Shown in pieces: positions 1-64,000 of a stretch of DNA of 64,000 bases. The notes beneath the pieces are model-generated. The model saw only the letters and a list, made by a program, of their open reading frames with translations, was not told the DNA's origin and made no database searches. This DNA comes from Conexibacter sp. CPCC 205762 (GTDB taxonomy: Bacteria; Actinomycetota; Thermoleophilia; Solirubrobacterales; Solirubrobacteraceae): positions 1 to 64,000 of the forward strand of contig NZ_JAUTDN010000027.1 of NCBI RefSeq assembly GCF_030646155.1, given 5' to 3'. Each line of letters starts with the position of its first letter. The stretch's first letter is position 1. The position numbers and the translations under genes were made by a program.

Positions 1-2
1 AC

Positions 3-170
3 ACCGGCGCGCGCCAGCTGCTGCGCCAAGCCGACCGCGCGCTCCACGCCGCCAAGCACCGACGCGACGCCGACACCGGCCGCGCCACGACGCAGGACGC
101 GATCGAACCGACGACGGCGAACGAGAGCGAGGCGAGCGGCCTGGACGAGATCGGAAGAGGCGACGACTGA
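3..170 (+). CDS. C-terminal end of a GGDEF-domain (diguanylate cyclase-like) protein, truncated by the window
   Basis: The reading frame is open from the left edge and stops with TGA at 168-170, leaving 55 codons. It begins TGARQLLRQADRALHAAKH, which matches the last helix of GGDEF domains (a pattern of LL, AD, AL and AAK). This helix follows the GGDEF signature, which lies outside the window. The rest of the tail is acidic and low in complexity. If the missing part is intact, the protein would make cyclic di-GMP from two GTP. Whether it is catalytically active, or carries sensory or membrane domains, cannot be told from this fragment. Confidence 0.6.
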   Translation, partial: TGARQLLRQADRALHAAKHRRDADTGRATTQDAIEPTTANESEASGLDEIGRGDD

Positions 171-689
171 TGCCGAAGCACAGCGCCGGCCACGGCAGCG
201 GCGCTCCGTCGTGCGGTGTGCGGCGCGGCGACAGGCGTCGTCCAGGCACCGGCGCGCGACGTCTCAGCGCGTCGCGCGGCGCGGCGACGGGCGTTTGGGG
301 AGCGTCACCCGCGCGCTCCGCGTGACCGGCCTCCCGCCGGACGGCGTGAAGGTGACCGTGACGACGACCGGCAGCGACCGGCTGCGCAGCAGCGCCCGGA
401 TCGGCAGCGTGCCGTTGCGCGCCAGGCGATAGACGGTCGCGGTCGGGATGCCGAGCAGGTCGCCGACCGCGGCGGCCGTCATCACCTCGTCGCGGGTGAT
501 CCGCCGCCGCGGCTCTCCGCGTTTGCCTATCCGATTCCGGAGACCCCGAGATGCACGATTTCGGGACGCGAATGCAGCCCCCGGCTGAGCGAATTTCCCG
601 TCAGAACGGCGATTGCGCGCGGTTCCAAGCCCACCGAAAAGCCTCATGGAAGCCTGTGACTTCCTGAGAAAGGTGAGGCGGGCGGGGCG
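171..689. other. Mostly non-coding stretch between the GGDEF gene and the ferredoxin gene
   Basis: About 520 bases without a confident gene. The only coding signal is the short minus-strand helix-turn-helix ORF listed separately. I see no RNA gene, no strong hairpin directly after the ferredoxin stop, and no clear promoter. Confidence 0.4.
264..482 (-). CDS. Possible small excisionase/MerR-like helix-turn-helix protein, perhaps a remnant
   Basis: From an ATG at 482 the product is 72 aa. It opens with MTAAAVGDLLGIPTATVYRL followed by ARNGTLP, which matches the N-terminal helix-turn-helix of the excisionase/HTH_17 family (two helices, then a G-x-LP turn). Such proteins usually continue with a basic wing and a second helix ending in a Trp. 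Here the region after LP is an unrelated Arg/Val/Thr-rich stretch, so the ORF may be frameshifted or decayed. The frame is open upstream to 647, but that extension looks non-coding. A DNA-binding role is inferred from the first 30 residues only. Confidence 0.3.
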   Translation of the reverse strand: MTAAAVGDLLGIPTATVYRLARNGTLPIRALLRSRSLPVVVTVTFTPSGGRPVTRSARVTLPKRPSPRRATR

Positions 690-950
690 CTAGGCAGCGA
701 AGTGCGCGGCGTTGATCTCGGCGAACTGGACGAGATCGGCGGGGAGCTGGCCCTTCGGGTAGATCGCCTTGAAGGGGCACGACTCGAAGCAGGCGTCGCA
801 GTCGATGCACTCGTCGGGGTCGATGTAGAGCATCTCGGCCTCCTCGAAGCCGGGCTCGCCGGGCATCGGGTGGATGCAGTCGACCGGGCAGACCTCGGTG
901 CACGAGGCGTCCTTGTTGCCGATGCATCTGCTGGTGATGACGTAGCTCAC
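690..950 (-). CDS. Low-potential 7Fe/8Fe ferredoxin of the dioxygenase electron chain
   Basis: An 86-aa soluble ferredoxin. The first cluster motif is CIGNKDASCTEVCPVDC (spacing C-x7-C-x3-C-x3-C), as in FdxA-type ferredoxins where one cluster may be 3Fe-4S. The second is CIDCDACFESCP, a classical 4Fe-4S motif. The GTG start at 950 overlaps the TGA of the ferredoxin reductase gene (sequence GTGA), so the two are probably translationally coupled. It is the last gene of the catabolic run, placed after reductase and dioxygenase genes. It therefore likely carries electrons from the reductase to the Rieske centre of the oxygenase. Dioxygenases more often use a Rieske or plant-type 2Fe-2S ferredoxin, so the pairing is somewhat unusual but known in actinobacteria. 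Confidence 0.9.
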   Translation of the reverse strand: MSYVITSRCIGNKDASCTEVCPVDCIHPMPGEPGFEEAEMLYIDPDECIDCDACFESCPFKAIYPKGQLPADLVQFAEINAAHFAA

Positions 951-2308
951 CGGACCGCCTCCTTCGCGATCGCGCCGGCTGCGTCGAGCAGGTCGGGGAC
1001 CGTCGTCAGCTTCACGCGCGGGCGGCCGGCCGGCTCGCCGGCGGCCCGCTCGGCGGCGTCGATCGACTCCCAGCCGGCCTGATCGACGAGGTCGGGCACG
1101 CGCGCCCGCAGCTCGCGCTCGACCTCGTCGGCAGGCGCGGCGGCGGTCGCGCGGCGGCGGGCGAGCAGCCCCGCCTCCGCATCCTCCAGCAGCGCCTTCA
1201 CCGTGTCGATCGCGCATCTCTTGTTGGTGCCGATCACGCCCGACGGGCCGCGCTTGATCCAGCCGGCGACGTAGGTGCGCTCGGCGCCGGCGACGCGGCC
1301 GCGGCCGTCGTTGGGGATCAAGCCGGTCGTCGCGTCGAACGGCACGCCCGGCACGGCGACGCCCTGGTACCCGATCGCGCGGAAGACGATCCCGGCCGGG
1401 ATCTCCTGCGTCAGGCCGGTCCCGCGTGCGCGCAGCGTCCCGCCGGCGTCGCGCTCGAGCCGGTTGCGCACGACGCGCACCGCCTCGACCCGTCCGTCGC
1501 CGAGCAGCGCGACGGGCGAGCTGAGGAACTTCAGCACGACGCGCTTGCGCTTCCCGCCGGGCGTGCGCGCGGCGTAGCCGCCGAGGATCTCCATCGTGTG
1601 CTCGAGCACCTCGTCGAGCTCGCCGTCGACGTGGGCGTCGTCGACCTGCAGGTCGAACGGGTCGACGACGACGTCGGCGTCGCGCAGCTCGCCCAGCTCC
1701 AGCAGCTCGGGGTTCGTGAAGGCCGCCTGGTGCGGGCCGCGCCGGCCGAGCACGACGATCTCGCAGATCCCGGCGGCGTCGAGCGCCTCGATCGCGTGGT
1801 CGGCGGCGTCGGTCGCGATCAGCTCCTCGTGCGTCAGCGTCAGCATCCGCGCGACGTCGATCGCGACGTTGCCGTTGCCGATCACGATCGCGCGCTCGCC
1901 GGAGAGGTCGAAGTCGTGGTCGCGGTAGTCGGGGTGGCCGTTGTACCAGCCGACGAACTCGGTCGCCGAGTGCGATCCGGGCAGCTCCTCCCCGGGCACG
2001 CCGCTGCGGCGGTCGATCGCCGTGCCGACGCTGTAGACGACCGCGTCGTACCAGCCGAGCAGCTGCTCGTGGCTGACGTCGCTGCCGATCTCGACGTTGC
2101 CGAAGAAGCGGAAGCCGGGGCGGCCCGCGATCTTCTCGAAGACCCTCGAGACCGACTTGATGTTCGGGTGGTCGGGCGCGACGCCGCCGCGCACCAGCCC
2201 CCACGGGGTCGGCAGGCGGTCGAACAGGTCGACCTCGTGTCCTCTGCCGAGCAGGTGGCCGGCGGCGAAGAAGCCCGACGGGCCGGCGCCGACGATCGCG
2301 ATGCGCAT
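947..2308 (-). CDS. Ferredoxin--NADP+ reductase, adrenodoxin reductase/FprA type
   Basis: A 453-aa flavoprotein. It begins MRIAIVGAGPSGFFAAGHLL, with the FAD-binding GxGxxG at residues 7-12. The family-typical TPWGLVRGGVAPDHP follows, then a second dinucleotide fold at VIGNGNVAIDVARML for NADP. The length is close to the roughly 456 aa of mycobacterial FprA. It should oxidise NAD(P)H and reduce the ferredoxin encoded immediately downstream. The ATG at 2308 overlaps the TGA of the upstream 76-aa gene (ATGA). The same frame is open to 2395, but the conserved N-terminus begins at 2308. Together with the neighbours it forms the electron-supply arm of the ring hydroxylating dioxygenase. Confidence 0.92.
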   Translation of the reverse strand: MRIAIVGAGPSGFFAAGHLLGRGHEVDLFDRLPTPWGLVRGGVAPDHPNIKSVSRVFEKIAGRPGFRFFGNVEIGSDVSHEQLLGWYDAVVYSVGTAIDRRSGVPGEELPGSHSATEFVGWYNGHPDYRDHDFDLSGERAIVIGNGNVAIDVARMLTLTHEELIATDAADHAIEALDAAGICEIVVLGRRGPHQAAFTNPELLELGELRDADVVVDPFDLQVDDAHVDGELDEVLEHTMEILGGYAARTPGGKRKRVVLKFLSSPVALLGDGRVEAVRVVRNRLERDAGGTLRARGTGLTQEIPAGIVFRAIGYQGVAVPGVPFDATTGLIPNDGRGRVAGAERTYVAGWIKRGPSGVIGTNKRCAIDTVKALLEDAEAGLLARRRATAAAPADEVERELRARVPDLVDQAGWESIDAAERAAGEPAGRPRVKLTTVPDLLDAAGAIAKEAVR

Positions 2309-2538
2309 CAGTGTGTTCCTCCTCCAGCGGCCGGCTTGCGCCAGCGGTGCAGCGACGGGTCGAGCAGCGGGTGCAGCGCGCCCTCGGGCAGCCACGCGAG
2401 CGTCTCCAGCTCGAGCGCGTCGAGGTAGCCGACGTGGCCGGTCTTCAGATCCTCGATCCGCAGCCGCGGACCGTTGCCGTCGTGGTCGATCGACAGCGCG
2501 ACCGCCGCGAACTCGCTGACGACCTCCCCGACGTCCAT
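2308..2538 (-). CDS. 76-aa protein of unknown function inside the dioxygenase operon
   Basis: The product (MDVGEVVSEFAAVALSID to the end) has no transmembrane segment, no Cys pair and no motif I recognise. It has an alternating hydrophobic pattern and a Trp-containing C-terminal half (LAWLPEGALHPLLDPSLHRW). Its start overlaps the stop of the dioxygenase beta subunit gene (ATGA at 2538) and its stop overlaps the start of the reductase gene (ATGA at 2308). It is therefore translated as part of the tight dioxygenase block. Such conservation of coupling suggests a role with the oxygenase, such as assembly or substrate handling, but that is inference. Confidence 0.7.
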   Translation of the reverse strand: MDVGEVVSEFAAVALSIDHDGNGPRLRIEDLKTGHVGYLDALELETLAWLPEGALHPLLDPSLHRWRKPAAGGGTH

Positions 2539-3029
2539 CAGATCAGGAAGGCGAGGGTGTAGATCGCGCGGTCGTTGTCGACCAGCTCGACCTTCTTGTA
2601 CGCCATCAGCAGGCCGTCGCCGGTCGGGCGCAGCCGGTAGGTGCTGCGGCCGGCCCAGACCGTCAGCCCGCGCTCGCGCGACTCGTAGACGGCGAAGTTC
2701 GCGCCGACCAGCAGCTCCTCGCCGTCGTCGGCGAGCAGCTCGACGTTGGAGACGACGCGGCGGGTGCGCGACGGCGGCGCCTGCGCGTGGCGCTTGCCGG
2801 TCTTCAGCTGCTTGACGCGCGTCGCGATGCGCGAGCGGTTGTCGAAGATGATCGACATCTCTCTCGTCGGGTCGATCGCGTCGCCGTTGGCCGGCACCCA
2901 GTAGGTCGCGTCGTCGGCCCACAGTGCTTCCCAGCCGTCGTAGTCGTGCTCGTCCTGGAGGCGCGCCTCGCGGTAGACGAACTGCTGGACCTCCAGCAGG
3001 CGGTCGAGGTTCAGCGGCAGGGCGCTCAC
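2538..3029 (-). CDS. Ring-hydroxylating dioxygenase beta (small) subunit
   Basis: A 163-aa NTF2-fold subunit. After a short N-terminus come FVYREARLQDEHDYDGWEAL, WADDATYWVPA and REMSIIFDNRSRI, the characteristic pattern of aromatic-ring dioxygenase small subunits, and it ends near DNDRAIYTLAFLI. These subunits build the alpha3beta3 hexamer and have no redox centre. I chose the GTG at 3029 because it overlaps the TGA of the alpha gene (GTGA); the frame is open to 3161 but the extra residues are Arg/Pro-rich and inside the alpha gene. It sits between the alpha subunit and a 76-aa coupled ORF. Confidence 0.9.
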   Translation of the reverse strand: MSALPLNLDRLLEVQQFVYREARLQDEHDYDGWEALWADDATYWVPANGDAIDPTREMSIIFDNRSRIATRVKQLKTGKRHAQAPPSRTRRVVSNVELLADDGEELLVGANFAVYESRERGLTVWAGRSTYRLRPTGDGLLMAYKKVELVDNDRAIYTLAFLI

Positions 3030-4291
3030 GAGCCCGCCTCCATCAGCGACCGGTAGTGCTTCCAGATCGCCCGCTGCGGGACCTCGTCGGTCGCGTCGCC
3101 GACGACGTGGCCGTTCTCGTCGAGCCGCTCGCGGTGGGTGCCGCGCTTGAGCACGACCCACTCGGGCGAGCGAGCGTGAACGCCGCGCTGGTTGCGCTCG
3201 TACATCTCGGAGTCGTCGGCGAGCAGGAAGCCGGCGGGGCCGACCGAGCCGATCGTCTGCTGCAGCATCCGCCGGTTCATGTCGGGCGAGCCCTTGTACT
3301 GCACGGCGGTGACGTGCTGAACGGTCTCGTCGACCGCCAGCGGCTGGATCACGAACAGCTGGATCTCGGCGATGAAGAGGTTCGGGAACAGCATCACGTG
3401 CGGCGAGCCGTCGATCATCAGCTCGCGCGCCTTCTCGGCGCCGTTGGCGGCCTCCAGCTGCGCGACGTAGCCGGGCACGCGGTCGGGCGTCGTGCCGAAC
3501 CAGCCGAGCGGCTGGTCGATGCGGCGGAACTCGGGCCGCAGGTCGTTCTCCGTGTGGCCGTTGCCGAGGTCGCGCGAGAGGGCGGTCGACTCCTCGCCGT
3601 AGAGGTCGCCGATGCCGCTCTTGGCGACGCTGAAGATCGACGAGTGGACGAACTGCGGGTGGTAGCCGTCGGTCTCGTTCTCCACGAGCATCTTCCAGTT
3701 GGCCTTGACCTTGTGCTGGAGCCAGCCGGCGCTGAGGTCCAGCTCGCCGCTCGGCGACAGCGCGACGAGGCGGTCCAGCGCCTCGCGCGCGTCGCCGAGA
3801 TGCTCGAGCAGGGTCGGTCCGTCGTCGGCGAACGAGCCGAAGACGAAGCCCCGGTAGATCTCGACGCGAGGCACGCGGCCGAGGCCCAGCTCTCTCTTCG
3901 CCTCGCGGCCGTCGTACCCGCTGTTGAAGGGGTAGCCGAGCAGTCTGCCGGTGTTCGAGAACGTCCAGCCGTGGTACGGGCAGCGGAAGGCGCTGGAGTT
4001 CCCTCTGGCGGCGTCGCAGACGAGGTTGGCGCGGTGCGTGCAGCGGTTGAGCAGCAGGTGGATCTCGCCCTGCTTGTCACGGCTCATGATCACCGGCTGC
4101 GGCCCGATCGACTTGACGACGTAGTCGTTGGGCTCGGGCACCTCGCTGACGTGGCCGACGAAGACCCACGTCCGGTACCAGATCCGCTCCAGCTCGGCCT
4201 CGTAGACCGCCGGATCGGTGTAGAGCGATCCGTGGACGCGATCGTGCTCGATGAGCCGATCCCATCCGATGGTGGCGTCGACTGTGCTCAT
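3026..4291 (-). CDS. Ring-hydroxylating dioxygenase alpha (large) subunit, Rieske type
   Basis: A 421-aa catalytic subunit. The Rieske 2Fe-2S ligands are visible as CTH (C84, H86) and CPYHGW (C104, H107). The mononuclear iron site follows as ENETDGYHPQFVH, with bridging D208 and ligands H211 and H216; an Asp near 359-360 in LLADDSEMYERNQRG supplies the last ligand. The enzyme would insert O2 into an aromatic or unsaturated ring to give a cis-diol, or carry out a related monooxygenation. ATG 4291 was chosen over upstream in-frame starts at 4300 and 4333 because those run into the operator-like palindrome at 4323-4332. The 51-nt gap upstream suggests its own promoter within the run. Confidence 0.93.
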   Translation of the reverse strand: MSTVDATIGWDRLIEHDRVHGSLYTDPAVYEAELERIWYRTWVFVGHVSEVPEPNDYVVKSIGPQPVIMSRDKQGEIHLLLNRCTHRANLVCDAARGNSSAFRCPYHGWTFSNTGRLLGYPFNSGYDGREAKRELGLGRVPRVEIYRGFVFGSFADDGPTLLEHLGDAREALDRLVALSPSGELDLSAGWLQHKVKANWKMLVENETDGYHPQFVHSSIFSVAKSGIGDLYGEESTALSRDLGNGHTENDLRPEFRRIDQPLGWFGTTPDRVPGYVAQLEAANGAEKARELMIDGSPHVMLFPNLFIAEIQLFVIQPLAVDETVQHVTAVQYKGSPDMNRRMLQQTIGSVGPAGFLLADDSEMYERNQRGVHARSPEWVVLKRGTHRERLDENGHVVGDATDEVPQRAIWKHYRSLMEAGS

Positions 4292-4316
4292 GCTCCGCAT
4301 CCTAACACGAAAATGG

Positions 4317-4338
4317 ACAGACTGTCCGGACAACTTGT
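4317..4338. promoter_or_regulatory. Operator-like palindrome upstream of the dioxygenase operon
   Basis: The site is ACA-gac-TGTCCGGACA-act-TGT. The core decamer at 4323-4332 is a perfect palindrome and both outer trimers match the shared consensus. It lies in the 51-nt gap between the SDR stop and the dioxygenase alpha start. It would therefore control re-initiation of transcription at the dioxygenase genes within the longer minus-strand run. Confidence 0.6.
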
Positions 4339-4342
4339 CCGG

Positions 4343-5053
4343 TCAACCACCGAGCGCCATGCCGCCGGAGACGCCGAGGTTCTCGCCGGTCACGTAGGAG
4401 GCCTCCTCGGAGACGAGAAAGGCGACCGCCGCGGCGACCTCCCGCGGCGTCCCGAGGCGCTTGAGCTGCGTCTGCTCGGTGACGACCGCGATCGCGTGCT
4501 CGCTCATCTCGCGCAGCAGCGGGGTCTCGATCGGGCCCGGCGAGCAGACGTTGGCGGTGATCGCGAAGCGGGCGTTCTCGCGCGCGATCGACTTCGTGAA
4601 CGCGATCACCGCGCCCTTCGCCGCCGCGTAGGCGGCGTTGCCCTTGGAGCCGATCCGGCCGGCCTCCGAGCCGACCGTGACGATCCGCCCCCAGCCGTTC
4701 TCCTGCATCCCCGGCAGCGCCGCCTGCGTGCAGGAGAGGACGCCGTCGAGGTTGACGGCGAGGATCCGCTTCCAGGTCTCGTAGGGGACCTGGGTGAACC
4801 AGCCGAAGTGGTCAGCGCCGGCGTTGTTGACGAGGATGTCGATCCGGCCGAGCTGCTCGATCGCGGCGACGGTCGCGGCGTGGTCGGCGACGTCGAAGGC
4901 GACGGCGCGCGCGCCGATCCGCTCGGCCTGCTCCTGCGCGGCGTCGCGCTTGCGGCCGCTGATGACGACGTCGGCGCCGTCCGCGACGAGCCGCTCGGCG
5001 ATCGCGGCGCCGATGCCGTAGGAGCCGCCGGTGACGAGTGCGGTGCGTCTCAT
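4343..5053 (-). CDS. Short-chain dehydrogenase/reductase (SDR, FabG-like)
   Basis: A 236-aa classical SDR. It shows the cofactor motif TGGSYGIG near the N-terminus, NNAG, and the catalytic Ser/Tyr/Lys set in SEAGRIGSKGNAAYAAAK. The C-terminus has PGPIETPLL and YVTGENLGVSGG. It oxidises a secondary alcohol or reduces a ketone with NAD(P). In this setting it may dehydrogenate a 3-hydroxyacyl-CoA or a cis-diol made by the adjacent dioxygenase. Its ATG overlaps the upstream crotonase stop (ATGA at 5050-5053), and its stop lies at the edge of the operator before the dioxygenase gene. Confidence 0.92.
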   Translation of the reverse strand: MRRTALVTGGSYGIGAAIAERLVADGADVVISGRKRDAAQEQAERIGARAVAFDVADHAATVAAIEQLGRIDILVNNAGADHFGWFTQVPYETWKRILAVNLDGVLSCTQAALPGMQENGWGRIVTVGSEAGRIGSKGNAAYAAAKGAVIAFTKSIARENARFAITANVCSPGPIETPLLREMSEHAIAVVTEQTQLKRLGTPREVAAAVAFLVSEEASYVTGENLGVSGGMALGG

Positions 5054-5856
5054 CGGCCGCGGTACTCCGGCGCGCGCCGCTCGATCACCGCGGCGAGGCC
5101 CTCACGCGCGTCCTCGCTCCCCGACAGCGCCGCGACGGTGCGGGCCTCGTCGGGCAGGCGCGCCTCGACGGTCGCGCCGAGCCCCTCCCACAGCAGCCGC
5201 TTCGTCTCGCCGAGCGCGCGCGTCGGCCCGGCCGCCAGCTCGCGCGCGAGCGCCAGGCCCTGCTCGCGGACGGTGCCGTCGTCGACGACGCGCGTGATCA
5301 GCCCGATCCGCAGCGCCTCCTCGGCCTCGATCGTCGGGTTGGTGAGGGCGATCTCCATCGCCTTGCGCAGGCCGACGAGGTGGGTGAGCGTGACCGAGCC
5401 GCCGGCGTCCGGCGCCATCCCGACGCGCGTCGCGCCGAGCATGAACTTCGCCGACCGCTCGGCGAGCACGAGGTCGGAGGCGCAGACCAGCCCCAGCCCG
5501 CCGCCCCCGGCGGCGAAGCCGTGGACGGCCGCGACGACGGGCGCCTGCAGCCGCATCAGCGCCGAGGCGCAGACCTGCAGCCAGCTGGTCGCCTCGCGCA
5601 GGTAGTCGGGCAGCGCCTCGCCTTTGGCGGCGAATGTCTTCACGTCGCCGCCGGCGCAGAAGTGCCTGCCCTCGCCGGTGATCAGGACGGCGCGGGCGCG
5701 CGGCTCGCCGTGGACGGTCATCACCGCCTCGTAGAGCGCGCGCAGGAACGGCACGTCGAGGCCGTTGGAGGCCTGCGGCCGGTTGAAGCGCAGGTGCGCG
5801 ACCGCGCCGTCGAGGTCGAGCAGGATCGGCCCGTCGCCGATCAGCGTGTCGGACAT
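5050..5856 (-). CDS. Enoyl-CoA hydratase/isomerase family protein (crotonase)
   Basis: A 268-aa crotonase-fold protein. It has LRFNRPQASNGLD at the N-terminus, the first oxyanion-hole segment GRHFCAGGDVKTF, and the second segment AAVHGFAAGGGGLGL. The C-terminal trimerisation region ends in ERRAPEYRGR, typical of the family. It should hydrate, isomerise or retro-cleave an enoyl- or ring-CoA ester; the reaction cannot be assigned by motif. It lies between a second crotonase and the SDR with ATGA overlaps on both sides. It is one of five crotonases in the window, which suggests several distinct double-bond or ring-opening steps. Confidence 0.9.
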   Translation of the reverse strand: MSDTLIGDGPILLDLDGAVAHLRFNRPQASNGLDVPFLRALYEAVMTVHGEPRARAVLITGEGRHFCAGGDVKTFAAKGEALPDYLREATSWLQVCASALMRLQAPVVAAVHGFAAGGGGLGLVCASDLVLAERSAKFMLGATRVGMAPDAGGSVTLTHLVGLRKAMEIALTNPTIEAEEALRIGLITRVVDDGTVREQGLALARELAAGPTRALGETKRLLWEGLGATVEARLPDEARTVAALSGSEDAREGLAAVIERRAPEYRGR

Positions 5857-6626
5857 CAGCTTCTCCCTCTGGCAGTGAACGATGCGATCCCGGCGCCGGC
5901 GGCCTCGCCGGTGAGGTGCTCGACGACGACGCGGCGCTCCAGCGCGACGCCCTCCGCCAGCGGCAGCTCGAGACCGTCGCGGATCAGCCGCTTCGTGCGC
6001 GCCTGCGCCTCGCGCGTCTTGCCGGCGAGCCGCGCGGTCAGCTCGGCGGCGGCCGCGTCGAGCTGCGTGCGCGGGACGGCGCGGTAGGCGAGGCCCCACG
6101 CCGCCGCCTCCGTGCCGGAGATGCGCTCGCCGAGCAGGATGTGCGCGGTCGCCCGCTGGCGGCCGACCAGCCGCGGCAGCCGCTGCGAGCCGCCGCCGCC
6201 CGGCACCTGGCCGAAGTTGGCGTGGTTGTCGGCGAGCTTGGCGTCCTCGGCGACGAGCGCGATGTCGGCGGCCTGCATCAGCTCGAAGCCCCCCGCCATC
6301 GCGTACCCCTCGACGACCACGACGACCGGCACGTCGACCTCGGCCACGAGCGCGCAGGCGCGGCCGAAGGAGGTGAACAGCTCGGTCATCGCCTCCGGCC
6401 CCTGCGCGCGCAGCGCCTCCAGCTCCTTGAAGTCGCCGCCGACGCAGAAGTTTCCGCCGGCGCCGCGGATCTCGATCACGGAGACCCGCGGCGCCAGCGT
6501 GGCAAGGGCGGTCGCCAGGCCCTCCGCCAGCGGGACGGTGATCGCGTTCATCGCCTGCGGGCGGTTGAGCACGATGCGGCCGACGCCGTCGGCGACCTGC
6601 GTCAGGACGGGCTGCTCGGCGCTCAT
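5856..6626 (-). CDS. Enoyl-CoA hydratase/isomerase family protein (crotonase)
   Basis: A 256-aa crotonase-fold protein. Key segments are RIVLNRPQAMNAIT, GGNFCVGGDFKELE (first oxyanion loop) and VVEGYAMAGGFELMQAAD (second oxyanion loop). NFGQVPGGGGSQRLPRLVG follows, the region that usually carries the second acid residue. ATG 6626 overlaps the CaiB stop (ATGA) and its own TGA overlaps the next crotonase start. The open frame upstream to 7103 lies inside the CaiB gene and is not coding. It acts on a CoA thioester in the cytoplasm; the exact step is unknown. Confidence 0.9.
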   Translation of the reverse strand: MSAEQPVLTQVADGVGRIVLNRPQAMNAITVPLAEGLATALATLAPRVSVIEIRGAGGNFCVGGDFKELEALRAQGPEAMTELFTSFGRACALVAEVDVPVVVVVEGYAMAGGFELMQAADIALVAEDAKLADNHANFGQVPGGGGSQRLPRLVGRQRATAHILLGERISGTEAAAWGLAYRAVPRTQLDAAAAELTARLAGKTREAQARTKRLIRDGLELPLAEGVALERRVVVEHLTGEAAGAGIASFTARGRS

Positions 6627-7855
6627 GCGGCGCTCCGCTCGCGCGCGCCCGCGACGACGCCGCGGTCCAGCAGCCGGCCGATCTCGGCGTCGCTGCAGCC
6701 GAGCACGTCGCCGAGGATCTCCTCCGTGTGCTCGCCGAGCAGCGGCGCACGGCGCGCCGGCTCGCGCGCGAAGGCGGCGAAGTCGAGCGGCGAGCCCGGC
6801 ATCAGGTAGCTGCCGAGCCCGGGATGCTCGACCGTGCTGAACATCGGGTTGGCCGGCGAGCAGCGCTCGTCCTCCTCGACGAGCTGCTTGAACGTCTGGT
6901 ACGGCCCCCACGAGACGCCGGTGCCGGCGAACGCGGCGCGGATCTCGCTCATCTCGCGCTGCGCGAACCACGGTCGCAGCAGCGCCGCGATCAGGTCGCG
7001 GCCCTCGTAGCGGCCGGCCTCGCCGCTGAGGTCGTACCCGGTCGCCTGCTCGACGCTTCTGCACGCCTCGTGCAGGCCGGTCACGTCCTGCAGCGCCCGC
7101 CACTGGCGACCGGTGAGCGCCACGACCATCAGCCGCCGCCCGTCGCGCGTCTCGAAGTCGTGCCCGAAGGCGCCGTAGAGATAGTTGCCGTCCTTGGGCT
7201 GGTCGCGCCCGCCGAGCTGCGCCTCGGCGATCCGGCCGAGGTTGCCGACCATCGCGAAGGCGACGTCGGAGAGGGCGAGCCGCACCAGCGTCCCCTCCCC
7301 CGTCCGCGCACGCCGGCGCTCGGCGGCCAGCAGCCCGGTCGTGGCGAGCGTGCCCATCGCGACGTCCCAGGCCGGCAGCACGCTGTTGAGCGGCTCGGCG
7401 AGGTTGCGCGGACCGGTCGCCCAGGGGAAGCCGGTCGAGGGGTTGACGGTGTAGTCGACCTCGCTGGAGCCGTCCTGGTTGCCGGTCAGCGCGACCATCA
7501 CGAGATCGCGACGGCGGGCCTGGAGGGCGTCGTGGGCGAGCCAGCCGCGCGCCGGGAAGTTGGTCAGGAAGAGGCCGGCGTCCTCGCCCGGGGCGGTGAT
7601 GAGCGCCTGCGCCAGTTCGCGCCCTTCGTCGGAGCGGAGGTCGAGCTGGATCGAGCGCTTGCCCTTGTTGAGGCCGGCCCAGAAGAGGCTCTGGCCGTCG
7701 GCCGCGAGCGGCCAGCGGTCGCGGTCGAGCCCGCCGCCGATCTGGTCGAAGCGGATCACGTCGGCGCCGAGCTGCGCGAGCGTCATGCCGCCCAGCGGCG
7801 CGGCGACGAAGGCCGAGCCCTCGACGACGCGCATCCCGTCCAGCACGCCGCTCAT
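6623..7855 (-). CDS. CaiB/BaiF (class III) CoA-transferase family protein
   Basis: A 410-aa protein. The family N-terminus is clear: LDGMRVVEGSAFVAAPLGGM, then LAQLGADVIRFDQ and LNKGKRSIQLDL. The segment LNSVLPAWDVAMG aligns with the position of the catalytic Asp of class III CoA-transferases (in other members NLVGD-x-GGG). The C-terminus carries GSYLMPGSPLDF and APLLGEHTEEIL. It would transfer CoA between acids or racemise an alpha-methyl branch. Its start at 7855 overlaps the MaoC stop (ATGA) and its stop overlaps the next crotonase start. Confidence 0.88.
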   Translation of the reverse strand: MSGVLDGMRVVEGSAFVAAPLGGMTLAQLGADVIRFDQIGGGLDRDRWPLAADGQSLFWAGLNKGKRSIQLDLRSDEGRELAQALITAPGEDAGLFLTNFPARGWLAHDALQARRRDLVMVALTGNQDGSSEVDYTVNPSTGFPWATGPRNLAEPLNSVLPAWDVAMGTLATTGLLAAERRRARTGEGTLVRLALSDVAFAMVGNLGRIAEAQLGGRDQPKDGNYLYGAFGHDFETRDGRRLMVVALTGRQWRALQDVTGLHEACRSVEQATGYDLSGEAGRYEGRDLIAALLRPWFAQREMSEIRAAFAGTGVSWGPYQTFKQLVEEDERCSPANPMFSTVEHPGLGSYLMPGSPLDFAAFAREPARRAPLLGEHTEEILGDVLGCSDAEIGRLLDRGVVAGARERSAA

Positions 7856-8841
7856 GCGACCACCGCCACGGGCCGCCAGTCGAGCACGTCGACGAGCTCG
7901 CCGTCGGCGCGTTCGGCCTCGACGCTGCAGCGCAGGTGGGCCAGCGCGCCGTCGCGCCGCTCGACCTCGACCGTCGTACGCAGCAGATCGCCTTCGAAGA
8001 CCGGCGCGAGGTGGTCGCAGCCGTGCCAGCCGGCGATCGTCACGAGGTCGGGCAGCAGCCGCGTCAGCTGCGCGGCGGCGACGGCGATCGTGTGGCCGCC
8101 GTAGACGAGCCGTCTGCCGGTCGCCGTGACGGTGCGGTCGTGGTGGGCGGTGGCGATGTTGAGCGTCAGCCGCGCCAGCTCGGGCGCGGAGGAGACGACG
8201 TCGCCGCCGTCGACCGTCCAGCGGTCGCCGGCCTGCAGCAGGCTCGGCTCGAACGCGCCGAGGTCCCAGCCGTCCCAGCTGGCCGCGAGCAGCTCGGCGT
8301 CGAGCTGCTCGGAGATCTCGTCCAGCGGCGCCGTGTGCTCGGTCGGCGCGGCGCCGGGACTGAGCGGCAGCATCGCGCAGCGGCGGAAGTCGAGCACGGG
8401 CCGGTCCTGCTGGTCGACGGTCAGGATCCGCAGCACGGCGAGGCCGGTCGGCGCCCGCTCGGGTCGCCGCGTCGTCTCGCGCAGCGCCTCGACGGTCGTC
8501 GTCGTGCGCAGCGTGTCTCCGATCCGCGGCGCGCGCTGCAGCACGAGCCCGCGGTAGAAGAGGTTGGCGATCACGCGCCGCGTCACGATCGTCGACTGGC
8601 CGATCGCGACGTTCCAGACGAGCGCGGGATGCGCGAGCGGGCCGGGCGCGCCGGTGACGCGCGCGGCGAGCTGCTCGTCGAGCGCCAGCCGCAGCCGGTC
8701 GCCGACGATCGCGCGGTGGACGGCGGCGTCGCCGTCGGTGAGCGTGAACGCCGGCGCGGCGCCGAAGCGGTCGCCGACCGCCAGCTCGTCGAACCACGGG
8801 CCGGCCGTCAGCCCGCGCGACTCAGGACGCGACACGCTCAC
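7852..8841 (-). CDS. MaoC-like double hot-dog hydratase
   Basis: A protein of about 329 aa. The N-terminal half resembles the FAS1/MaoC dehydratase N domain (WFDELAVGDRF and later VLQRAPRIGDTLRTTTTVEA). The C-terminal half has TAHHDRTVTATGRRLVYGGH, a hydratase motif with the likely catalytic His, as in mesaconyl-CoA and enoyl-CoA hydratases. The GTG at 8841 is preceded at good spacing by GGAG; an alternative GTG is at 8835 and the frame is open to 8880. The start lies inside the end of the FAD oxidoreductase gene, whose stop is at 8822. It likely hydrates an unsaturated acyl-CoA in this pathway. Confidence 0.82.
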   Translation of the reverse strand: MSVSRPESRGLTAGPWFDELAVGDRFGAAPAFTLTDGDAAVHRAIVGDRLRLALDEQLAARVTGAPGPLAHPALVWNVAIGQSTIVTRRVIANLFYRGLVLQRAPRIGDTLRTTTTVEALRETTRRPERAPTGLAVLRILTVDQQDRPVLDFRRCAMLPLSPGAAPTEHTAPLDEISEQLDAELLAASWDGWDLGAFEPSLLQAGDRWTVDGGDVVSSAPELARLTLNIATAHHDRTVTATGRRLVYGGHTIAVAAAQLTRLLPDLVTIAGWHGCDHLAPVFEGDLLRTTVEVERRDGALAHLRCSVEAERADGELVDVLDWRPVAVVA

Positions 8842-10117
8842 CGAGGATCTCCGCCACGACGTCACGGGCCGTCTCCGCACACGACTGGGTGCCGCCGCTG
8901 CCGTAGTCGCGCACGCCGTCGCCGACGTTCCAGAGGTTGTCGAGCGGCGTCTCGCGCGGCATCTCGTAGCCCGACAGCGCGCGCTGCGCCGGCCAGTCGC
9001 CCTGCATCGTGCGCGCGTCGATCACCTCGGCGTCGGCCATCCCGGGCAGCTCGGCGCGCAGCTCCTCCAGCGACAGCTCCAGCTCCCGGTCGGCGTCGAA
9101 CTCGCCGACGGCCGGGCGCGGCACCGCGTAGACGACCGTCAGGTGCTTGCCCTCCGGCGCCAGCTCGGGACAGGTCGCGGTCATGTTGCCGGCGTTGCAG
9201 ACGCGCTCGGTGTTGGAGAAGACGATCAGGCCGGGCGTGTCGAGCAGCGGCTCGTCGCTGGCGACGTGGATGATGAAGTTGGCCGTCGGCTTCGAGAGCC
9301 TGCGGATCGAGGCGACGTAGTCGGCGCCGAGCGCCTCCTCGCCGGCGAGCGCGATCGTCGCGTCGGGGCCGGCGTTGGAGATGACGGCGTCGCAGGCGAC
9401 CTCGACCAGCTCGTCCCCGCGGCGGATCGTCGCGCCGGTGACGCGCCCGTCGGCGCTGTGCAGTCGCACGACCTCGCTGTCGAGCCAGACCCGGCCGCCG
9501 TCGCGTTCGACGACGTCGGCGAGTGCTCTCGTCACGCCGATCGTGCCGTCGGGGTGGAAGCCGAACTTGCGGAAGGCGCCCTTCTCCATGAAGTACGTCA
9601 GGAACGCCTTCGCCGGGATCTCGTCGGCGTTGACGGCGAAGATCGCGGCGGCGAGGTTGCGGAAGAGGCGGTGGATCGTCTCGTTGGAGGTCGCTCTGCC
9701 GATCCACTGCTCCAGCGTCAGCTGCTCCTCTGGGTAGTCGCCGCGCTTGGCGCTGCCGAGCTGCGTGAGGACCTTCGCGCCCTTCTTGGTGATGCGGTCG
9801 AGCAGGAAGGCCCAGCCGCCCTTGGCCGGGTTGACGGTCTTGCCGCCGATGCGGAAGACGTTGGCCGGGTCGGGGAAGCGCAGCGCGAACTCCGCGCCGA
9901 CCGCCTCGAACGTCTCCTCCATCGCGCCGCCGTACTCGATCGCGACGGCGCCGGTGTTGATCGTGTAGCCGTCCTTCTGGAAGGAGGAGGCGCGGCCGCC
10001 GACGCGCTCGGCGCGCTCGACCAGCAGCGGTCTCTTGCCGGCGGCGGCGAGGCGCGCGGCGGCGCAGACGCCGCCCATGCCCGCGCCGATCACCAGTACG
10101 TTCGTGTGCTCAGACAT
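8822..10117 (-). CDS. FAD-dependent oxidoreductase, phytoene desaturase/amine oxidase-like
   Basis: A 431-aa flavoprotein. It begins with the FAD dinucleotide motif VLVIGAGMGGVCAAARLAAAG and RPLLVERAERVGGRASSF, the arrangement of CrtI and amine oxidases. A middle region includes AVISNAGPDATIAL, also typical of CrtI-like proteins. The last 40 residues hold NLWNVGDGVRDYGSGGTQ, the FAD-binding tail. No carotenoid genes are nearby, so it probably desaturates or oxidises a pathway intermediate. It is separated by 19 nt from the upstream crotonase, with a GAGAACG ribosome site before ATG 10117. Confidence 0.85.
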   Translation of the reverse strand: MSEHTNVLVIGAGMGGVCAAARLAAAGKRPLLVERAERVGGRASSFQKDGYTINTGAVAIEYGGAMEETFEAVGAEFALRFPDPANVFRIGGKTVNPAKGGWAFLLDRITKKGAKVLTQLGSAKRGDYPEEQLTLEQWIGRATSNETIHRLFRNLAAAIFAVNADEIPAKAFLTYFMEKGAFRKFGFHPDGTIGVTRALADVVERDGGRVWLDSEVVRLHSADGRVTGATIRRGDELVEVACDAVISNAGPDATIALAGEEALGADYVASIRRLSKPTANFIIHVASDEPLLDTPGLIVFSNTERVCNAGNMTATCPELAPEGKHLTVVYAVPRPAVGEFDADRELELSLEELRAELPGMADAEVIDARTMQGDWPAQRALSGYEMPRETPLDNLWNVGDGVRDYGSGGTQSCAETARDVVAEILGERVAS

Positions 10118-10136
10118 CGTTCTCCCGTCTCGTGCG

Positions 10137-10907
10137 TCAGCGTCCGCGCCAGACCGGCGGGCGCTTCTCGGTGAAGGCGCGGGCGCCCTCGCGGGCGTCC
10201 TCCGACGTGGCGATCGGCTCGACGATCTCGGCCTGGCGCTCCCAGAACTCGCCGTCGTCCCACGACCACTGCCGCTGCAGGATCCGCTTGGCGCCCGCGA
10301 CGGCCAGCGGCGCGTTGGCGCCGATCTGCTCGGCCAGCTCCAGCGCTTGCGTGAGCGCCTCGCCGGGCTCCGCGAGCCGGTTGATCGCGCCGACCTCGTG
10401 GGCGCGCTCGGCCGTGATCAGCCCGCCTGTCAGCGCCAGCTCCATCGCCAGCGCGGAGGGCAGCAGCCGCGGCAGGCGGCGCAGGCCGCCGCCGGCAGCG
10501 ACGAGGCCGCGCTTGGCCTCCGGGATGCCGAGCTTGGTCCCGCGCGCCGCGACGAGCAGGTCGCAGGCGAGCGCGATCTCCAGGCCGCCCGCGACGGCGA
10601 AGCCCTCCAGCGCCGCGATCAGCGGCTTCTCCGACGCTCGCCGCACGATGCCGGCGAAGCCGCGGTCGCCGACCCACGGCCGCTCGCCCGTCTCGGCGAA
10701 CCGCTTCAGGTCCATGCCGGCGCAGAAGCCTCTGCCGGCACCCGTCAGCACGCCGACGCGCAGCTCGGCGTCGGCGTCGAGCCGGTCGAGGCCGGCTGCG
10801 ATCGCCTCTGCCAGCGGCATGTCGATCGCGTTGCGCACCTCGGGCCGGTTGAGCGTCAGCACCAGCACCGGCCCGCGGCGCTCGATCAGCAGCGGTTCCG
10901 TGCTCAT
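10137..10907 (-). CDS. Enoyl-CoA hydratase/isomerase family protein (crotonase)
   Basis: A 256-aa crotonase-fold protein. It shows LTLNRPEVRNAIDM, GRGFCAGMDLKRFAETG (first oxyanion segment), ALEGFAVAGGLEIALACD (second) and a C-terminal EKRPPVWRGR. The ATG at 10907 overlaps the TGA of the thiolase gene (ATGA). The adjacency to thiolase suggests a beta-oxidation hydration or isomerisation step, but crotonase-fold enzymes also catalyse C-C cleavage. The upstream open frame to 11159 is a shadow of the thiolase gene. Confidence 0.9.
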   Translation of the reverse strand: MSTEPLLIERRGPVLVLTLNRPEVRNAIDMPLAEAIAAGLDRLDADAELRVGVLTGAGRGFCAGMDLKRFAETGERPWVGDRGFAGIVRRASEKPLIAALEGFAVAGGLEIALACDLLVAARGTKLGIPEAKRGLVAAGGGLRRLPRLLPSALAMELALTGGLITAERAHEVGAINRLAEPGEALTQALELAEQIGANAPLAVAGAKRILQRQWSWDDGEFWERQAEIVEPIATSEDAREGARAFTEKRPPVWRGR

Positions 10908-12100
10908 CCCTGCTGCGCACCGACGATCGAGATGAACGAGACGCAGGTGCCGGGGCGGCCGCCGAGGTTGTGCGTGAGGCCGAGTCTGGCGTCGGCGATC
11001 TGCCGCTCGCCGGCCTCGCCGCGGAACTGCAGCCAGCACTCGAACAGCATCCGCAGGCCGCTCGCACCGACCGGGTGGCCGAACGACTTCAGCCCGCCGT
11101 CGGGGTTCACCGGCAGCGCGCCGCCGAGGTCGAAGACGCCGTCGAGCTCGTCTCTCCACGCCTGGCCGCGCGCGGAGAAGCCCATGTCCTCCATCAGCAC
11201 CAGCTCGGTCGGCGTGAAGCAGTCGTGCACCTCCGCGAGCGAGATCTCGCGGCGCGGATCGCTGATGCCGGCCTGCGCGTAGGCGTCCTTGGCGGAGGCG
11301 ACGACCTCGTGGAAGGTCGTGTAGTCGTAGCCGGGGTCGATCGGGCCGCTGGCCGGGCCCGCGATCACCGACAGCGCCTTCACGAAGATCGGTCTGTCCG
11401 TGTATCTGTACGCGTCCTCGGCGCGCACGATCAGCGCGCAGGCGGCGCCGTCGGAGACGCCGGAGCAGTCCATCACGCCGAGGCGGCCCGCGACCTTGCC
11501 GGCGCCGGCGTCGATCTTCTCCTTCGGCACCTCCTTGCGGAACTGCGCGCGCTCGTTCTTGGCGCCGTTGACGTGGTTCTTCCAGGCGACGTGCGTCATC
11601 GCGTCCCGCATCGCCTGCGGGTCGACGCCGTACTTGCGGCAGTAGGCGGGGTCGAGCAGCGAGAAGGCGGCCGGCGCGGTCAGCGTCTCCTCGGGCGCGG
11701 TGCCGTCACCGGCGACGTTGGAGCGCACGAGGCCGGAGTAGCCGGTGTCCTTCAGCTTCTCGACGCCGACGGCCATGACGCGGTCGTAGGCGCCGGAGGC
11801 GACGGCGTAGCAGGCGTTGCGGAACGCCTCCGAGCCGGTCGCGCACATGTTCTCCACGCGCGTGACCGGCTTGTAGTCGATCCCGAGCGGCTTCGACAGC
11901 ACGGTGCCCGACTGGCCGGAGTTCATCGTCCCCAGCCAGTAGGCGTCGACGTCCTCCTTCGGCAGCGCGGGGGTCGCGGCGAAGCACTGCTGCACGGCGT
12001 CGACGAGCAGCTCGTCGGCGCCCTTGTCCCAGCGCTCGCCGAATCTCGTGCAGCCCATGCCGACGATCGCGACGCGATCCTTGATCCCGTTGCTCGCCAT
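10904..12100 (-). CDS. SCP2/lipid-transfer-type thiolase
   Basis: A 398-aa thiolase-fold enzyme. The nucleophilic Cys86 lies in RVENMCATGSEAFRNA, with the His motifs EVHDCFTPTEL and GHPVGASGLRM, and the glycine-rich end LTHNLGGRPGTC. This is the SCP2/Ltp-like branch rather than the FadA branch. Members either cleave 3-ketoacyl-CoA or, when partnered with DUF35 proteins, catalyse retro-aldol steps. It is directly downstream of a gene carrying a DUF35 domain, and the two overlap by one base at 12100 (TGATG), so a protein complex is likely. Confidence 0.9.
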   Translation of the reverse strand: MASNGIKDRVAIVGMGCTRFGERWDKGADELLVDAVQQCFAATPALPKEDVDAYWLGTMNSGQSGTVLSKPLGIDYKPVTRVENMCATGSEAFRNACYAVASGAYDRVMAVGVEKLKDTGYSGLVRSNVAGDGTAPEETLTAPAAFSLLDPAYCRKYGVDPQAMRDAMTHVAWKNHVNGAKNERAQFRKEVPKEKIDAGAGKVAGRLGVMDCSGVSDGAACALIVRAEDAYRYTDRPIFVKALSVIAGPASGPIDPGYDYTTFHEVVASAKDAYAQAGISDPRREISLAEVHDCFTPTELVLMEDMGFSARGQAWRDELDGVFDLGGALPVNPDGGLKSFGHPVGASGLRMLFECWLQFRGEAGERQIADARLGLTHNLGGRPGTCVSFISIVGAQQG

Positions 12101-13464
12101 CAGGCCACCGTTGCCTTCCAGAAGTAGTTGTGGACGCCGCCGCTCGTGTAGAGCCGGCGGAAGGCCAGCTCGACCGGCGTGCCGATCTCGACCTCGTCGG
12201 GCGAGGCGTCGGCGACCTCGAGCGTGTAGCGCCCGCCGCCGTCGAAGTCGACGACCGCGTCGATCACCGGCGGCGAAGGCGAGAAGGCGAGCCGATCGAC
12301 CGTGAACGTGGCGACCGTGCCGGGCTTGCGCGAGAGCGCCGCCCGCTCCATCCGGTCGACCGCCTGGCAGTTGACGCAGACCCGGCGCGGCGGCACGTGG
12401 ACCTGCCCGCAGGCCTCGCAGCGCGAGCCGACGAAGGCGAACTTCCAGCTCTCCGAGCGCAGCGACGGCGGCCCGGCGGGGCGGCCGGGCTCGGGCCGGC
12501 GCGGCGGCTCACGGTCGAGCAGGCCGCGCCAGGTCAGGTAGGTCGCGTAGCGCAGCTCGCGGCCGCCCTCGACCAGCTCGGCGACCGGCTTGGGGGCGCG
12601 GGCGCCCTCGATCCCCGGGCGGACCTCCAGCACGGTCGCGTCGCAGCCGTCGGCGGCGACGACCAGCAGGATCGTCTCGCCGGGGCGCGCACGGTCGAGC
12701 ACCGCGGCGAGACGGAGGCCGGGGTCGGCGGTGCCGGCGTAGCCGATCGCCGGCGCCTGCTCGGGGACGCGCCCGGCGTAGCGCTTCGACGCGGCCGCGG
12801 CGGCGCGCGCGTGCGGCGAGGAGACGATCACGTGGTCGGGCTGTGCGACGCCGGCCTGTTCGAGCGCGCGCGTGACGGCGTCGTGGATCAGCGGCGCGTA
12901 CGCCTCGGCACCGAAGCGCTCCTCCCATTGGCCGCTCGCCAGCTCGCCCGGCGCGCGCCAGCGGTCGAGGAACTCGGCGGTCGTCGAGGCCTCGGCGCGT
13001 ACGGTCGCGATCGGCTCGCCGTCGCCGAACAGGAAGGCCGCGGCGGCGTCGCCGCCGTCGCGCTCGTCGGCGGAGCCGGGCCGGCCGGTGCGCAGATCGC
13101 TGAGGACCGCCAGGCCGCCGCCGGCGGCAGCAGCACGCAGCGCGCCGACCGCGCCGCGGGCGGAGCCGGCGAGGTCGACCGCGAAGCCGTCGTGGCCGAG
13201 GTCGAGCGCGGCGTGGATCGCGGTCGCGTTGGTCTTGTCGAAGTAGGCGGGCGCGGTCGTGGCGAAGTGGATCGAGGGCACGCCGACGCCGTCGGCCAGC
13301 GCGGCGCGGGCCGCCTCGACGCCCATCGTGGTGCTGTCCTCGTCGTAGGACGCGACCGCGCGAGATCCCTTGCCGCCGCCGCTTCCGAGCGCCGCGGCGA
13401 GCTCCGCGCGCGCGAGGCGATGCCGGGGCACGTAGGCGGCGTAAGACAGCAGTGCGTGAGCCAT
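12100..13464 (-). CDS. HMG-CoA synthase-like domain fused to a zinc-ribbon/OB-fold (DUF35) domain
   Basis: A 454-aa fusion. Residues 1 to about 300 follow the HMG-CoA synthase/KAS III pattern (SIHFATTAPAYFDKTNA, then GGDAAAAFLFG). However, the position of the catalytic Cys, in VDLAGSARGAVGAL near residues 97-109, carries Ser/Ala and no Cys. The C-terminal part has the rubredoxin-like CEACGQVHVPPRRVCVNC followed by an OB-fold, the DUF35 arrangement that scaffolds thiolase complexes. The N-terminal domain may be a non-condensing partner or a structural scaffold for the neighbouring thiolase. It is the first gene of the minus-strand run and starts 37 nt from a divergent crotonase, with an operator-like palindrome between. 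Confidence 0.82.
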   Translation of the reverse strand: MAHALLSYAAYVPRHRLARAELAAALGSGGGKGSRAVASYDEDSTTMGVEAARAALADGVGVPSIHFATTAPAYFDKTNATAIHAALDLGHDGFAVDLAGSARGAVGALRAAAAGGGLAVLSDLRTGRPGSADERDGGDAAAAFLFGDGEPIATVRAEASTTAEFLDRWRAPGELASGQWEERFGAEAYAPLIHDAVTRALEQAGVAQPDHVIVSSPHARAAAAASKRYAGRVPEQAPAIGYAGTADPGLRLAAVLDRARPGETILLVVAADGCDATVLEVRPGIEGARAPKPVAELVEGGRELRYATYLTWRGLLDREPPRRPEPGRPAGPPSLRSESWKFAFVGSRCEACGQVHVPPRRVCVNCQAVDRMERAALSRKPGTVATFTVDRLAFSPSPPVIDAVVDFDGGGRYTLEVADASPDEVEIGTPVELAFRRLYTSGGVHNYFWKATVA

Positions 13465-13476
13465 GAGCGAGACCGT

Positions 13477-13498
13477 ACGCCGTGTCCGGACACTGCGT
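13477..13498. promoter_or_regulatory. Operator-like palindrome in the 13464/13502 divergent gap
   Basis: The core TGTCCGGACA at 13483-13492 is flanked by ACG on the left and CGT on the right, each with the same 3-nt spacing seen at the other copies. A longer left arm GACCGTACG also matches the copy at 20921. Only 37 nt separate the two start codons, so a bound protein would block both promoters. Confidence 0.55.
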
Positions 13499-13501
13499 AT
13501 C

Positions 13502-14311
13502 ATGCTGTCCGTGCATACCGTACAGCCGAGCAACATCCGCGTCCGCCGCGTCGGCGGCGTCGAGCAGATCGAGCTGCACCGGCCCGAGGCGCTGAACGCC
13601 TGGACCCCCGAGATGGGCCGCGAGCTGCTCGCCGCCCTGCGCGCCGCGAGCGCCGACGACGACGTCCGCGCGGTGCTGATCACGGGAGCCGGGCGCGCCT
13701 TCTGCGCCGGCGCCGACGTGAAGGTCCCGCGTGAGCTGGAGCCCGACGGATCGCCCGACCTGCACTCCCGCCTGGAGCAGATCTACAACCCGATCGTGCT
13801 GGAGCTGCGGCGCATGCCCAAGCCAGCCGTCGCCGCCGTCCACGGCGCCGCCGCCGGCCTCGGCTGCTCGCTGGCGCTCGCCTGCGACCTCGTCGTCGCC
13901 GCCGAGTCGGCGACCTTCCTGCTGGCCTTCGTCCACATCGCCGTGATGCCAGACGGCGGCGCCCTCCCCCACCTCGTCGCCCGCATCGGCCCCGCCCGCA
14001 CCGCGCAGCTGGCGATGCTCGGCGAGAAGCTGCCAGCCGCAACCGCGCGCGGGTGGGGCATCGTCAACGAGCTGGTCGCCGACGACGCCCTGCCCGCCGC
14101 CGGCGAAGCACTCGCCACGCGCCTCGCCGCGATGCCGACGACGGCGATCGCGTCGATGAAGGAGATCATCAACGCCTCGCTCGGCGCCGAGCTGGAGCCC
14201 CTGCTCGCGCGCGAGGCACAGGTCCAGCAGCGCCACGCCACGACCGCCGACTACGCCGAGGGCGTCGCCGCCTTCAGAGAGAAGCGGCGACCGCGGTTCG
14301 TCAGGGCGTGA
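13502..14311 (+). CDS. Enoyl-CoA hydratase/isomerase family protein (crotonase)
   Basis: A crotonase-fold protein of about 269 aa. Motifs include IELHRPEALNAWTPEM, GRAFCAGADVKVP (first oxyanion segment) and AAVHGAAAGLGCSLALACD (second), ending in REKRRPRFVRA. It is transcribed away from the big catabolic run, sharing a 37-nt gap with an operator-like palindrome. ATG 13502 lies just after that palindrome. The upstream ATG at 13463 would place the operator inside the gene and is rejected. No good ribosome site precedes 13502, so the message may be leaderless or start at the GTG at 13511. Downstream it abuts the accessory island. Confidence 0.88.
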   Translation: MLSVHTVQPSNIRVRRVGGVEQIELHRPEALNAWTPEMGRELLAALRAASADDDVRAVLITGAGRAFCAGADVKVPRELEPDGSPDLHSRLEQIYNPIVLELRRMPKPAVAAVHGAAAGLGCSLALACDLVVAAESATFLLAFVHIAVMPDGGALPHLVARIGPARTAQLAMLGEKLPAATARGWGIVNELVADDALPAAGEALATRLAAMPTTAIASMKEIINASLGAELEPLLAREAQVQQRHATTADYAEGVAAFREKRRPRFVRA

Positions 14312-14524
14312 GCGCGGCAAAAGGGCCGATCGCAAGACTCGCCAGGCAGAAGACCTGAGCCGCGAAGATCCCGGCGCAGCGGCGAACGACACGACCTCAC
14401 CTGCTCGCCTCCGAGGCGAATACTACAGCCGGTCTGGAACGAAAAAGCGGGCCGAATGAGCACCGACTCCAAGGACGCCTAGCTTTCCAGCAGTTCCAGC
14501 CAGTATCCCTGGTACGTTTTCGGT

Positions 14525-15664
14525 GTGTCAGCCACGAGAGTTTCCAATCCAGAGCTTCTGGAGCCCGGCGAGGCGGTCCTTGTCGATGTCCTTCGGATGA
14601 TTCTGCGGGATCGGGCAGACGAGGTACCTGCCCGCGTCCGCAAGCTCGTCACGACACAAGCGGGTCGACGCAGGGCGCGTCTCAGCGAGTCGGGACGTGC
14701 TGCGATCGCGTTGCTGTTCGCCGAAGAGGCCGCGCGACCAAGCAGAACGGAGGACCGACGAGCGTCCCCGCGGAGCGTTGTCACGCCCCCAGTCGCCGAG
14801 AGCAGCGAGGACGCGCCGGCCCCCGTGCTCGCGGCCGACGACCGTCGGGTCATCGACGACATCGTGCACGAGTACCGTCAGCGGGACCGGCTCATCGCAT
14901 CTGGTCTGCATCCAACGCGAACTCTCCTGCTCTCGGGCCCGCCCGGGGTTGGCAAGTCGATGACGATGCAGTCGCTCGCGGCGCGGGTCGGCCGGCCACT
15001 GATCCGGGTTGAGCCCACCGACGTCATCGGGAGCCTGCTGGGCGAAAGCGCGCGCAGCCTCAGTTCGCTCTTCGCAGAGGCTCGCCACCAGGGGGCCGTG
15101 CTCGGTCTCGACGAGATCGATGCGCTGGCCAAGCGTCGCGATGACGCCTACGACGTGGGCGAGTTCAAGCGCTTCGTCACGACACTCCTCGTGGAACTCG
15201 ACCGCTGGCCCGGGGACGCACCGCTGATCGCCGCAACGAACCACCTTGACCTCCTCGATCCAGCCCTTGAGCGCCGCTTCGAGGTCCACCTTCGGCTCGG
15301 CTTCCCGGACAAGCCAGCACGCGCAGCGATTCTTCAGCAGGTGTTCTCAGACCTGACGCTCGCACCGTCGCCCGAGACGGTCGCGGCGCTCGTCGCAGTT
15401 ACTACCGGAACCACGGGCGCCAGCCTGACCGCGCTCGTTCATCGTGCCGCGCGCCGGGCCGTACTCGACGACGAACCACTTGACCGCGCGCTGCTGCTCG
15501 CCGCCGCGCCGCGCGACACCCCGTCCGACCGCCGTGCTCGCGAACAGTTCGCTGCCGTCGCTCGTGACACAGCGGGCCTGTCCAGCCGGATAATCGGTGA
15601 GCTGCTGGGTTGCTCGCACACCGCCGCCCAACGTCTCGCCCAAGCTGGCGCTGCCGACGCGTAA
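14525..15664 (+). CDS. AAA+ ATPase of a three-gene ATPase/subtilase/nuclease island
   Basis: A protein of about 379 aa. After an N-terminal helical region (1-100) comes an AAA+ module. It has Walker A GPPGVGKS at 138-145, Walker B LGLDEIDA at 193-200, sensor 1 at ATNH (N239) and Arg-finger candidates in PALERRFE (R250/R251). The C-terminus (LSSRIIGELLGCSHTAAQRL) resembles a helix-turn-helix. It probably remodels or unfolds a protein and feeds or controls the protease encoded 12 nt downstream. The start is a GTG with a weak ribosome site, so it is uncertain by some codons. Codon use is less GC-biased than in the flanking catabolic genes, suggesting transfer. Confidence 0.88.
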   Translation: MSATRVSNPELLEPGEAVLVDVLRMILRDRADEVPARVRKLVTTQAGRRRARLSESGRAAIALLFAEEAARPSRTEDRRASPRSVVTPPVAESSEDAPAPVLAADDRRVIDDIVHEYRQRDRLIASGLHPTRTLLLSGPPGVGKSMTMQSLAARVGRPLIRVEPTDVIGSLLGESARSLSSLFAEARHQGAVLGLDEIDALAKRRDDAYDVGEFKRFVTTLLVELDRWPGDAPLIAATNHLDLLDPALERRFEVHLRLGFPDKPARAAILQQVFSDLTLAPSPETVAALVAVTTGTTGASLTALVHRAARRAVLDDEPLDRALLLAAAPRDTPSDRRAREQFAAVARDTAGLSSRIIGELLGCSHTAAQRLAQAGAADA

Positions 15665-15676
15665 CGGAGCAAATTC

Positions 15677-18025
15677 ATGGCGACCAGCGACACCAACTCC
15701 GCTCGTCCGATCCTCAGCGCTGACTCCTCCTTCGGCGACGAGCAGACCAGGGCGCAGGGACACGGGCCGAAGTACCACCCTTACACCTACGCCGAGGTGC
15801 GTTCCCGCCTCGCGGGTCAGGTGCAGCACATCCGCAGCAACGTCGCGACGCTCCCCGACGAGTACCGCGGCGACCGCATCGTCGTACAGGCCAAACTGCA
15901 TCCCAACTACCTTGCGGCGACGCACCATCCGCGCGTCTTGCGCGAGGACGCCGACTTGGTCATGGTCGGGACACGCGCCTCTCGCGGCACGCTGCGCAAG
16001 CGCAGCGGCCCGGACCAAGAGGACATGCCGACCAAAACGCTTCTGCTCGCAGCCACCACCGCGTCTCTGGACCGCATGGGGCAACTTCTGACCAGCACGG
16101 CGCCGCCGGAGACGATCGCAGACGAGTTCGTGCGCTTCGAGAGCATCCTCCTGCCGGGACCTGAACGGATCGAGCGGCTTCACGTCGACGACGAGGACCC
16201 CGATGAAGCGTTGGTTTGGGAAGCGGTCCTGCATCCCGCCATCGACGTCAATGGACTGCCTTCGACCGCCGCTGCCGAACGGATCACGACTAAGCTCGAG
16301 ACGCTCGTCGAACGCCTCGACGGCGAGATGCGCCGTAAGTACCTGCGTCGCGTGGGGACCCTGACGTTCGTCCCGATCCGTCTTCCGCGTCGCGGCCTCA
16401 ACGACCTCGAACGCTTCAACCCGCTGCGCGCGGTGCGTCCGATGCCGCAGATGCGTCGCATTCCCGAAAAGCGCATCCGCAGTGCCGATCTTGGAGGAGC
16501 GGCCCCCGAGCCACCCAGCGCACGGCCACCGCGAGAACACCGCATCGCGGTGTTCGACGGGGGCGTCGATGCCACCCATCCGCTGCTCGCACCGTTCGTC
16601 AGCGAGGGCGATCTGACAAGCGCTCCGCGCGTCGAGCAGTTCGTCGCACATGGGACGCTCGTCTCGAGTGCCCTGCTTTACGGTCACATCCAGCCCGGCC
16701 GTCCGCTGCCAACCCCGCCAGCATACGTCGATCATTTCCGGGTCCTGCCGGCGCCCGCCGAGGTCGATCCCGCAGACGAGCCGTACTGGATCCTCGACCA
16801 GATCGTGGACGTTCTGCGCGACAAGCCTGTGCGCTGGCCGATCGTCAACCTGAGCCTCGGACCGGACGATTCGGCGATCGACGAGGATGCCGACATCAAC
16901 CGCTTCACCGCCGAGCTCGACCAGCTCATCGCGGACCTCGGCCTGACCGTTACAGTCGCCGTCGGGAACGAGGGCCAGCCGACGATCTCCTCCCTCGGCG
17001 AGGACCGTGTCATGGCCCCCGCCGATGGCGTCAACGTCCTTGCCGTCGGCGCGTGCGACGACCTGGCGCCTGACGAGCCCACCCGAGCGCCATACTCCTG
17101 CGTCGGACCTGGACGCCCTGGCCTGCGCGTCTCGCCCCTTGGGGTCGCCTTCGGAGGCAGCGACGCGCAGCACTTCATCGGCGCCGACGTCGGTGGCGGC
17201 TACCAAGTCAACATGGGCACGAGCTTCGCCGCGCCAACCGCTGCGCGCGGGATCGCGACTCTGTTGGCACCTGTTCCGTTCTCGGCCAACCTCGCACGCG
17301 GCATGGCGGCGCACTTCGCCACAGCGCCCAAGAAGCACGACCTCCCCACTATTGGCTACGGCCGTCTCCGCGACGACTACCGACACCTGCTCGACTGCGC
17401 ACCCGGGACCGTGACCGTCGTCGTACGGGACACCATCGAGCGCGGGATGACGCGCGCTTACCCAATGCCCTACCCCTTCTCCGGCCTCTCCGGTCGCGTG
17501 AAGGCTCGCTGGACCGTCTCTTTCATCTCACCGACCGATCCGCAGGACGCCGTCGAGTACACCCAGGCCGGCCTGGAGGTGGTCATGCGCCCTAACGCGA
17601 CCGCCTACACGATGAGCCTCAAGAACAGCGGCAAGAAGCCCATCGACGTCGACCTCCGCACAGATGGCAAGCTGATCCAGACTCTCGCTAGTCAGGGCTG
17701 GGCTCTTAGCCTGAACCCAAAGACCCGGTCCGGCAAGGCCGTGCGCAGCGAACACACACTGCGCGACGAGGGCAAGTGGGAAACCGTGATGCGCCACGAA
17801 GACGGCGCGAACGCCGACAAGCTGCATCTGCCGTCGATCTGGGTCACCTACTACGAGCGGGCCGAGGGCCAGCTGATCCCCAAGGCCACCGCGACATCGC
17901 TGGACTTCACGCTCGTCATGACGATCGAAAGCAAGAAGACGCTCGACCTCTACGAACAGGTACGCGCCGACGCGCGGTTCGCGGTTCTCACCCCACTCAC
18001 CGCGCCGATCCACGCGGGCACGTAG
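15677..18025 (+). CDS. Subtilisin-like serine protease (S8), predicted cytoplasmic
   Basis: A 782-aa protein. The catalytic triad is visible: Asp294 in IAVFDGGVDATHP (DGG rather than the usual D-S/T-G), His325 in VAHGTLVSSALL and Ser516 in NMGTSFAAPTAARG. The oxyanion Asn431 is in VAVGNEGQP. The first 285 residues form an uncharacterised domain and the last 240 or so a beta-rich region. There is no signal peptide, so it should act inside the cell, presumably regulated by the AAA+ protein. The ATG at 15677 has GGAG upstream; the next gene starts 5 nt after its stop. A role in proteolytic activation or self-killing is inference. Confidence 0.9.
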   Translation: MATSDTNSARPILSADSSFGDEQTRAQGHGPKYHPYTYAEVRSRLAGQVQHIRSNVATLPDEYRGDRIVVQAKLHPNYLAATHHPRVLREDADLVMVGTRASRGTLRKRSGPDQEDMPTKTLLLAATTASLDRMGQLLTSTAPPETIADEFVRFESILLPGPERIERLHVDDEDPDEALVWEAVLHPAIDVNGLPSTAAAERITTKLETLVERLDGEMRRKYLRRVGTLTFVPIRLPRRGLNDLERFNPLRAVRPMPQMRRIPEKRIRSADLGGAAPEPPSARPPREHRIAVFDGGVDATHPLLAPFVSEGDLTSAPRVEQFVAHGTLVSSALLYGHIQPGRPLPTPPAYVDHFRVLPAPAEVDPADEPYWILDQIVDVLRDKPVRWPIVNLSLGPDDSAIDEDADINRFTAELDQLIADLGLTVTVAVGNEGQPTISSLGEDRVMAPADGVNVLAVGACDDLAPDEPTRAPYSCVGPGRPGLRVSPLGVAFGGSDAQHFIGADVGGGYQVNMGTSFAAPTAARGIATLLAPVPFSANLARGMAAHFATAPKKHDLPTIGYGRLRDDYRHLLDCAPGTVTVVVRDTIERGMTRAYPMPYPFSGLSGRVKARWTVSFISPTDPQDAVEYTQAGLEVVMRPNATAYTMSLKNSGKKPIDVDLRTDGKLIQTLASQGWALSLNPKTRSGKAVRSEHTLRDEGKWETVMRHEDGANADKLHLPSIWVTYYERAEGQLIPKATATSLDFTLVMTIESKKTLDLYEQVRADARFAVLTPLTAPIHAGT

Positions 18026-18030
18026 ACAAC

Positions 18031-19227
18031 GTGGACCTCGCCGCTGCGCTGCTCCAGTTCGACCGCGCGGACACCAACCTCGCTCGCGCCGAAGCCTGCT
18101 GGAACGAGATGCGCGCCCTCATCCCCGAGGAGATCACGTTCATCTCCGGCAGCGACGACGCCGCGAGGTACAACGAACTGGCACGCGACCTCAGAGAGCT
18201 CGTCAAGGGACTGCCGGCGATCCACGGCGAAGTCCTCAGCATCGAGATCCCCGATCCCGACGATGTCGCGCAGAGTCGTCTCGACGCGCACGAGATCGGC
18301 GAGATCTCCATCGTGATCGACGTCGAGCGATCGTTGGCAGCACCCGGCGACGCCCTGGCGGGGTACCGACATCTGCTCGACCGGACCCGCCGACACATGG
18401 TGCGAAGCCCTGCTGGCGAGCTGTTCAAGCAGGTCGACGAACGCCTCGTCAAGCTGGCGGAACGGGTACCACGAGACGGAACGTCGCTCGCTGACGACAC
18501 CGAGTGGCGCCAGGTAGTCGAGACGATCACCGAGGCCGAGCGACTGGTTGGCAGCTCGGTCAAGCGCAACGGCCGATGGGGCGACCTTCGACGCCACATC
18601 GGGTTCGCACAGGCGGTAGATCTCCATGACATCGCCGAGAACGACTGGCCGTCGGTCCGGGCCGACCTGAAACAGGCTTTGTACGCCGAACGCGAACCCA
18701 TCGAGATCGATGTCGCAGACCTCGGGGCGCTTGCCAACGAGCAGCCGCAGGGACGTGTCTCGTCCGCATTGGCCTGGGACGCACTCGGCGACGACGAAGA
18801 CTTCGAGCGACTGGTGTTCTCGCTCATCAGCGCGTCAGACGGATACGAGAATTCAACGTGGTTGACCAAGACCAACGCTCCCGATCGCTCACGAGATCTC
18901 TCGGTCGACCGCGTCATTCGCGATCCGCTCGCCGGCACGATTCGGCAGCGAGTGATCATCCAATGCAAGCACTGGCGAGCGAAATCGGTCGCGGTTCCCG
19001 ACGTTGCCGCAACGCAAGCCGCAATGACGCTCTGGGAGCCGCCTGCCGTCGATGTCCTCGTGATCGCCACGACAGGTCGGTTCACCTCGGATGCCGTCGC
19101 CTGGATCGAGAAGCACAACCACGAAGGCAAGCGACCACGCATCGAGATGTGGGCCGACAGTCATCTCGAACTCCTGCTCGCGCAGCGGCCAGCACTCGTG
19201 AGCGAGTTCGGACTGCGGCCCAGCTAG
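18031..19227 (+). CDS. Mrr-like PD-(D/E)XK restriction endonuclease-family protein
   Basis: A 398-aa protein. Residues 1 to about 250 are helical and unrecognised. From DFERLVFSLISASDGYEN onward it follows the Mrr/restriction-endonuclease-like fold. A candidate metal-binding Asp289 is in RSRDLSVD, and QCK at 311-313 in RVIIQCKHWRAKS replaces the E-x-K motif, as Mrr proteins commonly do. VDVLVIATTGRFTSDAVAWI follows. It would cleave DNA, perhaps modified or foreign DNA. The GTG start is 5 nt after the protease stop, so the three genes form one operon. The long N-terminal half could be a regulatory domain or the protease target; that is speculation. Confidence 0.78.
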   Translation: MDLAAALLQFDRADTNLARAEACWNEMRALIPEEITFISGSDDAARYNELARDLRELVKGLPAIHGEVLSIEIPDPDDVAQSRLDAHEIGEISIVIDVERSLAAPGDALAGYRHLLDRTRRHMVRSPAGELFKQVDERLVKLAERVPRDGTSLADDTEWRQVVETITEAERLVGSSVKRNGRWGDLRRHIGFAQAVDLHDIAENDWPSVRADLKQALYAEREPIEIDVADLGALANEQPQGRVSSALAWDALGDDEDFERLVFSLISASDGYENSTWLTKTNAPDRSRDLSVDRVIRDPLAGTIRQRVIIQCKHWRAKSVAVPDVAATQAAMTLWEPPAVDVLVIATTGRFTSDAVAWIEKHNHEGKRPRIEMWADSHLELLLAQRPALVSEFGLRPS

Positions 19228-19349
19228 TCGCCGACGAGATCTTCGGCGCCGAAGATCTACCGCGAGGTCACACCACGCCGTGCGATCCCCGGAGCCGGGC
19301 TTGCCAACTTCTTCAGCAGCCCATTCGCGGATTCGCGCGACTTGACGCC

Positions 19350-20891
19350 TCAGCCGAGCCTGGCCCCGAGCGCCGCGCGCCGGCGCAGCAGCGGCGCCGC
19401 GCGGTAGCGCTCCTCGCGCAGCTCGTCGGAGAGGCCGTCGAGGGTCGCGAGGACGTGCGGGAGGCCGAGGGCGGCGGACCAGGCGATCGGGCCGCGGGGG
19501 TGGTTGACGCCCAGCTCCATGCCGGCGTCGACGTCGGCGGGGGTGCCGTTGCCCTCGCCGACGAGGAAGGCAGCCTCGTTGACGAGCTGGGCGACGATCC
19601 GGCCGAGCACGAGGCCCGGGCCGTCGCCGACCCATTCGGGGTGGCGGCCGAGCGTGCGGACCAGCTCCTCGGTCCGCGCGGCGGCGAGCGGGTCGGTCCG
19701 CGGCGTGCGTGTCAGCTCGACGAGCCGCGCGCCGTCCAGCGGCGCCAGCAGGTGGATGCCCGCCGCCTGCGGGTCGGTCAGGTGGAGTGACGCGCCCGCG
19801 ACGAAGCGGGCGCGCGGCGCCGCATCAGCGCCCGCCGCGGCACGCGACCCGCCGGCGGCGGCCGTGCCGCCCTCGATCGTCAGATACGGCTCGACGTGCT
19901 CGCCGACCTCCCAGCCGGCCTCCCGCGCCGCCTCCCGCAGCGCGTCGAGCGCCGGACCCTCCCCGGCGATCGTCAGCGGGCGGCCGTCGCCGCCGCCCGC
20001 GGCCGGCGGCTCGGGATCGGCCGGGCGCCCGGCGCCGTCGGCGTAGCTGTACCAGCCCTGGCCCGTCTTGCGGCCGAGGCGGCCGGCGGCGACCATCCGC
20101 GCGGCCAGCGGCGAGGGGCGGTAGCGCGGCTCCAGCGTCTGGCGGTAGAAGCCCTCGGCGACGGCGTGGTTGGTCTCGATCCCGATCAGGTCCATCAGCT
20201 CGAACGGCCCCATCCGGAAGCCGCCGGCCATCCGCACGACACGGTCGACCTGCTCGACGGTCGCCTGGCCGTCCTGGACGATCCGCAGCGCCTCCAGGAA
20301 GAACGGGCGGTTGACGCGGTTGACGAGGAAGCCGGCGATGTCGGCCGCGTCGATCACGCGCTTGCCCATCGCCTCGCCGACCGCGCGCGCCGTCGCGACG
20401 ACCTCCGGCGCGGTCGCGACGCCCGGGACGACCTCGGCCAGCTTCATCACCGGCGCCGGGTTGAAGAAGTGGAGCCCGACGACGCGCTCGGGCCCCGGCA
20501 CGCCCGCGGCGATCTCGGCGACCGACAGCGACGAGGTGTTCGTCGCGAGGACGCACTCGGGCCCGGCGATCTCGGCGAGCCGCTCGAACAGGTCGAGCTT
20601 GAGGTCGAGCCGCTCGGGCGCCGCCTCGATCACGAGGCCGCACGGCGCCAGCTGCTCCAAAGACGCCGCCGGCTCGACGCGCGCCCGGATCGCCGCCGCG
20701 TCGGCGGCGCTCAGCCGGCCTCTGGCGACCTGCCGGTCCAACCCGGCGGCGACGGTCGCGAGGCCGCGCTCCAGCGCCTGCGGGACGGGATCGTGGAGGA
20801 GCGTGCGGGCGCCGGCCTGCGCGGCGAGCTGGGCGATGCCGGCACCCATCGTGCCCGCGCCCACGACGCCGATCGTTCTCGGGATAGCCAT
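19350..20891 (-). CDS. 3-hydroxyacyl-CoA dehydrogenase
   Basis: A 513-aa protein. The NAD-binding N-terminus reads IGVVGAGTMGAGIAQLAAQAG, followed by EAAPERLDLKLDLF, NTSSLSV and GLHFFNPAPVMKLAEVV with the catalytic His. The 3HCDH C-domain shows GFLVNRVNRPFFLEAL and GPFELMDLIGIE, then LGRKTGQGWYSY. A second, shorter C-domain-like segment occupies the last 100 residues, as in PaaH-type enzymes of about 500 aa. It oxidises 3-hydroxyacyl-CoA to 3-ketoacyl-CoA with NAD. It is transcribed divergently from the acyl-CoA dehydrogenase gene; the operator-like palindrome lies between them. Its 3' end faces the accessory island. Confidence 0.93.
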   Translation of the reverse strand: MAIPRTIGVVGAGTMGAGIAQLAAQAGARTLLHDPVPQALERGLATVAAGLDRQVARGRLSAADAAAIRARVEPAASLEQLAPCGLVIEAAPERLDLKLDLFERLAEIAGPECVLATNTSSLSVAEIAAGVPGPERVVGLHFFNPAPVMKLAEVVPGVATAPEVVATARAVGEAMGKRVIDAADIAGFLVNRVNRPFFLEALRIVQDGQATVEQVDRVVRMAGGFRMGPFELMDLIGIETNHAVAEGFYRQTLEPRYRPSPLAARMVAAGRLGRKTGQGWYSYADGAGRPADPEPPAAGGGDGRPLTIAGEGPALDALREAAREAGWEVGEHVEPYLTIEGGTAAAGGSRAAAGADAAPRARFVAGASLHLTDPQAAGIHLLAPLDGARLVELTRTPRTDPLAAARTEELVRTLGRHPEWVGDGPGLVLGRIVAQLVNEAAFLVGEGNGTPADVDAGMELGVNHPRGPIAWSAALGLPHVLATLDGLSDELREERYRAAPLLRRRAALGARLG

Positions 20892-20926
20892 GGCAGCGAC
20901 GGTACATCACCGCGCATATTGACCGT

Positions 20927-20948
20927 GCAGTCTGTCCGGACATCATGT
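20927..20948. promoter_or_regulatory. Operator-like palindrome between the 3-hydroxyacyl-CoA dehydrogenase and acyl-CoA dehydrogenase genes
   Basis: The core TGTCCGGACA at 20933-20942 is flanked by GCA and TGT at 3-nt spacing. Here the symmetry extends further, with GACCGTGCA at 20921-20929 mirrored by TGTACGGTC at 20946-20954, giving a 34-bp near-palindrome. It fills much of the 70-nt divergent gap and lies 7 nt before the acyl-CoA dehydrogenase start. A TTGACC box at 20919-20924 could be a -35 element overlapped by the site. Confidence 0.65.
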
Positions 20949-20961
20949 ACGGTCACTCGTC

Positions 20962-22122
20962 ATGGCTACCATCGAGCGTCCTTCCGCGTCGATCTTCACC
21001 GACGTCCACGATCAGCTGCGCGAGTCGATCCGATCGTTCGTCGACCGCGAGATCGCGCCCCACGCCGCAAGCTGGGAGGAGACCACCTACCCCGACGCGA
21101 TCGTGCGCCGGATGGGCGAGCTGGGCTTCCTCGGGCTCTCGCTGCCCGAGCAGTACGGCGGTCAGGGCGGCGACTACTTCACGAACCTCGTGCTCGCCGA
21201 GGAGATCGCGCGCGGCGGCTCCGGCGGGCTGCTGATGGGCCTCTCCGTCCACACCGACATGGTCATGCCGCCGTTGCTGGAGTTCGGCAGCGAGGAGCAG
21301 AAGCAGCGCTGGCTGCCCGCCGGCACCGCGGGCGAGACGATCTTCGCGCTCGGCATCACCGAGCCCGACGCAGGCTCCGACGTCTCGGCGATCTCGACCC
21401 GGGCGGTGCGCGACGGCGACGACTGGGTCATCAACGGCACCAAGACCTACATCACCAACGGCCACCGCGCCGGGATGATGCTGACCGTCGTCAAGACCGA
21501 CCCCGACGCCGGCTACGACGGCTTCACGACCTTCCTGATCCCGATGGACACGCCGGGCGTCGTGCTGGAGAAGCCGCTGCACAAGATGGGCATGCACGCC
21601 TCCGACACGGCGCTGATCGCGCTGCAGGACGTGCGCGTCGGCCCCGAGGCGGTGCTCGGCGAGGTCGGCCGCGGCTTCCAGCAGATCATGTGGGAGCTGC
21701 AGGCCGAGCGCGCGATCGCCGCCGCCGGCTGCCTCGCCTACGCCCAGCGCGCCTTCGACCTGACGCTGGCGTACGCGCTGGAGCGCCGCACCTTCGGCAA
21801 GCCGCTCGGCAGGCATCAGGCGATCCGGCACAAGTTCGCGCGCATGGCGATGGAGCTGGAGGCGGCGCGCCGCCTGATCTACGCGACCGCGGCCGACTAC
21901 GCGGCCGGCAGGTACAACGTCCGCGAGATCTCGATGAGCAAGCTGAAGGCGACGCAGGTCGCCTGGATGGTCGCCGACGAGTGCGTGCAGATCCACGGCG
22001 GCGCCGGCTACATGAGCGAGTACCCGGTCGAGCGGATCCTGCGCGACCTGCGGCTCTACCGGATCGGCGCCGGCGCGGACGAGATCATGCTTGACGTGAT
22101 CGGCAAGTCGTACGGTCTTTAG
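20962..22122 (+). CDS. Acyl-CoA dehydrogenase, isovaleryl-CoA dehydrogenase-like
   Basis: A 386-aa flavoenzyme. Family signatures are ALGITEPDAGSDVSA, KTYITNGHRAG and QIHGGAGYMSEYPVERILRD. The loop that carries the catalytic Glu in medium-chain enzymes reads YRIGAGADEIM here, so that Glu is missing. Instead Glu249 in LQAERAIAAAG matches the helix-G Glu used by isovaleryl-CoA dehydrogenase. This suggests a branched or bulky acyl-CoA substrate. It introduces a 2,3 double bond and passes electrons to ETF. The TetR gene follows after 12 nt and is probably cotranscribed. Confidence 0.92.
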   Translation: MATIERPSASIFTDVHDQLRESIRSFVDREIAPHAASWEETTYPDAIVRRMGELGFLGLSLPEQYGGQGGDYFTNLVLAEEIARGGSGGLLMGLSVHTDMVMPPLLEFGSEEQKQRWLPAGTAGETIFALGITEPDAGSDVSAISTRAVRDGDDWVINGTKTYITNGHRAGMMLTVVKTDPDAGYDGFTTFLIPMDTPGVVLEKPLHKMGMHASDTALIALQDVRVGPEAVLGEVGRGFQQIMWELQAERAIAAAGCLAYAQRAFDLTLAYALERRTFGKPLGRHQAIRHKFARMAMELEAARRLIYATAADYAAGRYNVREISMSKLKATQVAWMVADECVQIHGGAGYMSEYPVERILRDLRLYRIGAGADEIMLDVIGKSYGL

Positions 22123-22134
22123 ACTGTCGCGGCG

Positions 22135-22773
22135 ATGGCCTCCGCGACCCGCAAGCCCCAGAGCAGACGCGCCGCCCGCCGCGAGGCGATCCGCGACCGG
22201 CTGCTGGAGGTCGTCCAGCGGCTGCTCGACGACGGCGAGAGCTTCACCGAGATCAGCGTCGAGCGGATGGTCCAAGAGGCCGGCATGTCGCGCTCGACCT
22301 ACTACGTCTACTTCGAGGACAAGGGCGACCTGCTGCGCGCCTGGTTCGGCGAGATCGAGGCCGAGATCGCCGAGGCGGTGTCGGGCTGGTGGGAGATCGA
22401 CGGCGACTCCTCGCGCGCGGACCTGCGCGCCGCGCTGTCGCGCGTGGTCGAGGTCTACCACCCGCACGCGCCGCTGATGGCCGCGACCTACGACGCCGCC
22501 GAGTACGACCCGAGCGTGCGCGAGCTGGTGACGGCGATGATGAGCGCGAACATCGCGAGCCTGCGCAAGCACATCCGCCAGGGCCAGGCGGCCGGCTTCA
22601 TCGACCCGCAGCTGCCGCCGGCGGAGACCGCCCAGTGGCTGACGTGGATGGCCGAGCGCGCCTTCCACGTCTTCCTGCGCGGGCTCAAGCCCGCGCAGCT
22701 GCGCGCCCAGATCGACGCCTACACGGCGATCGTCTGGAACACGCTCTACGCGCCGGCCCGCGCCGGCGCGTAG
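22135..22773 (+). CDS. TetR-family transcriptional regulator
   Basis: A 212-aa protein. The basic N-terminus is followed by a TetR helix-turn-helix (FTEISVERMVQEAGMSRSTY then YVYFEDKGDLL) at about residues 37-67. The C-terminal ligand domain is helical and contains several aromatic residues. The gene follows the acyl-CoA dehydrogenase gene by 12 nt, so it probably autoregulates through the palindrome at 20927-20948. It is the best candidate to bind the five ACA-N3-TGTCCGGACA-N3-TGT sites in the window, with an acyl-CoA intermediate as likely effector. The IclR protein at 29070 is the alternative. Confidence 0.9.
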   Translation: MASATRKPQSRRAARREAIRDRLLEVVQRLLDDGESFTEISVERMVQEAGMSRSTYYVYFEDKGDLLRAWFGEIEAEIAEAVSGWWEIDGDSSRADLRAALSRVVEVYHPHAPLMAATYDAAEYDPSVRELVTAMMSANIASLRKHIRQGQAAGFIDPQLPPAETAQWLTWMAERAFHVFLRGLKPAQLRAQIDAYTAIVWNTLYAPARAGA

Positions 22774-22780
22774 TCGCGCC

Positions 22781-23566
22781 TCAGCGCCCGCGGAAGACGG
22801 GCGCGCGCTTTTCGACGAAGGCGCCGATGCCGGCGCGCACGTCCTCGGTCAGCGCCAGCTCCGCCATCACCTGCCGCTCGGCGTCGAGCTGCTCGGGCCA
22901 CGAGCTGCGGCTCGCCGCGCCGATCAGCCGGCGCAGGTGGGCGTAGGCGCGCGTGGGCCCCGCCGCCAGCGTTCGCGCGCTGCGCTCGGCCTCCTCGGCC
23001 AGCTCCGCCGCCGGCACGACGCGGCTGACGAGCCCCCACTCGACGGCCTCCTGCGCGTTCAGCACCCGTCCCTCCGCGAGGAACTCCCACGCGCGGCGCG
23101 AGCCGGCCAGCCGCGTGACCGCCCACGAGCTGCCGCCGTCGCCGGTCATGCCGAGCCTCGCGAAGCCCGACGCGAGGCGCGCGTCGTCGGCGAGGATCAC
23201 GACGTCGGCGCACCACAGCAGCCCGAGGCCGCCGCCGGCCGCCGCGCCTTGGACGGCGGTGACGACCGGCACCTCCAGCGCCCCCAGCTGGGCGAGCCCG
23301 GCGTGGTAGCGCGAGATCATCCGCTGCAGCTCCGCCGGCAGGTCGTCGCCGACCCCGTTGAGATGGCGCAGATCGCCGCCGACGGTGAAGTTCGCCCCCT
23401 CTGCCTCGATCAGCAGCGCGCGCAGATCGGGTCGCGCCGCGCAGGCCGCGGCCGCGTCGTGCAGCTCGTCCACCAGCGTGCGGTCGATCGCGTTGTGCGC
23501 CTCGGGCCGCGTCAGTCGCAGCCGCGCGAGGCCGTCGTCCTCGAAGCGCAGGTCGACGACGCTCAT
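22781..23566 (-). CDS. Enoyl-CoA hydratase/isomerase family protein (crotonase)
   Basis: A 261-aa crotonase-fold protein. It shows LRLTRPEAHNAIDRTL, GANFTVGGDLRHLNG (first oxyanion segment, with T in place of the usual C), AVQGAAAGGGLGLLWCAD (second) and the tail EKRAPVFRGR. Its ATG overlaps the upstream NTF2-fold gene stop (ATGA at 23563-23566). It is convergent with the TetR gene, whose stop lies 7 nt away. The role is an enoyl-CoA step in the same catabolic programme. Confidence 0.9.
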   Translation of the reverse strand: MSVVDLRFEDDGLARLRLTRPEAHNAIDRTLVDELHDAAAACAARPDLRALLIEAEGANFTVGGDLRHLNGVGDDLPAELQRMISRYHAGLAQLGALEVPVVTAVQGAAAGGGLGLLWCADVVILADDARLASGFARLGMTGDGGSSWAVTRLAGSRRAWEFLAEGRVLNAQEAVEWGLVSRVVPAAELAEEAERSARTLAAGPTRAYAHLRRLIGAASRSSWPEQLDAERQVMAELALTEDVRAGIGAFVEKRAPVFRGR

Positions 23567-23985
23567 CGCCGAGCGCTCTCGTCGAGGGCGGCGCGCCACA
23601 GCGCGGTGTCGGTCCACTGCTCCAGCGCCGTGAGGCCGCCGCTGCCGCCGCTCCAGAGGTGGGCGAAGCGCGCGTTGACACGCACGTCGGTGCCGCGCAC
23701 GACGCCGCGATAGGTGCCGGCGACGAGCAGCCTGCCGTCGGCGCAGGGCACCCACGACTCGGGCTCGGCGACGACCTTGAAGGCCCTGCCGATCGCCCAC
23801 CAGCCGTCGCGCAGCATCGACGTCGGGCCGTGGTGGGTGCCCGCGCCGGCGGGCATGCCGTCGGCGATGCGGCCCTCGAACGTCGGTGCCAGCAGCCCCA
23901 TCACGACGTCGCCGTCGCCGCCCCCGAGCGCCGTGTAGAGACGCTCGACGGCCCCCTGAAGCCCTTCAGGCGACGACGCCGGCAT
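23563..23985 (-). CDS. NTF2-fold (SnoaL-like) protein
   Basis: A 140-aa protein beginning MPASSPEGLQGAVERLYTAL. The pattern of an N-terminal helix, a G-D-x-D-x-V turn, and a C-terminal beta sheet with FAHLWSGGSGGLTALEQWTD is typical of SnoaL/NTF2-like proteins. The GTHHGP segment fits the ligand cavity. Its function could be an isomerase, cyclase or binding protein. ATG 23985 is preferred over ATG 24006, though both overlap the end of the upstream CaiB-like gene. It is coupled to the crotonase by ATGA. Confidence 0.75.
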   Translation of the reverse strand: MPASSPEGLQGAVERLYTALGGGDGDVVMGLLAPTFEGRIADGMPAGAGTHHGPTSMLRDGWWAIGRAFKVVAEPESWVPCADGRLLVAGTYRGVVRGTDVRVNARFAHLWSGGSGGLTALEQWTDTALWRAALDESARR

Positions 23986-25105
23986 CGCGCAGTCCCGTGA
24001 TCTCATCGTTGCTCAGTCCCCATTCGGTCAGTGCCTGGTCGGTGTCGGCGCCGGGCGCTCGCGGAGCGATCCGCAGCGTTCCCGGCGTGCGGCTGAAGCG
24101 CGGCGCCGGCGCGGGCTGCAGCACGCCCTCGAACTCGGTGAAGGTGCCGCGCGCGGCGTTGTGCGGGTGCGCCGGCGCCTCGTCCGGCCGGTAGACCGCC
24201 GTGGCGCACGCCTCCTCGCCCTCCAGCAGCTCGGCCCACTCGGCGCGCGTGCGGGTCGCGATCACGGCCGCGATGCGCTGCTTGAACTGCGGCCAGCGAG
24301 CGCGGTCGAACTGCGGCAGCTCGTCGGCGGGCAGCCCGAGCAGCTCCAGCAGGCGGGCGTAGAACTGCGGCTCGATCGCGCCGACCGCGACGTGCTCGCC
24401 GTCGGCCGTCGCGTAGACCTCGTAGAAGTGGGCGCCCGAGTCGAGGAAGTTCTCGCCCGGCGCGCCCGGCCACTGCCCGCCGGCGCGCAGCGCGTGGACG
24501 ATCGTGGTGAGCACCGCGGTGCCGTCGACCATCGCCGCGTCGACGACCTGCCCGCGTCCCGAACTGCGCGCCTCGACGATCCCGCACAGCAGCCCGAAGG
24601 CGAGGAACAGCGCGCCGCCGCCGTAGTCGCCGACGAGGTTGAGCGGCGGCAGCGGCCGCTCGCCGCTGCGGCGCATCGCGCCGAGCGCGCCGGCGACCGC
24701 GATGTAGTTGACGTCGTGGCCGGCGACCTGGCTCAGCGGCCCGTCCTGTCCATAGCCGGTCATGCGGCCGTAGACGAGCCGCCCGTTGCGCGCGAGCACC
24801 GTCTCGGGGCCGAGCCCGAGGCGCTCCATCACACCAGGTCGGAAGCCCTCGATCAGCGCGTCGGCGCCTTCGCACAACCGCAGCACCAGCTCGGCCGCGC
24901 CGTCGGCCTTGAGGTCGATGCCGAGCGAGCGGCGGTTGCGATTCGTCAGGTTCCAGGCGCCGTCTCCGAGCCCTGACGCCCCGGGGCGCTCCAGCCGCAC
25001 GACCTCGGCGCCCATGTCCGCCAGCAGCATCGCCGCGAACGGGCCGGGGCCGATCGAGCCGATCTCGACGACGCGCACGCCGTCGAGTGGACCAGCCTGT
25101 GCCAT
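23966..25105 (-). CDS. Alpha-methylacyl-CoA racemase-like CaiB/BaiF protein
   Basis: A 379-aa protein. It begins GPLDGVRVVEIGSIGPGPFA and has MGAEVVRLERPG. The active-site pattern of AMACR/Mcr is present: His in AGHDVNYIAVAGAL, Asp in NLVGDYGGGALFLAFGLL, and a Glu in GAIEPQFYARLLELLG. It should interconvert 2R and 2S 2-methylacyl-CoA esters, a step needed before beta-oxidation of methyl-branched or steroid-like side chains. Its ATG is only 18 nt from the divergent MBL gene start, with the operator-like palindrome covering that start. Confidence 0.9.
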   Translation of the reverse strand: MAQAGPLDGVRVVEIGSIGPGPFAAMLLADMGAEVVRLERPGASGLGDGAWNLTNRNRRSLGIDLKADGAAELVLRLCEGADALIEGFRPGVMERLGLGPETVLARNGRLVYGRMTGYGQDGPLSQVAGHDVNYIAVAGALGAMRRSGERPLPPLNLVGDYGGGALFLAFGLLCGIVEARSSGRGQVVDAAMVDGTAVLTTIVHALRAGGQWPGAPGENFLDSGAHFYEVYATADGEHVAVGAIEPQFYARLLELLGLPADELPQFDRARWPQFKQRIAAVIATRTRAEWAELLEGEEACATAVYRPDEAPAHPHNAARGTFTEFEGVLQPAPAPRFSRTPGTLRIAPRAPGADTDQALTEWGLSNDEITGLRDAGVVA

Positions 25106-25118
25106 ATAGTCTCTCCAG

Positions 25119-25140
25119 ACATCGTGTCCGGACAGAACGT
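25119..25140. promoter_or_regulatory. Operator-like palindrome overlapping the MBL gene start
   Basis: The site is ACA-tcg-TGTCCGGACA-gaa-CGT. The core at 25125-25134 overlaps the GTG start codon at 25124-25126. TATAGT at 25105-25110 could be a -10 box for the plus-strand gene, giving a leader of only about 7 nt. A protein bound here would block both divergent genes. Confidence 0.6.
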
Positions 25141-26140
25141 ATCATCCACTGACGAGGCGTATGCGCTCGCCGCCGAGGCGGGCATCCACCCGCTCGTGCT
25201 GCCGACGCCGTTCGGCGTCGGCCCGGTCAACACGTACCTGATCGAGGACGACCCGCTGACGCTCGTCGACTGCGGCCCCAACGTCGCGACCGGGCTCGGC
25301 CTGCTGGAGCGCCTGCTCGGCGAGCGCGGCCACCGGCTCGCCGACGTCGAGCTGGTCGTCGTGACCCACCAGCACATCGACCACACCGGCCTCGCCCGCG
25401 CGATCAGCGAGCGGGCCGACGTCGAGATCGCCTGCCTCGATCAGCTCGCGCCGGCGCTGCGCAGCTGGGACGAGCACGGGATCCTCGACGACGACGACGC
25501 ACGCCGGCTGATGCTCCACCACGGCGTCGAGCCGCACGTCGCCGACGCGCTGCGGGCCGTCGCCGACGTGGTCCGCGGCTACGGCTGCTCGGCGCCGGTC
25601 CACCGCCTGCTGCGCGACGGCGAGCAGCTCGACCTGCGCGACCGCAGCCTGACCGTGCTGCACCGCCCCGGCCACTCCCCCTCCGACATCGTCCTGCACG
25701 ACGCGGAGCGCGGGATCGCGCTGACCGGCGACCACCTGCTCAGCGGTGTCTCCTCCAACGCGGTCATCACCCGTCCGCTCGGCGACTGGGACGGCAGCCG
25801 TCCCGAGCCGCTGCTGCAATACCGCGCCTCGCTGCGAGCGACGCGCGAGCTGAGCTTCGAGCTTGGCCTCGGCGGCCACGGCGGGCCCGTCAGCGGCCAT
25901 CGCGAGCTGATCGACGAGCGGCTGCAGGCGCAGGAGCGGCGCGCCGCCCACTTCCACGACCTGCTCGCCGACGGGCCGCTGTCGGCGCACGAGCTGGCGA
26001 CCGCGCGCTGGGGGCCGATCGCGATCACGCAGGCGTTCCTGACGTTGTCGGAGGTGCTCGGGCACCTCGGCCTGCTGATCGCCGACGGCGTCGTCGAGGA
26101 GGACCGCAGCGGCGAGGTCGTGCGCTTCCACCGCGCTTGA
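25124..26140 (+). CDS. MBL-fold metallo-hydrolase
   Basis: A protein of about 338 aa with the metal site THQHIDHTG, later His/Asp positions at HRPGHSPSD, TGDHLL and GLGGHGG, and a small C-terminal winged-helix-like domain. This matches glyoxalase II/RNase-Z-like hydrolases that are often found with CoA ligases. A CoA-thioester or lactone hydrolase role is possible. The start is the GTG at 25124, inside the operator-like palindrome; no other start codon is near. A paralogue at 34853-35854 is also next to a ligase/phosphotransferase pair. Confidence 0.88.
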   Translation: MSGQNVSSTDEAYALAAEAGIHPLVLPTPFGVGPVNTYLIEDDPLTLVDCGPNVATGLGLLERLLGERGHRLADVELVVVTHQHIDHTGLARAISERADVEIACLDQLAPALRSWDEHGILDDDDARRLMLHHGVEPHVADALRAVADVVRGYGCSAPVHRLLRDGEQLDLRDRSLTVLHRPGHSPSDIVLHDAERGIALTGDHLLSGVSSNAVITRPLGDWDGSRPEPLLQYRASLRATRELSFELGLGGHGGPVSGHRELIDERLQAQERRAAHFHDLLADGPLSAHELATARWGPIAITQAFLTLSEVLGHLGLLIADGVVEEDRSGEVVRFHRA

Positions 26141-26144
26141 CAAA

Positions 26145-26169
26145 CCGTCCGTCCATGATGCACGGACGG
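26145..26169. repeat. Perfect 8-bp inverted repeat upstream of the CoA-ligase gene
   Basis: CCGTCCGT at 26145-26152 is mirrored by ACGGACGG at 26162-26169 with a 9-nt spacer. It lies 64 nt before the ligase start and just after the MBL stop. It resembles but does not match the TGTCCGGACA sites, so it may be a different operator. Confidence 0.4.
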
Positions 26170-26232
26170 CCTGTGCGATCGAGATCGGCGGTTGGGAGCC
26201 TGGGGCGACCGTCCCCGGACCTGAGGAACCCG

Positions 26233-27933
26233 ATGCAGATCGACGCGCGCCGCCAAGTGCTGGAGTCCCGCTTCACGCCGTGGACGCCGATGACGCTCGA
26301 CGAGCGGCTCGACCGCTGCGCGGCCGAGTACGCCGAGCGGCCGCTGGTCGTCACCGACGAGGTCACCTGGACGTACGCCGAGGTGCGCGACCTCTCCGTC
26401 CGGCTCGCCGATGGGCTCGCCGCGCTCGGGATCGGCCCCGAGCATCGCGTCGGGATCCTGATGACCAACTACGCCGAGTTCGTGCCGGCGAAGTTCGCCG
26501 CCGCGCGCACCGGCGCGATCAGCGTGCCGCTCAACTTCCGCTACCGCGCCGAGGAGCTGGCCTACGTCCTGCGCCAGTCCGAGTGCACCGCGCTGATCAC
26601 GATGACGGGCTTCGACGGGATGGACTACCTCGCGATGCTGGACGAGATCGCGCCCGGCTGGGAGAGCGGCGGCGGCGAGGCGCTGCCCGACCTCAGACAG
26701 GTGATCGTGCTCAGCACCGACGGCCGCGAGCGCGACGGCGCGATGACGCTCGACCAGCTCGCGCGGCTCGGCGACGCCAACGCGGGCGCCAGCGCCGGCG
26801 GCCGGCGCCAGCCCGGCGACCTCGGCGACATGCTCTACACCTCGGGCACGACCGGCAGCCCGAAGGGCGTGCTCGTGACCCACGACGCCGTCCAGCGGAC
26901 CGCCTACGGCACCGCGCTGACGCGCGCCTTCCAGGACGGCCGCCGCGTCCTCTTCTCGCTGCCCTGCTACCACATGTTCGGCTACGTCGAGGGACTGCTG
27001 TCGACGATGCTCGTCGGCGGCGCGGTGATCATGCAGACGCGCTTCGACCCGGGCGAGTACCTGCGCGCGATCGAGCAGCACCGCGCCGACGACATGCTGT
27101 GCGTGCCGACGATGACCGTCGCGCTGCTGGAGCATCCCGACCGCGCCACGCGCGACCTCTCCTCGCTGAACGCACTGCTGTCAGGCGCCGCGCCGGCGCC
27201 GGCCTGGCTCTACGAGCGCTGCCGCGACGACCTCGGCGTCAGCGAGCTGTGCACCGGCTACGGCATGACCGAGTGCGGCGGCGCGATGACGCTGACGCTG
27301 CCCGAGGACCCGATCGAGCAGCACGTCGCGACCGTCGGGCGGCCGAAGCTCGCCGGCGCGGCCGGCATCCCGGCCCGCGACGGGGCGCTGGTCGAATACG
27401 CGGTCGCCGACCCGATCAGCGGCGAGCGGCTGCCCGACGACGCCGAGGGCGAGCTGATCTCGCGCGGGCCGACGATGATGAAGGCATTCTGGGGCAAGCC
27501 CGAGGAGACAGCCAGGACGCTGCGCGGCGAGTGGGTCCACAGCGGCGACCTCGGCCGCATCACGCCCGACGGCTACGTGCAGGTGACCGGTCGCAGCAAG
27601 GAGCTGTACAAGAGCGGCGGCGAGCTGGTGATGCCGAAGGAGATCGAGGAGCTGCTCTGCGCCCACGACGGCATCAGCCAGGCGTTCGCGATCGGCGTCC
27701 CCGACGATCGCTGGGGCGAGATCGGGCTCGTCTGGATCGTCCGCGCGCCGGGCTCGACGGTCACCGAGCAGGAGGTGATCGCGCTCTGCAAGGACAACCT
27801 CGCCCGCTTCAAGGTGCCCAAGCGCGTCCTCTTCGCGCGCCCCGAGGAGCTGCCGATGACGCCGACCGGCAAGGTCCAGAAGTTCCGGCTCGTGCGCCAG
27901 GCGCAGGAGCTGCTGGAGCACGCGGCGACCTGA
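26233..27933 (+). CDS. AMP-dependent acyl-CoA synthetase/ligase
   Basis: A 566-aa ANL-superfamily enzyme. The ATP loop is YTSGTTGSPKG; other core motifs are GYGMTECGGAMT (A5), HSGDLGRITPDGYVQVTGRS (A7-A8) and the catalytic Lys motif PTGKVQKF (A10). It makes an acyl-AMP and then an acyl-CoA, presumably activating the imported acid. ATG 26233 has a GAGGAAC ribosome site; the frame is open to 26137 but the extra N-terminus is unlike the family. The phosphotransferase gene starts 1 nt after its stop. Confidence 0.92.
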   Translation: MQIDARRQVLESRFTPWTPMTLDERLDRCAAEYAERPLVVTDEVTWTYAEVRDLSVRLADGLAALGIGPEHRVGILMTNYAEFVPAKFAAARTGAISVPLNFRYRAEELAYVLRQSECTALITMTGFDGMDYLAMLDEIAPGWESGGGEALPDLRQVIVLSTDGRERDGAMTLDQLARLGDANAGASAGGRRQPGDLGDMLYTSGTTGSPKGVLVTHDAVQRTAYGTALTRAFQDGRRVLFSLPCYHMFGYVEGLLSTMLVGGAVIMQTRFDPGEYLRAIEQHRADDMLCVPTMTVALLEHPDRATRDLSSLNALLSGAAPAPAWLYERCRDDLGVSELCTGYGMTECGGAMTLTLPEDPIEQHVATVGRPKLAGAAGIPARDGALVEYAVADPISGERLPDDAEGELISRGPTMMKAFWGKPEETARTLRGEWVHSGDLGRITPDGYVQVTGRSKELYKSGGELVMPKEIEELLCAHDGISQAFAIGVPDDRWGEIGLVWIVRAPGSTVTEQEVIALCKDNLARFKVPKRVLFARPEELPMTPTGKVQKFRLVRQAQELLEHAAT

Positions 27934-27934
27934 C

Positions 27935-29029
27935 GTGTGCTCGCCCGAGCCGACAACAGCTCCCGCGCTGATCGCCGACACGCGGCGCGAGGCCGCCGCG
28001 CTCCCCCAGCCGCCGCTGCTCGTGCGGCAGCCGCTGGAGGCGCTGCTCGACCGCCACGGCATCGGCGACGGGCCGCTCGAGGCGACGCTGCTCGGCGAGG
28101 GCCAGTCGAACGTGACGCTCGCGCTCCGCCGCGGCGGCGCGCGCGTCGTGCTGCGGCGGCCGCCGAGCCGCCGCTCGGTGCGGGCGACGCGCAACGTGCA
28201 GCGCGAGGCGCGCCTGCTGCGACTGCTGGAGCCGACCGCGGCGCGCGCGCCGAAGGTCCTGCTGACCTGCTCGGATCCTGCGGTGATCGGCGTCCCCTTC
28301 TACGTGATGGAGGAGGTCGCCGGGACGGTCATCACCTCGACGCTGCCGGCGCGGCTCGACGACGCCGCCGGTCGCGCCGCGGTCGCGCGCGAGCTGGTCG
28401 ACGCGCTCGTCGAGCTGCACGACATCGACCTCGCCAGCAGCGGGCTGCACGCGATCGGCCGCTCGGACGACTTCCTCGAACGCCATCTGCGGCGCTGGAG
28501 CGAGGTGTGGGAGCGCCATCGCACGCGCGAGCTGCCGGTGCTCGACGAGGTCACGCGCTGGCTGGGCGCCAACCTCCCGCGGCCGTCGTCGGCGCCGACG
28601 CTCGTCCACGGTGACTACCGCCTTGGCAACGTCGTCTTCGCGGCCGCCGGCAGCGCGCGGCTGCGAGCGGTGCTGGACTGGGAGATCGCCTCGATCGGCG
28701 ACCCGCTCTGCGACCTCGCGTGGATGCTCACGACCTGGCCGGAGCCTGACGACCCGGCCGGGACGCTGCTGACGATGGCGGGCGCCGTCGCGCCGGCCGG
28801 CTTCCCGTCGCGCGCCGAGCTGGCCGCCCGCTACGCCGAGCTGTCCGGGCGCCCCGTCGCGGGGTTGAGCTGGTACACGGCGCTGGCGCTGTGGCGCGCG
28901 GCGATCGGTTTGGAGACGCTGCGCGAGCGGGCGCTGCGCGGTTCGGCCGAGGACGTCTTCGTGCGTGAGCTGGCGGTCGGCGTGCCGGAGCTCGCCGACC
29001 GCGCGCTGACCGCGGCGCTCGCGGGCTGA
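27935..29029 (+). CDS. Phosphotransferase-family protein (APH/ACAD10-11 kinase-like)
   Basis: A protein of about 364 aa with a kinase-like fold. It shows GEGQSNVTLALRR (nucleotide loop), VLRRPPSR with the conserved Lys region replaced by Arg-rich sequence, the Brenner loop LVHGDYRLGNVVF, and the metal motif AVLDWEIASIGDPLCDLAWM. Close relatives form the N-terminal domain of ACAD10/11 and phosphorylate 4-hydroxyacyl-CoA. It starts with GTG one nucleotide after the ligase stop. The pair is repeated at 35975-38552, suggesting a ligase-kinase partnership. Confidence 0.88.
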   Translation: MCSPEPTTAPALIADTRREAAALPQPPLLVRQPLEALLDRHGIGDGPLEATLLGEGQSNVTLALRRGGARVVLRRPPSRRSVRATRNVQREARLLRLLEPTAARAPKVLLTCSDPAVIGVPFYVMEEVAGTVITSTLPARLDDAAGRAAVARELVDALVELHDIDLASSGLHAIGRSDDFLERHLRRWSEVWERHRTRELPVLDEVTRWLGANLPRPSSAPTLVHGDYRLGNVVFAAAGSARLRAVLDWEIASIGDPLCDLAWMLTTWPEPDDPAGTLLTMAGAVAPAGFPSRAELAARYAELSGRPVAGLSWYTALALWRAAIGLETLRERALRGSAEDVFVRELAVGVPELADRALTAALAG

Positions 29030-29069
29030 CCGCCCTCCTCGGCGGGCGCCCGCGAGCGGCCGCCGGCCC

Positions 29070-29855
29070 TCAGGCGGAGGCCGCGAGCTGCTGCGCGCCG
29101 TCCGCCTCGACCGGCGCAGCGAGCATCGCCGAGAGCCGGTGCGCGGCGACCGCCACCGCGCGGGCGTACTGCGGCTCGGCCCGGCGCAGCACCGCCGGCG
29201 GCATCGAGACGCTCAGCGCCGCGACGACGCGGGCGCTCGCATCGCGGACGGGCGCCGCGACGCAGCAGACACCGCGCTGGTTCTCCTCGTAGTCGAAGGC
29301 GACCCCGTCGCGCAGCGCGCCGTCGAGCTGCGCGCGCAGATCGCCGACCGTCGCGACGGTCGCCTCCGTGAAGGCCGGCAGCCCGTCGACGGTCGCGCGC
29401 TCCTCGACCTCCTCCCACGCGCGGTGGGCGAGCAGCATCTTGCCCAGCGCCGTCGAATGGCCCGGCAGCCGCACGCCGGGCGCGCGCTCGGGCCCGTCGA
29501 CCCCGGCGAGGCGGCCGTTGGCCGCGACGCAGACGAGCCGGCGCCCGTCCCAGGTGGCGACGCTGGAGATGTGCCCGAGCCGTCTCGCCATCAGCTGGGT
29601 CACGGTCTCGGCCTGGCGCTGGAAGCCGTCGGTCTCGACGAGGTTGCGGCTCATCGCCAGCAGGCGCCAGCCGAGCCGGTAGCGACCGGCGGGCAGCCGC
29701 TCGAGCAGGCCGATGCCGGCAAGGCTCGCGAGCATGTCGTGGGCGTTCGACTTCGGCAGCGAGAGCGCCGTCGCGACCTCCGTCACTCCCCATTCCGGAC
29801 GCTCGGTGGTGAAGAGCTTCAGAACCTTGCCGACGCGGGCGACGGTGTTGAGCAC
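29070..29855 (-). CDS. IclR-family transcriptional regulator
   Basis: A 261-aa regulator. The N-terminal winged helix-turn-helix has VTEVATALSLPKSNAHDMLA followed by LERLPAGRYRLGWRLLAM. The C-terminal effector domain has PGHSTALGKMLLA and DYEENQRGVCCVAAPV, the typical IclR pattern. It is convergent with the phosphotransferase gene. A copy of the operator-like palindrome (core TGTCCGGTCA, one mismatch) lies about 115 nt upstream of the start, so the gene is either a target or the source of that regulator. It probably senses a pathway acid. Confidence 0.92.
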   Translation of the reverse strand: MLNTVARVGKVLKLFTTERPEWGVTEVATALSLPKSNAHDMLASLAGIGLLERLPAGRYRLGWRLLAMSRNLVETDGFQRQAETVTQLMARRLGHISSVATWDGRRLVCVAANGRLAGVDGPERAPGVRLPGHSTALGKMLLAHRAWEEVEERATVDGLPAFTEATVATVGDLRAQLDGALRDGVAFDYEENQRGVCCVAAPVRDASARVVAALSVSMPPAVLRRAEPQYARAVAVAAHRLSAMLAAPVEADGAQQLAASA

Positions 29856-29965
29856 CGACTACCTCCTCTCCTCCATCACGGGCGCAGGGGCGCCCGACGA
29901 CCTGTCCTGCTCAGAAGGGGCGATCGGGGGTTCGCTCCCCTCTCCTCATCGGCCGAGAATATCAG

Positions 29966-29987
29966 ACAGCGTGTCCGGTCACCATGT
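29966..29987. promoter_or_regulatory. Operator-like site upstream of the IclR gene, one mismatch in the core
   Basis: The site is ACA-gcg-TGTCCGGTCA-cca-TGT. Both outer trimers match the consensus, and the core at 29972-29981 has one mismatch. It is located between the stop of the gene ending at 29992 and the IclR start at 29855. Confidence 0.45.
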
Positions 29988-29991
29988 CGAT

Positions 29992-31020
29992 TTAGAGCGA
30001 GGCGCGATAGGCGTAGCTCGCGCTGCGGGTGACGGCGAACTCGAACACGCCGGTGCCCTCGACCGCGCCGTCGAGCACGAACCGCGCCGGGCGGTCGACC
30101 ATCGGCGTGTCGAGCATGCGCGGCGTGACGGTGTCGTCGACCGGCCACGTCTCGTGCTCGACCACGTCGCGACCGCGGCGCTTGCCGTGCCAGCCGCCGT
30201 AGCCGCCGCCGGAGAGGAAGCCGCCGCCCTCGCTGCCGTCGACGTCGAGCCGCAGCGTGCGCCCCGAGGCGGTCGTGAAGGCGAACGCGGCGCGCTGGCA
30301 GTCGAGCCCGGCGTCCAGTTCCAGCGCGTGCAGCCCGGCGACGATCGGGTCGTCGCTCCCGTCGGTCCCGAGCACGGCGCCGTCGCAGTGGGTGACCGCG
30401 TTGTCGCGGTCGAGGTTGAAGAGGACGGCGATCGAGCAGTCCGCGAACTGACCCTGGATCCAGAGGTGGACGCCGCCGCGCTCGGAGACGAGCCGCACCC
30501 CGCGCGAGCGGTCGCGCTGGCCCAGCCAGCCGCCGACGTCGAGCGTCTCGCCGTCGAGCCGCAGCGTGCCCTCGTAGCTGCCGGACTGGAAGAAGTGGCC
30601 GAAGTCGCTGACGCCGCCGCGCCCGTCCTGCAGCAGGATCCGCTCCGTCTCCCATGGGTTGGTGCGGGCGCGCCAGACGACGTCCAGCTCGAAGCCGGCG
30701 GGGTTCTCGCCGACGACCAGCCGCCACGCTCTCAGCGGCTCGACGATCTCCCACGCGAGCGGGCCGACGCCGGTCGCCGGCAGCTCGTCGCGCTCGTCGG
30801 AGAAGCGCACGTTGCGCTGCCACCCGCCGTCGACGCGGATCAGGTAGCCGTCGACGACCCCTCTGTTCGGATAGGAGCCGGCGCCGAGCATGATCAGCGG
30901 CGTCGGCTCGTCCGGGGCATGGAGGTTGAAGTAGAAGCGGTCGAAGAAGCGCTCGCCGCTCCCGTCCGGGGCCGCGCCGACGAGCAGGTCGTCGGCGGCC
31001 GTGAGCGTGGTCGTGGTCAT
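29992..31020 (-). CDS. Uncharacterised beta-rich protein, possibly lipocalin/AttH-like
   Basis: A 342-aa protein with no signal peptide or membrane segment. It is rich in Trp/Gly and beta-strand-like segments (FFDRFYFNLHAPD, GWQRNVRFSDERDELP, GVHLWIQGQFADCS, GTGVFEFAVTRSASYAYRAS). The overall impression is of the CrtC/AttH-like lipocalin-fold proteins found in actinobacterial lipid and steroid catabolism clusters, but I see no diagnostic residue. ATG 31020 was preferred to 31056, whose extra residues are Gly-rich. It sits between the IclR gene and an acyl-CoA ligase on the same strand. Confidence 0.7.
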   Translation of the reverse strand: MTTTTLTAADDLLVGAAPDGSGERFFDRFYFNLHAPDEPTPLIMLGAGSYPNRGVVDGYLIRVDGGWQRNVRFSDERDELPATGVGPLAWEIVEPLRAWRLVVGENPAGFELDVVWRARTNPWETERILLQDGRGGVSDFGHFFQSGSYEGTLRLDGETLDVGGWLGQRDRSRGVRLVSERGGVHLWIQGQFADCSIAVLFNLDRDNAVTHCDGAVLGTDGSDDPIVAGLHALELDAGLDCQRAAFAFTTASGRTLRLDVDGSEGGGFLSGGGYGGWHGKRRGRDVVEHETWPVDDTVTPRMLDTPMVDRPARFVLDGAVEGTGVFEFAVTRSASYAYRASL

Positions 31021-31081
31021 CTGCCCACCGTCTCCCCGCGAGCCGCCCACCGGCAACGCGCGTCCGTCAGTCGCGGATGGA

Positions 31082-32644
31082 TCATGCGCCGGCCACGTGA
31101 CGGGCGGCGTCGGGCCAGTACGGCGCCCGCACCTCGCGCCGCAGCACCTTGCCGACGCCGGACTTCGGCAGCGTGGCGGCGAACTCGACCGAGGTCACCT
31201 TCTTGACCGAGCCGACCTGCTCGCGCGTCAGCGCGATCACCTCCTCGGCGGTCAGCGACGCGCCCTCCTCCAGCACCACGACCGCGATCGGCGTCTCGCC
31301 CCAGCGCTCGTGCGGCACGCCGACGACGCAGACCTCTCTGACCGCCGCGTGCGTCGCGATCGCGCGCTCCAGCTCCGCCGGCCAGATGTTGTAGCCGCCG
31401 GAGATGATCATGTCCTCCTTGCGGTCGGAGAGATAGACGAAGCCGTCCGCGTCGATCCAGCCCATGTCACGGGTGAGGACGCTGCCGTCGGGCAGCAGCC
31501 GCTCGGCGGTCGCGGCGGGGTCCTTCCAGATCTCCGTCATCCGCCCGGGCGAGCTGATCGCGATCTCGCCGATCTCGCCGACCGGCAGCTCGCGGCCGTC
31601 GTCGCCGACGACGGTGATCACCGTGTTCGGCGTCGGCCGCCCGATCGAGCGCAGCCAGCGCCGCTCGCGTTCGTCGCCCTCGGGCAGATGCTGGTGGGCG
31701 AGCAGCATCGTGGCGGGGATCGCCTCGCTCTGCGCGTACATCTGCACCATGATCGGCCCGAACCGCTCCAGCGCGCGGATCGCCGTCCGCTCCGAGATCG
31801 GCGAGGCGGCGTAGTGCAGGCAGCGGAGGCTGGAGAGGTCGCGCCGGCCGACGTCGGGGTGGTCGAGCAGCGCCTGGATCATCGTCGGGACGATCACGGC
31901 GAAGGTGATCCGCTCGTGCTCGATCAGCTCCAGCGCCCGGCCGGCGTCGAACGCCTCCATCACGACGACGCGCCCACCGGCCTGCAGGATCGGCCAGACG
32001 CAGATGATCGCCAGGTGCGTCAGCGGCCCGGCGGCGAGGTAGCGGTCGCGGTCGTCGATCTGCGGGATCGCCAGCCGCCACTCGTTCTCGACCGCCATCC
32101 AGGCGGCGTTCGTGTGGTAGATGCCCTTCGGCCGGCCGGTCGTGCCGGCGGAGAAGCGCACGACGTGCCCGTCGTCCGGTCGCAGCGACACCTGCGGATC
32201 GGCGCCGGAGGCGGTTGCCAGCAGCTGCTCGTAGTCGATCCGGCCGCCCGCGTCGCCGCCGAAGACGATCACGTGCTCGAGCGTGTCGACGTCGGCGAGG
32301 TGGGGCTCGATCGCTGCGAAGTGGTCGGCGTGCACGATCAGTGCGCGGGCGTCGACGAGGGCCATCATGTACGCGTTCAGCTCGCCGGTCTGGTGCGTGT
32401 AGAGGGCGGAGCGCACGAAGCCGCCGAGCGCCACGCCGGCGATCTGCTCGATCGTCTCGAAGGCGTTGGGCGTCAGCAGCGCGACGCGGTCGCCGCGCCG
32501 GAGGCCGAGGTCGCTCAGCGCGTTGGCGATACGGCTGGCGCGATCGAACAGCTCGGTGTACGTCTGGCGGCGGTCGTCGTGGATCACCGCGACGTTGTCG
32601 CGGTGATGCCGCGCCGCCTGGCGGATCAGTTGCGCGAAGTCCAT
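31082..32644 (-). CDS. AMP-dependent acyl-CoA synthetase/ligase
   Basis: A 520-aa ANL enzyme. It has the ATP loop RFSAGTTGRPKG, A5-like MYAQSEAIPATML, A7-A8 RDMGWIDADGFVYLSDRKED followed by MIISGGYNIWPAE, and the terminal Lys region LPKSGVGKVLRRE. It activates a carboxylic acid to the CoA ester. The start at 32644 gives the canonical N-terminus MDFAQLIRQAARHHRDNVAV; the open frame further upstream crosses into the divergent ligase. The two divergent ligases share a gap of 118 nt, in which I see no copy of the TGTCCGGACA site. Confidence 0.92.
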   Translation of the reverse strand: MDFAQLIRQAARHHRDNVAVIHDDRRQTYTELFDRASRIANALSDLGLRRGDRVALLTPNAFETIEQIAGVALGGFVRSALYTHQTGELNAYMMALVDARALIVHADHFAAIEPHLADVDTLEHVIVFGGDAGGRIDYEQLLATASGADPQVSLRPDDGHVVRFSAGTTGRPKGIYHTNAAWMAVENEWRLAIPQIDDRDRYLAAGPLTHLAIICVWPILQAGGRVVVMEAFDAGRALELIEHERITFAVIVPTMIQALLDHPDVGRRDLSSLRCLHYAASPISERTAIRALERFGPIMVQMYAQSEAIPATMLLAHQHLPEGDERERRWLRSIGRPTPNTVITVVGDDGRELPVGEIGEIAISSPGRMTEIWKDPAATAERLLPDGSVLTRDMGWIDADGFVYLSDRKEDMIISGGYNIWPAELERAIATHAAVREVCVVGVPHERWGETPIAVVVLEEGASLTAEEVIALTREQVGSVKKVTSVEFAATLPKSGVGKVLRREVRAPYWPDAARHVAGA

Positions 32645-32762
32645 CGGCCCAGCCTCCTGCGCCGATCGTACGCTGTTGAGAGCGGTCCGAGACTGCTGGA
32701 CGGGCGCTCGGCCGCGCTGCCCGAGGCGCGATGATCGGCGCCCGCGACAAGGAGAGAGGTTC

Positions 32763-34328
32763 ATGTTCATCCGAGATCTCGTGCGGCGGCTGGCCACCGT
32801 CATGCCGGAGAGAACGGCATACGTCGACCCCGCGCGGTCGGTCAGCTGGGGCGGGGTCCACGAGCGGTCCGACCGGCTCGCCGCAGCGCTGCGGCAGCTC
32901 GGGCTCGCGAAGGGCGACCGCACGGCGATCGTCTCGTACGAGACCGTCGAGGCGATGGAGCACTGGATCGCGTGCGCCAAGAGCGGGATCGCCCGCGTCG
33001 GCATCAACTGGCGCTACGCCCAGCGCGAGATGGAGCACATCCTCGACGACGCCGATCCGGCCGCGGTGCTGGTCAGCGGAGACTGCGTCGAGCACCTCGG
33101 CCGCGCGACGATCGAGCGGCTGATCGCCGGCGGGCGCCACGTGATCGGCTTCGGCGCCGACCACGGGCTGCCGCTCGACCTCGAGACGCTGATCGCCGCC
33201 GCCGGCGCGTTCGAGCCCGAGCCGCTGAGCGGCTCCGACGTGCTCGCCGTCTCCTACACGTCCGGCAGCACCGGCATGCCGAAGGGCGTGCTGCTGACGA
33301 ACGAGGGCGCCGCCTGGCAGCTCGCCTCCGCGCCGTTCGCGGGCGGGCTGACCGGCGAGGACGTGGTGCTGAACAACCTGCCGATGCCGGGCTTCCCGAT
33401 CTACCTCAGCTCGTACGCGATGTCGCGCGGCGCGACGACGGTCCTGCCGCGCCTGTTCGACGCGAAGGCGACCCACCAGCTCGCGCGCGAGCACGGCGTC
33501 ACCGTGATGATCGCGGTGCCGACGATGCTGCCGGCGATCATCGACGCCGCCGCCGGCCGGCTCGACGCCTTCGACCGGCTGCGCGCCGTCATCACGCTCG
33601 GCAGCCCTTCGACCGCCGGCATCGTCGCGCGCGCCAGAGAGGCGTTCGGCTGCGAGCTGCAGAACTGGTACGGCTCGTCGGAGACCAACGGCGCGATCTG
33701 CATGCTGCGCGACGCCGACCGCGCCCGCTTCGGCGACCGCGACCTGTCCGGCTCGGTCGGCCGCCCGCTGCTGCACGTCGACTTCGCGATCCTCGACGAC
33801 GACGCGAACGAGCTGCCGCGCGGCGAAGCCGGCGAGATCGCGGCGCGCGGGCCGCTGCTCGCCGGCTACCGCAACAACCCCGAGGAGACGCGGCGCGCGC
33901 TCGGCGACGGCTGGGTCCGCACCGGCGACATCGGCTTCCAGGACGACGCCGGCTTCGTCTTCCTGCAGGACCGCAAGAGCTTCATGATCATCTCCGGCGG
34001 CTTCAACGTCTATCCCGCGGTCGTCGAGACGGTGCTCTCGCAGCATCCCGGCGTCCACGAGGTCGCCGTCGTCGGCGCCGAGCATCCGCGCTGGGTCGAG
34101 GCGGTCGTCGCGGTCGTGGTGAAGGCGCCCGGAAGCGAGGTAACCGCCGCGGAGCTGATCGAGTTCTGCGAGCCGCGCGTCGGCCGCTGGGAGGTGCCCA
34201 AGCACGTCGAGTTCGTCGACGCGCTGCCGATGGCGGCCTCCGGCAAGCTCGACAAGCGCGCGCTCAGAGCGCAGGTCGCCGCGGACGCCGACCGCCTGCC
34301 GTGGGCGGTCGCGGCGGCGAGCCGCTGA
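32763..34328 (+). CDS. AMP-dependent acyl-CoA synthetase/ligase
   Basis: A 521-aa ANL enzyme. Motifs: SYTSGSTGMPKGVLLTN (ATP loop), NWYGSSETNGAIC (A5), RTGDIGFQDDAGFVFLQDRK followed by MIISGGFNVYPA (A7-A8), and AASGKLDKRAL (A10). ATG 32763 follows a strong AAGGAGAGAGG ribosome site. It ends just before a strong hairpin at 34334-34358. It activates an acid to CoA; the substrate is unknown. Confidence 0.92.
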   Translation: MFIRDLVRRLATVMPERTAYVDPARSVSWGGVHERSDRLAAALRQLGLAKGDRTAIVSYETVEAMEHWIACAKSGIARVGINWRYAQREMEHILDDADPAAVLVSGDCVEHLGRATIERLIAGGRHVIGFGADHGLPLDLETLIAAAGAFEPEPLSGSDVLAVSYTSGSTGMPKGVLLTNEGAAWQLASAPFAGGLTGEDVVLNNLPMPGFPIYLSSYAMSRGATTVLPRLFDAKATHQLAREHGVTVMIAVPTMLPAIIDAAAGRLDAFDRLRAVITLGSPSTAGIVARAREAFGCELQNWYGSSETNGAICMLRDADRARFGDRDLSGSVGRPLLHVDFAILDDDANELPRGEAGEIAARGPLLAGYRNNPEETRRALGDGWVRTGDIGFQDDAGFVFLQDRKSFMIISGGFNVYPAVVETVLSQHPGVHEVAVVGAEHPRWVEAVVAVVVKAPGSEVTAAELIEFCEPRVGRWEVPKHVEFVDALPMAASGKLDKRALRAQVAADADRLPWAVAAASR

Positions 34329-34333
34329 GATCG

Positions 34334-34358
34334 GCGGGGCGCCGCTGCGGCGCCCCGC
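34334..34358. terminator. Strong hairpin between convergent genes
   Basis: GCGGGGCGCC at 34334-34343 is perfectly complementary to GGCGCCCCGC at 34349-34358 with a 5-nt loop. It lies between the stops of the plus-strand ligase and the minus-strand NTF2-fold gene, so it could end transcription in both directions. Only a short pyrimidine run (CTCCCTTCT) follows on the plus strand. Confidence 0.6.
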
Positions 34359-34364
34359 TCCCTT

Positions 34365-34781
34365 CTACTGCTGCGCCGCGACCAGCCCCGCCAGCGGCGT
34401 CGTGTCCATGTACGCCTCGTCGCGCGAGAGCTGGGTGCCGCGCACCTCGCAGATGTCCATCCCGTGGATCGTGATCGTCTCGCCGCCGGCGCGGTGCGTG
34501 AGGTCGGCCGACCAGATGCACATCTGCGCGTCCTTGCCCTCGAGGCGGTACTCCTCGACGACGGTGAACTGGAAGTCCCACACCTGGAAGAACTTCGTCA
34601 GGTAGCGACGCAGGTTCTCCTTGCCGACGATCTTGCCGCGCGTCTTCGGATCTCTGTAGACGACGTCGTCGGTGTATGTCGCGAGCGTCGCCTCGACGTC
34701 GAGCGTGTTCCACGCCTCTATGCAGTCGCGGGTGGCCTTGAAGATCTGCTCGTCGGTCAGCGAAGGCGCGGTGGCGCTCAT
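34365..34781 (-). CDS. NTF2-fold (SnoaL/ketosteroid isomerase-like) protein
   Basis: A 138-aa protein. The pattern is typical of nuclear transport factor 2-like enzymes: an N-terminal helix (CIEAWNTLDVEATLATYTDD), VVYRDPKTRGKIVGKENLRR, a beta sheet with FQFTVVEEYRLEGKDAQMCI, and HGMDICEVRGTQL. It has a GGAGGAGATGAC ribosome site directly before ATG 34781. Such proteins act as isomerases, dehydratases or polyketide-like cyclases. The location among ligases suggests a catabolic step, unassigned. Confidence 0.85.
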   Translation of the reverse strand: MSATAPSLTDEQIFKATRDCIEAWNTLDVEATLATYTDDVVYRDPKTRGKIVGKENLRRYLTKFFQVWDFQFTVVEEYRLEGKDAQMCIWSADLTHRAGGETITIHGMDICEVRGTQLSRDEAYMDTTPLAGLVAAQQ

Positions 34782-34852
34782 GTCATCTCCTCCGGGGTGG
34801 TCAACTCGACCCACACGACCAGAGGATGACGCAGAGCGCGAACCGCATCCGA

Positions 34853-35854
34853 CTATCTCGGGCGGCGGTAGGCGATCGCGTCGCCGTCGAGCGCGACCGG
34901 CGTCAGCCGCTCCTCGTCCGCCAGCCGTCCGAGCACGCCGAGGATAGTGCTCGCGCTCAGGAACGGCCACCTGAACGCGGTGCGCGGCCACAGCCGCTCG
35001 GCGACGGCGCAGGCGCTCAGCGTCTCGCCCCGGCCGAACAGGTCGAGCACCTGCCGCGCCTGCTCGTCCTGGAAGGCGAGGTGGCGGCCGATCACCTCGC
35101 GCGGCTGCTCGAACGGCTCGCCGTGGCCGGGGATCATCAGGCCGTCGAGGTCGTGCAGTGAGTCCGCCAGCGAGCCGCGGTAGCGCAGCAGCCGCTCGCA
35201 CCGCCGCGCCTGCGCCACGTACTCGGTCGCGGTGTCGATCGGCCGGTCGAACATCGGCATCGACGCGTGGTCGCGCATCAGGTGGTCGCCGCTGATCGTG
35301 ACGCCGCCCGCGGCGTCGAGGAAGACGGTGTCGGTCTCGCTGTGGCCGGGCCGGTGCAGCACCTCGAAGCTGCCCGACCCGATCGCGACGACCTCGCCGA
35401 CCGCGAGCCGCCGGTCGACGCGGACGGCGCCGGCCCACCTTGCCTCGGCCTGCAGCCGCGCGCCGGTCTCCTCGGCGATCGCGGCGGGGAAGCCGTGGAC
35501 GCGCAGCGCGGCGCGCGCGAACGCGACGTCGCGGGCGACCTGGGCGTCCCAGTCGGCGAGGTAGGCGGCGGTCTGCGCCAGCGCGACCACCGTCGCGCCG
35601 GAGCGCCGCGCGACCTCGGCGGCGAGCCCGACGTGGTCGACGTGATGGTGGGTCAGGATCAGCTGCTCGATCTGCTCGACGCGGCGGCCGAGCGCGGCGC
35701 AGGCCGCCTCGACCCGCTCGATCGCGCCGGGCAGCCGGCTGCCGGCGTCGACGAGCGTGAAGGGGTCGCCGTCGACCAGCCACGCGTTGACCGATCCGAC
35801 GGCGTAGCCCGACTCCAGCTCGACACGGTGAAAGCGCGTCCGAGTGCGGTTCAT
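34853..35854 (-). CDS. MBL-fold metallo-hydrolase
   Basis: A 333-aa protein similar to the one at 25124-26140. The metal site is LILTHHHVDHVGLAAEVA, followed by HRPGHSETD, TISGDHLM and IPGHGEPF, with a C-terminal winged-helix-like segment. It probably hydrolyses a thioester or related bond. It is divergent from a ligase/phosphotransferase pair. This mirrors the gene set at 25124-29029, except that there the MBL gene is on the same strand as the pair. Confidence 0.88.
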   Translation of the reverse strand: MNRTRTRFHRVELESGYAVGSVNAWLVDGDPFTLVDAGSRLPGAIERVEAACAALGRRVEQIEQLILTHHHVDHVGLAAEVARRSGATVVALAQTAAYLADWDAQVARDVAFARAALRVHGFPAAIAEETGARLQAEARWAGAVRVDRRLAVGEVVAIGSGSFEVLHRPGHSETDTVFLDAAGGVTISGDHLMRDHASMPMFDRPIDTATEYVAQARRCERLLRYRGSLADSLHDLDGLMIPGHGEPFEQPREVIGRHLAFQDEQARQVLDLFGRGETLSACAVAERLWPRTAFRWPFLSASTILGVLGRLADEERLTPVALDGDAIAYRRPR

Positions 35855-35974
35855 CGCCGGCGAGCGTCGCGACTGCTGACACGCCGAGACAGCCGCATGC
35901 GAGATACCCGAATGGCCGTTGGAGCATGATCGGGCCGGTCGTAGCGTCGAGCTCCCTTGACAAGGAGGAGATCC

Positions 35975-37525
35975 ATGGGCCTCTACGGGCTTGCCGACTC
36001 GCTGTACCGCAACCGCCTGGCGCGCCAGGCGGACGTCGATCGCACAGCGCTCGTCTTCGAAGACCGCAGAATCAGCTACGGCGAGCTCGAGGCGCGCGTG
36101 CGCCGCCTCGCGACCGGCCTCGCGAACGCCGGCTTCAAGCCGGAGGATCGCTGCGCGATCCTGCTCTACAACCGGCCGGAGTACGTCGAGCTGTACTACG
36201 CGATCGCCCATCTCGGCGGCGTCGCAGTCCCGCTCAACTACTACCTCAAGGGCCCTGAGATCGCCTACGCGCTGGAGGACTCGGGCACCACCTGGCTCGT
36301 TCACGAGCCGGCCTTCGACGCCGTCGTCGACTCGATCGCCGACGAGCTGTCCCCCGACATGCGGCGGATCTCGCTGACCGACGCGGCGACCGACGCGCTG
36401 CGCTACGAGGAGGTCGTCGCCGACGGCGCCGCGGGCGACATACCGGTCGCGCCGACCGCGCCCGAGGACCTCTTCCTGCTCCAGTACACCTCCGGCACGA
36501 CGGGGCTGCCGAAGGCCGCGATGCACTCGCACGGCAACATCCTCTTCAACGCGCTGACGCAGGTCGCCGAGTTCGCGATGACCGAGGACGACGTCCACCT
36601 CGTGCTGCCCGCGCTCTGCTGGGGCGCCGGCTTCCACGACTACACGGTCGCGACCTGGTGGCGCGGCGGCACGGTCGTGCTGCGGCCCAGCGGCGGCTTC
36701 TCCGGCGAGGAGTTCTGCGGCAAGGTCGAGCAGCACGGGATCTCGATCGTCCTGCTCGTCCCTTCGGTGCTGCGGCTCGTGCTCGAGGGCGACAGCATCG
36801 AGCGGCACGACATGTCGTCGCTGCGGCTGATCCTCTGCGGCGGCGAGCACGTGCCGATCGAGGCGATCGAGGATCTCCAGCGGCGGCTGCCGAACGCCCA
36901 GTTCCTGCAGGGCTACGGCCTGTCGGAGTTCCCGACGATCATGACCTACCTCGACGGCGAGCACGCGATCACCAAGCGCGGCTCGGCCGGGCGCGCGTCG
37001 ATGAGCGCGACGGTGCGGGTCGTCGACGAGCACGGCGCCGACACGCCGCCCGGCGAGCCGGGCCAGATCATCTGCCGCTCGCCCGCGGTCACGCACGGCT
37101 ACCTCGGGCGTGAGGACGCGACCGGCACGACGCTGGTCGACGGCTGGCTGCACACCGGCGACCGCGGCTGGGTCGACGAGGACGGCTTCCTCTACATCGC
37201 CGGCCGCGTCAAGGACATGATCATCAGCGGCGGGCTCAACGTCTACCCCGCCGAGATCGAGCGCGTGCTCGGCGCCCACCCCGCCGTCAAGGAGGCGGCG
37301 GTCGTCGGCGTGCCGCACGAGCGCTACAGCGAGGTCGGCCGCGCGATCGTCGTCGTCGACGACCTCGACGCGGTCGACCAGGACGAGCTGGAGGCGCTCT
37401 GCCGCGAGCGGCTGGCCAACTTCAAGGTCCCGCGCGAGTGGGAGATCCGCGTCGAGCCGCTGCCCCGCACGACCTCCGGCAAGGTGCAGAAGTTCCTGCT
37501 GGTGCCCGCGCATGACCGGCGCTGA
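35975..37525 (+). CDS. AMP-dependent acyl-CoA synthetase/ligase
   Basis: A 516-aa ANL enzyme. Motifs: LLQYTSGTTGLPKAAMHSH (the ATP loop ends in A where most have G), QGYGLSEFPTIMTYL (A5), HTGDRGWVDEDGFLYIAGR followed by DMIISGGLNVYPAEIE (A7-A8), and TTSGKVQKFLL (A10). ATG 35975 has an excellent AAGGAGGAG ribosome site. The phosphotransferase gene overlaps its last 14 nt. It activates an acid for this pathway. Confidence 0.92.
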   Translation: MGLYGLADSLYRNRLARQADVDRTALVFEDRRISYGELEARVRRLATGLANAGFKPEDRCAILLYNRPEYVELYYAIAHLGGVAVPLNYYLKGPEIAYALEDSGTTWLVHEPAFDAVVDSIADELSPDMRRISLTDAATDALRYEEVVADGAAGDIPVAPTAPEDLFLLQYTSGTTGLPKAAMHSHGNILFNALTQVAEFAMTEDDVHLVLPALCWGAGFHDYTVATWWRGGTVVLRPSGGFSGEEFCGKVEQHGISIVLLVPSVLRLVLEGDSIERHDMSSLRLILCGGEHVPIEAIEDLQRRLPNAQFLQGYGLSEFPTIMTYLDGEHAITKRGSAGRASMSATVRVVDEHGADTPPGEPGQIICRSPAVTHGYLGREDATGTTLVDGWLHTGDRGWVDEDGFLYIAGRVKDMIISGGLNVYPAEIERVLGAHPAVKEAAVVGVPHERYSEVGRAIVVVDDLDAVDQDELEALCRERLANFKVPREWEIRVEPLPRTTSGKVQKFLLVPAHDRR

Positions 37526-38552
37526 GGCGCTCGCGCCGCTGCTGGCGCTTGAGCCGCTGGAGCGGCTGCTCGACGCCCACGGCATCGGCGCCGGCCCGCT
37601 GGAGGCGACGCCGCTCGGCGAGGGCCACTCGAACGTCACCTTCCTGCTGCGGCGCGGCGAGACCGAGCTGGTGCTGCGCCGCCCGCCGCGGCCGCCGTTC
37701 GACCCGCGCGCCCACGACGTGCTGCGCGAGGCCCGCTTCCTGACGGCCTTGCGCGGCACGGCCGCGCGGATCCCGGAGGTGCTGCTGGTCTGCGACGACC
37801 GCGCCGTGCTCGACGTGCCGTTCTACGTGATGGCGAAGCTCGACGGCGACGTCATCACCTCGACGCTGCCGGCCGCGCTGGCCGGCAGCGCGCAGCGGGA
37901 GGCGATCGCCGACGAGCTGATCGGCGCGCTCGTCGCGCTGCACGCGGTCGACGTCCGTCTCCCCGCGATCGCCGCCTTCGGCGACGGCGAGCGCTTCCTC
38001 GACCGGCAGCTGCGCCGCTGGGGCGGCATCTGGGAGACGCGCCGCGCGCGCGAGGTGCCCGAGGCCGACGAGGTGCTCGCCTGGCTGAAGCAGAACCAAC
38101 CGCCGCAGGCCGACGTCACCGTCGTCCACGGCGACTACCGGCTCGGCAACGTCATCTTCGCGCCCGGTGCGCCCGCGCGCCTGGCGGCGATCCTCGACTG
38201 GGAGATCGCGACCGTCGGCGACCCGCTGATCGACCTCGGCTGGCTGCTCGCCGCGTGGCCCGAGCCGGGCGACGACTCCGGCGCGATCCTCTCGCTCGCC
38301 GGCGCCGTCGCCGACGGCGGCTTCCCCAGCCGGCGCCAGCTCGCCGAGCGCTACGCGCAGCGGTCGGGCCGTTCGATCGACGCGCTCGGCTGGTACACGA
38401 CGTTCGCGTTCTGGCGCGGCGCGGTCGGGCTGGAGACGATCTACGCCCAGGCCGTCCGCGGCACGACCGACGACCCCTACGCGCTGGCGTTGGAGAGCGG
38501 CGTGCCCGAGCTGGCGCGCCGCGCGCTGCGCGAGACGCGCGCGGCGGGCTGA
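37512..38552 (+). CDS. Phosphotransferase-family protein (APH/ACAD10-11 kinase-like)
   Basis: A 346-aa protein paralogous to 27935-29029. It has GEGHSNVTFLLRRGE, VVHGDYRLGNVIFAPG (Brenner loop) and AAILDWEIATVGDPLIDLGW (metal motif). It overlaps the ligase gene by 14 nt, which implies coupled translation. It may phosphorylate a hydroxyacyl-CoA produced in the pathway. A hairpin at 38553-38586 follows directly after the stop. Confidence 0.88.
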   Translation: MTGAEALAPLLALEPLERLLDAHGIGAGPLEATPLGEGHSNVTFLLRRGETELVLRRPPRPPFDPRAHDVLREARFLTALRGTAARIPEVLLVCDDRAVLDVPFYVMAKLDGDVITSTLPAALAGSAQREAIADELIGALVALHAVDVRLPAIAAFGDGERFLDRQLRRWGGIWETRRAREVPEADEVLAWLKQNQPPQADVTVVHGDYRLGNVIFAPGAPARLAAILDWEIATVGDPLIDLGWLLAAWPEPGDDSGAILSLAGAVADGGFPSRRQLAERYAQRSGRSIDALGWYTTFAFWRGAVGLETIYAQAVRGTTDDPYALALESGVPELARRALRETRAAG

Positions 38553-38586
38553 GCGCCCGGCCGCGCAGCAGAACGCCGCCGGGCGC
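38553..38586. terminator. Inverted repeat between phosphotransferase and livF
   Basis: GCGCCCGGC at 38553-38561 pairs with GCCGGGCGC at 38578-38586 across a 16-nt loop, immediately after the plus-strand stop and before the convergent livF stop. It is a plausible bidirectional terminator without a clear T run. Confidence 0.4.
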
Positions 38587-38633
38587 GCGGATCGCATGCC
38601 CGGCGGCTGTTCAGCAGCGGCGGCTGGTGCGCG

Positions 38634-39332
38634 TCAGCCGCCGAAGTAGGCCTCGGCGACGAGCTGCTCGCCGGCCTCGCCGTCGAGCGATCTCGTGACG
38701 CGGCCCTGGTCGAGCAGCAGCACCTCGTCGCAGACGGCCTTCAGCAGGTAGGGGTTCTGCTCCATCAGGATCAGCGCGACGCCGGCCTCGCGGATCCCCA
38801 CGAGCGCCTCGGCGACGCCGTCGATCGCGACCGGCGAGAGCCCCAGCGACGGCTCGTCGAGCACGATCACGCGCGGCTGCTGCACGAGCGCCCGCCCGAT
38901 CGCCAGCCACTGCTGCTCGCCGCCGCTGAGCGAGCCGGCACGGTCGTGCGCCTTGCGCTCGAGGATCGGGAAGCGCTGCTCGACGTCGCGCAGCTGCTGC
39001 GCGGTCAGCTTCACCCCCGCGCCGTAGGCGGCGACCTCGAGGTTCTCGCGCACCGTCAGGTCGGCGAAGATCATCCGCCCCTCCGGCACGTGCGACAGCC
39101 GCGCGCGGACGCGGGCGCGGCTGCCCTTCCCGCTGACGTCGTCGCCGCCGAGCAGCACGGTGCCGTCCATCACGGGCAGCGCGCCCGTCAGCGTCTGCGC
39201 CAGGCAGGTCTTGCCGGCGCCGTTGCGGCCGATCACGCCGAGCGCGCCGCCGGCGCCGACCTCCAGGTCGATGCCGTGCAGCACGGGCACGCCGCGGCGG
39301 TAGCCCGCGTGCAGGTTGACAGCGCACAGCAT
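38634..39332 (-). CDS. livF: Branched-chain-amino-acid-type ABC transporter ATPase LivF
   Basis: A 232-aa ABC ATPase. Walker A is GRNGAGKTCLAQTL, the signature is SLSGGEQQWLAIGRALV and Walker B is VIVLDEPSLGL, followed by the H-loop-region segment ALILMEQNPYLLKAV. Its length and C-terminus match LivF. It powers import together with LivG. Its ATG overlaps the LivG stop by one base (TGATG). It is the last gene of the livJHMGF run. Confidence 0.93.
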   Translation of the reverse strand: MLCAVNLHAGYRRGVPVLHGIDLEVGAGGALGVIGRNGAGKTCLAQTLTGALPVMDGTVLLGGDDVSGKGSRARVRARLSHVPEGRMIFADLTVRENLEVAAYGAGVKLTAQQLRDVEQRFPILERKAHDRAGSLSGGEQQWLAIGRALVQQPRVIVLDEPSLGLSPVAIDGVAEALVGIREAGVALILMEQNPYLLKAVCDEVLLLDQGRVTRSLDGEAGEQLVAEAYFGG

Positions 39333-40099
39333 CAGCCCACCTCCTCCCTGTCCTTGATCTCGACGTTCTCGCCGAGGTACGCGACGCGCACCTGCTCGTC
39401 GCGGACGACCTCCTCGGCCGGCCCGGACGCGAGCCGCTGGCCGGCCGCGAGGACGAGCAGCTCGGGGCAGAGCGCGGTCACGAGCGGGACGTCGTGCTCG
39501 ACGAGGCAGAGCGCGGTCTGCGGGTGCTCGCGGTAGTACGCCTCGATCGCCGCGATCAGCTCGGCGCGCTCCTCGCGGCTGAGCCCCGCGGCCGGCTCGT
39601 CGAGCAGCAGCACGACCGGCTCGACCGCCGCCGCGCGCGCGACCTCGGCCATCTTGCGGACGCCGTAGGGCACCTCGTCGGGCAGCCCCTCCGCGTACGC
39701 GGCGCAGCCGAACAGCTCCAGCGCCTCGCCGACGCGCACCGTCTCGTCCGCGGCCGAGCGGCCGTGGACGCGCCGGCCGAGCGCGGCGCCGAGGCGGACG
39801 TTCTCCGCGATCGTGAGGCTCGCGGCGAGCTGCGGGTGCTGGAAGGTGCGCACGATCCCGAGCCGCGCACGGGCGCCCGGTCCGAGCCGGTCGATCTGCC
39901 GGCCCTGGAAGCCGATCGCGCCGGAGGTGGCGCGGTAGACGCCGCTCAGGACGTTCAGCAGCGTCGTCTTGCCGGAGCCGTTGGGGCCGATCAGGCCCAG
40001 GCGCCGGCCCGGTTGCAGCGTGACGTCGACCTCTCGCAGCGCGTGCACGCCGCCGAAGCGCATGCCGACGCCGCTTCCGTTCAGCAGTTCCGCGCTCAT
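39332..40099 (-). CDS. livG: Branched-chain-amino-acid-type ABC transporter ATPase LivG
   Basis: A 255-aa ABC ATPase. Walker A is GPNGSGKTTLLNVLSGV, then IVRTFQHPQLAASLTIAENV typical of LivG. The signature is degenerate (VPYGVRKMAEVARA instead of LSGGQ). Walker B is VVLLLDEPAAGLSREE and the H-loop His lies in LCLVEHDVPLV. ATG 40099 overlaps the LivM stop at 40096 (ATGA). The degenerate signature is common in LivG proteins. Confidence 0.92.
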   Translation of the reverse strand: MSAELLNGSGVGMRFGGVHALREVDVTLQPGRRLGLIGPNGSGKTTLLNVLSGVYRATSGAIGFQGRQIDRLGPGARARLGIVRTFQHPQLAASLTIAENVRLGAALGRRVHGRSAADETVRVGEALELFGCAAYAEGLPDEVPYGVRKMAEVARAAAVEPVVLLLDEPAAGLSREERAELIAAIEAYYREHPQTALCLVEHDVPLVTALCPELLVLAAGQRLASGPAEEVVRDEQVRVAYLGENVEIKDREEVG

Positions 40100-41142
40100 C
40101 GTTCCTTCCTCCGCATCAGCGGGGCGATCGTCGCTCGTTCGAGCAGCTGCCCGAGGCCGCCGCTGCCGGCCAGCAGCGCCGCCAGCAGCACGAGGCCGAA
40201 GACGATGCCGGTCGAGGAGGCCGGCACGACCGACTGGATGTTCGGCGGCAGCGTGCCGACGAGCAGGCCGCCGAGCCAGGCGCCGACGACGCTGCGCGAG
40301 CCGCCGACGAGACCGCCGGCCAGCAGCGAGATCGAGAGGAAGGTCGTGAAGACCGTCGGGTTGAGGAAGCCGACCGCGAGCGCGTAGAGCAGCCCCGCGA
40401 TGCCGCCGAGCAGGGCGGCCCAGGCCCAGACGGCGATCTTCAGCAGCGACGGCCGCAGCCCGAAGCTGCGCGCCGCGTGCGGCGCCTCGCCGACGGTCAG
40501 CAGCCGGCTGCCGATCGTGCGGCTGAACATCCACGCGTTCGCCGCGGCGAGCACGACGAACAGCACGACGACGGCGATCAGCAGCTCCGTCGAGGAGCCG
40601 TCGATCAACGTGTTGCCGATGATCGGCGGGGTGATCGCCGTGCCGGCGTCGCCGCCCGTGATCGACGACAGCGCGAGCGCGAGGTCGGGGACCGCGTACG
40701 CCATCGCGAAGGTGGCCAGCGCGGTGAAGAGGCCGGAGAGGCGGACCGTCGGGATCGCGATCAGCAGCCCGAGCAGCGTGCTGACGACGATCACCGCCAG
40801 CACCACCGTCGCCAGGCCCCAGCCTCTGCTGAGTGTGTACGAGGCGGTGTAGGCGCCGATCGCCATGAACGCGCCGGCGGCGAGGTTGATCTCGCCGAGC
40901 GTCCCGGTGATCGCGTTGTTCCCGAGGATCGCGATCGCGTAGATCGTGCCGATGATCAGCGAGTACTTGAGCGGGTTGTCGCCCGTCATGCCGGCGAACA
41001 GCACGATCGCCGCGACGACGACGAGCAGGCCGACGCGGCCGGGCAGCAGGATGCCGCGCCCGGTGCGGACCGAGGCCGCAATCCGCTCGTTGCGCGGGGC
41101 GCGGCCGTTGGACGATGCGGGAGCTGCGCTTGCAGTGCTCAT
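40096..41142 (-). CDS. livM: Branched-chain-amino-acid-type ABC transporter permease LivM
   Basis: A 348-aa membrane protein with about nine or ten hydrophobic segments. Family features are GNNAITGTLGEINLAAGAFM, IPTVRLSGLFTALATFAMAY and LLGGIAGLLYALAVGFLNP. It starts with a polar Ser/Ala/Arg-rich tail of about 35 residues. The 3' end overlaps LivG. It forms the channel with LivH. Confidence 0.92.
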   Translation of the reverse strand: MSTASAAPASSNGRAPRNERIAASVRTGRGILLPGRVGLLVVVAAIVLFAGMTGDNPLKYSLIIGTIYAIAILGNNAITGTLGEINLAAGAFMAIGAYTASYTLSRGWGLATVVLAVIVVSTLLGLLIAIPTVRLSGLFTALATFAMAYAVPDLALALSSITGGDAGTAITPPIIGNTLIDGSSTELLIAVVVLFVVLAAANAWMFSRTIGSRLLTVGEAPHAARSFGLRPSLLKIAVWAWAALLGGIAGLLYALAVGFLNPTVFTTFLSISLLAGGLVGGSRSVVGAWLGGLLVGTLPPNIQSVVPASSTGIVFGLVLLAALLAGSGGLGQLLERATIAPLMRRKER

Positions 41143-41151
41143 CGGGGCCTC

Positions 41152-42024
41152 CTAGACCCGCGCCATCGGTCGTCGCCCGAACAGTCCCTGCGGGCGCAGC
41201 AGCAGGACGGCGACGAGCATCAGGAACAGCGACGTCGTCACCAGGTCGGTGTTGATGTAGGCGGCGGTCAGGTTGGTCGCGATGCCGATCACCATGCCGG
41301 AGATGACCGCGCCCGCGATCGAGTCGAAGCCGCCGACGACGATCGCGGCGAAGCCGAAGACGACGATCGCGTTGACGCTCGTCGGCGTGAGCGAGTAGAC
41401 CGGGGCGATGAACAGGCCGGTGACGCCGGCGAGCGCGCCGGAGACGATCCAGCTCATCCGCTTCAGCGAGACCGACGCGACGCCGAGCATCTCCGCCGCG
41501 CCCGGGTTGTCGTGGACCGCGCGCATCGCGATCCCGACGCGGGTGCGCTTGAAGCCGGTCGCCAGCGCCGCGACGATCACGCCGCAGACGAGGAACGAGA
41601 TCACGTCGGCCCAGGTCAGCGAGACCGAGCCGATCGTCACCGCCGTCCCCTCGCCGGCCGAGGGGAAGGGCCGCGCCTCGCCGCCGATGAAGGCGTTCTC
41701 GAGGCCCTGGATGGTGATGCCGACGGCGATCGTCGCCATCGCCGCCGCCAAGATGCCGAATCGCTCCATCGGCACCACGACGAAGCGGCCGACCAACCCG
41801 CCCAGCGCGGCCCCGGCGATCACCACCGCGACCGCGACGATCAGGTACGGGGCGCCGCCCTGGTGCAGCCAGAAGCCCAGGTAGAGGGCGACGGCGGCGA
41901 TGTCGCCCTGGGCGAAGCTGACGTAGCCCGAGACGCGGTAGATGACCACCAGGCCGACGCCGGCAAGGGCGTAGAGCAGCCCGCTGACGACGCCTGAGAT
42001 CAAGCTCGTTTCCAAGAGATCCAT
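41152..42024 (-). CDS. livH: Branched-chain-amino-acid-type ABC transporter permease LivH
   Basis: A 290-aa membrane protein with about eight hydrophobic segments. It shows SGLLYALAGVGLVVIYRVSG, VSFAQGDIAAVALYLGFWL and GFDSIAGAVISGMVIGI, as in LivH. It lies 9 nt upstream of livM and 30 nt downstream of livJ on the same strand. Importers of this class carry amino acids, but in actinobacterial catabolic clusters also aromatic acids, urea or short organic acids. Confidence 0.93.
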   Translation of the reverse strand: MDLLETSLISGVVSGLLYALAGVGLVVIYRVSGYVSFAQGDIAAVALYLGFWLHQGGAPYLIVAVAVVIAGAALGGLVGRFVVVPMERFGILAAAMATIAVGITIQGLENAFIGGEARPFPSAGEGTAVTIGSVSLTWADVISFLVCGVIVAALATGFKRTRVGIAMRAVHDNPGAAEMLGVASVSLKRMSWIVSGALAGVTGLFIAPVYSLTPTSVNAIVVFGFAAIVVGGFDSIAGAVISGMVIGIATNLTAAYINTDLVTTSLFLMLVAVLLLRPQGLFGRRPMARV

Positions 42025-42054
42025 GGTTCGTGCCTCCTCAGCGGGCCGCCGCGA

Positions 42055-43290
42055 TCAGCCCTCGTCCGTCGGGGCGTCCGGCAGGGGCTGGAAGTCGGTC
42101 AGCGCCTCGAATCTGCCGCCTCTGATGCCGACGATCAGCGCATCGCCTCTGACCGCGTGGTTCTCCTTCGTCCACTCGAGGTTGGAGACGTAGTCGTCGG
42201 AGTAGGTCAGGCCGGGCATCGCCTCGACGATCTGCTCGCGCGAGGGCTTGCCGCCGCCGGCCTCCTGCACCGCGCGTCTGATGACCTCCAGGCAGGCGGT
42301 CGCCGTGACCCAGCCGAGCATCACGATGCTGTCGGTCGCGTCCGCTCTCTGGCCGGACGTTCTGAGCGCGTCGCGGAACGTCTGCGCTCTGTCGGAGTCG
42401 CCGAGCGGGAACGGCGAGGCGAAGATGACGTTGTCGTCGATCGTGCCGCCGCTGAGCTCGACCATGCCGCGGTTGAGCGCCGGCCACAGCACGCCCCACT
42501 CGGGCTTGTAGCCGACCTTCGCCGAAGCGCGGATGACGCTGGCGACGATCGGGGCGGTGTTGTTGAGGACGACGAAGTCGGCGCCGGAGTCCTTCAGCTT
42601 CGCGGCGGTCGCGCTCTGGTCGGGCGCCTGCCCGTTGAACTTCACCTCGGCGACGGGCTCCAGCCCCATCTGCTCCAGCTGCCACTTCGTGCCGGCGAGC
42701 GTCGGGTTGCCGACGGCGTCGTCGGTGTAGGCGATCGCGACCTTTCTCTTGCCCATCTCCTCAACGGCGTACTTCGTGATGCCGGCGGCCAGCGACGGGT
42801 AGGTCGGCAGCGGCAGGAAGGCGTTGTCGTCGGTCAGCTCCGACGAGCCGGCCGCGGCGACGAGCGCGATTCTGCGCGCCTTCAGGTACGGCATGATCGA
42901 CACCGTCGTCGGCGAGCCGGCGACGCCGCACATCATCGAGACGTTGTCGCCCTCGACGAGCTGCCGCGCGACGCCGGGCGTGTTCGCCGGGTTGAGCTGG
43001 TCGTCCTTGACGACGAGCTTGACTCTGTTGCCGTCGATGCCGCCGGCTCTGTTGATCTCGTCGAGCTTGGCGTTCATGCCCTTGTACAGCTCGCCGAGCG
43101 ACGAGGCAGGACCCGAGAGCGGGCCCGTCGCGCCGATGACGATCTCGCCCTTCTCGCCGCCTCCGCCCGAGCCGCCGGTCGACGCGCCGCTGTCGTCGCT
43201 CGACCCGCAGCCCGCCGTGACCAGCAGCGCGCCGGTCGCCAACGCTGCGAAGACGCCGCGCGTCCGCCGCGCGAGGATCCTTGAGTCCAT
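42055..43290 (-). CDS. livJ: ABC transporter substrate-binding lipoprotein, LivJ-like
   Basis: A 411-aa periplasmic-binding-fold protein. The N-terminus has an Arg-rich region, a hydrophobic stretch and the lipobox LVTAGC, so it should be lipid-anchored outside the membrane. EIVIGATGPLSGPASSLGEL is the classical LivJ opening, followed by a Gly/Ser linker region. It captures the substrate for the LivHMGF importer. ATG 43290 was preferred to the frame extension to 43329, which lacks a family start. Many Arg codons are AGA, unlike the genes at 5-13 kb. Confidence 0.93.
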   Translation of the reverse strand: MDSRILARRTRGVFAALATGALLVTAGCGSSDDSGASTGGSGGGGEKGEIVIGATGPLSGPASSLGELYKGMNAKLDEINRAGGIDGNRVKLVVKDDQLNPANTPGVARQLVEGDNVSMMCGVAGSPTTVSIMPYLKARRIALVAAAGSSELTDDNAFLPLPTYPSLAAGITKYAVEEMGKRKVAIAYTDDAVGNPTLAGTKWQLEQMGLEPVAEVKFNGQAPDQSATAAKLKDSGADFVVLNNTAPIVASVIRASAKVGYKPEWGVLWPALNRGMVELSGGTIDDNVIFASPFPLGDSDRAQTFRDALRTSGQRADATDSIVMLGWVTATACLEVIRRAVQEAGGGKPSREQIVEAMPGLTYSDDYVSNLEWTKENHAVRGDALIVGIRGGRFEALTDFQPLPDAPTDEG

Positions 43291-43419
43291 CTCTCTCACT
43301 CCTCCGTCGCCGAGTGGGCCTCCGCCCACATGCCGCGACGACGTTCCCAGTGGCCCCCGCCTCGCCCAACCGGTGTTCGGGACTGACGGATGGCCTGGTT
43401 GGAAGGCGCGAGCCAGCCG

Positions 43420-43438
43420 CGCCCGCGCCCCGCGGGCG
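43420..43438. terminator. Hairpin after the thioesterase gene
   Basis: An 8-bp stem (CGCCCGCG with CGCGGGCG) and 3-nt loop lies directly beyond the thioesterase stop, between it and the livJ promoter region. It could end thioesterase transcription; there is no T run. Confidence 0.4.
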
Positions 43439-43440
43439 TC

Positions 43441-43872
43441 TCAGGCGGCGACGACGAGCGGCGCGAAGGCGGCGCGAACCGCCTCCGGCCACGGCGCTTT
43501 GCCGAGCTCGCGCGCGTCGACGCAGACGTGCCGCAGCGAGCATTCGGCGAGCAGCTCCTCGCTCCGGCGGATCGTGTGCCGCGTCGTCATCGACGAGCTG
43601 CTGAGCGCCACGACCTCGACCGTGATCGCGATCTCGTCGTCGAAGTGCGCCGGGCTGCGAAACCGCGCCGACGCCTCCGCGACGACGAACTCGAACCCCG
43701 CGGCGACGAACTCCTGGTACGGCCCCACCGTCGCCCGCCACAGCTCCGTGTGCGCGATGTCGAGCCAGGTGAAGTACTGCGCGTTGAACGCATGCCCCTG
43801 CATGTCGCACTCCGCGTAGCGGACTCTCAGCGTGTGGACGAACACGGTCGTCTGCGGGTCGTCGGCGGGCAT
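43441..43872 (-). CDS. Acyl-CoA thioesterase, 4-hydroxybenzoyl-CoA thioesterase-like hot-dog protein
   Basis: A 143-aa single hot-dog protein. The signature RVRYAECDMQGHAFNAQYFT contains the Asp and the G-H/N-x-x-Y pattern of 4HBT thioesterases. WLDIAHTELWRATVG and FRSPAHFDDEIAITVEVV follow. It would hydrolyse an acyl- or aroyl-CoA, either to release an end product or to relieve trapped CoA. It stands apart from the Liv operon by about 150 nt and is next to a tRNA gene. Confidence 0.9.
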   Translation of the reverse strand: MPADDPQTTVFVHTLRVRYAECDMQGHAFNAQYFTWLDIAHTELWRATVGPYQEFVAAGFEFVVAEASARFRSPAHFDDEIAITVEVVALSSSSMTTRHTIRRSEELLAECSLRHVCVDARELGKAPWPEAVRAAFAPLVVAA

Positions 43873-43956
43873 GCGGAAGATGATGGCCGATGCAGTCGTC
43901 GCACGACGTTCACCAAAGCCTTGGCTTCACCGGCGTGCGCCACCCCGAGAACGAGA

Positions 43957-43980
43957 AAAGCCCCGCTTTCGCGAGGCTTT
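43957..43980 (-). terminator. Rho-independent-like terminator of the tRNA-Arg gene
   Basis: On the minus strand the sequence reads AAAGCCTCGC, loop GAAA, GCGGGGCTTT, then TTCTC. The stem has ten pairs including one G-T wobble, with a stable GAAA tetraloop and a short T run. It lies 10 nt after the end of the tRNA. Confidence 0.75.
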
Positions 43981-43990
43981 CCGTCCGATA

Positions 43991-44064
<74 letters not shown>

Positions 44065-44078
44065 TTGCGGGACGGGGA

Positions 44079-44084
44079 ATGATA
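44079..44084 (-). promoter_or_regulatory. Candidate -10 box for tRNA-Arg
   Basis: TATCAT on the minus strand, 15-20 nt before the tRNA 5' end, fits a -10 element. No clear -35 box is seen. Confidence 0.4.
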
Positions 44085-44112
44085 GCCGGCCTGCTCGAAA
44101 CGTGACGGCTGG

Positions 44113-44145
44113 CCTCCTGGGGCCGCACGCGGCGGCCCCAGGAGG
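44113..44145. terminator. Long perfect hairpin downstream of the gene remnant
   Basis: A 14-bp perfect stem, CCTCCTGGGGCCGC with GCGGCCCCAGGAGG, surrounds a 5-nt loop. It lies 14 nt beyond the TAG at 44159-44161 on the minus strand, so it is likely the terminator of the secreted-protein gene whose remnant is there. It may also insulate the tRNA promoter. No T run is present. Confidence 0.55.
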
Positions 44146-44158
44146 TCTGCAGGTCAGC

Positions 44159-44400
44159 CTATGCGCAGGTGGACTGGTTGATCGCGACCCGATCGATGTA
44201 GCCGCTCGCCTGGCCGTTGCCGTGACCGTAGTAGGTCGTCGTCGTGCCATACGCGGCGATGTAGAAGTTCTGCGGCCAGCTCAGCCAGTAGTCGACGCCA
44301 CCGGGCACGAGGACTCTCCAGGATTGCCCGCCGTGGACCTGACAGGTCTCGCCCGGCGAGGCCGCGAACGCGCATATCGATGCTCCTCCGTCAAGTTGAT
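44159..44400 (-). pseudogene. C-terminal remnant of a secreted protein without a start codon
   Basis: A minus-strand frame that is open from the stop of the SGNH hydrolase gene to a TAG at 44159-44161 encodes a convincing protein end. It includes ETCQVHGGQSWRVLVPGG, VDYWLSWPQNFYIAAYGTTT and SGYIDRVAINQSTCA. Codons have G/C third bases and the sequence has a Cys pair and aromatic residues typical of an exported beta-sandwich. No ATG, GTG or TTG is present in frame. It therefore looks like a decayed gene, or a tail moved here. I do not recognise the family. Confidence 0.5.
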
Positions 44401-44476
44401 CGGTGAGCGCTGACGTGAGCTGGATGGTGCGGATCCGGCCGGCCGCGAGCGCGCGGGCCGGCCGGATCCGCGTACC

Positions 44477-46972
44477 TCACCAGGTCCAGGCGCCGTGCTG
44501 GGTCGTGCAGGCCGGGTTGCCGGCGGCTGCGGCGGTGCAGCGGGTGGCCTTGCGGTAGCGGCGGTCGACGAGCGTCTGGGCGCGCTCGCGGGCGGCGTCG
44601 ACGCGGTCGTCGTAGAGCGACTCGCGGGCGGCGGCGATCGTCATCCGGTCGAGGCCGACGCGGCGCGCCGGGAGCTTCGACTCGACGCGCAGCGCGACCG
44701 CGGCGTCGGCGCCGCTGCCGACGACCGCCGTGCCCGGCGCGGTCGCGGCCGCGAGCCGCCAGAGCGGGGCCGAGAGGTCGTCGGCGCCGACCGTGCGGAC
44801 GCCGGCGGCGACGCCGGGCTCGACGCTGCCGAGCCGCTCCTCGACCGCCGCGCACGACTCGCCGGCGGCCAAGGCGTCGCGCGCGGCGACGGCGCCGGCG
44901 GGGTCAGCCGCGTAGACGAGGCAGAGCGTGCGCTCCTCCGGCGAGATCGTCGCGCCGCGCCAGTCGCGCTTCACGTACGCCCGCGCCTGCGCGGCCGTCG
45001 GGAACGCCGGCCGGCCGACGAGCCGCTCGCCGACGCGCTCGCTCAGCAGCGCCGACACGGTCACGTAGCGGCGCTCGGCCGCGAGGCCTCTGCCGCCGTC
45101 GGCGAAGCCGCGCGCCCTGCGCGTCACCGCCGCGCCGGACGGCACCGCGATCCGCAGCCGTCGCGCCTCGGCGCGCACCTGCGCGCCGGTGATCAGCGAC
45201 TTCAGCGCCTCGGCAGCGGTCGTGCTCGACGGGCGACGGGCGTCGTCGCCGAGCAGGCGGCCCATCCGCCGCACCTGCGCGGCGGTGATCTTCGTCTCCC
45301 CCACGCGCGCGACGACCGTCGCGCCGCGGACCGCGCCGGCACGCTTGCGGGCCGCCGAGCCGACCGCGGAGGCGGCGGCCGTGGGAGCGGCGGAAGCCGT
45401 CGCCACCCGCGCGCCTCTGCCCGGGAATCTGTACTCCGCCGGGTTCAGCGCCGCATGCTGCACGCAGTACAGGCCGAGCAGCCCGCAGGCCTGCTCGGCG
45501 ACGTTCTTCGCCATCACCGCGTGGCCCGCGATCGACGGGTGGATGCCGGTGTCGTTCGGGAAGACCCACTTCTCGCTGTTCCACGTCTGGTGCGCGGTCC
45601 AGTCGTCGAGCGCGGCGGTGTCGACGAAGGCGATGCGGCTGTCGCGCCCCTCGCCCGGCCACTGCGCGCGCGCCCACGAGCGGGTCGAGTCGACCGCGTC
45701 GCGGATCGCGTCGTTGAGCAGACCGGAGACGTACAGCGCCTGGTCGAACTGCGACATGCCGTTGTCGCCCTTGTGCGAGATGCAGGCGCTCGTGTTGTCG
45801 CCGGCCGGGCCGTCGCTGAAGCTCATCTGCTGCCAGGTGCCGAAGGTCGACGGGCACGCCAGGTGGTAGCCGAGCACGAGCACGCGATCGCCCTGCGACA
45901 GCAGCGTGCGATAGACCGAGGTGAGGTGCTCGGCCTGCTTGTTGACGGCCCAGTCCTCCTCGAAGCAGCGCTTCAGTCTCGCCTTCCCGGCCTCCTCGTA
46001 GCCCCAGAACCAGCCTCTGGCGCCGGTGCACTTGGCGTAGTCGCCGGTCGTGTCGGCGAACCAGCTCATCGGCCAGGCGAAGTCGAACGAGAGGAAGTCG
46101 GCCAGCAGCTTGTTGGCGCCGAGCGTCATCACGACGAGCGAGTCGTCGATCTTCTTCGTCTCCCCGCTGAAGCCGCCGGGCGTGCTGTTCTTGTTGGTCG
46201 GGTCGTTGGCGATCGGGGTCGGGTCCCAGTGCGCCGGGCGCGCGCCCGAGACGCCCCAGTTGCGGACCGTCGGCGGGTTCTGGAAGCCGGCCGCGCGCGA
46301 GGCTCTGCGCAGCCACGAGTCGAACTGCCCTGGGTAGGAGACGCCGGCGTTCGTCGCGCCCACCGCGCCCTCCTTCGTCCACGGCAGGCCCTTGCCGCGG
46401 TTGTTGGAGCAGGCGTTGTCCGGCAGCTTCGGGTACTCGGCCTCCTGGTTGCAGTCCTTCAGCGACAGCCACGAGTTCTGCACCGGCGTGTTGAGGCTGG
46501 TGCAGACGTCGCTGATGCCGCAGTAGCCGAAGGCGGCGGTGACCGAGTCGCCGATCGCGATCGCGTTCGGGCCGGGGAGCCAGCCTCTGATGTCGACCAG
46601 CACCCGCTGGCTGCCCTTGACGCTGTCGGACTCGAACTCGATCGCGACCGTCCGCTCTCTGTCGTCACGCGGCTTGAAGCGGACGAAGCGCGCCGTCGTC
46701 GACGACCATGAGTCGACGTCGCCGTCGGCCCACGCGAGCCGCGCGCGGATCGACGCGCCCTGCGGGAAGCAGGGGCGCGGGACCGGGATCGACGCCGCCT
46801 TGTTGCGCTCGATCGTCAGCCGCATCGCGGCGCCGCCGGCCCAGCCGGGCTGGTCGCAGGCGAACGGCGAGCTGGAGGCGGCGCTCGCCCCGGCCGCGCC
46901 CGCACCCGCCGCGACGCCGAACGCCGCGATCGTCGCGGCGCCGATCAGCGCCGTCATCGTCCGTGTTCTCAC
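44477..46972 (-). CDS. Exported SGNH/GDSL hydrolase with a SurA/parvulin-like C-terminal region
   Basis: An 831-aa protein. An N-terminal signal peptide (through about residue 32, AGASAAS) implies export. The SGNH core has Ser143 in AIAIGDSVTAAFGY, an oxyanion Asn in VMTLGANKLLADF, and the Asp/His pair in PNDTGIHPSIAGHAV. This family hydrolyses esters such as lipids or acylated sugars. Beyond about residue 540 the protein switches to VVARVGETKITAAQVRRMGR and LKSLITGAQVRAEARRLRIA. That resembles the N-terminal part of SurA/PpiC-type chaperones, including an EERTLCLVY strand. The fusion is unusual. The next gene upstream on the same strand is the 1,896-aa secreted protein, 12 nt away. Confidence 0.82.
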   Translation of the reverse strand: MRTRTMTALIGAATIAAFGVAAGAGAAGASAASSSPFACDQPGWAGGAAMRLTIERNKAASIPVPRPCFPQGASIRARLAWADGDVDSWSSTTARFVRFKPRDDRERTVAIEFESDSVKGSQRVLVDIRGWLPGPNAIAIGDSVTAAFGYCGISDVCTSLNTPVQNSWLSLKDCNQEAEYPKLPDNACSNNRGKGLPWTKEGAVGATNAGVSYPGQFDSWLRRASRAAGFQNPPTVRNWGVSGARPAHWDPTPIANDPTNKNSTPGGFSGETKKIDDSLVVMTLGANKLLADFLSFDFAWPMSWFADTTGDYAKCTGARGWFWGYEEAGKARLKRCFEEDWAVNKQAEHLTSVYRTLLSQGDRVLVLGYHLACPSTFGTWQQMSFSDGPAGDNTSACISHKGDNGMSQFDQALYVSGLLNDAIRDAVDSTRSWARAQWPGEGRDSRIAFVDTAALDDWTAHQTWNSEKWVFPNDTGIHPSIAGHAVMAKNVAEQACGLLGLYCVQHAALNPAEYRFPGRGARVATASAAPTAAASAVGSAARKRAGAVRGATVVARVGETKITAAQVRRMGRLLGDDARRPSSTTAAEALKSLITGAQVRAEARRLRIAVPSGAAVTRRARGFADGGRGLAAERRYVTVSALLSERVGERLVGRPAFPTAAQARAYVKRDWRGATISPEERTLCLVYAADPAGAVAARDALAAGESCAAVEERLGSVEPGVAAGVRTVGADDLSAPLWRLAAATAPGTAVVGSGADAAVALRVESKLPARRVGLDRMTIAAARESLYDDRVDAARERAQTLVDRRYRKATRCTAAAAGNPACTTQHGAWTW

Positions 46973-46984
46973 TGCTTCGTCCTC

Positions 46985-49900
46985 TCAGGCGCGCGCGGCG
47001 GTCAGCGCTCTGCGCGACTCGGCGGTGCGGTTGGGGTTCAGGTCCAGCTCGATCGCGATCGGCAGGCCGGCCGCGATCAGCGCCGCCTCCTGCTCGGGCG
47101 CGGCGTTCCAGCGCAGCTTGCGGCCGCCGTTCTCGACGACCAGCAGGCCGGGCTGCTCCAGCGCGCGGGCGACCGTCTCGCCCGCGTCCGGGATCCGCGC
47201 CAGGTCGGCGCTGACGTACGCCGCCGCCGGCAGGTTGCCGCCCGGCAGCGGGGTCGCTCGCGTGCGCGGCAGCTCGCCGTCGAAGGCGACGCCGTTGAAC
47301 GTCAGCATGAACGCCTTCGCCGCTCTCGGCAGCCCCGCGCGGGCGGTCGCGACCAGCGGCAGCGTCACCGTCACCTCGTTGCGAGCCGGGTCGAGGATCG
47401 CCCCGGCCGGGATCGCGCCGCCCTTCGCGGGCGCGAACACGGTCCGTCTGACGGCGGCGCCGGCGCTCGCGCGCGTCTCGAACGCGATCCGCTCGGCGCG
47501 CGCGACGTGGACGCGATCGTCGGCACCGGCCTGCGGCGCCGTCTCGGTCGCCGGCGCCGGGCTGGAACGCCAGGCGTCGGAGCCCCAGCTGACCGGGATG
47601 CCGATGAACGAGCCCTCGAACTTGCCGTTGCCGGGGTTGAAGTTGACGTTGACGCCGTCAGCGCACTTCTTCCACCACAGCATCGAGACGCAGCCGCCGG
47701 CGCGCGCCGAGCCGTTGCGGACCCAGAAGTTGAGCCCGTTCAGCCCGACCCGCAGCGACGAGCGCAGCTCGCCCTGCATGTAGACGGAGGCGACGTAGAC
47801 GCCGACCTCGCTGCGCGGGACGACGAAGTCGAAGTCCCACTGCTGCGGCAGCGACAGATTCAGCGTCTTGTCGTAGGAGAGCGGGCCGAGGCGCATCGCG
47901 CTGCACAGCCGCAGCATCAGCTCCTTGCCGCCTCTCTCCTCCGCCAGGCGCGAGATCGAGCAGTCGTTCGGGTTGCCGTCGAGCCGCACGCCGTCGGGCG
48001 CGTAGGCGAACAGCGCGCCGGCGCGCATCCCCAGCGGGCCGACCGTCGCGCTGTACTGGAACGCGCCCGCGGCGGTCTTGACCGAGCCGTCGCCGTAGGA
48101 CAGCAGCAGGCCGGCCTCGGCGCCCATGATGCGCGTGCGCGCGTCGACCTGGGCGCTGCGCGCCGTCCACGAGCCCTTCTCCTTCGCGAACTCGAGCTTC
48201 GCGAGGACGGCGCCCTCGGCGAAGGTCGTGCCGGCGAAGCGCAGTCTGCCGCTGCCTCTCAGGGCCGCGCTGATCGCGTTGTCGTTGGCGTTGAAGCGGC
48301 CCTCGACGTCGATCGTCGACTCGCCCGCGTCGAGGCCGCCGGAGAAGGCGACGTCGATGTGGCGGTTGGCGCCGCCGGTGTCGATGTCGAGGTCGAGCGC
48401 GGTGCGGCGGAAGGAGACCGGGCCGGCGTCGAAGGCGCCGACGCGGACCGTTCCTCTGACCGCGAAGTCGGCCGTGCCGTGCTTGCGCATCGCGGCCGCG
48501 AAGGTGACCGGCGTCGGGCCGACCTGGCCGTCGAAGCCGAGCGCGAAGCCCGGGTCGATCTTGTAGCCGGGCTTGCCCGGCGCCGGGTTGCCGATCGTGC
48601 AGCCGGTCGGGGCGACGACGATCTGCGCCCAGTTGGCCGCCAGCGGCCCCAGCTTCAGGATCGGCTGCGGGTTGCCGGGGCCGCCGAGCACGGCCGGCAG
48701 CTGGCCGACCTCCAGCTCCAGGCAGGCGTTCGTCTGCGAGACGCTGAAGGCGACCTTCGCGGGCGTCCGCTTGGGCATCCCGAGCGAGTCGCTCCAGCCG
48801 TCGGGCAGCGTCGCGTCGGCGGCGATGCCGAAGCTCGTGTCGACGCCGACCGAGGCCGACACCAGCAGTCTGTGGACGTCGAGCCCCTGCTGGCCGAAGG
48901 CGTTCTCGACCGTGCCGTTCTTCAGCGCCGGGTCGCTGACGTCGACGCCGGCGCTGAGGCTGACGCTCGGCGCGCCCAGCTCGACGCCGGCCGCGACGAA
49001 CAGCGGCGTGCGCGAGGCGGCGACGCCTCTGTCGGCGTTCGCCGGCGTCTCCAGCGCGCCCTTGGCGGCCATCTCCAGCCGCAGGCTCGTGCCGGCGCTG
49101 TAGTCGAACGACAGTTCGACGGCGGTGAGCCCCAGGCGCGTGTCCTCGGGCCGCTCGCCGATCAGGTTGACCGGTCTCGCGAAGCTGAACAGCGCCGCGC
49201 CGGAGAGGCCGTAGCCGCCGTCGCCGCGGGTCAGCGCGAGCGACAGGTCGGCCTTGCCGCCGAGGACTCTGCCGACGCCCTCCGGCAGGCGATCCTCCGG
49301 CAGGTTCAGCACGCCGGAGAGGCGCACGTCGCCGGCGCCCAGTCTGATCGTCTTGCCGGCGACGACGACGTCGGCCGCCTTCGAGGCGTAGGCGAAGCGG
49401 ACCTGGTCGACGAGCGGCGCTCTGCCCTCGCCGGCCGGCAGGCCGTCGGGCGTGAAGCTGCCGAACGAGCCGGTGATGCAGTAGCCGGAGCGGGCGAACT
49501 CGCCGTCGGCCGTGAACGGCTCGCCGAGCAGCCTGCCGCGGGCGCTGACGCCGAACGACAGCTCCTGGTCGGACTCCAGCGTGGCGGGCGCGTCCTCTGC
49601 AGGCGCGGGCGCGTCGTCGGCGGCGCTCTCGGCGGCGCCGGCCGGCTTGCACCACTGCGGGCCGTCGGTCGTCAGCGTGAGGCGGACGTCGGTCAGGCGC
49701 AGGTCGTCGGGGCCGAAGCCGGCGAGCTGCGCGCCGCCCTCGAATCTGACCGCGAAGGTCGACAGGTTGACGGCGGCGATGCCGTACCACGGCACGACCT
49801 GGCCGGCGACGTGCGCGTCGCCCGTCACCTCCATTGCGAGCCGCACCTGTCTGGTGCTGCAGCCGGTCTCCTCGCTCGTGCAGGCGTTCGTGATCGCGCC

Positions 49901-52675
49901 GCGCACGGTCACGTTCTTGAGCTGGTCCGACGGGCTCCAGCCGTGGACCGCGCCGACGACGCTGACCTGGAAGGTGTCGTGGTCGTCCTCGCCGGGGGCG
50001 CGCTCGAGGCTGCCCTCGACCTCGTCGAGCGTGACGCCGTCGCCGAGGCCGAACGGTCTCGTCTGCGCGATCGTCAGCTTCCACTGCGAGGTCGAGACGT
50101 ACTCGCCTCTGGCGATCGCCTCGAAGTCGTCGCGCGAGGTGCTCACGCGCACGCCGGAGGAGACGGCGATGCCGTCGGCGTCCCAGCGCGCCGTCACGTC
50201 GCTGACGGAGACGTTCGAGGTCAGCGCCAGCTCGCCCTCAGCTCTCAGCGTCAGCGAGCCGGTCAGCGTGCCGTCGCCACCACTCGGGAAGTGGGCGGCT
50301 CTGGCGCGCGGGCCGCTGCCGACGCGGGCGCTGAACGCTCTGGCGTCGTCGGCGGGCGTCTCGTCGTCGCCGTCGGATCTGGCGTCGTCGCTGGCGGCGC
50401 TCGGGTCGGTCGTGAGCGTGCCGACGCCGGAGAGCGCGACCGTGCGGTCGTCGACGCCGTGCAGCACGACGAGGCGGTCGGCGGCGACGCTGACGCTGGT
50501 CGTGCCGTCGAGCGCGATGCTGCCGTCGAGCGTGACGCGGCCGTTCTCGCCGGCCGCCGCCTGCGCGACGGATCTGAGCGTGAAGCGCTGCTCGGCCGGA
50601 ACGTAGGCGAGCGTGCTCTGGCCTCTCGGGAAGGTCCAGCCCTCCGGCAGCGGCAGCAGCTCGACGCCGTCGTCGAGCGCGATCTGCGCCCGCAGCGCGC
50701 CCCAGGCGCCTCTCGCGTCGAGCGGCGCGGCGAACGAGCCGGCGCTCGGGGGCGTGATCCTCAGCCGCGGCGGCAGGTCGCTCCACCAGCCGTCGGGCAG
50801 GTCGAGCCAGCCGGAGCTGAAGACGATCCCGTCGTCGCCGACGCTGCCGGCGACGTCCTCGAAGACGAGCCCGCCGAGGCGGACGGTCGCGGTCTGGAAC
50901 TCGACGCGGGCGGCGTCGGACGTGCAGTCGTCGGCGGTGGTCGACGCGTGGCCGAGCGTGACGCGCGCGCCGTCGGCGGTGACGATCGGCGCGGCGTCGG
51001 TGCCGGCGCTCGTGTCGCCGCGCTGGGCGGCGCCCCAGAGCGTGCAGAAGGTGCCGCCGTCGGTCGGCGTGTCGACCGCACCGCTGCCGCCGAGCAGGCC
51101 GCGGCGGGCGAGGTTGCGGGCCGGCCGCAGCGGGCCGGCGACGTGGATCGTCGCGCGCTGACGGACGCGCTTGCCGGCGACGACGGCGCCCGCCTCGACG
51201 ACGAACGTGCGCCGGCCGCGCGGGATCGTGAAGGTGATCTCGCGCTTGCTGACGCTGCTGCCGCGCAGCAGCGTGCGCGGGCCCTTGGCGACGCGCCAGC
51301 GGACGCGCGTCAGCTCGCCGCCCTGCGGGTCGACGTGCAGCTTCACGCGCTGGCCGACGCGCGGCCCGGCGAGCGCCGAGCCGCTGACGTGGAGGCCGCG
51401 GGTGAGCCGCTTTCTGGCGTTGTAGAGGCGGACCTTCGCCTCGCCGCGCTCGACCACTCTCAGCTTGCGCGCGGGCGCGGCGAGCTTCGCGGCGCGACGC
51501 GGCAGGACGGTGACGGTCGTGACCGCGCGCGTCTCACCGCGCCAGTCGCGCGCGACCAGCTCGAAGCGCAGTCTCGTCGCGTCGGCGACGGCCGGCACCT
51601 GCACCTGCGCGGTGACGACCGGCCCGGAGGCGCGGCCGCCGGTCGGCGTCTGCCACTGGACGCGGGGGCAGGCGTTCGCGGCGCTGCGGGCTCTGCCGCC
51701 TCTGCGCGTGCGGCCTCTGGCGTCAGCGCGGGTGCGGGCGGGCTCGCAGATCTGGCGCCAGCGGTAGTCGACCGGCAGCGCGCTGTCGTAGCGGCGCAGC
51801 TTCGCGCTCAGCACGAGCGGCGGCGCGTCGACGCCCGTGCCGGCGCCGAGCAGCTTCCGCTGGGTCGCCGCGAAGCTGATCGCGAGCGGCTGGCGGACAC
51901 GGAAGCGCTCCGTCGCGGTCGCGGTGCGGGGGCGGGCGGCGGCTCTGCGGGCGGCGGCGGACGCGGCGGGCGTCGTCGCTCTCGCGGCCGGCTTGGCGGC
52001 GCCCTCGCGCCAGCTCGCGCTGACGCGGACGGCGGCGCTGCCGGCGCGCCTGGCGACGAGGCCGACGCGGATCGCGGCGTGGCGGCCGGCGCTCGTCGCG
52101 GCCGGCGCGGCGCAGCGGACGAGGCGGCCGCTGGGCGTGCAGCTCCAGCCGGGCGCGCGCACGCCGCCAAAGCGGTAGGCGGACGGGATCCGCACGACCA
52201 CCCGCGCCGCGCGCACGCGCGTGGCGACGTCGGTCTGTCTGCTGAGCGAGATCGTCAGCGCGCCGCTGCCGCCCGCTCTCAGCGCGGTGTCGCCGACGAC
52301 GCCGAGGCCGAGCGCGCCGAGCAGGTCGGCGCGGCGGCGCGGCTGGTCGACCGCGGTCGCGTCGGTCTCCTGCTCGCTGAAGGCGTAGTCGCGCGAGACG
52401 TCGCCGAGCGGCGCGTAGCCGGAGGCGGTCGTGCTCGCCGGCAGCGCGAGCGCGACCGGCGCCAGCGCCGACGGCACCGCGACCGGCGCGATCCCGGTCG
52501 GGGTCAGCGCGATGGCGGCGGGCGCGGCGGCGGCAGCGGACGCGCCGGGCGCGGCGGCAGCCGAGGCGGCGGGCGCGGCTGCGGCGGCCGTCAGCGGCAG
52601 CAGCGCGGCGAGCGCGGCGGCGCGGCGGAGGCGGCCGCCCGACCGGGCAGGGCTGCGGCGGACGGCGGCGGACAT
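46985..52675 (-). CDS. Giant exported beta-rich protein of unknown function
   Basis: A protein of about 1,896 aa. It has an Arg-rich N-terminus and a long Ala-rich signal segment (ALAALLPLTAAAAAPAAS). After that it is mostly short beta-strand and turn segments with few helices, rich in Gly, Ser, Asp and Val. Stretches such as VSVAADRLVVLHGVDDRTVA recur with variation, so repeated beta-helix or beta-sandwich domains are likely. I recognise no catalytic motif. It probably works at the cell surface as an adhesin, envelope or matrix protein. ATG 52675 with an AAGGGA ribosome site was preferred to 52711. The 12-nt spacing to the SGNH gene suggests one operon. Confidence 0.7.
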   Translation of the reverse strand: MSAAVRRSPARSGGRLRRAAALAALLPLTAAAAAPAASAAAAPGASAAAAAPAAIALTPTGIAPVAVPSALAPVALALPASTTASGYAPLGDVSRDYAFSEQETDATAVDQPRRRADLLGALGLGVVGDTALRAGGSGALTISLSRQTDVATRVRAARVVVRIPSAYRFGGVRAPGWSCTPSGRLVRCAAPAATSAGRHAAIRVGLVARRAGSAAVRVSASWREGAAKPAARATTPAASAAARRAAARPRTATATERFRVRQPLAISFAATQRKLLGAGTGVDAPPLVLSAKLRRYDSALPVDYRWRQICEPARTRADARGRTRRGGRARSAANACPRVQWQTPTGGRASGPVVTAQVQVPAVADATRLRFELVARDWRGETRAVTTVTVLPRRAAKLAAPARKLRVVERGEAKVRLYNARKRLTRGLHVSGSALAGPRVGQRVKLHVDPQGGELTRVRWRVAKGPRTLLRGSSVSKREITFTIPRGRRTFVVEAGAVVAGKRVRQRATIHVAGPLRPARNLARRGLLGGSGAVDTPTDGGTFCTLWGAAQRGDTSAGTDAAPIVTADGARVTLGHASTTADDCTSDAARVEFQTATVRLGGLVFEDVAGSVGDDGIVFSSGWLDLPDGWWSDLPPRLRITPPSAGSFAAPLDARGAWGALRAQIALDDGVELLPLPEGWTFPRGQSTLAYVPAEQRFTLRSVAQAAAGENGRVTLDGSIALDGTTSVSVAADRLVVLHGVDDRTVALSGVGTLTTDPSAASDDARSDGDDETPADDARAFSARVGSGPRARAAHFPSGGDGTLTGSLTLRAEGELALTSNVSVSDVTARWDADGIAVSSGVRVSTSRDDFEAIARGEYVSTSQWKLTIAQTRPFGLGDGVTLDEVEGSLERAPGEDDHDTFQVSVVGAVHGWSPSDQLKNVTVRGAITNACTSEETGCSTRQVRLAMEVTGDAHVAGQVVPWYGIAAVNLSTFAVRFEGGAQLAGFGPDDLRLTDVRLTLTTDGPQWCKPAGAAESAADDAPAPAEDAPATLESDQELSFGVSARGRLLGEPFTADGEFARSGYCITGSFGSFTPDGLPAGEGRAPLVDQVRFAYASKAADVVVAGKTIRLGAGDVRLSGVLNLPEDRLPEGVGRVLGGKADLSLALTRGDGGYGLSGAALFSFARPVNLIGERPEDTRLGLTAVELSFDYSAGTSLRLEMAAKGALETPANADRGVAASRTPLFVAAGVELGAPSVSLSAGVDVSDPALKNGTVENAFGQQGLDVHRLLVSASVGVDTSFGIAADATLPDGWSDSLGMPKRTPAKVAFSVSQTNACLELEVGQLPAVLGGPGNPQPILKLGPLAANWAQIVVAPTGCTIGNPAPGKPGYKIDPGFALGFDGQVGPTPVTFAAAMRKHGTADFAVRGTVRVGAFDAGPVSFRRTALDLDIDTGGANRHIDVAFSGGLDAGESTIDVEGRFNANDNAISAALRGSGRLRFAGTTFAEGAVLAKLEFAKEKGSWTARSAQVDARTRIMGAEAGLLLSYGDGSVKTAAGAFQYSATVGPLGMRAGALFAYAPDGVRLDGNPNDCSISRLAEERGGKELMLRLCSAMRLGPLSYDKTLNLSLPQQWDFDFVVPRSEVGVYVASVYMQGELRSSLRVGLNGLNFWVRNGSARAGGCVSMLWWKKCADGVNVNFNPGNGKFEGSFIGIPVSWGSDAWRSSPAPATETAPQAGADDRVHVARAERIAFETRASAGAAVRRTVFAPAKGGAIPAGAILDPARNEVTVTLPLVATARAGLPRAAKAFMLTFNGVAFDGELPRTRATPLPGGNLPAAAYVSADLARIPDAGETVARALEQPGLLVVENGGRKLRWNAAPEQEAALIAAGLPIAIELDLNPNRTAESRRALTAARA

Positions 52676-52716
52676 GCGATCGATTCCCTTCGTCGACATC
52701 TGGTCTGACACCCTGC

Positions 52717-55086
52717 TCAGCGGACCAGGGCGGTCTCGTAGCGACGGCCGTCCGGGCCGGCGACCAACAGCTCGTAGTGGCGGCCGGCGCGCAGCGGCAG
52801 CGAGGCGCTGCGGCCGGCGCCGACGCGCAGGCGGCGGGTCGTGCCCGCGCCGGTGTCGCGCACGCGCGCGGTCAGCGCGCCGTCGAGCGCGTGCAGCTGC
52901 AGCCGCGCGGCACGCTTGGCCGGCGCCGTCACGGCGTGGAGGTCGCGCCCTCTTGCGGTGACGCTCAGCAGCGGCGGCGTCGCCGGCGTCAGCGGCGCCT
53001 TGCGGTGGGCGAAGGCGTCGCCGAGGCGGGTCATGCCGGCCGTCCGCACGAGCGCGGCGAAGCGGGTCAGCTCAGCCTCGCTGGCGGTCGCCAGCACGCT
53101 GCCGCCGGTCGCCTCGACCGCGTGCAGCACGCGCGCCGGAACCGACCGCGGCGCGTGGATCGCGAGCGAGACGCGCACGCCGTCGCGGCGCAGCGCCTGC
53201 AGCTGCTCCAGCACCGCCGGCACGTCGCCCAGCTCGTCGGCGATCAGCGCGACGCCCTGCTGCCCGCGCGGCGCGTCGCGCATGTCGAGCAGCCGCCGCG
53301 CGCTGCGCAGCGCCTCGGCCGTCGCGTCCGGGTCGTGGCCGCCGGCCGCGGCGCGCGCCAGCGGCGCCGACGCGGCGGCCGTCCGCGCGCCGAACGCCGG
53401 CGCGGGCGCCGCGCCCAGCGTCGAGGCGGCAGCGGCGGCGTCCTCGCGATGCGCGTCGGCATCCGGCGCCGGCTGGGCGTCGAGCTGCGACTGGGGGGAG
53501 TCGGGGTCGGCCTCGTCCTCCTCGTTGAGGGCGGCGCCCTCCTCGCTGCCGTGCGTGAAGTCCTCGTCCGCGCCGGGCGTGTAGCCGGGCGTCGCGGCGT
53601 CGGCGACCGGGGTGATCGTCGGGTCGTCCTCGGGGTCGCGGTCGCGCGCGATCTCGCGGCTGACGTCCGGGTCGGGCTCAGGATCGCCGGTCAGCGCGTC
53701 GTCTATGCGCGCGGCGCCCGGCCGCACGAACCGGTCGACGTCCTGCACGCCCGACGCGCGGTCGTAGGTGACGACCGCGACGCGCGCGGCGCGCGGCAGG
53801 CTCTTCAGCAGCCGCAGCCCGGCGCTGACCTCGGCGTCGTCGGAGACAGCCGCTGCACGCGCACCTCTCGCGGCGGCTCTTCTGTCCGCCCCGGTCGCGA
53901 CCGCGACGACGACGTTCTGTCTGTCGCAGACCTCGGCGCGGTCGGTCGTCAGCACGCAGGCGAAGCGGGCGGCGTCGGCGGGACCGTACTCGTCGGTCAG
54001 CGCCTGGCGGAAGACGACCCACTGCCGTCTCGCCTCTCTGGCGGCCATGTCGACGGCGCGCTGCACGTTCGAGACGCCCTCGACGACGACCGCGCCGCGC
54101 GGCGTGCCGGGGTCGGTCACTCTGCCGCTTCTGATGTCGATCAGGCCCTTGTCCTTGTTGAGGCCGAGGTCCTTCGACGACTCGCCGTGGATCACGCGCT
54201 TGTCGCCGCACTTCTTCTTCGGGTAGCAGGAGCCGGTGAAGTTGCCGGGCTGCGTGCCGCGGTAGCCGACGCGCAGGTCGAGGAACGGCGCCAGGTCGCT
54301 GCGGCCGAGGCCGATCGGGTTCTGCACCGACAGCCGTCTGGCCGGATCGGCGTAGTCGGCCCAGTTGGTGTGCGAGTAGAAGTCCTCGGCCATGTGCAGC
54401 ACGTAGCCGAACGGCTCGAGCACGTTGCACTTCGGCCGCAGGCCGCGGGTGCCGTTGTACGTGCAGGTGGTGCTGAAGATCCCGACGCCGGGGTTGGACG
54501 TGTCCGGCTTTCTGTTCTTCCACAGCGTTCTCGCCTGCGGCACCGCGCCCCAGGTCGGCGTCGCCGGCGGGAAGCTGCCGCCGCCGATCTCGCTCGTCCC
54601 GTAGAGCTTGTCTCTGCCCCACTGGATGCACTGGTAGAGACGTCTGTGCGCGTCGGTGTCGGACTGGCCGTATCTGCCTCTGATCCCGTGCAGCGTCTCG
54701 GCGACCCAGTCGCTGTTGTCGCAATGCCAGTAGTCGCGGTCTCTGTGCAGGTGGAGCGGGATGTTGTCGGCCGCGCCGACGGCGCCGAAGCTGCCGCGCT
54801 TGCCGGCGAGGTTGTCGAGCGAGACCGGCTGGAAGCACTCGGGTGCCTGCACGGTGCCGCCGCACTGCAGGCCGAGCCGTGTCACGCGCTCGTGCTCGCT
54901 GTGCTGGCCGAGGATCCCCCAGACGGTGCCGAACGCCTGCGCCGAGGAGGCCGGGACGGCGACGGCAGCGACGCCCACCAGCAGGCCGGCGACGATCCGG
55001 CCGGCGCGACCGAGCGCGCGACGAGGACGCGGCGAGCGCGCATGCGGCGAGGCCGGCCGGGGACGGCGGCGGGCGGCGGGTGACAT
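52717..55086 (-). CDS. Exported Het-C/phospholipase-C-like protein with a VWA-like region
   Basis: A 789-aa protein. A twin basic N-terminus and hydrophobic segment ending AVAVPASSAQAFG form a signal peptide. The mature N-terminus has GQHSEHERVTRLGLQC and, later, GYVLHMAEDFYSHTNWADY. The His/Glu/Asp/His pattern resembles the zinc phospholipase C/S1-P1 and Het-C families. A middle linker is Asp/Glu/Pro-rich (about 560-640). The last third has ADELGDVPAVLEQLQALRRD and related strand-helix pairs reminiscent of von Willebrand A domains. Lipase, nuclease or adhesive function is possible. It lies upstream of the 1,896-aa gene, 41 nt from its start. Confidence 0.7.
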   Translation of the reverse strand: MSPAARRRPRPASPHARSPRPRRALGRAGRIVAGLLVGVAAVAVPASSAQAFGTVWGILGQHSEHERVTRLGLQCGGTVQAPECFQPVSLDNLAGKRGSFGAVGAADNIPLHLHRDRDYWHCDNSDWVAETLHGIRGRYGQSDTDAHRRLYQCIQWGRDKLYGTSEIGGGSFPPATPTWGAVPQARTLWKNRKPDTSNPGVGIFSTTCTYNGTRGLRPKCNVLEPFGYVLHMAEDFYSHTNWADYADPARRLSVQNPIGLGRSDLAPFLDLRVGYRGTQPGNFTGSCYPKKKCGDKRVIHGESSKDLGLNKDKGLIDIRSGRVTDPGTPRGAVVVEGVSNVQRAVDMAAREARRQWVVFRQALTDEYGPADAARFACVLTTDRAEVCDRQNVVVAVATGADRRAAARGARAAAVSDDAEVSAGLRLLKSLPRAARVAVVTYDRASGVQDVDRFVRPGAARIDDALTGDPEPDPDVSREIARDRDPEDDPTITPVADAATPGYTPGADEDFTHGSEEGAALNEEDEADPDSPQSQLDAQPAPDADAHREDAAAAASTLGAAPAPAFGARTAAASAPLARAAAGGHDPDATAEALRSARRLLDMRDAPRGQQGVALIADELGDVPAVLEQLQALRRDGVRVSLAIHAPRSVPARVLHAVEATGGSVLATASEAELTRFAALVRTAGMTRLGDAFAHRKAPLTPATPPLLSVTARGRDLHAVTAPAKRAARLQLHALDGALTARVRDTGAGTTRRLRVGAGRSASLPLRAGRHYELLVAGPDGRRYETALVR

Positions 55087-55213
55087 CTCTGGTCCTTCGG
55101 TCGAACGGCCAACGGCAACGGCAAGGAGGACGGCGGCGGCCCCTGCGGTGACCCCCTCGCGGCCCGCAGGACAGCGGGCCCGTACTCCTCTGATCGGGAT
55201 CTGGTGTTTGAAC

Positions 55214-55242
55214 TTGAGCGAACATGAAGGGACGCTTACATT
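55214..55242 (+). promoter_or_regulatory. Candidate sigma-70-type promoter for the DUF4344 gene
   Basis: TTGAGC at 55214-55219, a 17-nt spacer, and TACATT at 55237-55242 match four of six bases each of the -35 and -10 consensus. The start would fall near 55249, leaving a leader of about 44 nt. AAGGAG precedes the ATG at 55293. Confidence 0.45.
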
Positions 55243-55292
55243 CCTGAATTCAGAGCGACCGACAACGCTCGCGCCGCTCAAGGAGCGCCTGC

Positions 55293-56183
55293 ATGCGGCC
55301 GAATCTTCCGTCCATGCGTCTCGTTCGTTCCCCCAAGCTGGCCGCGCTCGCAGCGTCGGCCTCGCTTGCGCTCGCCGCCGGCGTCCCGGCCGGCGCCGCC
55401 GCCGCCCCGGCCGCCCCCGTCACCAGCCCCTCCGCCGTCGCCGCCGCGGCCGCCGCGAAGAAGGGCTTCTCGCTGGAGTGGGGCACGTTCAGAGCCGACC
55501 ACAAGCAGGCCGCGCAGGCGCTCAAGCGCTCCGGCGCGATGCAGCGGCTCGTCAAGCTCGTCAACAAGCGCTACGTGCTGCCGCGCGAGATACCGGTCCT
55601 GTTCGGCGACGAGCTGGACCAGGGCCCGGCCTACTTCCCGAACGTCAAGCTGAACGACGGCACGCGCCTCAGCTTCATCAACTTCCCCGGCAGCTTCCTG
55701 ACGCTGGAGATCGCCGCGCTCGGCAAGGAGCTGGAGGGCACCAACGCCGGCATCACGCCGACGCAGGCGATGATCTACGCGAACGAGTTCGTCGTCGCGC
55801 ACGAGATCGGCCACGCGCTCGTCGACCAGCTCGACATCCCCGTCACCGGGCGCGAGGAGGACGCGGTCGACGGCTTCGCCGCCTTCCTGCTGAACAAGTC
55901 GCCGAACTTCGGCCCCCGCAGCGCCTTCACCGCCGCGCTGCTGTTCGACGCGATCGCCAACTCGCGCGACCTGCAGGAGGGCGACTTCGCCGACGAGCAC
56001 TCGCTGCCCGAGCAGCGCGTCTACCAGTTCCTCTGCTGGACCTACGGCTCGGACCCGAAGAACTTCAAGGTCCTGATCGGCGAGGACGGCCTGCCGAAGG
56101 AGCGCGCCGGCCGCTGCGTCGACGAGTGGAAGCAGGTCAACCGCTCCTGGGGCCGCCTGCTGGCCCCCTTCAAGCGCCGCTAG
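55293..56183 (+). CDS. Exported putative metallopeptidase (DUF4344-type)
   Basis: A 296-aa protein. The signal peptide is ALAASASLALAAGVPAGAAA. The zinc motif HEIGH is at 170-174 in FVVAHEIGHALVDQLD, followed about 10 residues later by GREEDAVDGFAAF, which supplies the third ligand or acid as in DUF4344 peptidases. Cys residues near the end (FLCWTYGS and GRCVDEW) may form a disulfide. It likely cleaves extracytoplasmic proteins. ATG 55293 follows a clear AAGGAG. Its last 14 nt overlap the convergent Lrp-like gene. Confidence 0.85.
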   Translation: MRPNLPSMRLVRSPKLAALAASASLALAAGVPAGAAAAPAAPVTSPSAVAAAAAAKKGFSLEWGTFRADHKQAAQALKRSGAMQRLVKLVNKRYVLPREIPVLFGDELDQGPAYFPNVKLNDGTRLSFINFPGSFLTLEIAALGKELEGTNAGITPTQAMIYANEFVVAHEIGHALVDQLDIPVTGREEDAVDGFAAFLLNKSPNFGPRSAFTAALLFDAIANSRDLQEGDFADEHSLPEQRVYQFLCWTYGSDPKNFKVLIGEDGLPKERAGRCVDEWKQVNRSWGRLLAPFKRR

Positions 56184-57189
56184 CGGGCTCCTCCGCGAGC
56201 GGGTTCGGCAGGCGGTCGCCGTCCATCACGGTGCCCGCCTGCTTCAGCCGCGCGCCCGCGACGACGACCTCGCAGCGATCGACCCCCGTCACCGCCGCCA
56301 GCGGCCCTGTCAGGTAGCGGTAGAGGCCGGCGTTGTCGCGGCAGGCGAGCGACACGACGAGGTTCGCCGCACCCGAGATCGCGCCGACGAACTCGACCTC
56401 GACGTGGCGCGCCAGCTCCTCGCCGACCGCGACGAGATCGGCCGGCGCGACCGTCAGCCACAGCGTCGCCAGCGTGCGCAGGCCCAGCGGGGCCTTCGCG
56501 ACCTCAGTCGAGACGAACAGCGCGCCGCGCTCCAGCAGCAGCTCGACGCGCCGGCCGACGGCCGCCTCGCTGCGGCCGGTCGCCGCCGCCAGCGCCGCGT
56601 AGCTGCTGCGGCCGTCACGCGCGAGCAGCCGCAGCAGCGGCTCGTCGCCCGGCTCCAGCAGCGTCTCGCCGGCGATCCCGGCGAAGCCGCCCGGCCGCGC
56701 CCGCGCCGGCCCGAGCGCCGCCTCCTCGGCGGCGTCGAGCGTGTCGCCGAAGGGCGGCCGGCGCCCGCCAGAGGCAGCGAAGATGTGCAGCAATGACGCG
56801 AACGTCACGTCGGTGACGTGGCCGACCTGCGGCAGCCGCTCGATCACGAGCGCGTCGCGGTCGCGCGGGTCGTCGGCGCGCAGCGAGCAGGTCAGCTCGG
56901 CGCCGCCGGCCTCCAGCGTCAGCCACGAGACGTCGTCGCGGCGCGCGAGCGCCGTCGCGATCGCGCGGGCGGCTCCGGGCTTGGTGCGGATCCGCAGGAA
57001 GCCGTTCTCCAGCGCGCGGCGCGGGTCGCGGATCACGATCACGCGCACGACGCCGGCCTCGCGCAGCCGCCGGTAGCGGCGCGCGACGGTCTGCTCCGAG
57101 CAGCCGAGCGCGGTCGCGACGCGGCGGAACGGCTGGCGGCCGTCGCGGATCAGCGCGTGGATGATTCTTCGATCGAGCGCGTCGATCAT
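56170..57189 (-). CDS. Tandem Lrp/AsnC-family transcriptional regulator
   Basis: A 339-aa protein made of two Lrp-like halves. Each half has a helix-turn-helix (DRRIIHALIRDGRQPFRRVA, and later EPLLRLLARDGRSSYAALAA) followed by a ligand-binding/RAM-like sheet region. The second half has ELARHVEVEFVGAISGAANL. Tandem Lrp proteins are known in actinobacteria. It is divergent from the MFS exporter gene by 65 nt, so it probably controls that exporter. It converges on the peptidase gene with a 14-nt overlap. Confidence 0.87.
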   Translation of the reverse strand: MIDALDRRIIHALIRDGRQPFRRVATALGCSEQTVARRYRRLREAGVVRVIVIRDPRRALENGFLRIRTKPGAARAIATALARRDDVSWLTLEAGGAELTCSLRADDPRDRDALVIERLPQVGHVTDVTFASLLHIFAASGGRRPPFGDTLDAAEEAALGPARARPGGFAGIAGETLLEPGDEPLLRLLARDGRSSYAALAAATGRSEAAVGRRVELLLERGALFVSTEVAKAPLGLRTLATLWLTVAPADLVAVGEELARHVEVEFVGAISGAANLVVSLACRDNAGLYRYLTGPLAAVTGVDRCEVVVAGARLKQAGTVMDGDRLPNPLAEEPASGA

Positions 57190-57254
57190 GGAGGAAATCC
57201 TCGCACAGGCCCAAGGCGCTGTGAGATCGCAGTGTTCGGAGGGAGGATCGTGAC

Positions 57255-58679
57255 ATGGCCCCCTCGCCCTCGAACTCTCCCGCGCCGCCCGGCGCGCCGG
57301 CGCGCGTCAGCTGGATGCCGCTGCTGGCCGTCTGCCTCGGCACCTTCATGCTGCTCGTCGACGTCTCCGTCGTGAACGTCGCGCTGCCGCCGATCAGCCG
57401 CGACCTCGGCGCCTCCTTCAGCGGCCTGCAGTGGATCGTCGACGCCTACGCGCTCGCGCTCGCGGCGCTGCTGCTGCTCGTCGGCGCGGTGTCCGACGTC
57501 GTCGGCCGCAAGCGCACCTACATCGCCGGCCTCGTCGTCTTCACGCTCGCCTCGCTGGCGTGCGGACTCGCGCCGTCGGAGGGCGCGCTGATCGCCGCGC
57601 GGACCGTCCAGGGCGCGGGCGCGGCGGCGATGTTCGCGACCACGATCGCGCTCCTGCACGGCGCCTACCGCGGCCCCGCGCTCGGCACCGCCTTCGGCAT
57701 CTGGGGCGCGACCAACGGCGCTGCCGCGGCCGCCGGGCCGATCGTCGGCGGGCTGCTGACGGAGGCGCTGTCCTGGCGCTGGGTCTTCTTCGTCAACGTC
57801 CCGATCGCGATCGCCGCGGTCGTGATCGCGCGGCGGACGCTCGGCGAGAGCCGCCCCGCGCCCGACCGCTCCATCGACTGGGCCGGCGGCGGCGCCTTCA
57901 CCGTCGCCGCCGCGCTCGCGACCTTCGCGCTCGTGCGCGCCGACAGCGTCGGCTGGGGCTCGGCGCAGACGCTCGGCTGCCTCGCCGTCGCGCTCGCCGC
58001 GCTGCTGCTGTTCGTCGCGATCGAGCGCCGTGTCGCGGCGCCGCTGTTCGACCTCGGGCTGCTGCGCAGCGGCCCGCTCGGGGCCGTCCTGCTGGCCGGC
58101 GCGCTCTACTCCGCGGTCGCCTTCGGCGCGCTCGTCTACGCCTCGATCTGGCTGCAGGAGTCCAAGGGCCTGGGACCGATCGGAGCCGGCCTGGCGATGC
58201 TGCCGCTGGCGGCGGTCGCGTTCGTCGTCGCGGCCGGCGGCGGGCGCCGGCTGCACGCCTGGCCGTCGCGGCTGGTGCTGGCCGCCGGGCTCGCGTTGAT
58301 CGCGCTCGGCAACCTGCTGCTGGCGCCGCTGAACGGCGACTCGGACTGGCCCAGCCTGCTGCTGGGGATGGCGGTCTGCGGCCTCGGCGTCGGCGCGATG
58401 AGCCCGACGCTCGCCTCCGCGGCGCTGGCGGCGGTCGCGCCGGAGCGCAGCGGGATGGCGGCCGGCGCGCTCAACACCGCCCGCCAGCTCGGCCTCGCGC
58501 TCGGCATCGCCGTGCTCGGCAACGTCTACAGCAGCCGCGTCGGCAGCGGCCACGCCGCCGGCTCGGCGCTCGGGACGACCTTCCTCGTCGCCGGGATCGT
58601 GGGCGTCATCGGCGTGGTTCTCTTCCTGTTCACCACTTCGTCGCATCTCGTTCACAAGACAGCCGCAACATCGCCTTAG
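57255..58679 (+). CDS. MFS drug/solute exporter, DHA2 (14-TM) type
   Basis: A 474-aa membrane protein. It has motif D1-like TFMLLVDVSVVNVALPPISR, motif A GAVSDVVGRKRTYIAG, and motif C-like GATNGAAAAAGPIVGGLL, as in EmrB/QacA antiporters. About 14 hydrophobic segments can be counted. It would export a toxic or waste compound using the proton gradient. Its expression is probably governed by the divergent tandem Lrp protein. The gene ends about 50 nt before the secreted-protein gene at 58730. Confidence 0.92.
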   Translation: MAPSPSNSPAPPGAPARVSWMPLLAVCLGTFMLLVDVSVVNVALPPISRDLGASFSGLQWIVDAYALALAALLLLVGAVSDVVGRKRTYIAGLVVFTLASLACGLAPSEGALIAARTVQGAGAAAMFATTIALLHGAYRGPALGTAFGIWGATNGAAAAAGPIVGGLLTEALSWRWVFFVNVPIAIAAVVIARRTLGESRPAPDRSIDWAGGGAFTVAAALATFALVRADSVGWGSAQTLGCLAVALAALLLFVAIERRVAAPLFDLGLLRSGPLGAVLLAGALYSAVAFGALVYASIWLQESKGLGPIGAGLAMLPLAAVAFVVAAGGGRRLHAWPSRLVLAAGLALIALGNLLLAPLNGDSDWPSLLLGMAVCGLGVGAMSPTLASAALAAVAPERSGMAAGALNTARQLGLALGIAVLGNVYSSRVGSGHAAGSALGTTFLVAGIVGVIGVVLFLFTTSSHLVHKTAATSP

Positions 58680-58729
58680 CGTCACGGCGCGCCGGCTATC
58701 AGGGTCCGGCGATCTCGACGAGGAGCACG

Positions 58730-61700
58730 ATGCCTGCCCATCGCCCCACTCCGCGACGCGCCGACAGGCGCCGTGCGTGGACCCTTGCCGTCGCCGCGAC
58801 CGCGCTCGCGTCGCTCGCCGCCGGCGTCGCCGCCGGACCGGCCGTGGCCGCGCCGCTGACGAGCGTCGACCTGTCGCAATACGCGCGCGTCGCCCGCTAC
58901 GACCTGCCCGACGCGGCGCGCGTCACGCCGCCCGCCGGCAGCCTGCTCGCCAGCGAGGCCTCGTCGGTCACCTACGACTGGGACACGGACACGCTGTTCG
59001 TCGTCGGCGACGGCGGCACGTCGGTCGTGCAGGTGAGCAAGAGAGGCGAGCTGATCGACTCGATGACGCTCGCCGCCGGCAGCAGCCCGCAGGGCACCGA
59101 GTTCTACGACACCGAGGGGATCGCCTACCTCGGCGGCGGCAGATTCGCGCTCGTCGAGGAGCGCTACCGCCAGGTCAGCCGCTTCACCTACGTCGCCGGC
59201 GGGACGCTCCAGCGCTCCGCCGTGCAGACGGTCAAGCTCGGCACGACGATCGGCAACGTCGGCATCGAGGGGATCACGAACGACCCCTTCAGCGGCGGCT
59301 TCGTCGCCGTCAAGGAGAAGGACCCGCTCGGCATCTTCCAGACCGGGATCGACTTCGACGCCGGCACCGCCACCAACGGCTCGCCGACGACCGTCAACTC
59401 GACCGACCTCTTCACGCCGTCGAGACTCGGCCTCTCCGACCTCTCCGACGTCTTCTCGCTCTCCAACCTGAGAGGGCTGACCGGCGCCGACGCCAGCCGA
59501 CTGCTGGTGCTGAGCCAGGAGTCGGGCAAGATCGTCAACACCGACCGCTCCGGCAACGTCTCCAGCACGCTGACGCTGAGAGGCGACCCGGGCGACCCGC
59601 TCTCGGTCGCCGACCAGACGCACGAGGGCGTCACGATGGACGAGGACGGCACGCTCTACGTCGTCGACGAGGCGAGCGGCACGCAGGCCGGCGGCAGCGG
59701 CACCTCCGCGCTGTGGGTCTACAAGCCGGTCACGACGCCGCAGGTCGTCGTCTCCGAGGTCTCCTCCTGGAGCAGCTCCAACACGACCTACAGAGCCGAC
59801 TGGTTCGAGCTGACCAACAGCGGCGCGAGCACCGTCGACCTGACCGGCTGGAAGGTCGACGACGACTCCAACTCGTTCGCGGCCGCGATCGCGCTCAGCG
59901 GCGTCACGTCGCTGGCGCCCGGCGCCTCGGCCGTCTTCGTCGAGGGCACGAGCACGACCGCCGACGCCTTCAAGAGCGCCTGGTTCGGCAGCGACGTCCC
60001 GGCCGGCTTCCAGATCGGCACGTACAGCGGCTCCGGCATCGGCTTCGGCTCCGGCGGCGACCAGGTCAACATCTTCGACTCCGTCGGCGCGCGCGTCACC
60101 GGCGTCGCCTTCGGCGCCGCCACCAACGGCTTCAGCTTCGACAACGCCGCCGGCTTCGGCAGCACGACGACGCCGCTGCCGACGATCGCGAGACTGTCGG
60201 CCGACGGCGTCAACGGCGCCTTCACCGCCAGCGGCGAGGTCGGCTCGCCCGGCCGCATCGCGAGCCCGCCGCCCCCGCCGAGAGTCGCGATCACCGAGGT
60301 CGCGCCGTGGGGCAGCGACAGCCAGGCCTACAGAGCCGACTGGTTCGAGCTGACGAACACCGGCACGAGCACGGTCGACCTGACCGGCTGGAAGATGGAC
60401 GACAACTCGCACAGCTTCGCGGCGGCCGTCGCGCTCACCGGCGTCAGCACGCTCGCGCCGGGCGAGTCGGCGATCTTCCTCGAGTCGGCGGCCGCGGGCA
60501 CGACGATCCCGGCCTTCAAGAGCGCCTGGTTCGGCTCCTCCGTCCCGGCCGGCCTGCAGGTCGGCAGCTACACCGGCTCCGGCGTCGGCCTCAGCGGCAG
60601 CGGCGACGAGGTCAACGTCTTCGACGCCAGCGGCAGACGCCTGACCGGCGTCGGCTTCGGCGCCGCCACGACCGGCACGTCGTTCGACAACGCCGCCGGC
60701 CTCGGCGGCACGACCGACCCGCTGCCGGCGATCACGACGATCTCAGCCGACGGCGTCAACGGCGCCTTCGTCGCGGGCGGCGAGACCGGCTCCCCGGGCC
60801 GGATCGCGAACGCGCCGGCGCTCCCGAGCGTGATCGTCTCCGAGGTCTCGCCCTGGAGCAGCGGCAACTCGCCCTACGCGGCGGATTGGTTCGAGCTGAC
60901 CAACACGGGCGCCAGCGCGGTCGACCTGACCGGCTGGAAGGTCGACGACGACTCCAACTCGTTCGCGGCCGCGGTCGCGCTGAGCGGCGTCACGTCGCTG
61001 GCGGCCGGCGAGTCGGCCGTCTTCATCGAGGGCACGAGCGCGACCGCCGACGCCTTCAAGGCGGCCTGGTTCGGCGCCAGCGTCCCGGCCGGCTTCCAGA
61101 TCGGCAGCTACAGCGGCAGCGGCATCGGCCTCAGCACCGGCGGGGACTCGGTGCAGGTCTTCGACCCCTCCGGCCAGCGCGTCACCGGCATCGCGGTGCC
61201 GGCCTCGACGAGCGGCAAGACGTTCGACAACGCGGCCGGCGCCGGCAGCACGACGCTGCCGCTGCCGACCGTCTCGACGCTCTCCGCGGTCGGCGTCAAC
61301 GGCGCCTTCCTGGCCGGCGGCGAGATCGGCTCGCCGGGCCGGATCGCCGGCGGCACGCAGCCGGCGGCGCCGCACGCCGCCTTCACGGTGCCGGCCTTCG
61401 CGCAGCAGGCGCAGGGCACGATCGGGGCCGCGCAGGCGGTCACGGTGACCAACGACGGCACCGCCGCGCTGACGGTCGCGCGCGTGCGCATCAACGACGC
61501 CGACGGCCTCTCGGAGGGCGACTTCCTCGTCTCCAACGAGACCTGCACGGACGACCCGATCGCGCCCGGCGCGAGCTGCAAGGTGTGGGTGCGGTTCGCA
61601 CCCGGCCGCGCGAACGCGACCTCGAACGCGACGCTCGTGCTGCGCGACGACACCGCCGCGGGCAGCAGCACGGCGGCGCTGACGGCGACCAGCGGCAGCC

Positions 61701-62233
61701 TGCCGCAGGGTGGGAGAGGCGCCGACGGGTCTGACGGCAGAGACGGCGCCGACGGGTCGAACGGCAGAGACGGCACGGACGGCAGAGACGGCGCCCAGGG
61801 CCCGGCCGGCCCGACCGGTCCCGCCGGCTCCAACGGCAGAGACGGCGCCCAGGGCCCGGCCGGCGGCGACGGCGCGCAGGGCCCCGCGGGCGCGAACGGC
61901 GCCGACGGCAGAGACGGCGCCCAGGGCCCCGCCGGCCCGGCCGGCGCCAAGGGCGAGAAGGGCGACAGAGGCGCCGCCGGCCGCGACGCCAGAGTCACCT
62001 GCAAGGTCGTGACGAGAAGAGGCTCGCCGCGCGTCTCCTGCACGATCGTGCTGGCCAGAGCGAGAGGCGCGAAGGCGGCCGTCAAGGCCTCCACCAGCGC
62101 CCGCCTCGTGCGCAACGGCAAGACGGTCGCGAAGGGCAGCCTCGGCTCGCTGCGCGCGACCAAGGCCGTCAAGCGCGGCGGCAGGTACACGCTCCGCGCC
62201 GGCGGCCTGACGGTCGCCGTGCGGCTGAAGTAG
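58730..62233 (+). CDS. Exported multidomain protein: SdiA-regulated-like domain, three lamin-tail domains, collagen-like tract
   Basis: A 1,167-aa protein. Signal peptide: LAVAATALASLAAGVAAGPAVAA. Residues 40-340 resemble SdiA-regulated/phytase-like propellers (EFYDTEGIAYLGGGRFALV, HEGVTMDEDGTLYVVDEA). Three similar lamin-tail domains of about 175 aa each follow (ADWFELTNSG...DLTGWKVDDDSN, ending GSPGRIA). Next come a Hydin/SPD-2-like domain and a collagen-like Gly-x-y tract (GRDGAQGPAGP) at 61710-61995. The last domain has the VTCKV...RVSCTIV Cys pair. It is probably a surface or matrix protein. ATG 58730 follows AGGAG. Arg is often AGA, especially in the collagen tract. Confidence 0.85.
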   Translation: MPAHRPTPRRADRRRAWTLAVAATALASLAAGVAAGPAVAAPLTSVDLSQYARVARYDLPDAARVTPPAGSLLASEASSVTYDWDTDTLFVVGDGGTSVVQVSKRGELIDSMTLAAGSSPQGTEFYDTEGIAYLGGGRFALVEERYRQVSRFTYVAGGTLQRSAVQTVKLGTTIGNVGIEGITNDPFSGGFVAVKEKDPLGIFQTGIDFDAGTATNGSPTTVNSTDLFTPSRLGLSDLSDVFSLSNLRGLTGADASRLLVLSQESGKIVNTDRSGNVSSTLTLRGDPGDPLSVADQTHEGVTMDEDGTLYVVDEASGTQAGGSGTSALWVYKPVTTPQVVVSEVSSWSSSNTTYRADWFELTNSGASTVDLTGWKVDDDSNSFAAAIALSGVTSLAPGASAVFVEGTSTTADAFKSAWFGSDVPAGFQIGTYSGSGIGFGSGGDQVNIFDSVGARVTGVAFGAATNGFSFDNAAGFGSTTTPLPTIARLSADGVNGAFTASGEVGSPGRIASPPPPPRVAITEVAPWGSDSQAYRADWFELTNTGTSTVDLTGWKMDDNSHSFAAAVALTGVSTLAPGESAIFLESAAAGTTIPAFKSAWFGSSVPAGLQVGSYTGSGVGLSGSGDEVNVFDASGRRLTGVGFGAATTGTSFDNAAGLGGTTDPLPAITTISADGVNGAFVAGGETGSPGRIANAPALPSVIVSEVSPWSSGNSPYAADWFELTNTGASAVDLTGWKVDDDSNSFAAAVALSGVTSLAAGESAVFIEGTSATADAFKAAWFGASVPAGFQIGSYSGSGIGLSTGGDSVQVFDPSGQRVTGIAVPASTSGKTFDNAAGAGSTTLPLPTVSTLSAVGVNGAFLAGGEIGSPGRIAGGTQPAAPHAAFTVPAFAQQAQGTIGAAQAVTVTNDGTAALTVARVRINDADGLSEGDFLVSNETCTDDPIAPGASCKVWVRFAPGRANATSNATLVLRDDTAAGSSTAALTATSGSLPQGGRGADGSDGRDGADGSNGRDGTDGRDGAQGPAGPTGPAGSNGRDGAQGPAGGDGAQGPAGANGADGRDGAQGPAGPAGAKGEKGDRGAAGRDARVTCKVVTRRGSPRVSCTIVLARARGAKAAVKASTSARLVRNGKTVAKGSLGSLRATKAVKRGGRYTLRAGGLTVAVRLK
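59744..60262 (+). repeat. Lamin-tail domain coding repeat, copy 1
   Basis: This is the first of three in-frame copies of about 520 bp, ending in the GSPGRIA codons. Nucleotide identity to copy 3 is visibly high over DLTGWKVDDDSNSFAAA. Confidence 0.75.
60284..60808 (+). repeat. Lamin-tail domain coding repeat, copy 2
   Basis: The second copy differs more, for example DLTGWKMDDNSHSFAAA in place of the KVDDDSNSF version. Confidence 0.75.
60829..61348 (+). repeat. Lamin-tail domain coding repeat, copy 3
   Basis: The third copy is closest to copy 1 and could recombine with it to change repeat number. Confidence 0.75.
61710..61995 (+). repeat. Collagen-like Gly-x-y repeat tract
   Basis: About 30 Gly-x-y triplets such as GRDGADGSNGRDGTDGRDG and AQGPAGPTGPAG. 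At DNA level the unit GGCAGAGACGGC recurs several times. Such tracts can change length by slippage. Confidence 0.85.
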
Positions 62234-62242
62234 CGGCGCGAT

Positions 62243-62277
62243 CCGGCGCCGCGCCCCGACGACGGGCGCGGCGCCGG
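62243..62277 (+). terminator. Strong hairpin after the lamin-tail/collagen gene
   Basis: A perfect 14-bp stem, CCGGCGCCGCGCCC with GGGCGCGGCGCCGG, and a 7-nt loop start 10 nt after the stop. The next gene converges from the right, so it may serve both. Confidence 0.65.
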
Positions 62278-62321
62278 GCAGCCGCGGTCTCGCGACCGAC
62301 CGGGCTCTCACCCCCCCCCGA

Positions 62322-64000
62322 TCAGCGGACCGCCGACTCCGCGATCTGCAGGCCCCCGGTGCAGACGTTCGCACCCGCCATCACGCCGATCGCGACCGCG
62401 CGCGGCGGCCCCTCGGTGTTGACCGCGACGGCGTACGAGATCCGCGCGATGTACGACGTCAGCGAACTCGTCTCGTCGAGGATCGCGACCGTTCGTTCGC
62501 TGGCGGCAGGCTTCGCCGACAGCTCGTGCAGGTGCCAGGCGGTGCAGACGAGCGCCGGGATCACCAGCACCGCGTCGCAGATCGCCCCGACGCCGCGCCC
62601 GTCCGAGACTGACAGCCCTCTCAGCGCGACGGTGCCGGCGAACCGCTTCTGGACCGGGCCGGAGAAGAGCAGCTTCGCGAGCAGGCGGACGGCGGTGGTC
62701 GCGTCGCCGACCAGCGACACCGCGTGGTTCTGCACCGGCTCGCGCGGCGCCAGCCAGTTTGCGAGCCCCGCCGTCCCGCCGCCGATCGCGCCCAGCACCG
62801 CCGACGGGACGCTCCAGCCGTTGTCGGCCAACTCGTCCGCCGCCTCGAGTGAGGAGACGATCGCCGAGAGCAGGGAGCAGAGACCGGACGCCTGGTGGAA
62901 GAAGGCGTGGACCAGCGCCTCCGCGCCGGGAGACAGGTGGGCGCCGGCGGCCGCCCGCGGGACGGCCGTCGGCGGCGAGAACGCCTGCGCGAGCGTCTCG
63001 TAGTCTCTGACCCCGATCAGGAAGCTCGTGTCGGCGTCGTCCGGGAAGGGCGCCGCTCCCGTCGCCGCCTTGCAGGCGACCGTGACCGGCAGCGCCGCGG
63101 TCCAGCAGACGACGTCGAGCAGCGACGCCTCCTGCACGCCGATGCCGGCGAGCACGTCGGAGACGACCGGCACGTGGATCGGCGTCTCGAGCGCGCTGAG
63201 CGTCGCCGTGGCGACGTCGTAGAGCACGTCGAGCAGCGCGTCCGCGACGGTCCCGGCGCTGTCGAGCGCAGCGTCGCCGACGACGTCGACGACACCTCTC
63301 AACAGTTCCTCGAGCGGCATCGCGACCGCGTCTCCGGCCAGCTGGTCGAGGCGCCCGATCGCGTCGCCGAGCGTGTCGCCCTCTCTGTTCAGCGCTTCCA
63401 GCAGCACTGCGATCGGGTCGGGTGACGGGTCCGGCACGACGACCGAGCCGACCGCCGTCGCCGCCCCGGCGTTGCTCGCGAAGTGATGGGCGAGCAGCGA
63501 GCCCGGTGCCGACTGGCCCGCCGTCGGCGTCGAGGCCGCGCCGACCGTGGTCGTCGCCGTGCTGCCGAGGCCGCTCCAGTCGCCGACGCCGGCCCAGCCG
63601 TCGATCGACTGTCTGGCGCCCGCGATCGATCTGTCGAGGTCGCTTCTGAGGACCTCGACCTGGTCGACCTGCAGCGCCAGGAAGAGGCTGACGAGGTTGA
63701 CGAAGACCTCCTTCGTGCGCTTCACGTCGTCCCACGCGACGACGAACTCGAGGTAGGCGAGCGTGTCGGTGACCGCGGTCTTCAGCATGGCGAACAGCCA
63801 CTGCGCCGCGGCGACGACCTGCTCGACGCAGTCGAGAACGCAGCAGTACGTCAGGTCGGCTGTTCTGACGACGAGCTGCCACGCTTGTCTGGCGTCGTCC
63901 TGCACCAGCCGAGCGACGTACTCGACGTCCCGCTCGACGCGATCGGCGACCCAGCAGAGCAGGTCGCCCGCGTCGATCAGCACGGCGCCGAGGTCGTCCG
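62322..64000 (-). CDS. Long helical protein of unknown function, 5' end beyond the window
   Basis: The frame is open to the window edge. It has a GTG at 63983, but upstream codons (DDLGAV) look equally coding, so the gene probably starts outside. The visible 559 or so residues contain many amphipathic helices. They include AYLEFVVAWDDVKRTKEVFV with a Trp-Asp-Asp pattern and several Cys (TYCCVLDCVEQ; AGANVCTGG at the end). Ala/Val-rich stretches (VVDVVGDAALDSAGTVADAL) could be membrane-associated. I do not recognise the family. It stands alone, convergent with the lamin-tail gene. Confidence 0.6.
   Translation of the reverse strand, partial: DDLGAVLIDAGDLLCWVADRVERDVEYVARLVQDDARQAWQLVVRTADLTYCCVLDCVEQVVAAAQWLFAMLKTAVTDTLAYLEFVVAWDDVKRTKEVFVNLVSLFLALQVDQVEVLRSDLDRSIAGARQSIDGWAGVGDWSGLGSTATTTVGAASTPTAGQSAPGSLLAHHFASNAGAATAVGSVVVPDPSPDPIAVLLEALNREGDTLGDAIGRLDQLAGDAVAMPLEELLRGVVDVVGDAALDSAGTVADALLDVLYDVATATLSALETPIHVPVVSDVLAGIGVQEASLLDVVCWTAALPVTVACKAATGAAPFPDDADTSFLIGVRDYETLAQAFSPPTAVPRAAAGAHLSPGAEALVHAFFHQASGLCSLLSAIVSSLEAADELADNGWSVPSAVLGAIGGGTAGLANWLAPREPVQNHAVSLVGDATTAVRLLAKLLFSGPVQKRFAGTVALRGLSVSDGRGVGAICDAVLVIPALVCTAWHLHELSAKPAASERTVAILDETSSLTSYIARISYAVAVNTEGPPRAVAIGVMAGANVCTGGLQIAESAVR

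Follow-up and report, generated by a model that had tools for sequence, protein, structure and literature searches.

An IetAS-like ATPase–subtilase pair followed by an Mrr-type nuclease on a small accessory insert of a Conexibacter genome

Three tightly spaced genes in a 64,000-nt stretch of DNA from Conexibacter sp. CPCC 205762 (hereafter the window) encode an AAA+ ATPase, an intracellular subtilase and an Mrr-type nuclease. They raise the question of whether the three products act together as one anti-phage machine, as an original prediction made from the sequence had it, or whether a pair of a known kind and an independent nuclease have come to lie side by side. The features considered here are the following.

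14525-15664, + strand: IetA-type AAA+ ATPase gene (start GTG, 379 aa)
15677-18025, + strand: IetS-type intracellular S8 subtilase gene (start ATG, 782 aa)
18031-19227, + strand: Mrr-type PD-(D/E)XK nuclease gene of a stand-alone family (start GTG, 398 aa)
19237-19258, strand not applicable: perfect 22-nt palindrome, AGATCTTCGGCGCCGAAGATCT, directly 3' of the nuclease stop codon
about 14300-19345, strand not applicable: accessory insert of ~5.05 kb, delimited by blastn against relatives and by GC content

A three-gene insert between fatty-acid genes

As originally described, the three genes are co-directional, with 12 nt between the ATPase and subtilase genes and 5 nt between the subtilase and nuclease genes; each of the three ORFs is intact and full length, and every catalytic residue is in place. 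The tight spacing suggests that the three are co-transcribed, the nuclease gene probably lying in one transcription unit with IetA and IetS, and the palindrome, which has no T-run, is a possible transcript-end hairpin.

The boundaries of the insert, which the original prediction had missed, were defined by base composition and by comparison with relatives. The insert has a GC content of 66.3%, compared with 73.6-74.0% in the 5-kb flanks, and along the trio GC ranges from 65 to 69% in surroundings of 71-77%. On its two sides lie genes for fatty-acid metabolism, an enoyl-CoA hydratase and a 3-hydroxyacyl-CoA dehydrogenase. In the same-genus genome G450 (locus L113) these flanking genes are adjacent and blastn places window positions 14299 and 19346 only 38 nt apart; in G121 (locus L114), which represents another genus within the family, positions 14301 and 19365 lie 44 nt apart. 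Since both relatives carry an empty site, we conclude that the trio makes up an accessory insert some 5.05 kb long, whose gene content is exactly these three genes. Inspection of its ends and contents for signs of mobility revealed no integrase, and neither terminal nor target repeats exceeded chance-like matches. The insert seems to be a recent one, and the chromosomal genes around it are metabolic and form no defence island. Nothing speaks more strongly for a functional unit than such a common insert, and linkage was therefore examined both from the side of the pair and from that of the nuclease.

The ATPase–subtilase pair as a divergent IetAS

The ATPase matches Pfam AAA (PF00004, 9e-27) and, over residues 93-373, the PADLOC IetA profile (4.3e-58); it carries a Walker A motif, GPPGVGKS, at residues 138-145 (K144), where it had been predicted, and a Walker B motif at residues 192-199. 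The subtilase matches Pfam Peptidase_S8 (3e-17) and the PADLOC IetS profile (3.5e-39, residues 10-637). Its active site consists of the predicted triad D294, H325 and S516, invariant across 11 aligned relatives, together with the oxyanion residue N431, and a scan of its N-terminus for a hydrophobic segment found none, consistent with the proposed lack of a signal peptide. Profiles of our own, trained on plasmid pairs and on the window itself, match the two window proteins at 1.5e-116 (IetA) and 8.7e-251 (IetS).

In NCBIfam, which names both proteins as anti-phage, the ATPase scores 181.5 bits against IteA (NF042959, anti-phage ATPase) and the subtilase 88.6 bits against IteS (NF042956, anti-phage peptidase), below the curated equivalog cut-offs of 510 and 900 bits, respectively, so that neither is a member of its equivalog. 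The PADLOC and NCBIfam matches nevertheless span most of both proteins. Given strong NCBIfam E-values that stay under the equivalog cut-offs, we regard the pair as a divergent member of IetAS, which on sequence grounds is a kind of system that already has a name, missed in the original prediction, and not an undescribed one. Gene order, homology along both proteins, the Walker A and B motifs and the Asp-His-Ser triad all place it in IetAS in the broad sense. As both cut-offs are missed, an anti-phage activity of the divergent clade to which the window pair belongs is assumed from its relatives. IetAS was reportedly among the anti-phage systems presented by Gao and others in 2020.

Related pairs behave as toxin–antitoxin systems with a protease toxin and an ATPase antitoxin, namely SgiAT of Salmonella Genomic Island 1 (SGI1; PMC5006074) and TA132/3 of Mycoplasma mycoides (PMC8562856); both papers cite work from 2009 on IetAS of the Agrobacterium plasmid pTiC58, and IetAS relatives confer stability on pTiC58 and SGI1 (PMC5006074). 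The window pair shares with these systems, and with those behind the PADLOC IetA/IetS and NCBIfam IteA/IteS profiles, adjacent genes for an AAA+ protein and a cytoplasmic subtilase in the same order, with the same sizes, triad and Walker motifs. It differs in that its IetS is only 27-35% identical to the plasmid pairs compared, in its scores below the equivalog cut-offs, and in the nuclease gene that comes next. Genes for IetA and IetS neighbour one another in 86 of the 94 loci retrieved; many pairs are plasmid-borne, and others occur in phage and prophage-like contigs. In a tree of 93 IetS proteins, where several long branches leave the deeper placements unsure, the window IetS and that of G872, a genome of the same family, fall within a strongly supported group of eight outside the main body.

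The nuclease and its helical N-terminal domain

The third protein matches Pfam Mrr_cat (PF04471, 7.2e-12) with a score of 45.9 against a gathering cut-off of 21, and the PADLOC candidate PDC-M58A at 2.7e-8. Its catalytic residues are E259, D289 and Q311-C-K313, the last four positions agreeing with those given in the original prediction of an Mrr-type enzyme; an alignment of 40 nucleases shows no variation at E259, D289, Q311 or K313. Both the domain score and the E / D / QXK residues place it among the Mrr_cat restriction endonucleases. The 154-residue PDC-M58A profile matches the nuclease domain, as it does in 32 of 43 family members, but spans only the Mrr part, and a literature search on PDC-M58A found no paper.

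An AlphaFold2 model (pLDDT 89) predicts two domains, a helical N-terminal one (about residues 1-217) and a nuclease domain (about 250-395). In structural comparison, the modelled nuclease domain matches AspBHI (Z 13.0, 140 residues, 3.1 A), AF1548 (Z 12.5, 118 residues, 2.4 A), MspJI (Z 11.9, 141 residues, 3.4 A) and the Avs4 nuclease domain (Z 10.9, 138 residues, 3.2 A). Searching by sequence for solved structures related to the whole nuclease returned nothing meaningful. MspJI, AspBHI and E. coli Mrr have in common with the window protein an Mrr-cat PD-(D/E)XK domain with the (D)..QXK residues (PMC3874153). The likeness appears not to extend to the N-terminus. MspJI-type enzymes carry an SRA-like domain, which is beta-sheet based (PMC3874153), and a winged helix has been proposed for E. 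coli Mrr, whereas residues 1-217 of the window nuclease are predicted to be all-helical, formed of long helices, and are not SRA-like, which sets the enzyme outside the MspJI family; Pfam finds Mrr_cat families only. Avs4 (AVAST type 4) shares the nuclease fold but is a single large protein of ~1,500 aa, in contrast to the separate window nuclease of 398 aa, which has no ATPase part of its own.

Folded alone, the N-domain is again predicted to be all-helical (pLDDT 94.6). A fold search with it gave at best Z values of about 9, to four-helix sensor bundles, which is under the level of trust for helical models, and a search against viral models gave nothing. Strictly conserved residues within it are N16, P62, Y112, R120, W183, R188, H189, D197, D200, D205, W206 and P207, and these are common to nucleases that have no protease partner. 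For this reason we argue that the domain is part of the ordinary make-up of the enzyme, rather than an inhibitor that IetS releases, contrary to the proposal that the first 250 or so residues could be inhibitory.

Linkage, competing readings and the wider nuclease family

The closest pair found was that of G872, with 75% (IetA) and 79% (IetS) identity to the window proteins. G872 DNA matches the window over positions 14494-18015 only, that is, over the pair without the nuclease. The nuclease was likewise absent from all of ~95 further IetS loci, including six more pairs from genomes of the same order or phylum (IetS identity 31-41%), the plasmid pairs that were inspected and 72 loci with IetS on viral contigs. 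A shared third gene behind IetAS was also considered. A same-strand ORF follows within 60 nt in 22 of 91 assessable loci, but most of these ORFs appear unrelated or spurious, and none is the window nuclease. The pair of Mycolicibacterium crocinum has a co-directional third gene of its own (L084:8304-9275), whose 323-aa product has no Pfam match and is unrelated to the window nuclease. On Komagataeibacter and Agrobacterium plasmids, a small, similar protein is encoded closely after IetS (L092:8134-8500 and L094:8166-8516, with DUF3223 in L094), and a caspase-family gene lies a few genes upstream of IetA.

From the side of the nuclease, a scan of one genome per species (~85,000 species) gave 70 loci; plasmids gave eight records, six of them near full length, viral contigs gave one locus, and phage genomes gave none. 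A profile search of 74 loci with nuclease relatives detected IetA or IetS in none of them; in 56 the nuclease is near full length, and for 46 of these 56 the upstream sequence available for inspection is 3.9 kb or more. The profiles used recover pairs wherever pairs are known. Nor was IetS found anywhere in 50 nuclease-carrying genomes, with a query that detected IetS elsewhere at identities of 37% and 32%, that had no positive control among the 50 and that a very distant IetS would escape. A literature search for IetAS linked to a nuclease found no paper. The nuclease is thus unlinked to the pair in the related genomes searched, an outcome that the original prediction had itself named as a refutation.

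These data are best explained, with a probability of roughly three in four, by a divergent IetAS module followed by an independent Mrr-type restriction nuclease, both carried on one small accessory insert. By analogy with IetAS, SgiAT and the mycoplasma pair, IetA would normally hold IetS in check; infection, or loss of the element, may upset IetA, whereupon IetS would degrade cell proteins and bring about growth arrest, as in abortive infection or addiction. The fold of the nuclease and its solo occurrence point to an enzyme that would act alone and in a type IV-like manner, its C-terminal Mrr domain cutting foreign, perhaps modified, DNA while the helical N-domain may serve in recognition of DNA or of a partner, or in oligomerisation. 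The 5-nt gap after IetS and an insert of exactly three genes also fit a working three-gene unit. In such a unit, IetA and IetS would sense infection, and IetS would cut off an inhibitory N-domain of the nuclease or destroy its inhibitor. Gaps of 12 and 5 nt, one insert common to all three genes with nothing else inside and their similar GC (65-69%) agree with this, but the linkage is absent from every other genome, plasmid and viral contig searched, even from the pair 75-79% identical, and the N-domain is conserved where a protease partner is lacking; we therefore hold it to be very unlikely. The prediction of a conflict or anti-phage system stands for the pair, as IetAS, and is not supported for the specific trio. 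Activation or release of the nuclease by the ATPase and protease is likewise not borne out, given a G872 pair without the nuclease and no other linkage of IetAS and nuclease in either direction among the loci and genomes searched.

A narrower version, in which IetAS recently captured the nuclease in this lineage and IetS proteolysis upon infection would release or activate the Mrr domain, would so far concern a single genome and seems highly doubtful to us, as nothing beyond local gene order favours gating of the nuclease by IetS; were it true, it would constitute a protease-controlled, DNA-cutting defence. Somewhat less improbable, though still unlikely, is that IetAS serves as an addiction or stability module of the insert, with the nuclease as sole anti-phage cargo. 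The stabilisation of pTiC58 and SGI1 by IetAS relatives (PMC5006074), the many plasmid-borne pairs and the accessory nature of the insert speak for such a role, whereas the NCBIfam naming of both proteins as anti-phage and the presence of IetAS in phage and prophage-like contigs speak against it; addiction and anti-phage readings of IetAS are compatible and not exclusive. That the locus is a decayed relic, with at least one gene non-functional, might be entertained for an insert that is seemingly recent and sits among metabolic genes outside any defence island, but three intact, full-length ORFs with all catalytic residues kept make it very improbable. Under the preferred reading of an IetAS module with an independent nuclease behind it, the trio seems to be a local grouping of genes, and a known defence pair together with an independently travelling nuclease family takes the place of a new three-part machine.

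This nuclease family merits attention more than the trio does. Its members, of about 390 aa, show conservation from end to end in seven or more phyla, full-length relatives being 40-50% identical. They occur in Alpha-, Beta- and Gammaproteobacteria, Actinomycetota, Planctomycetota, Acidobacteria, Cyanobacteria, Verrucomicrobiota, Nitrospirota and others, where phyla beyond those in record titles are the ones to which we take the genera to belong. Most relatives are solo genes, and where a close same-strand gene lies upstream it varies from case to case, with AbiV (HEPN), Shedu SduA, a type ISP restriction-modification enzyme and an HNH nuclease among these neighbours. An apparently uncharacterised family that joins a helical domain to an Mrr domain and is found beside AbiV, Shedu and restriction-modification genes is a useful lead, and PADLOC already lists part of it as the candidate PDC-M58A.

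Several neighbourhoods recur. In rhizobial genomes and plasmids (L005, L007, L015, L025 and L026), a nuclease relative ends a same-strand run that includes an AbiV (HEPN) gene 13-47 nt upstream, and such a run may be a multi-gene defence locus in its own right; in Sinorhizobium medicae (L007:9104-10479), an opposite-strand ORF is inserted in the nuclease gene near residue 373, and the rest of the gene follows on its far side. In Nocardia ninae (L063:6775-9173), a Shedu SduA gene (profile match 8.7e-150) stops 8 nt ahead of the nuclease gene. In an actinobacterial group (L027-L030, L032, L039-L042 and L054), the nuclease gene is divergent to a gene for a large protein; the only one scanned, that of L041, is a TrwC relaxase/helicase, which suggests that these relatives are carried on conjugative elements. 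Elsewhere in the window, at positions 46985-52711, very long ORFs of 1908 and 1733 aa overlap on opposite strands.
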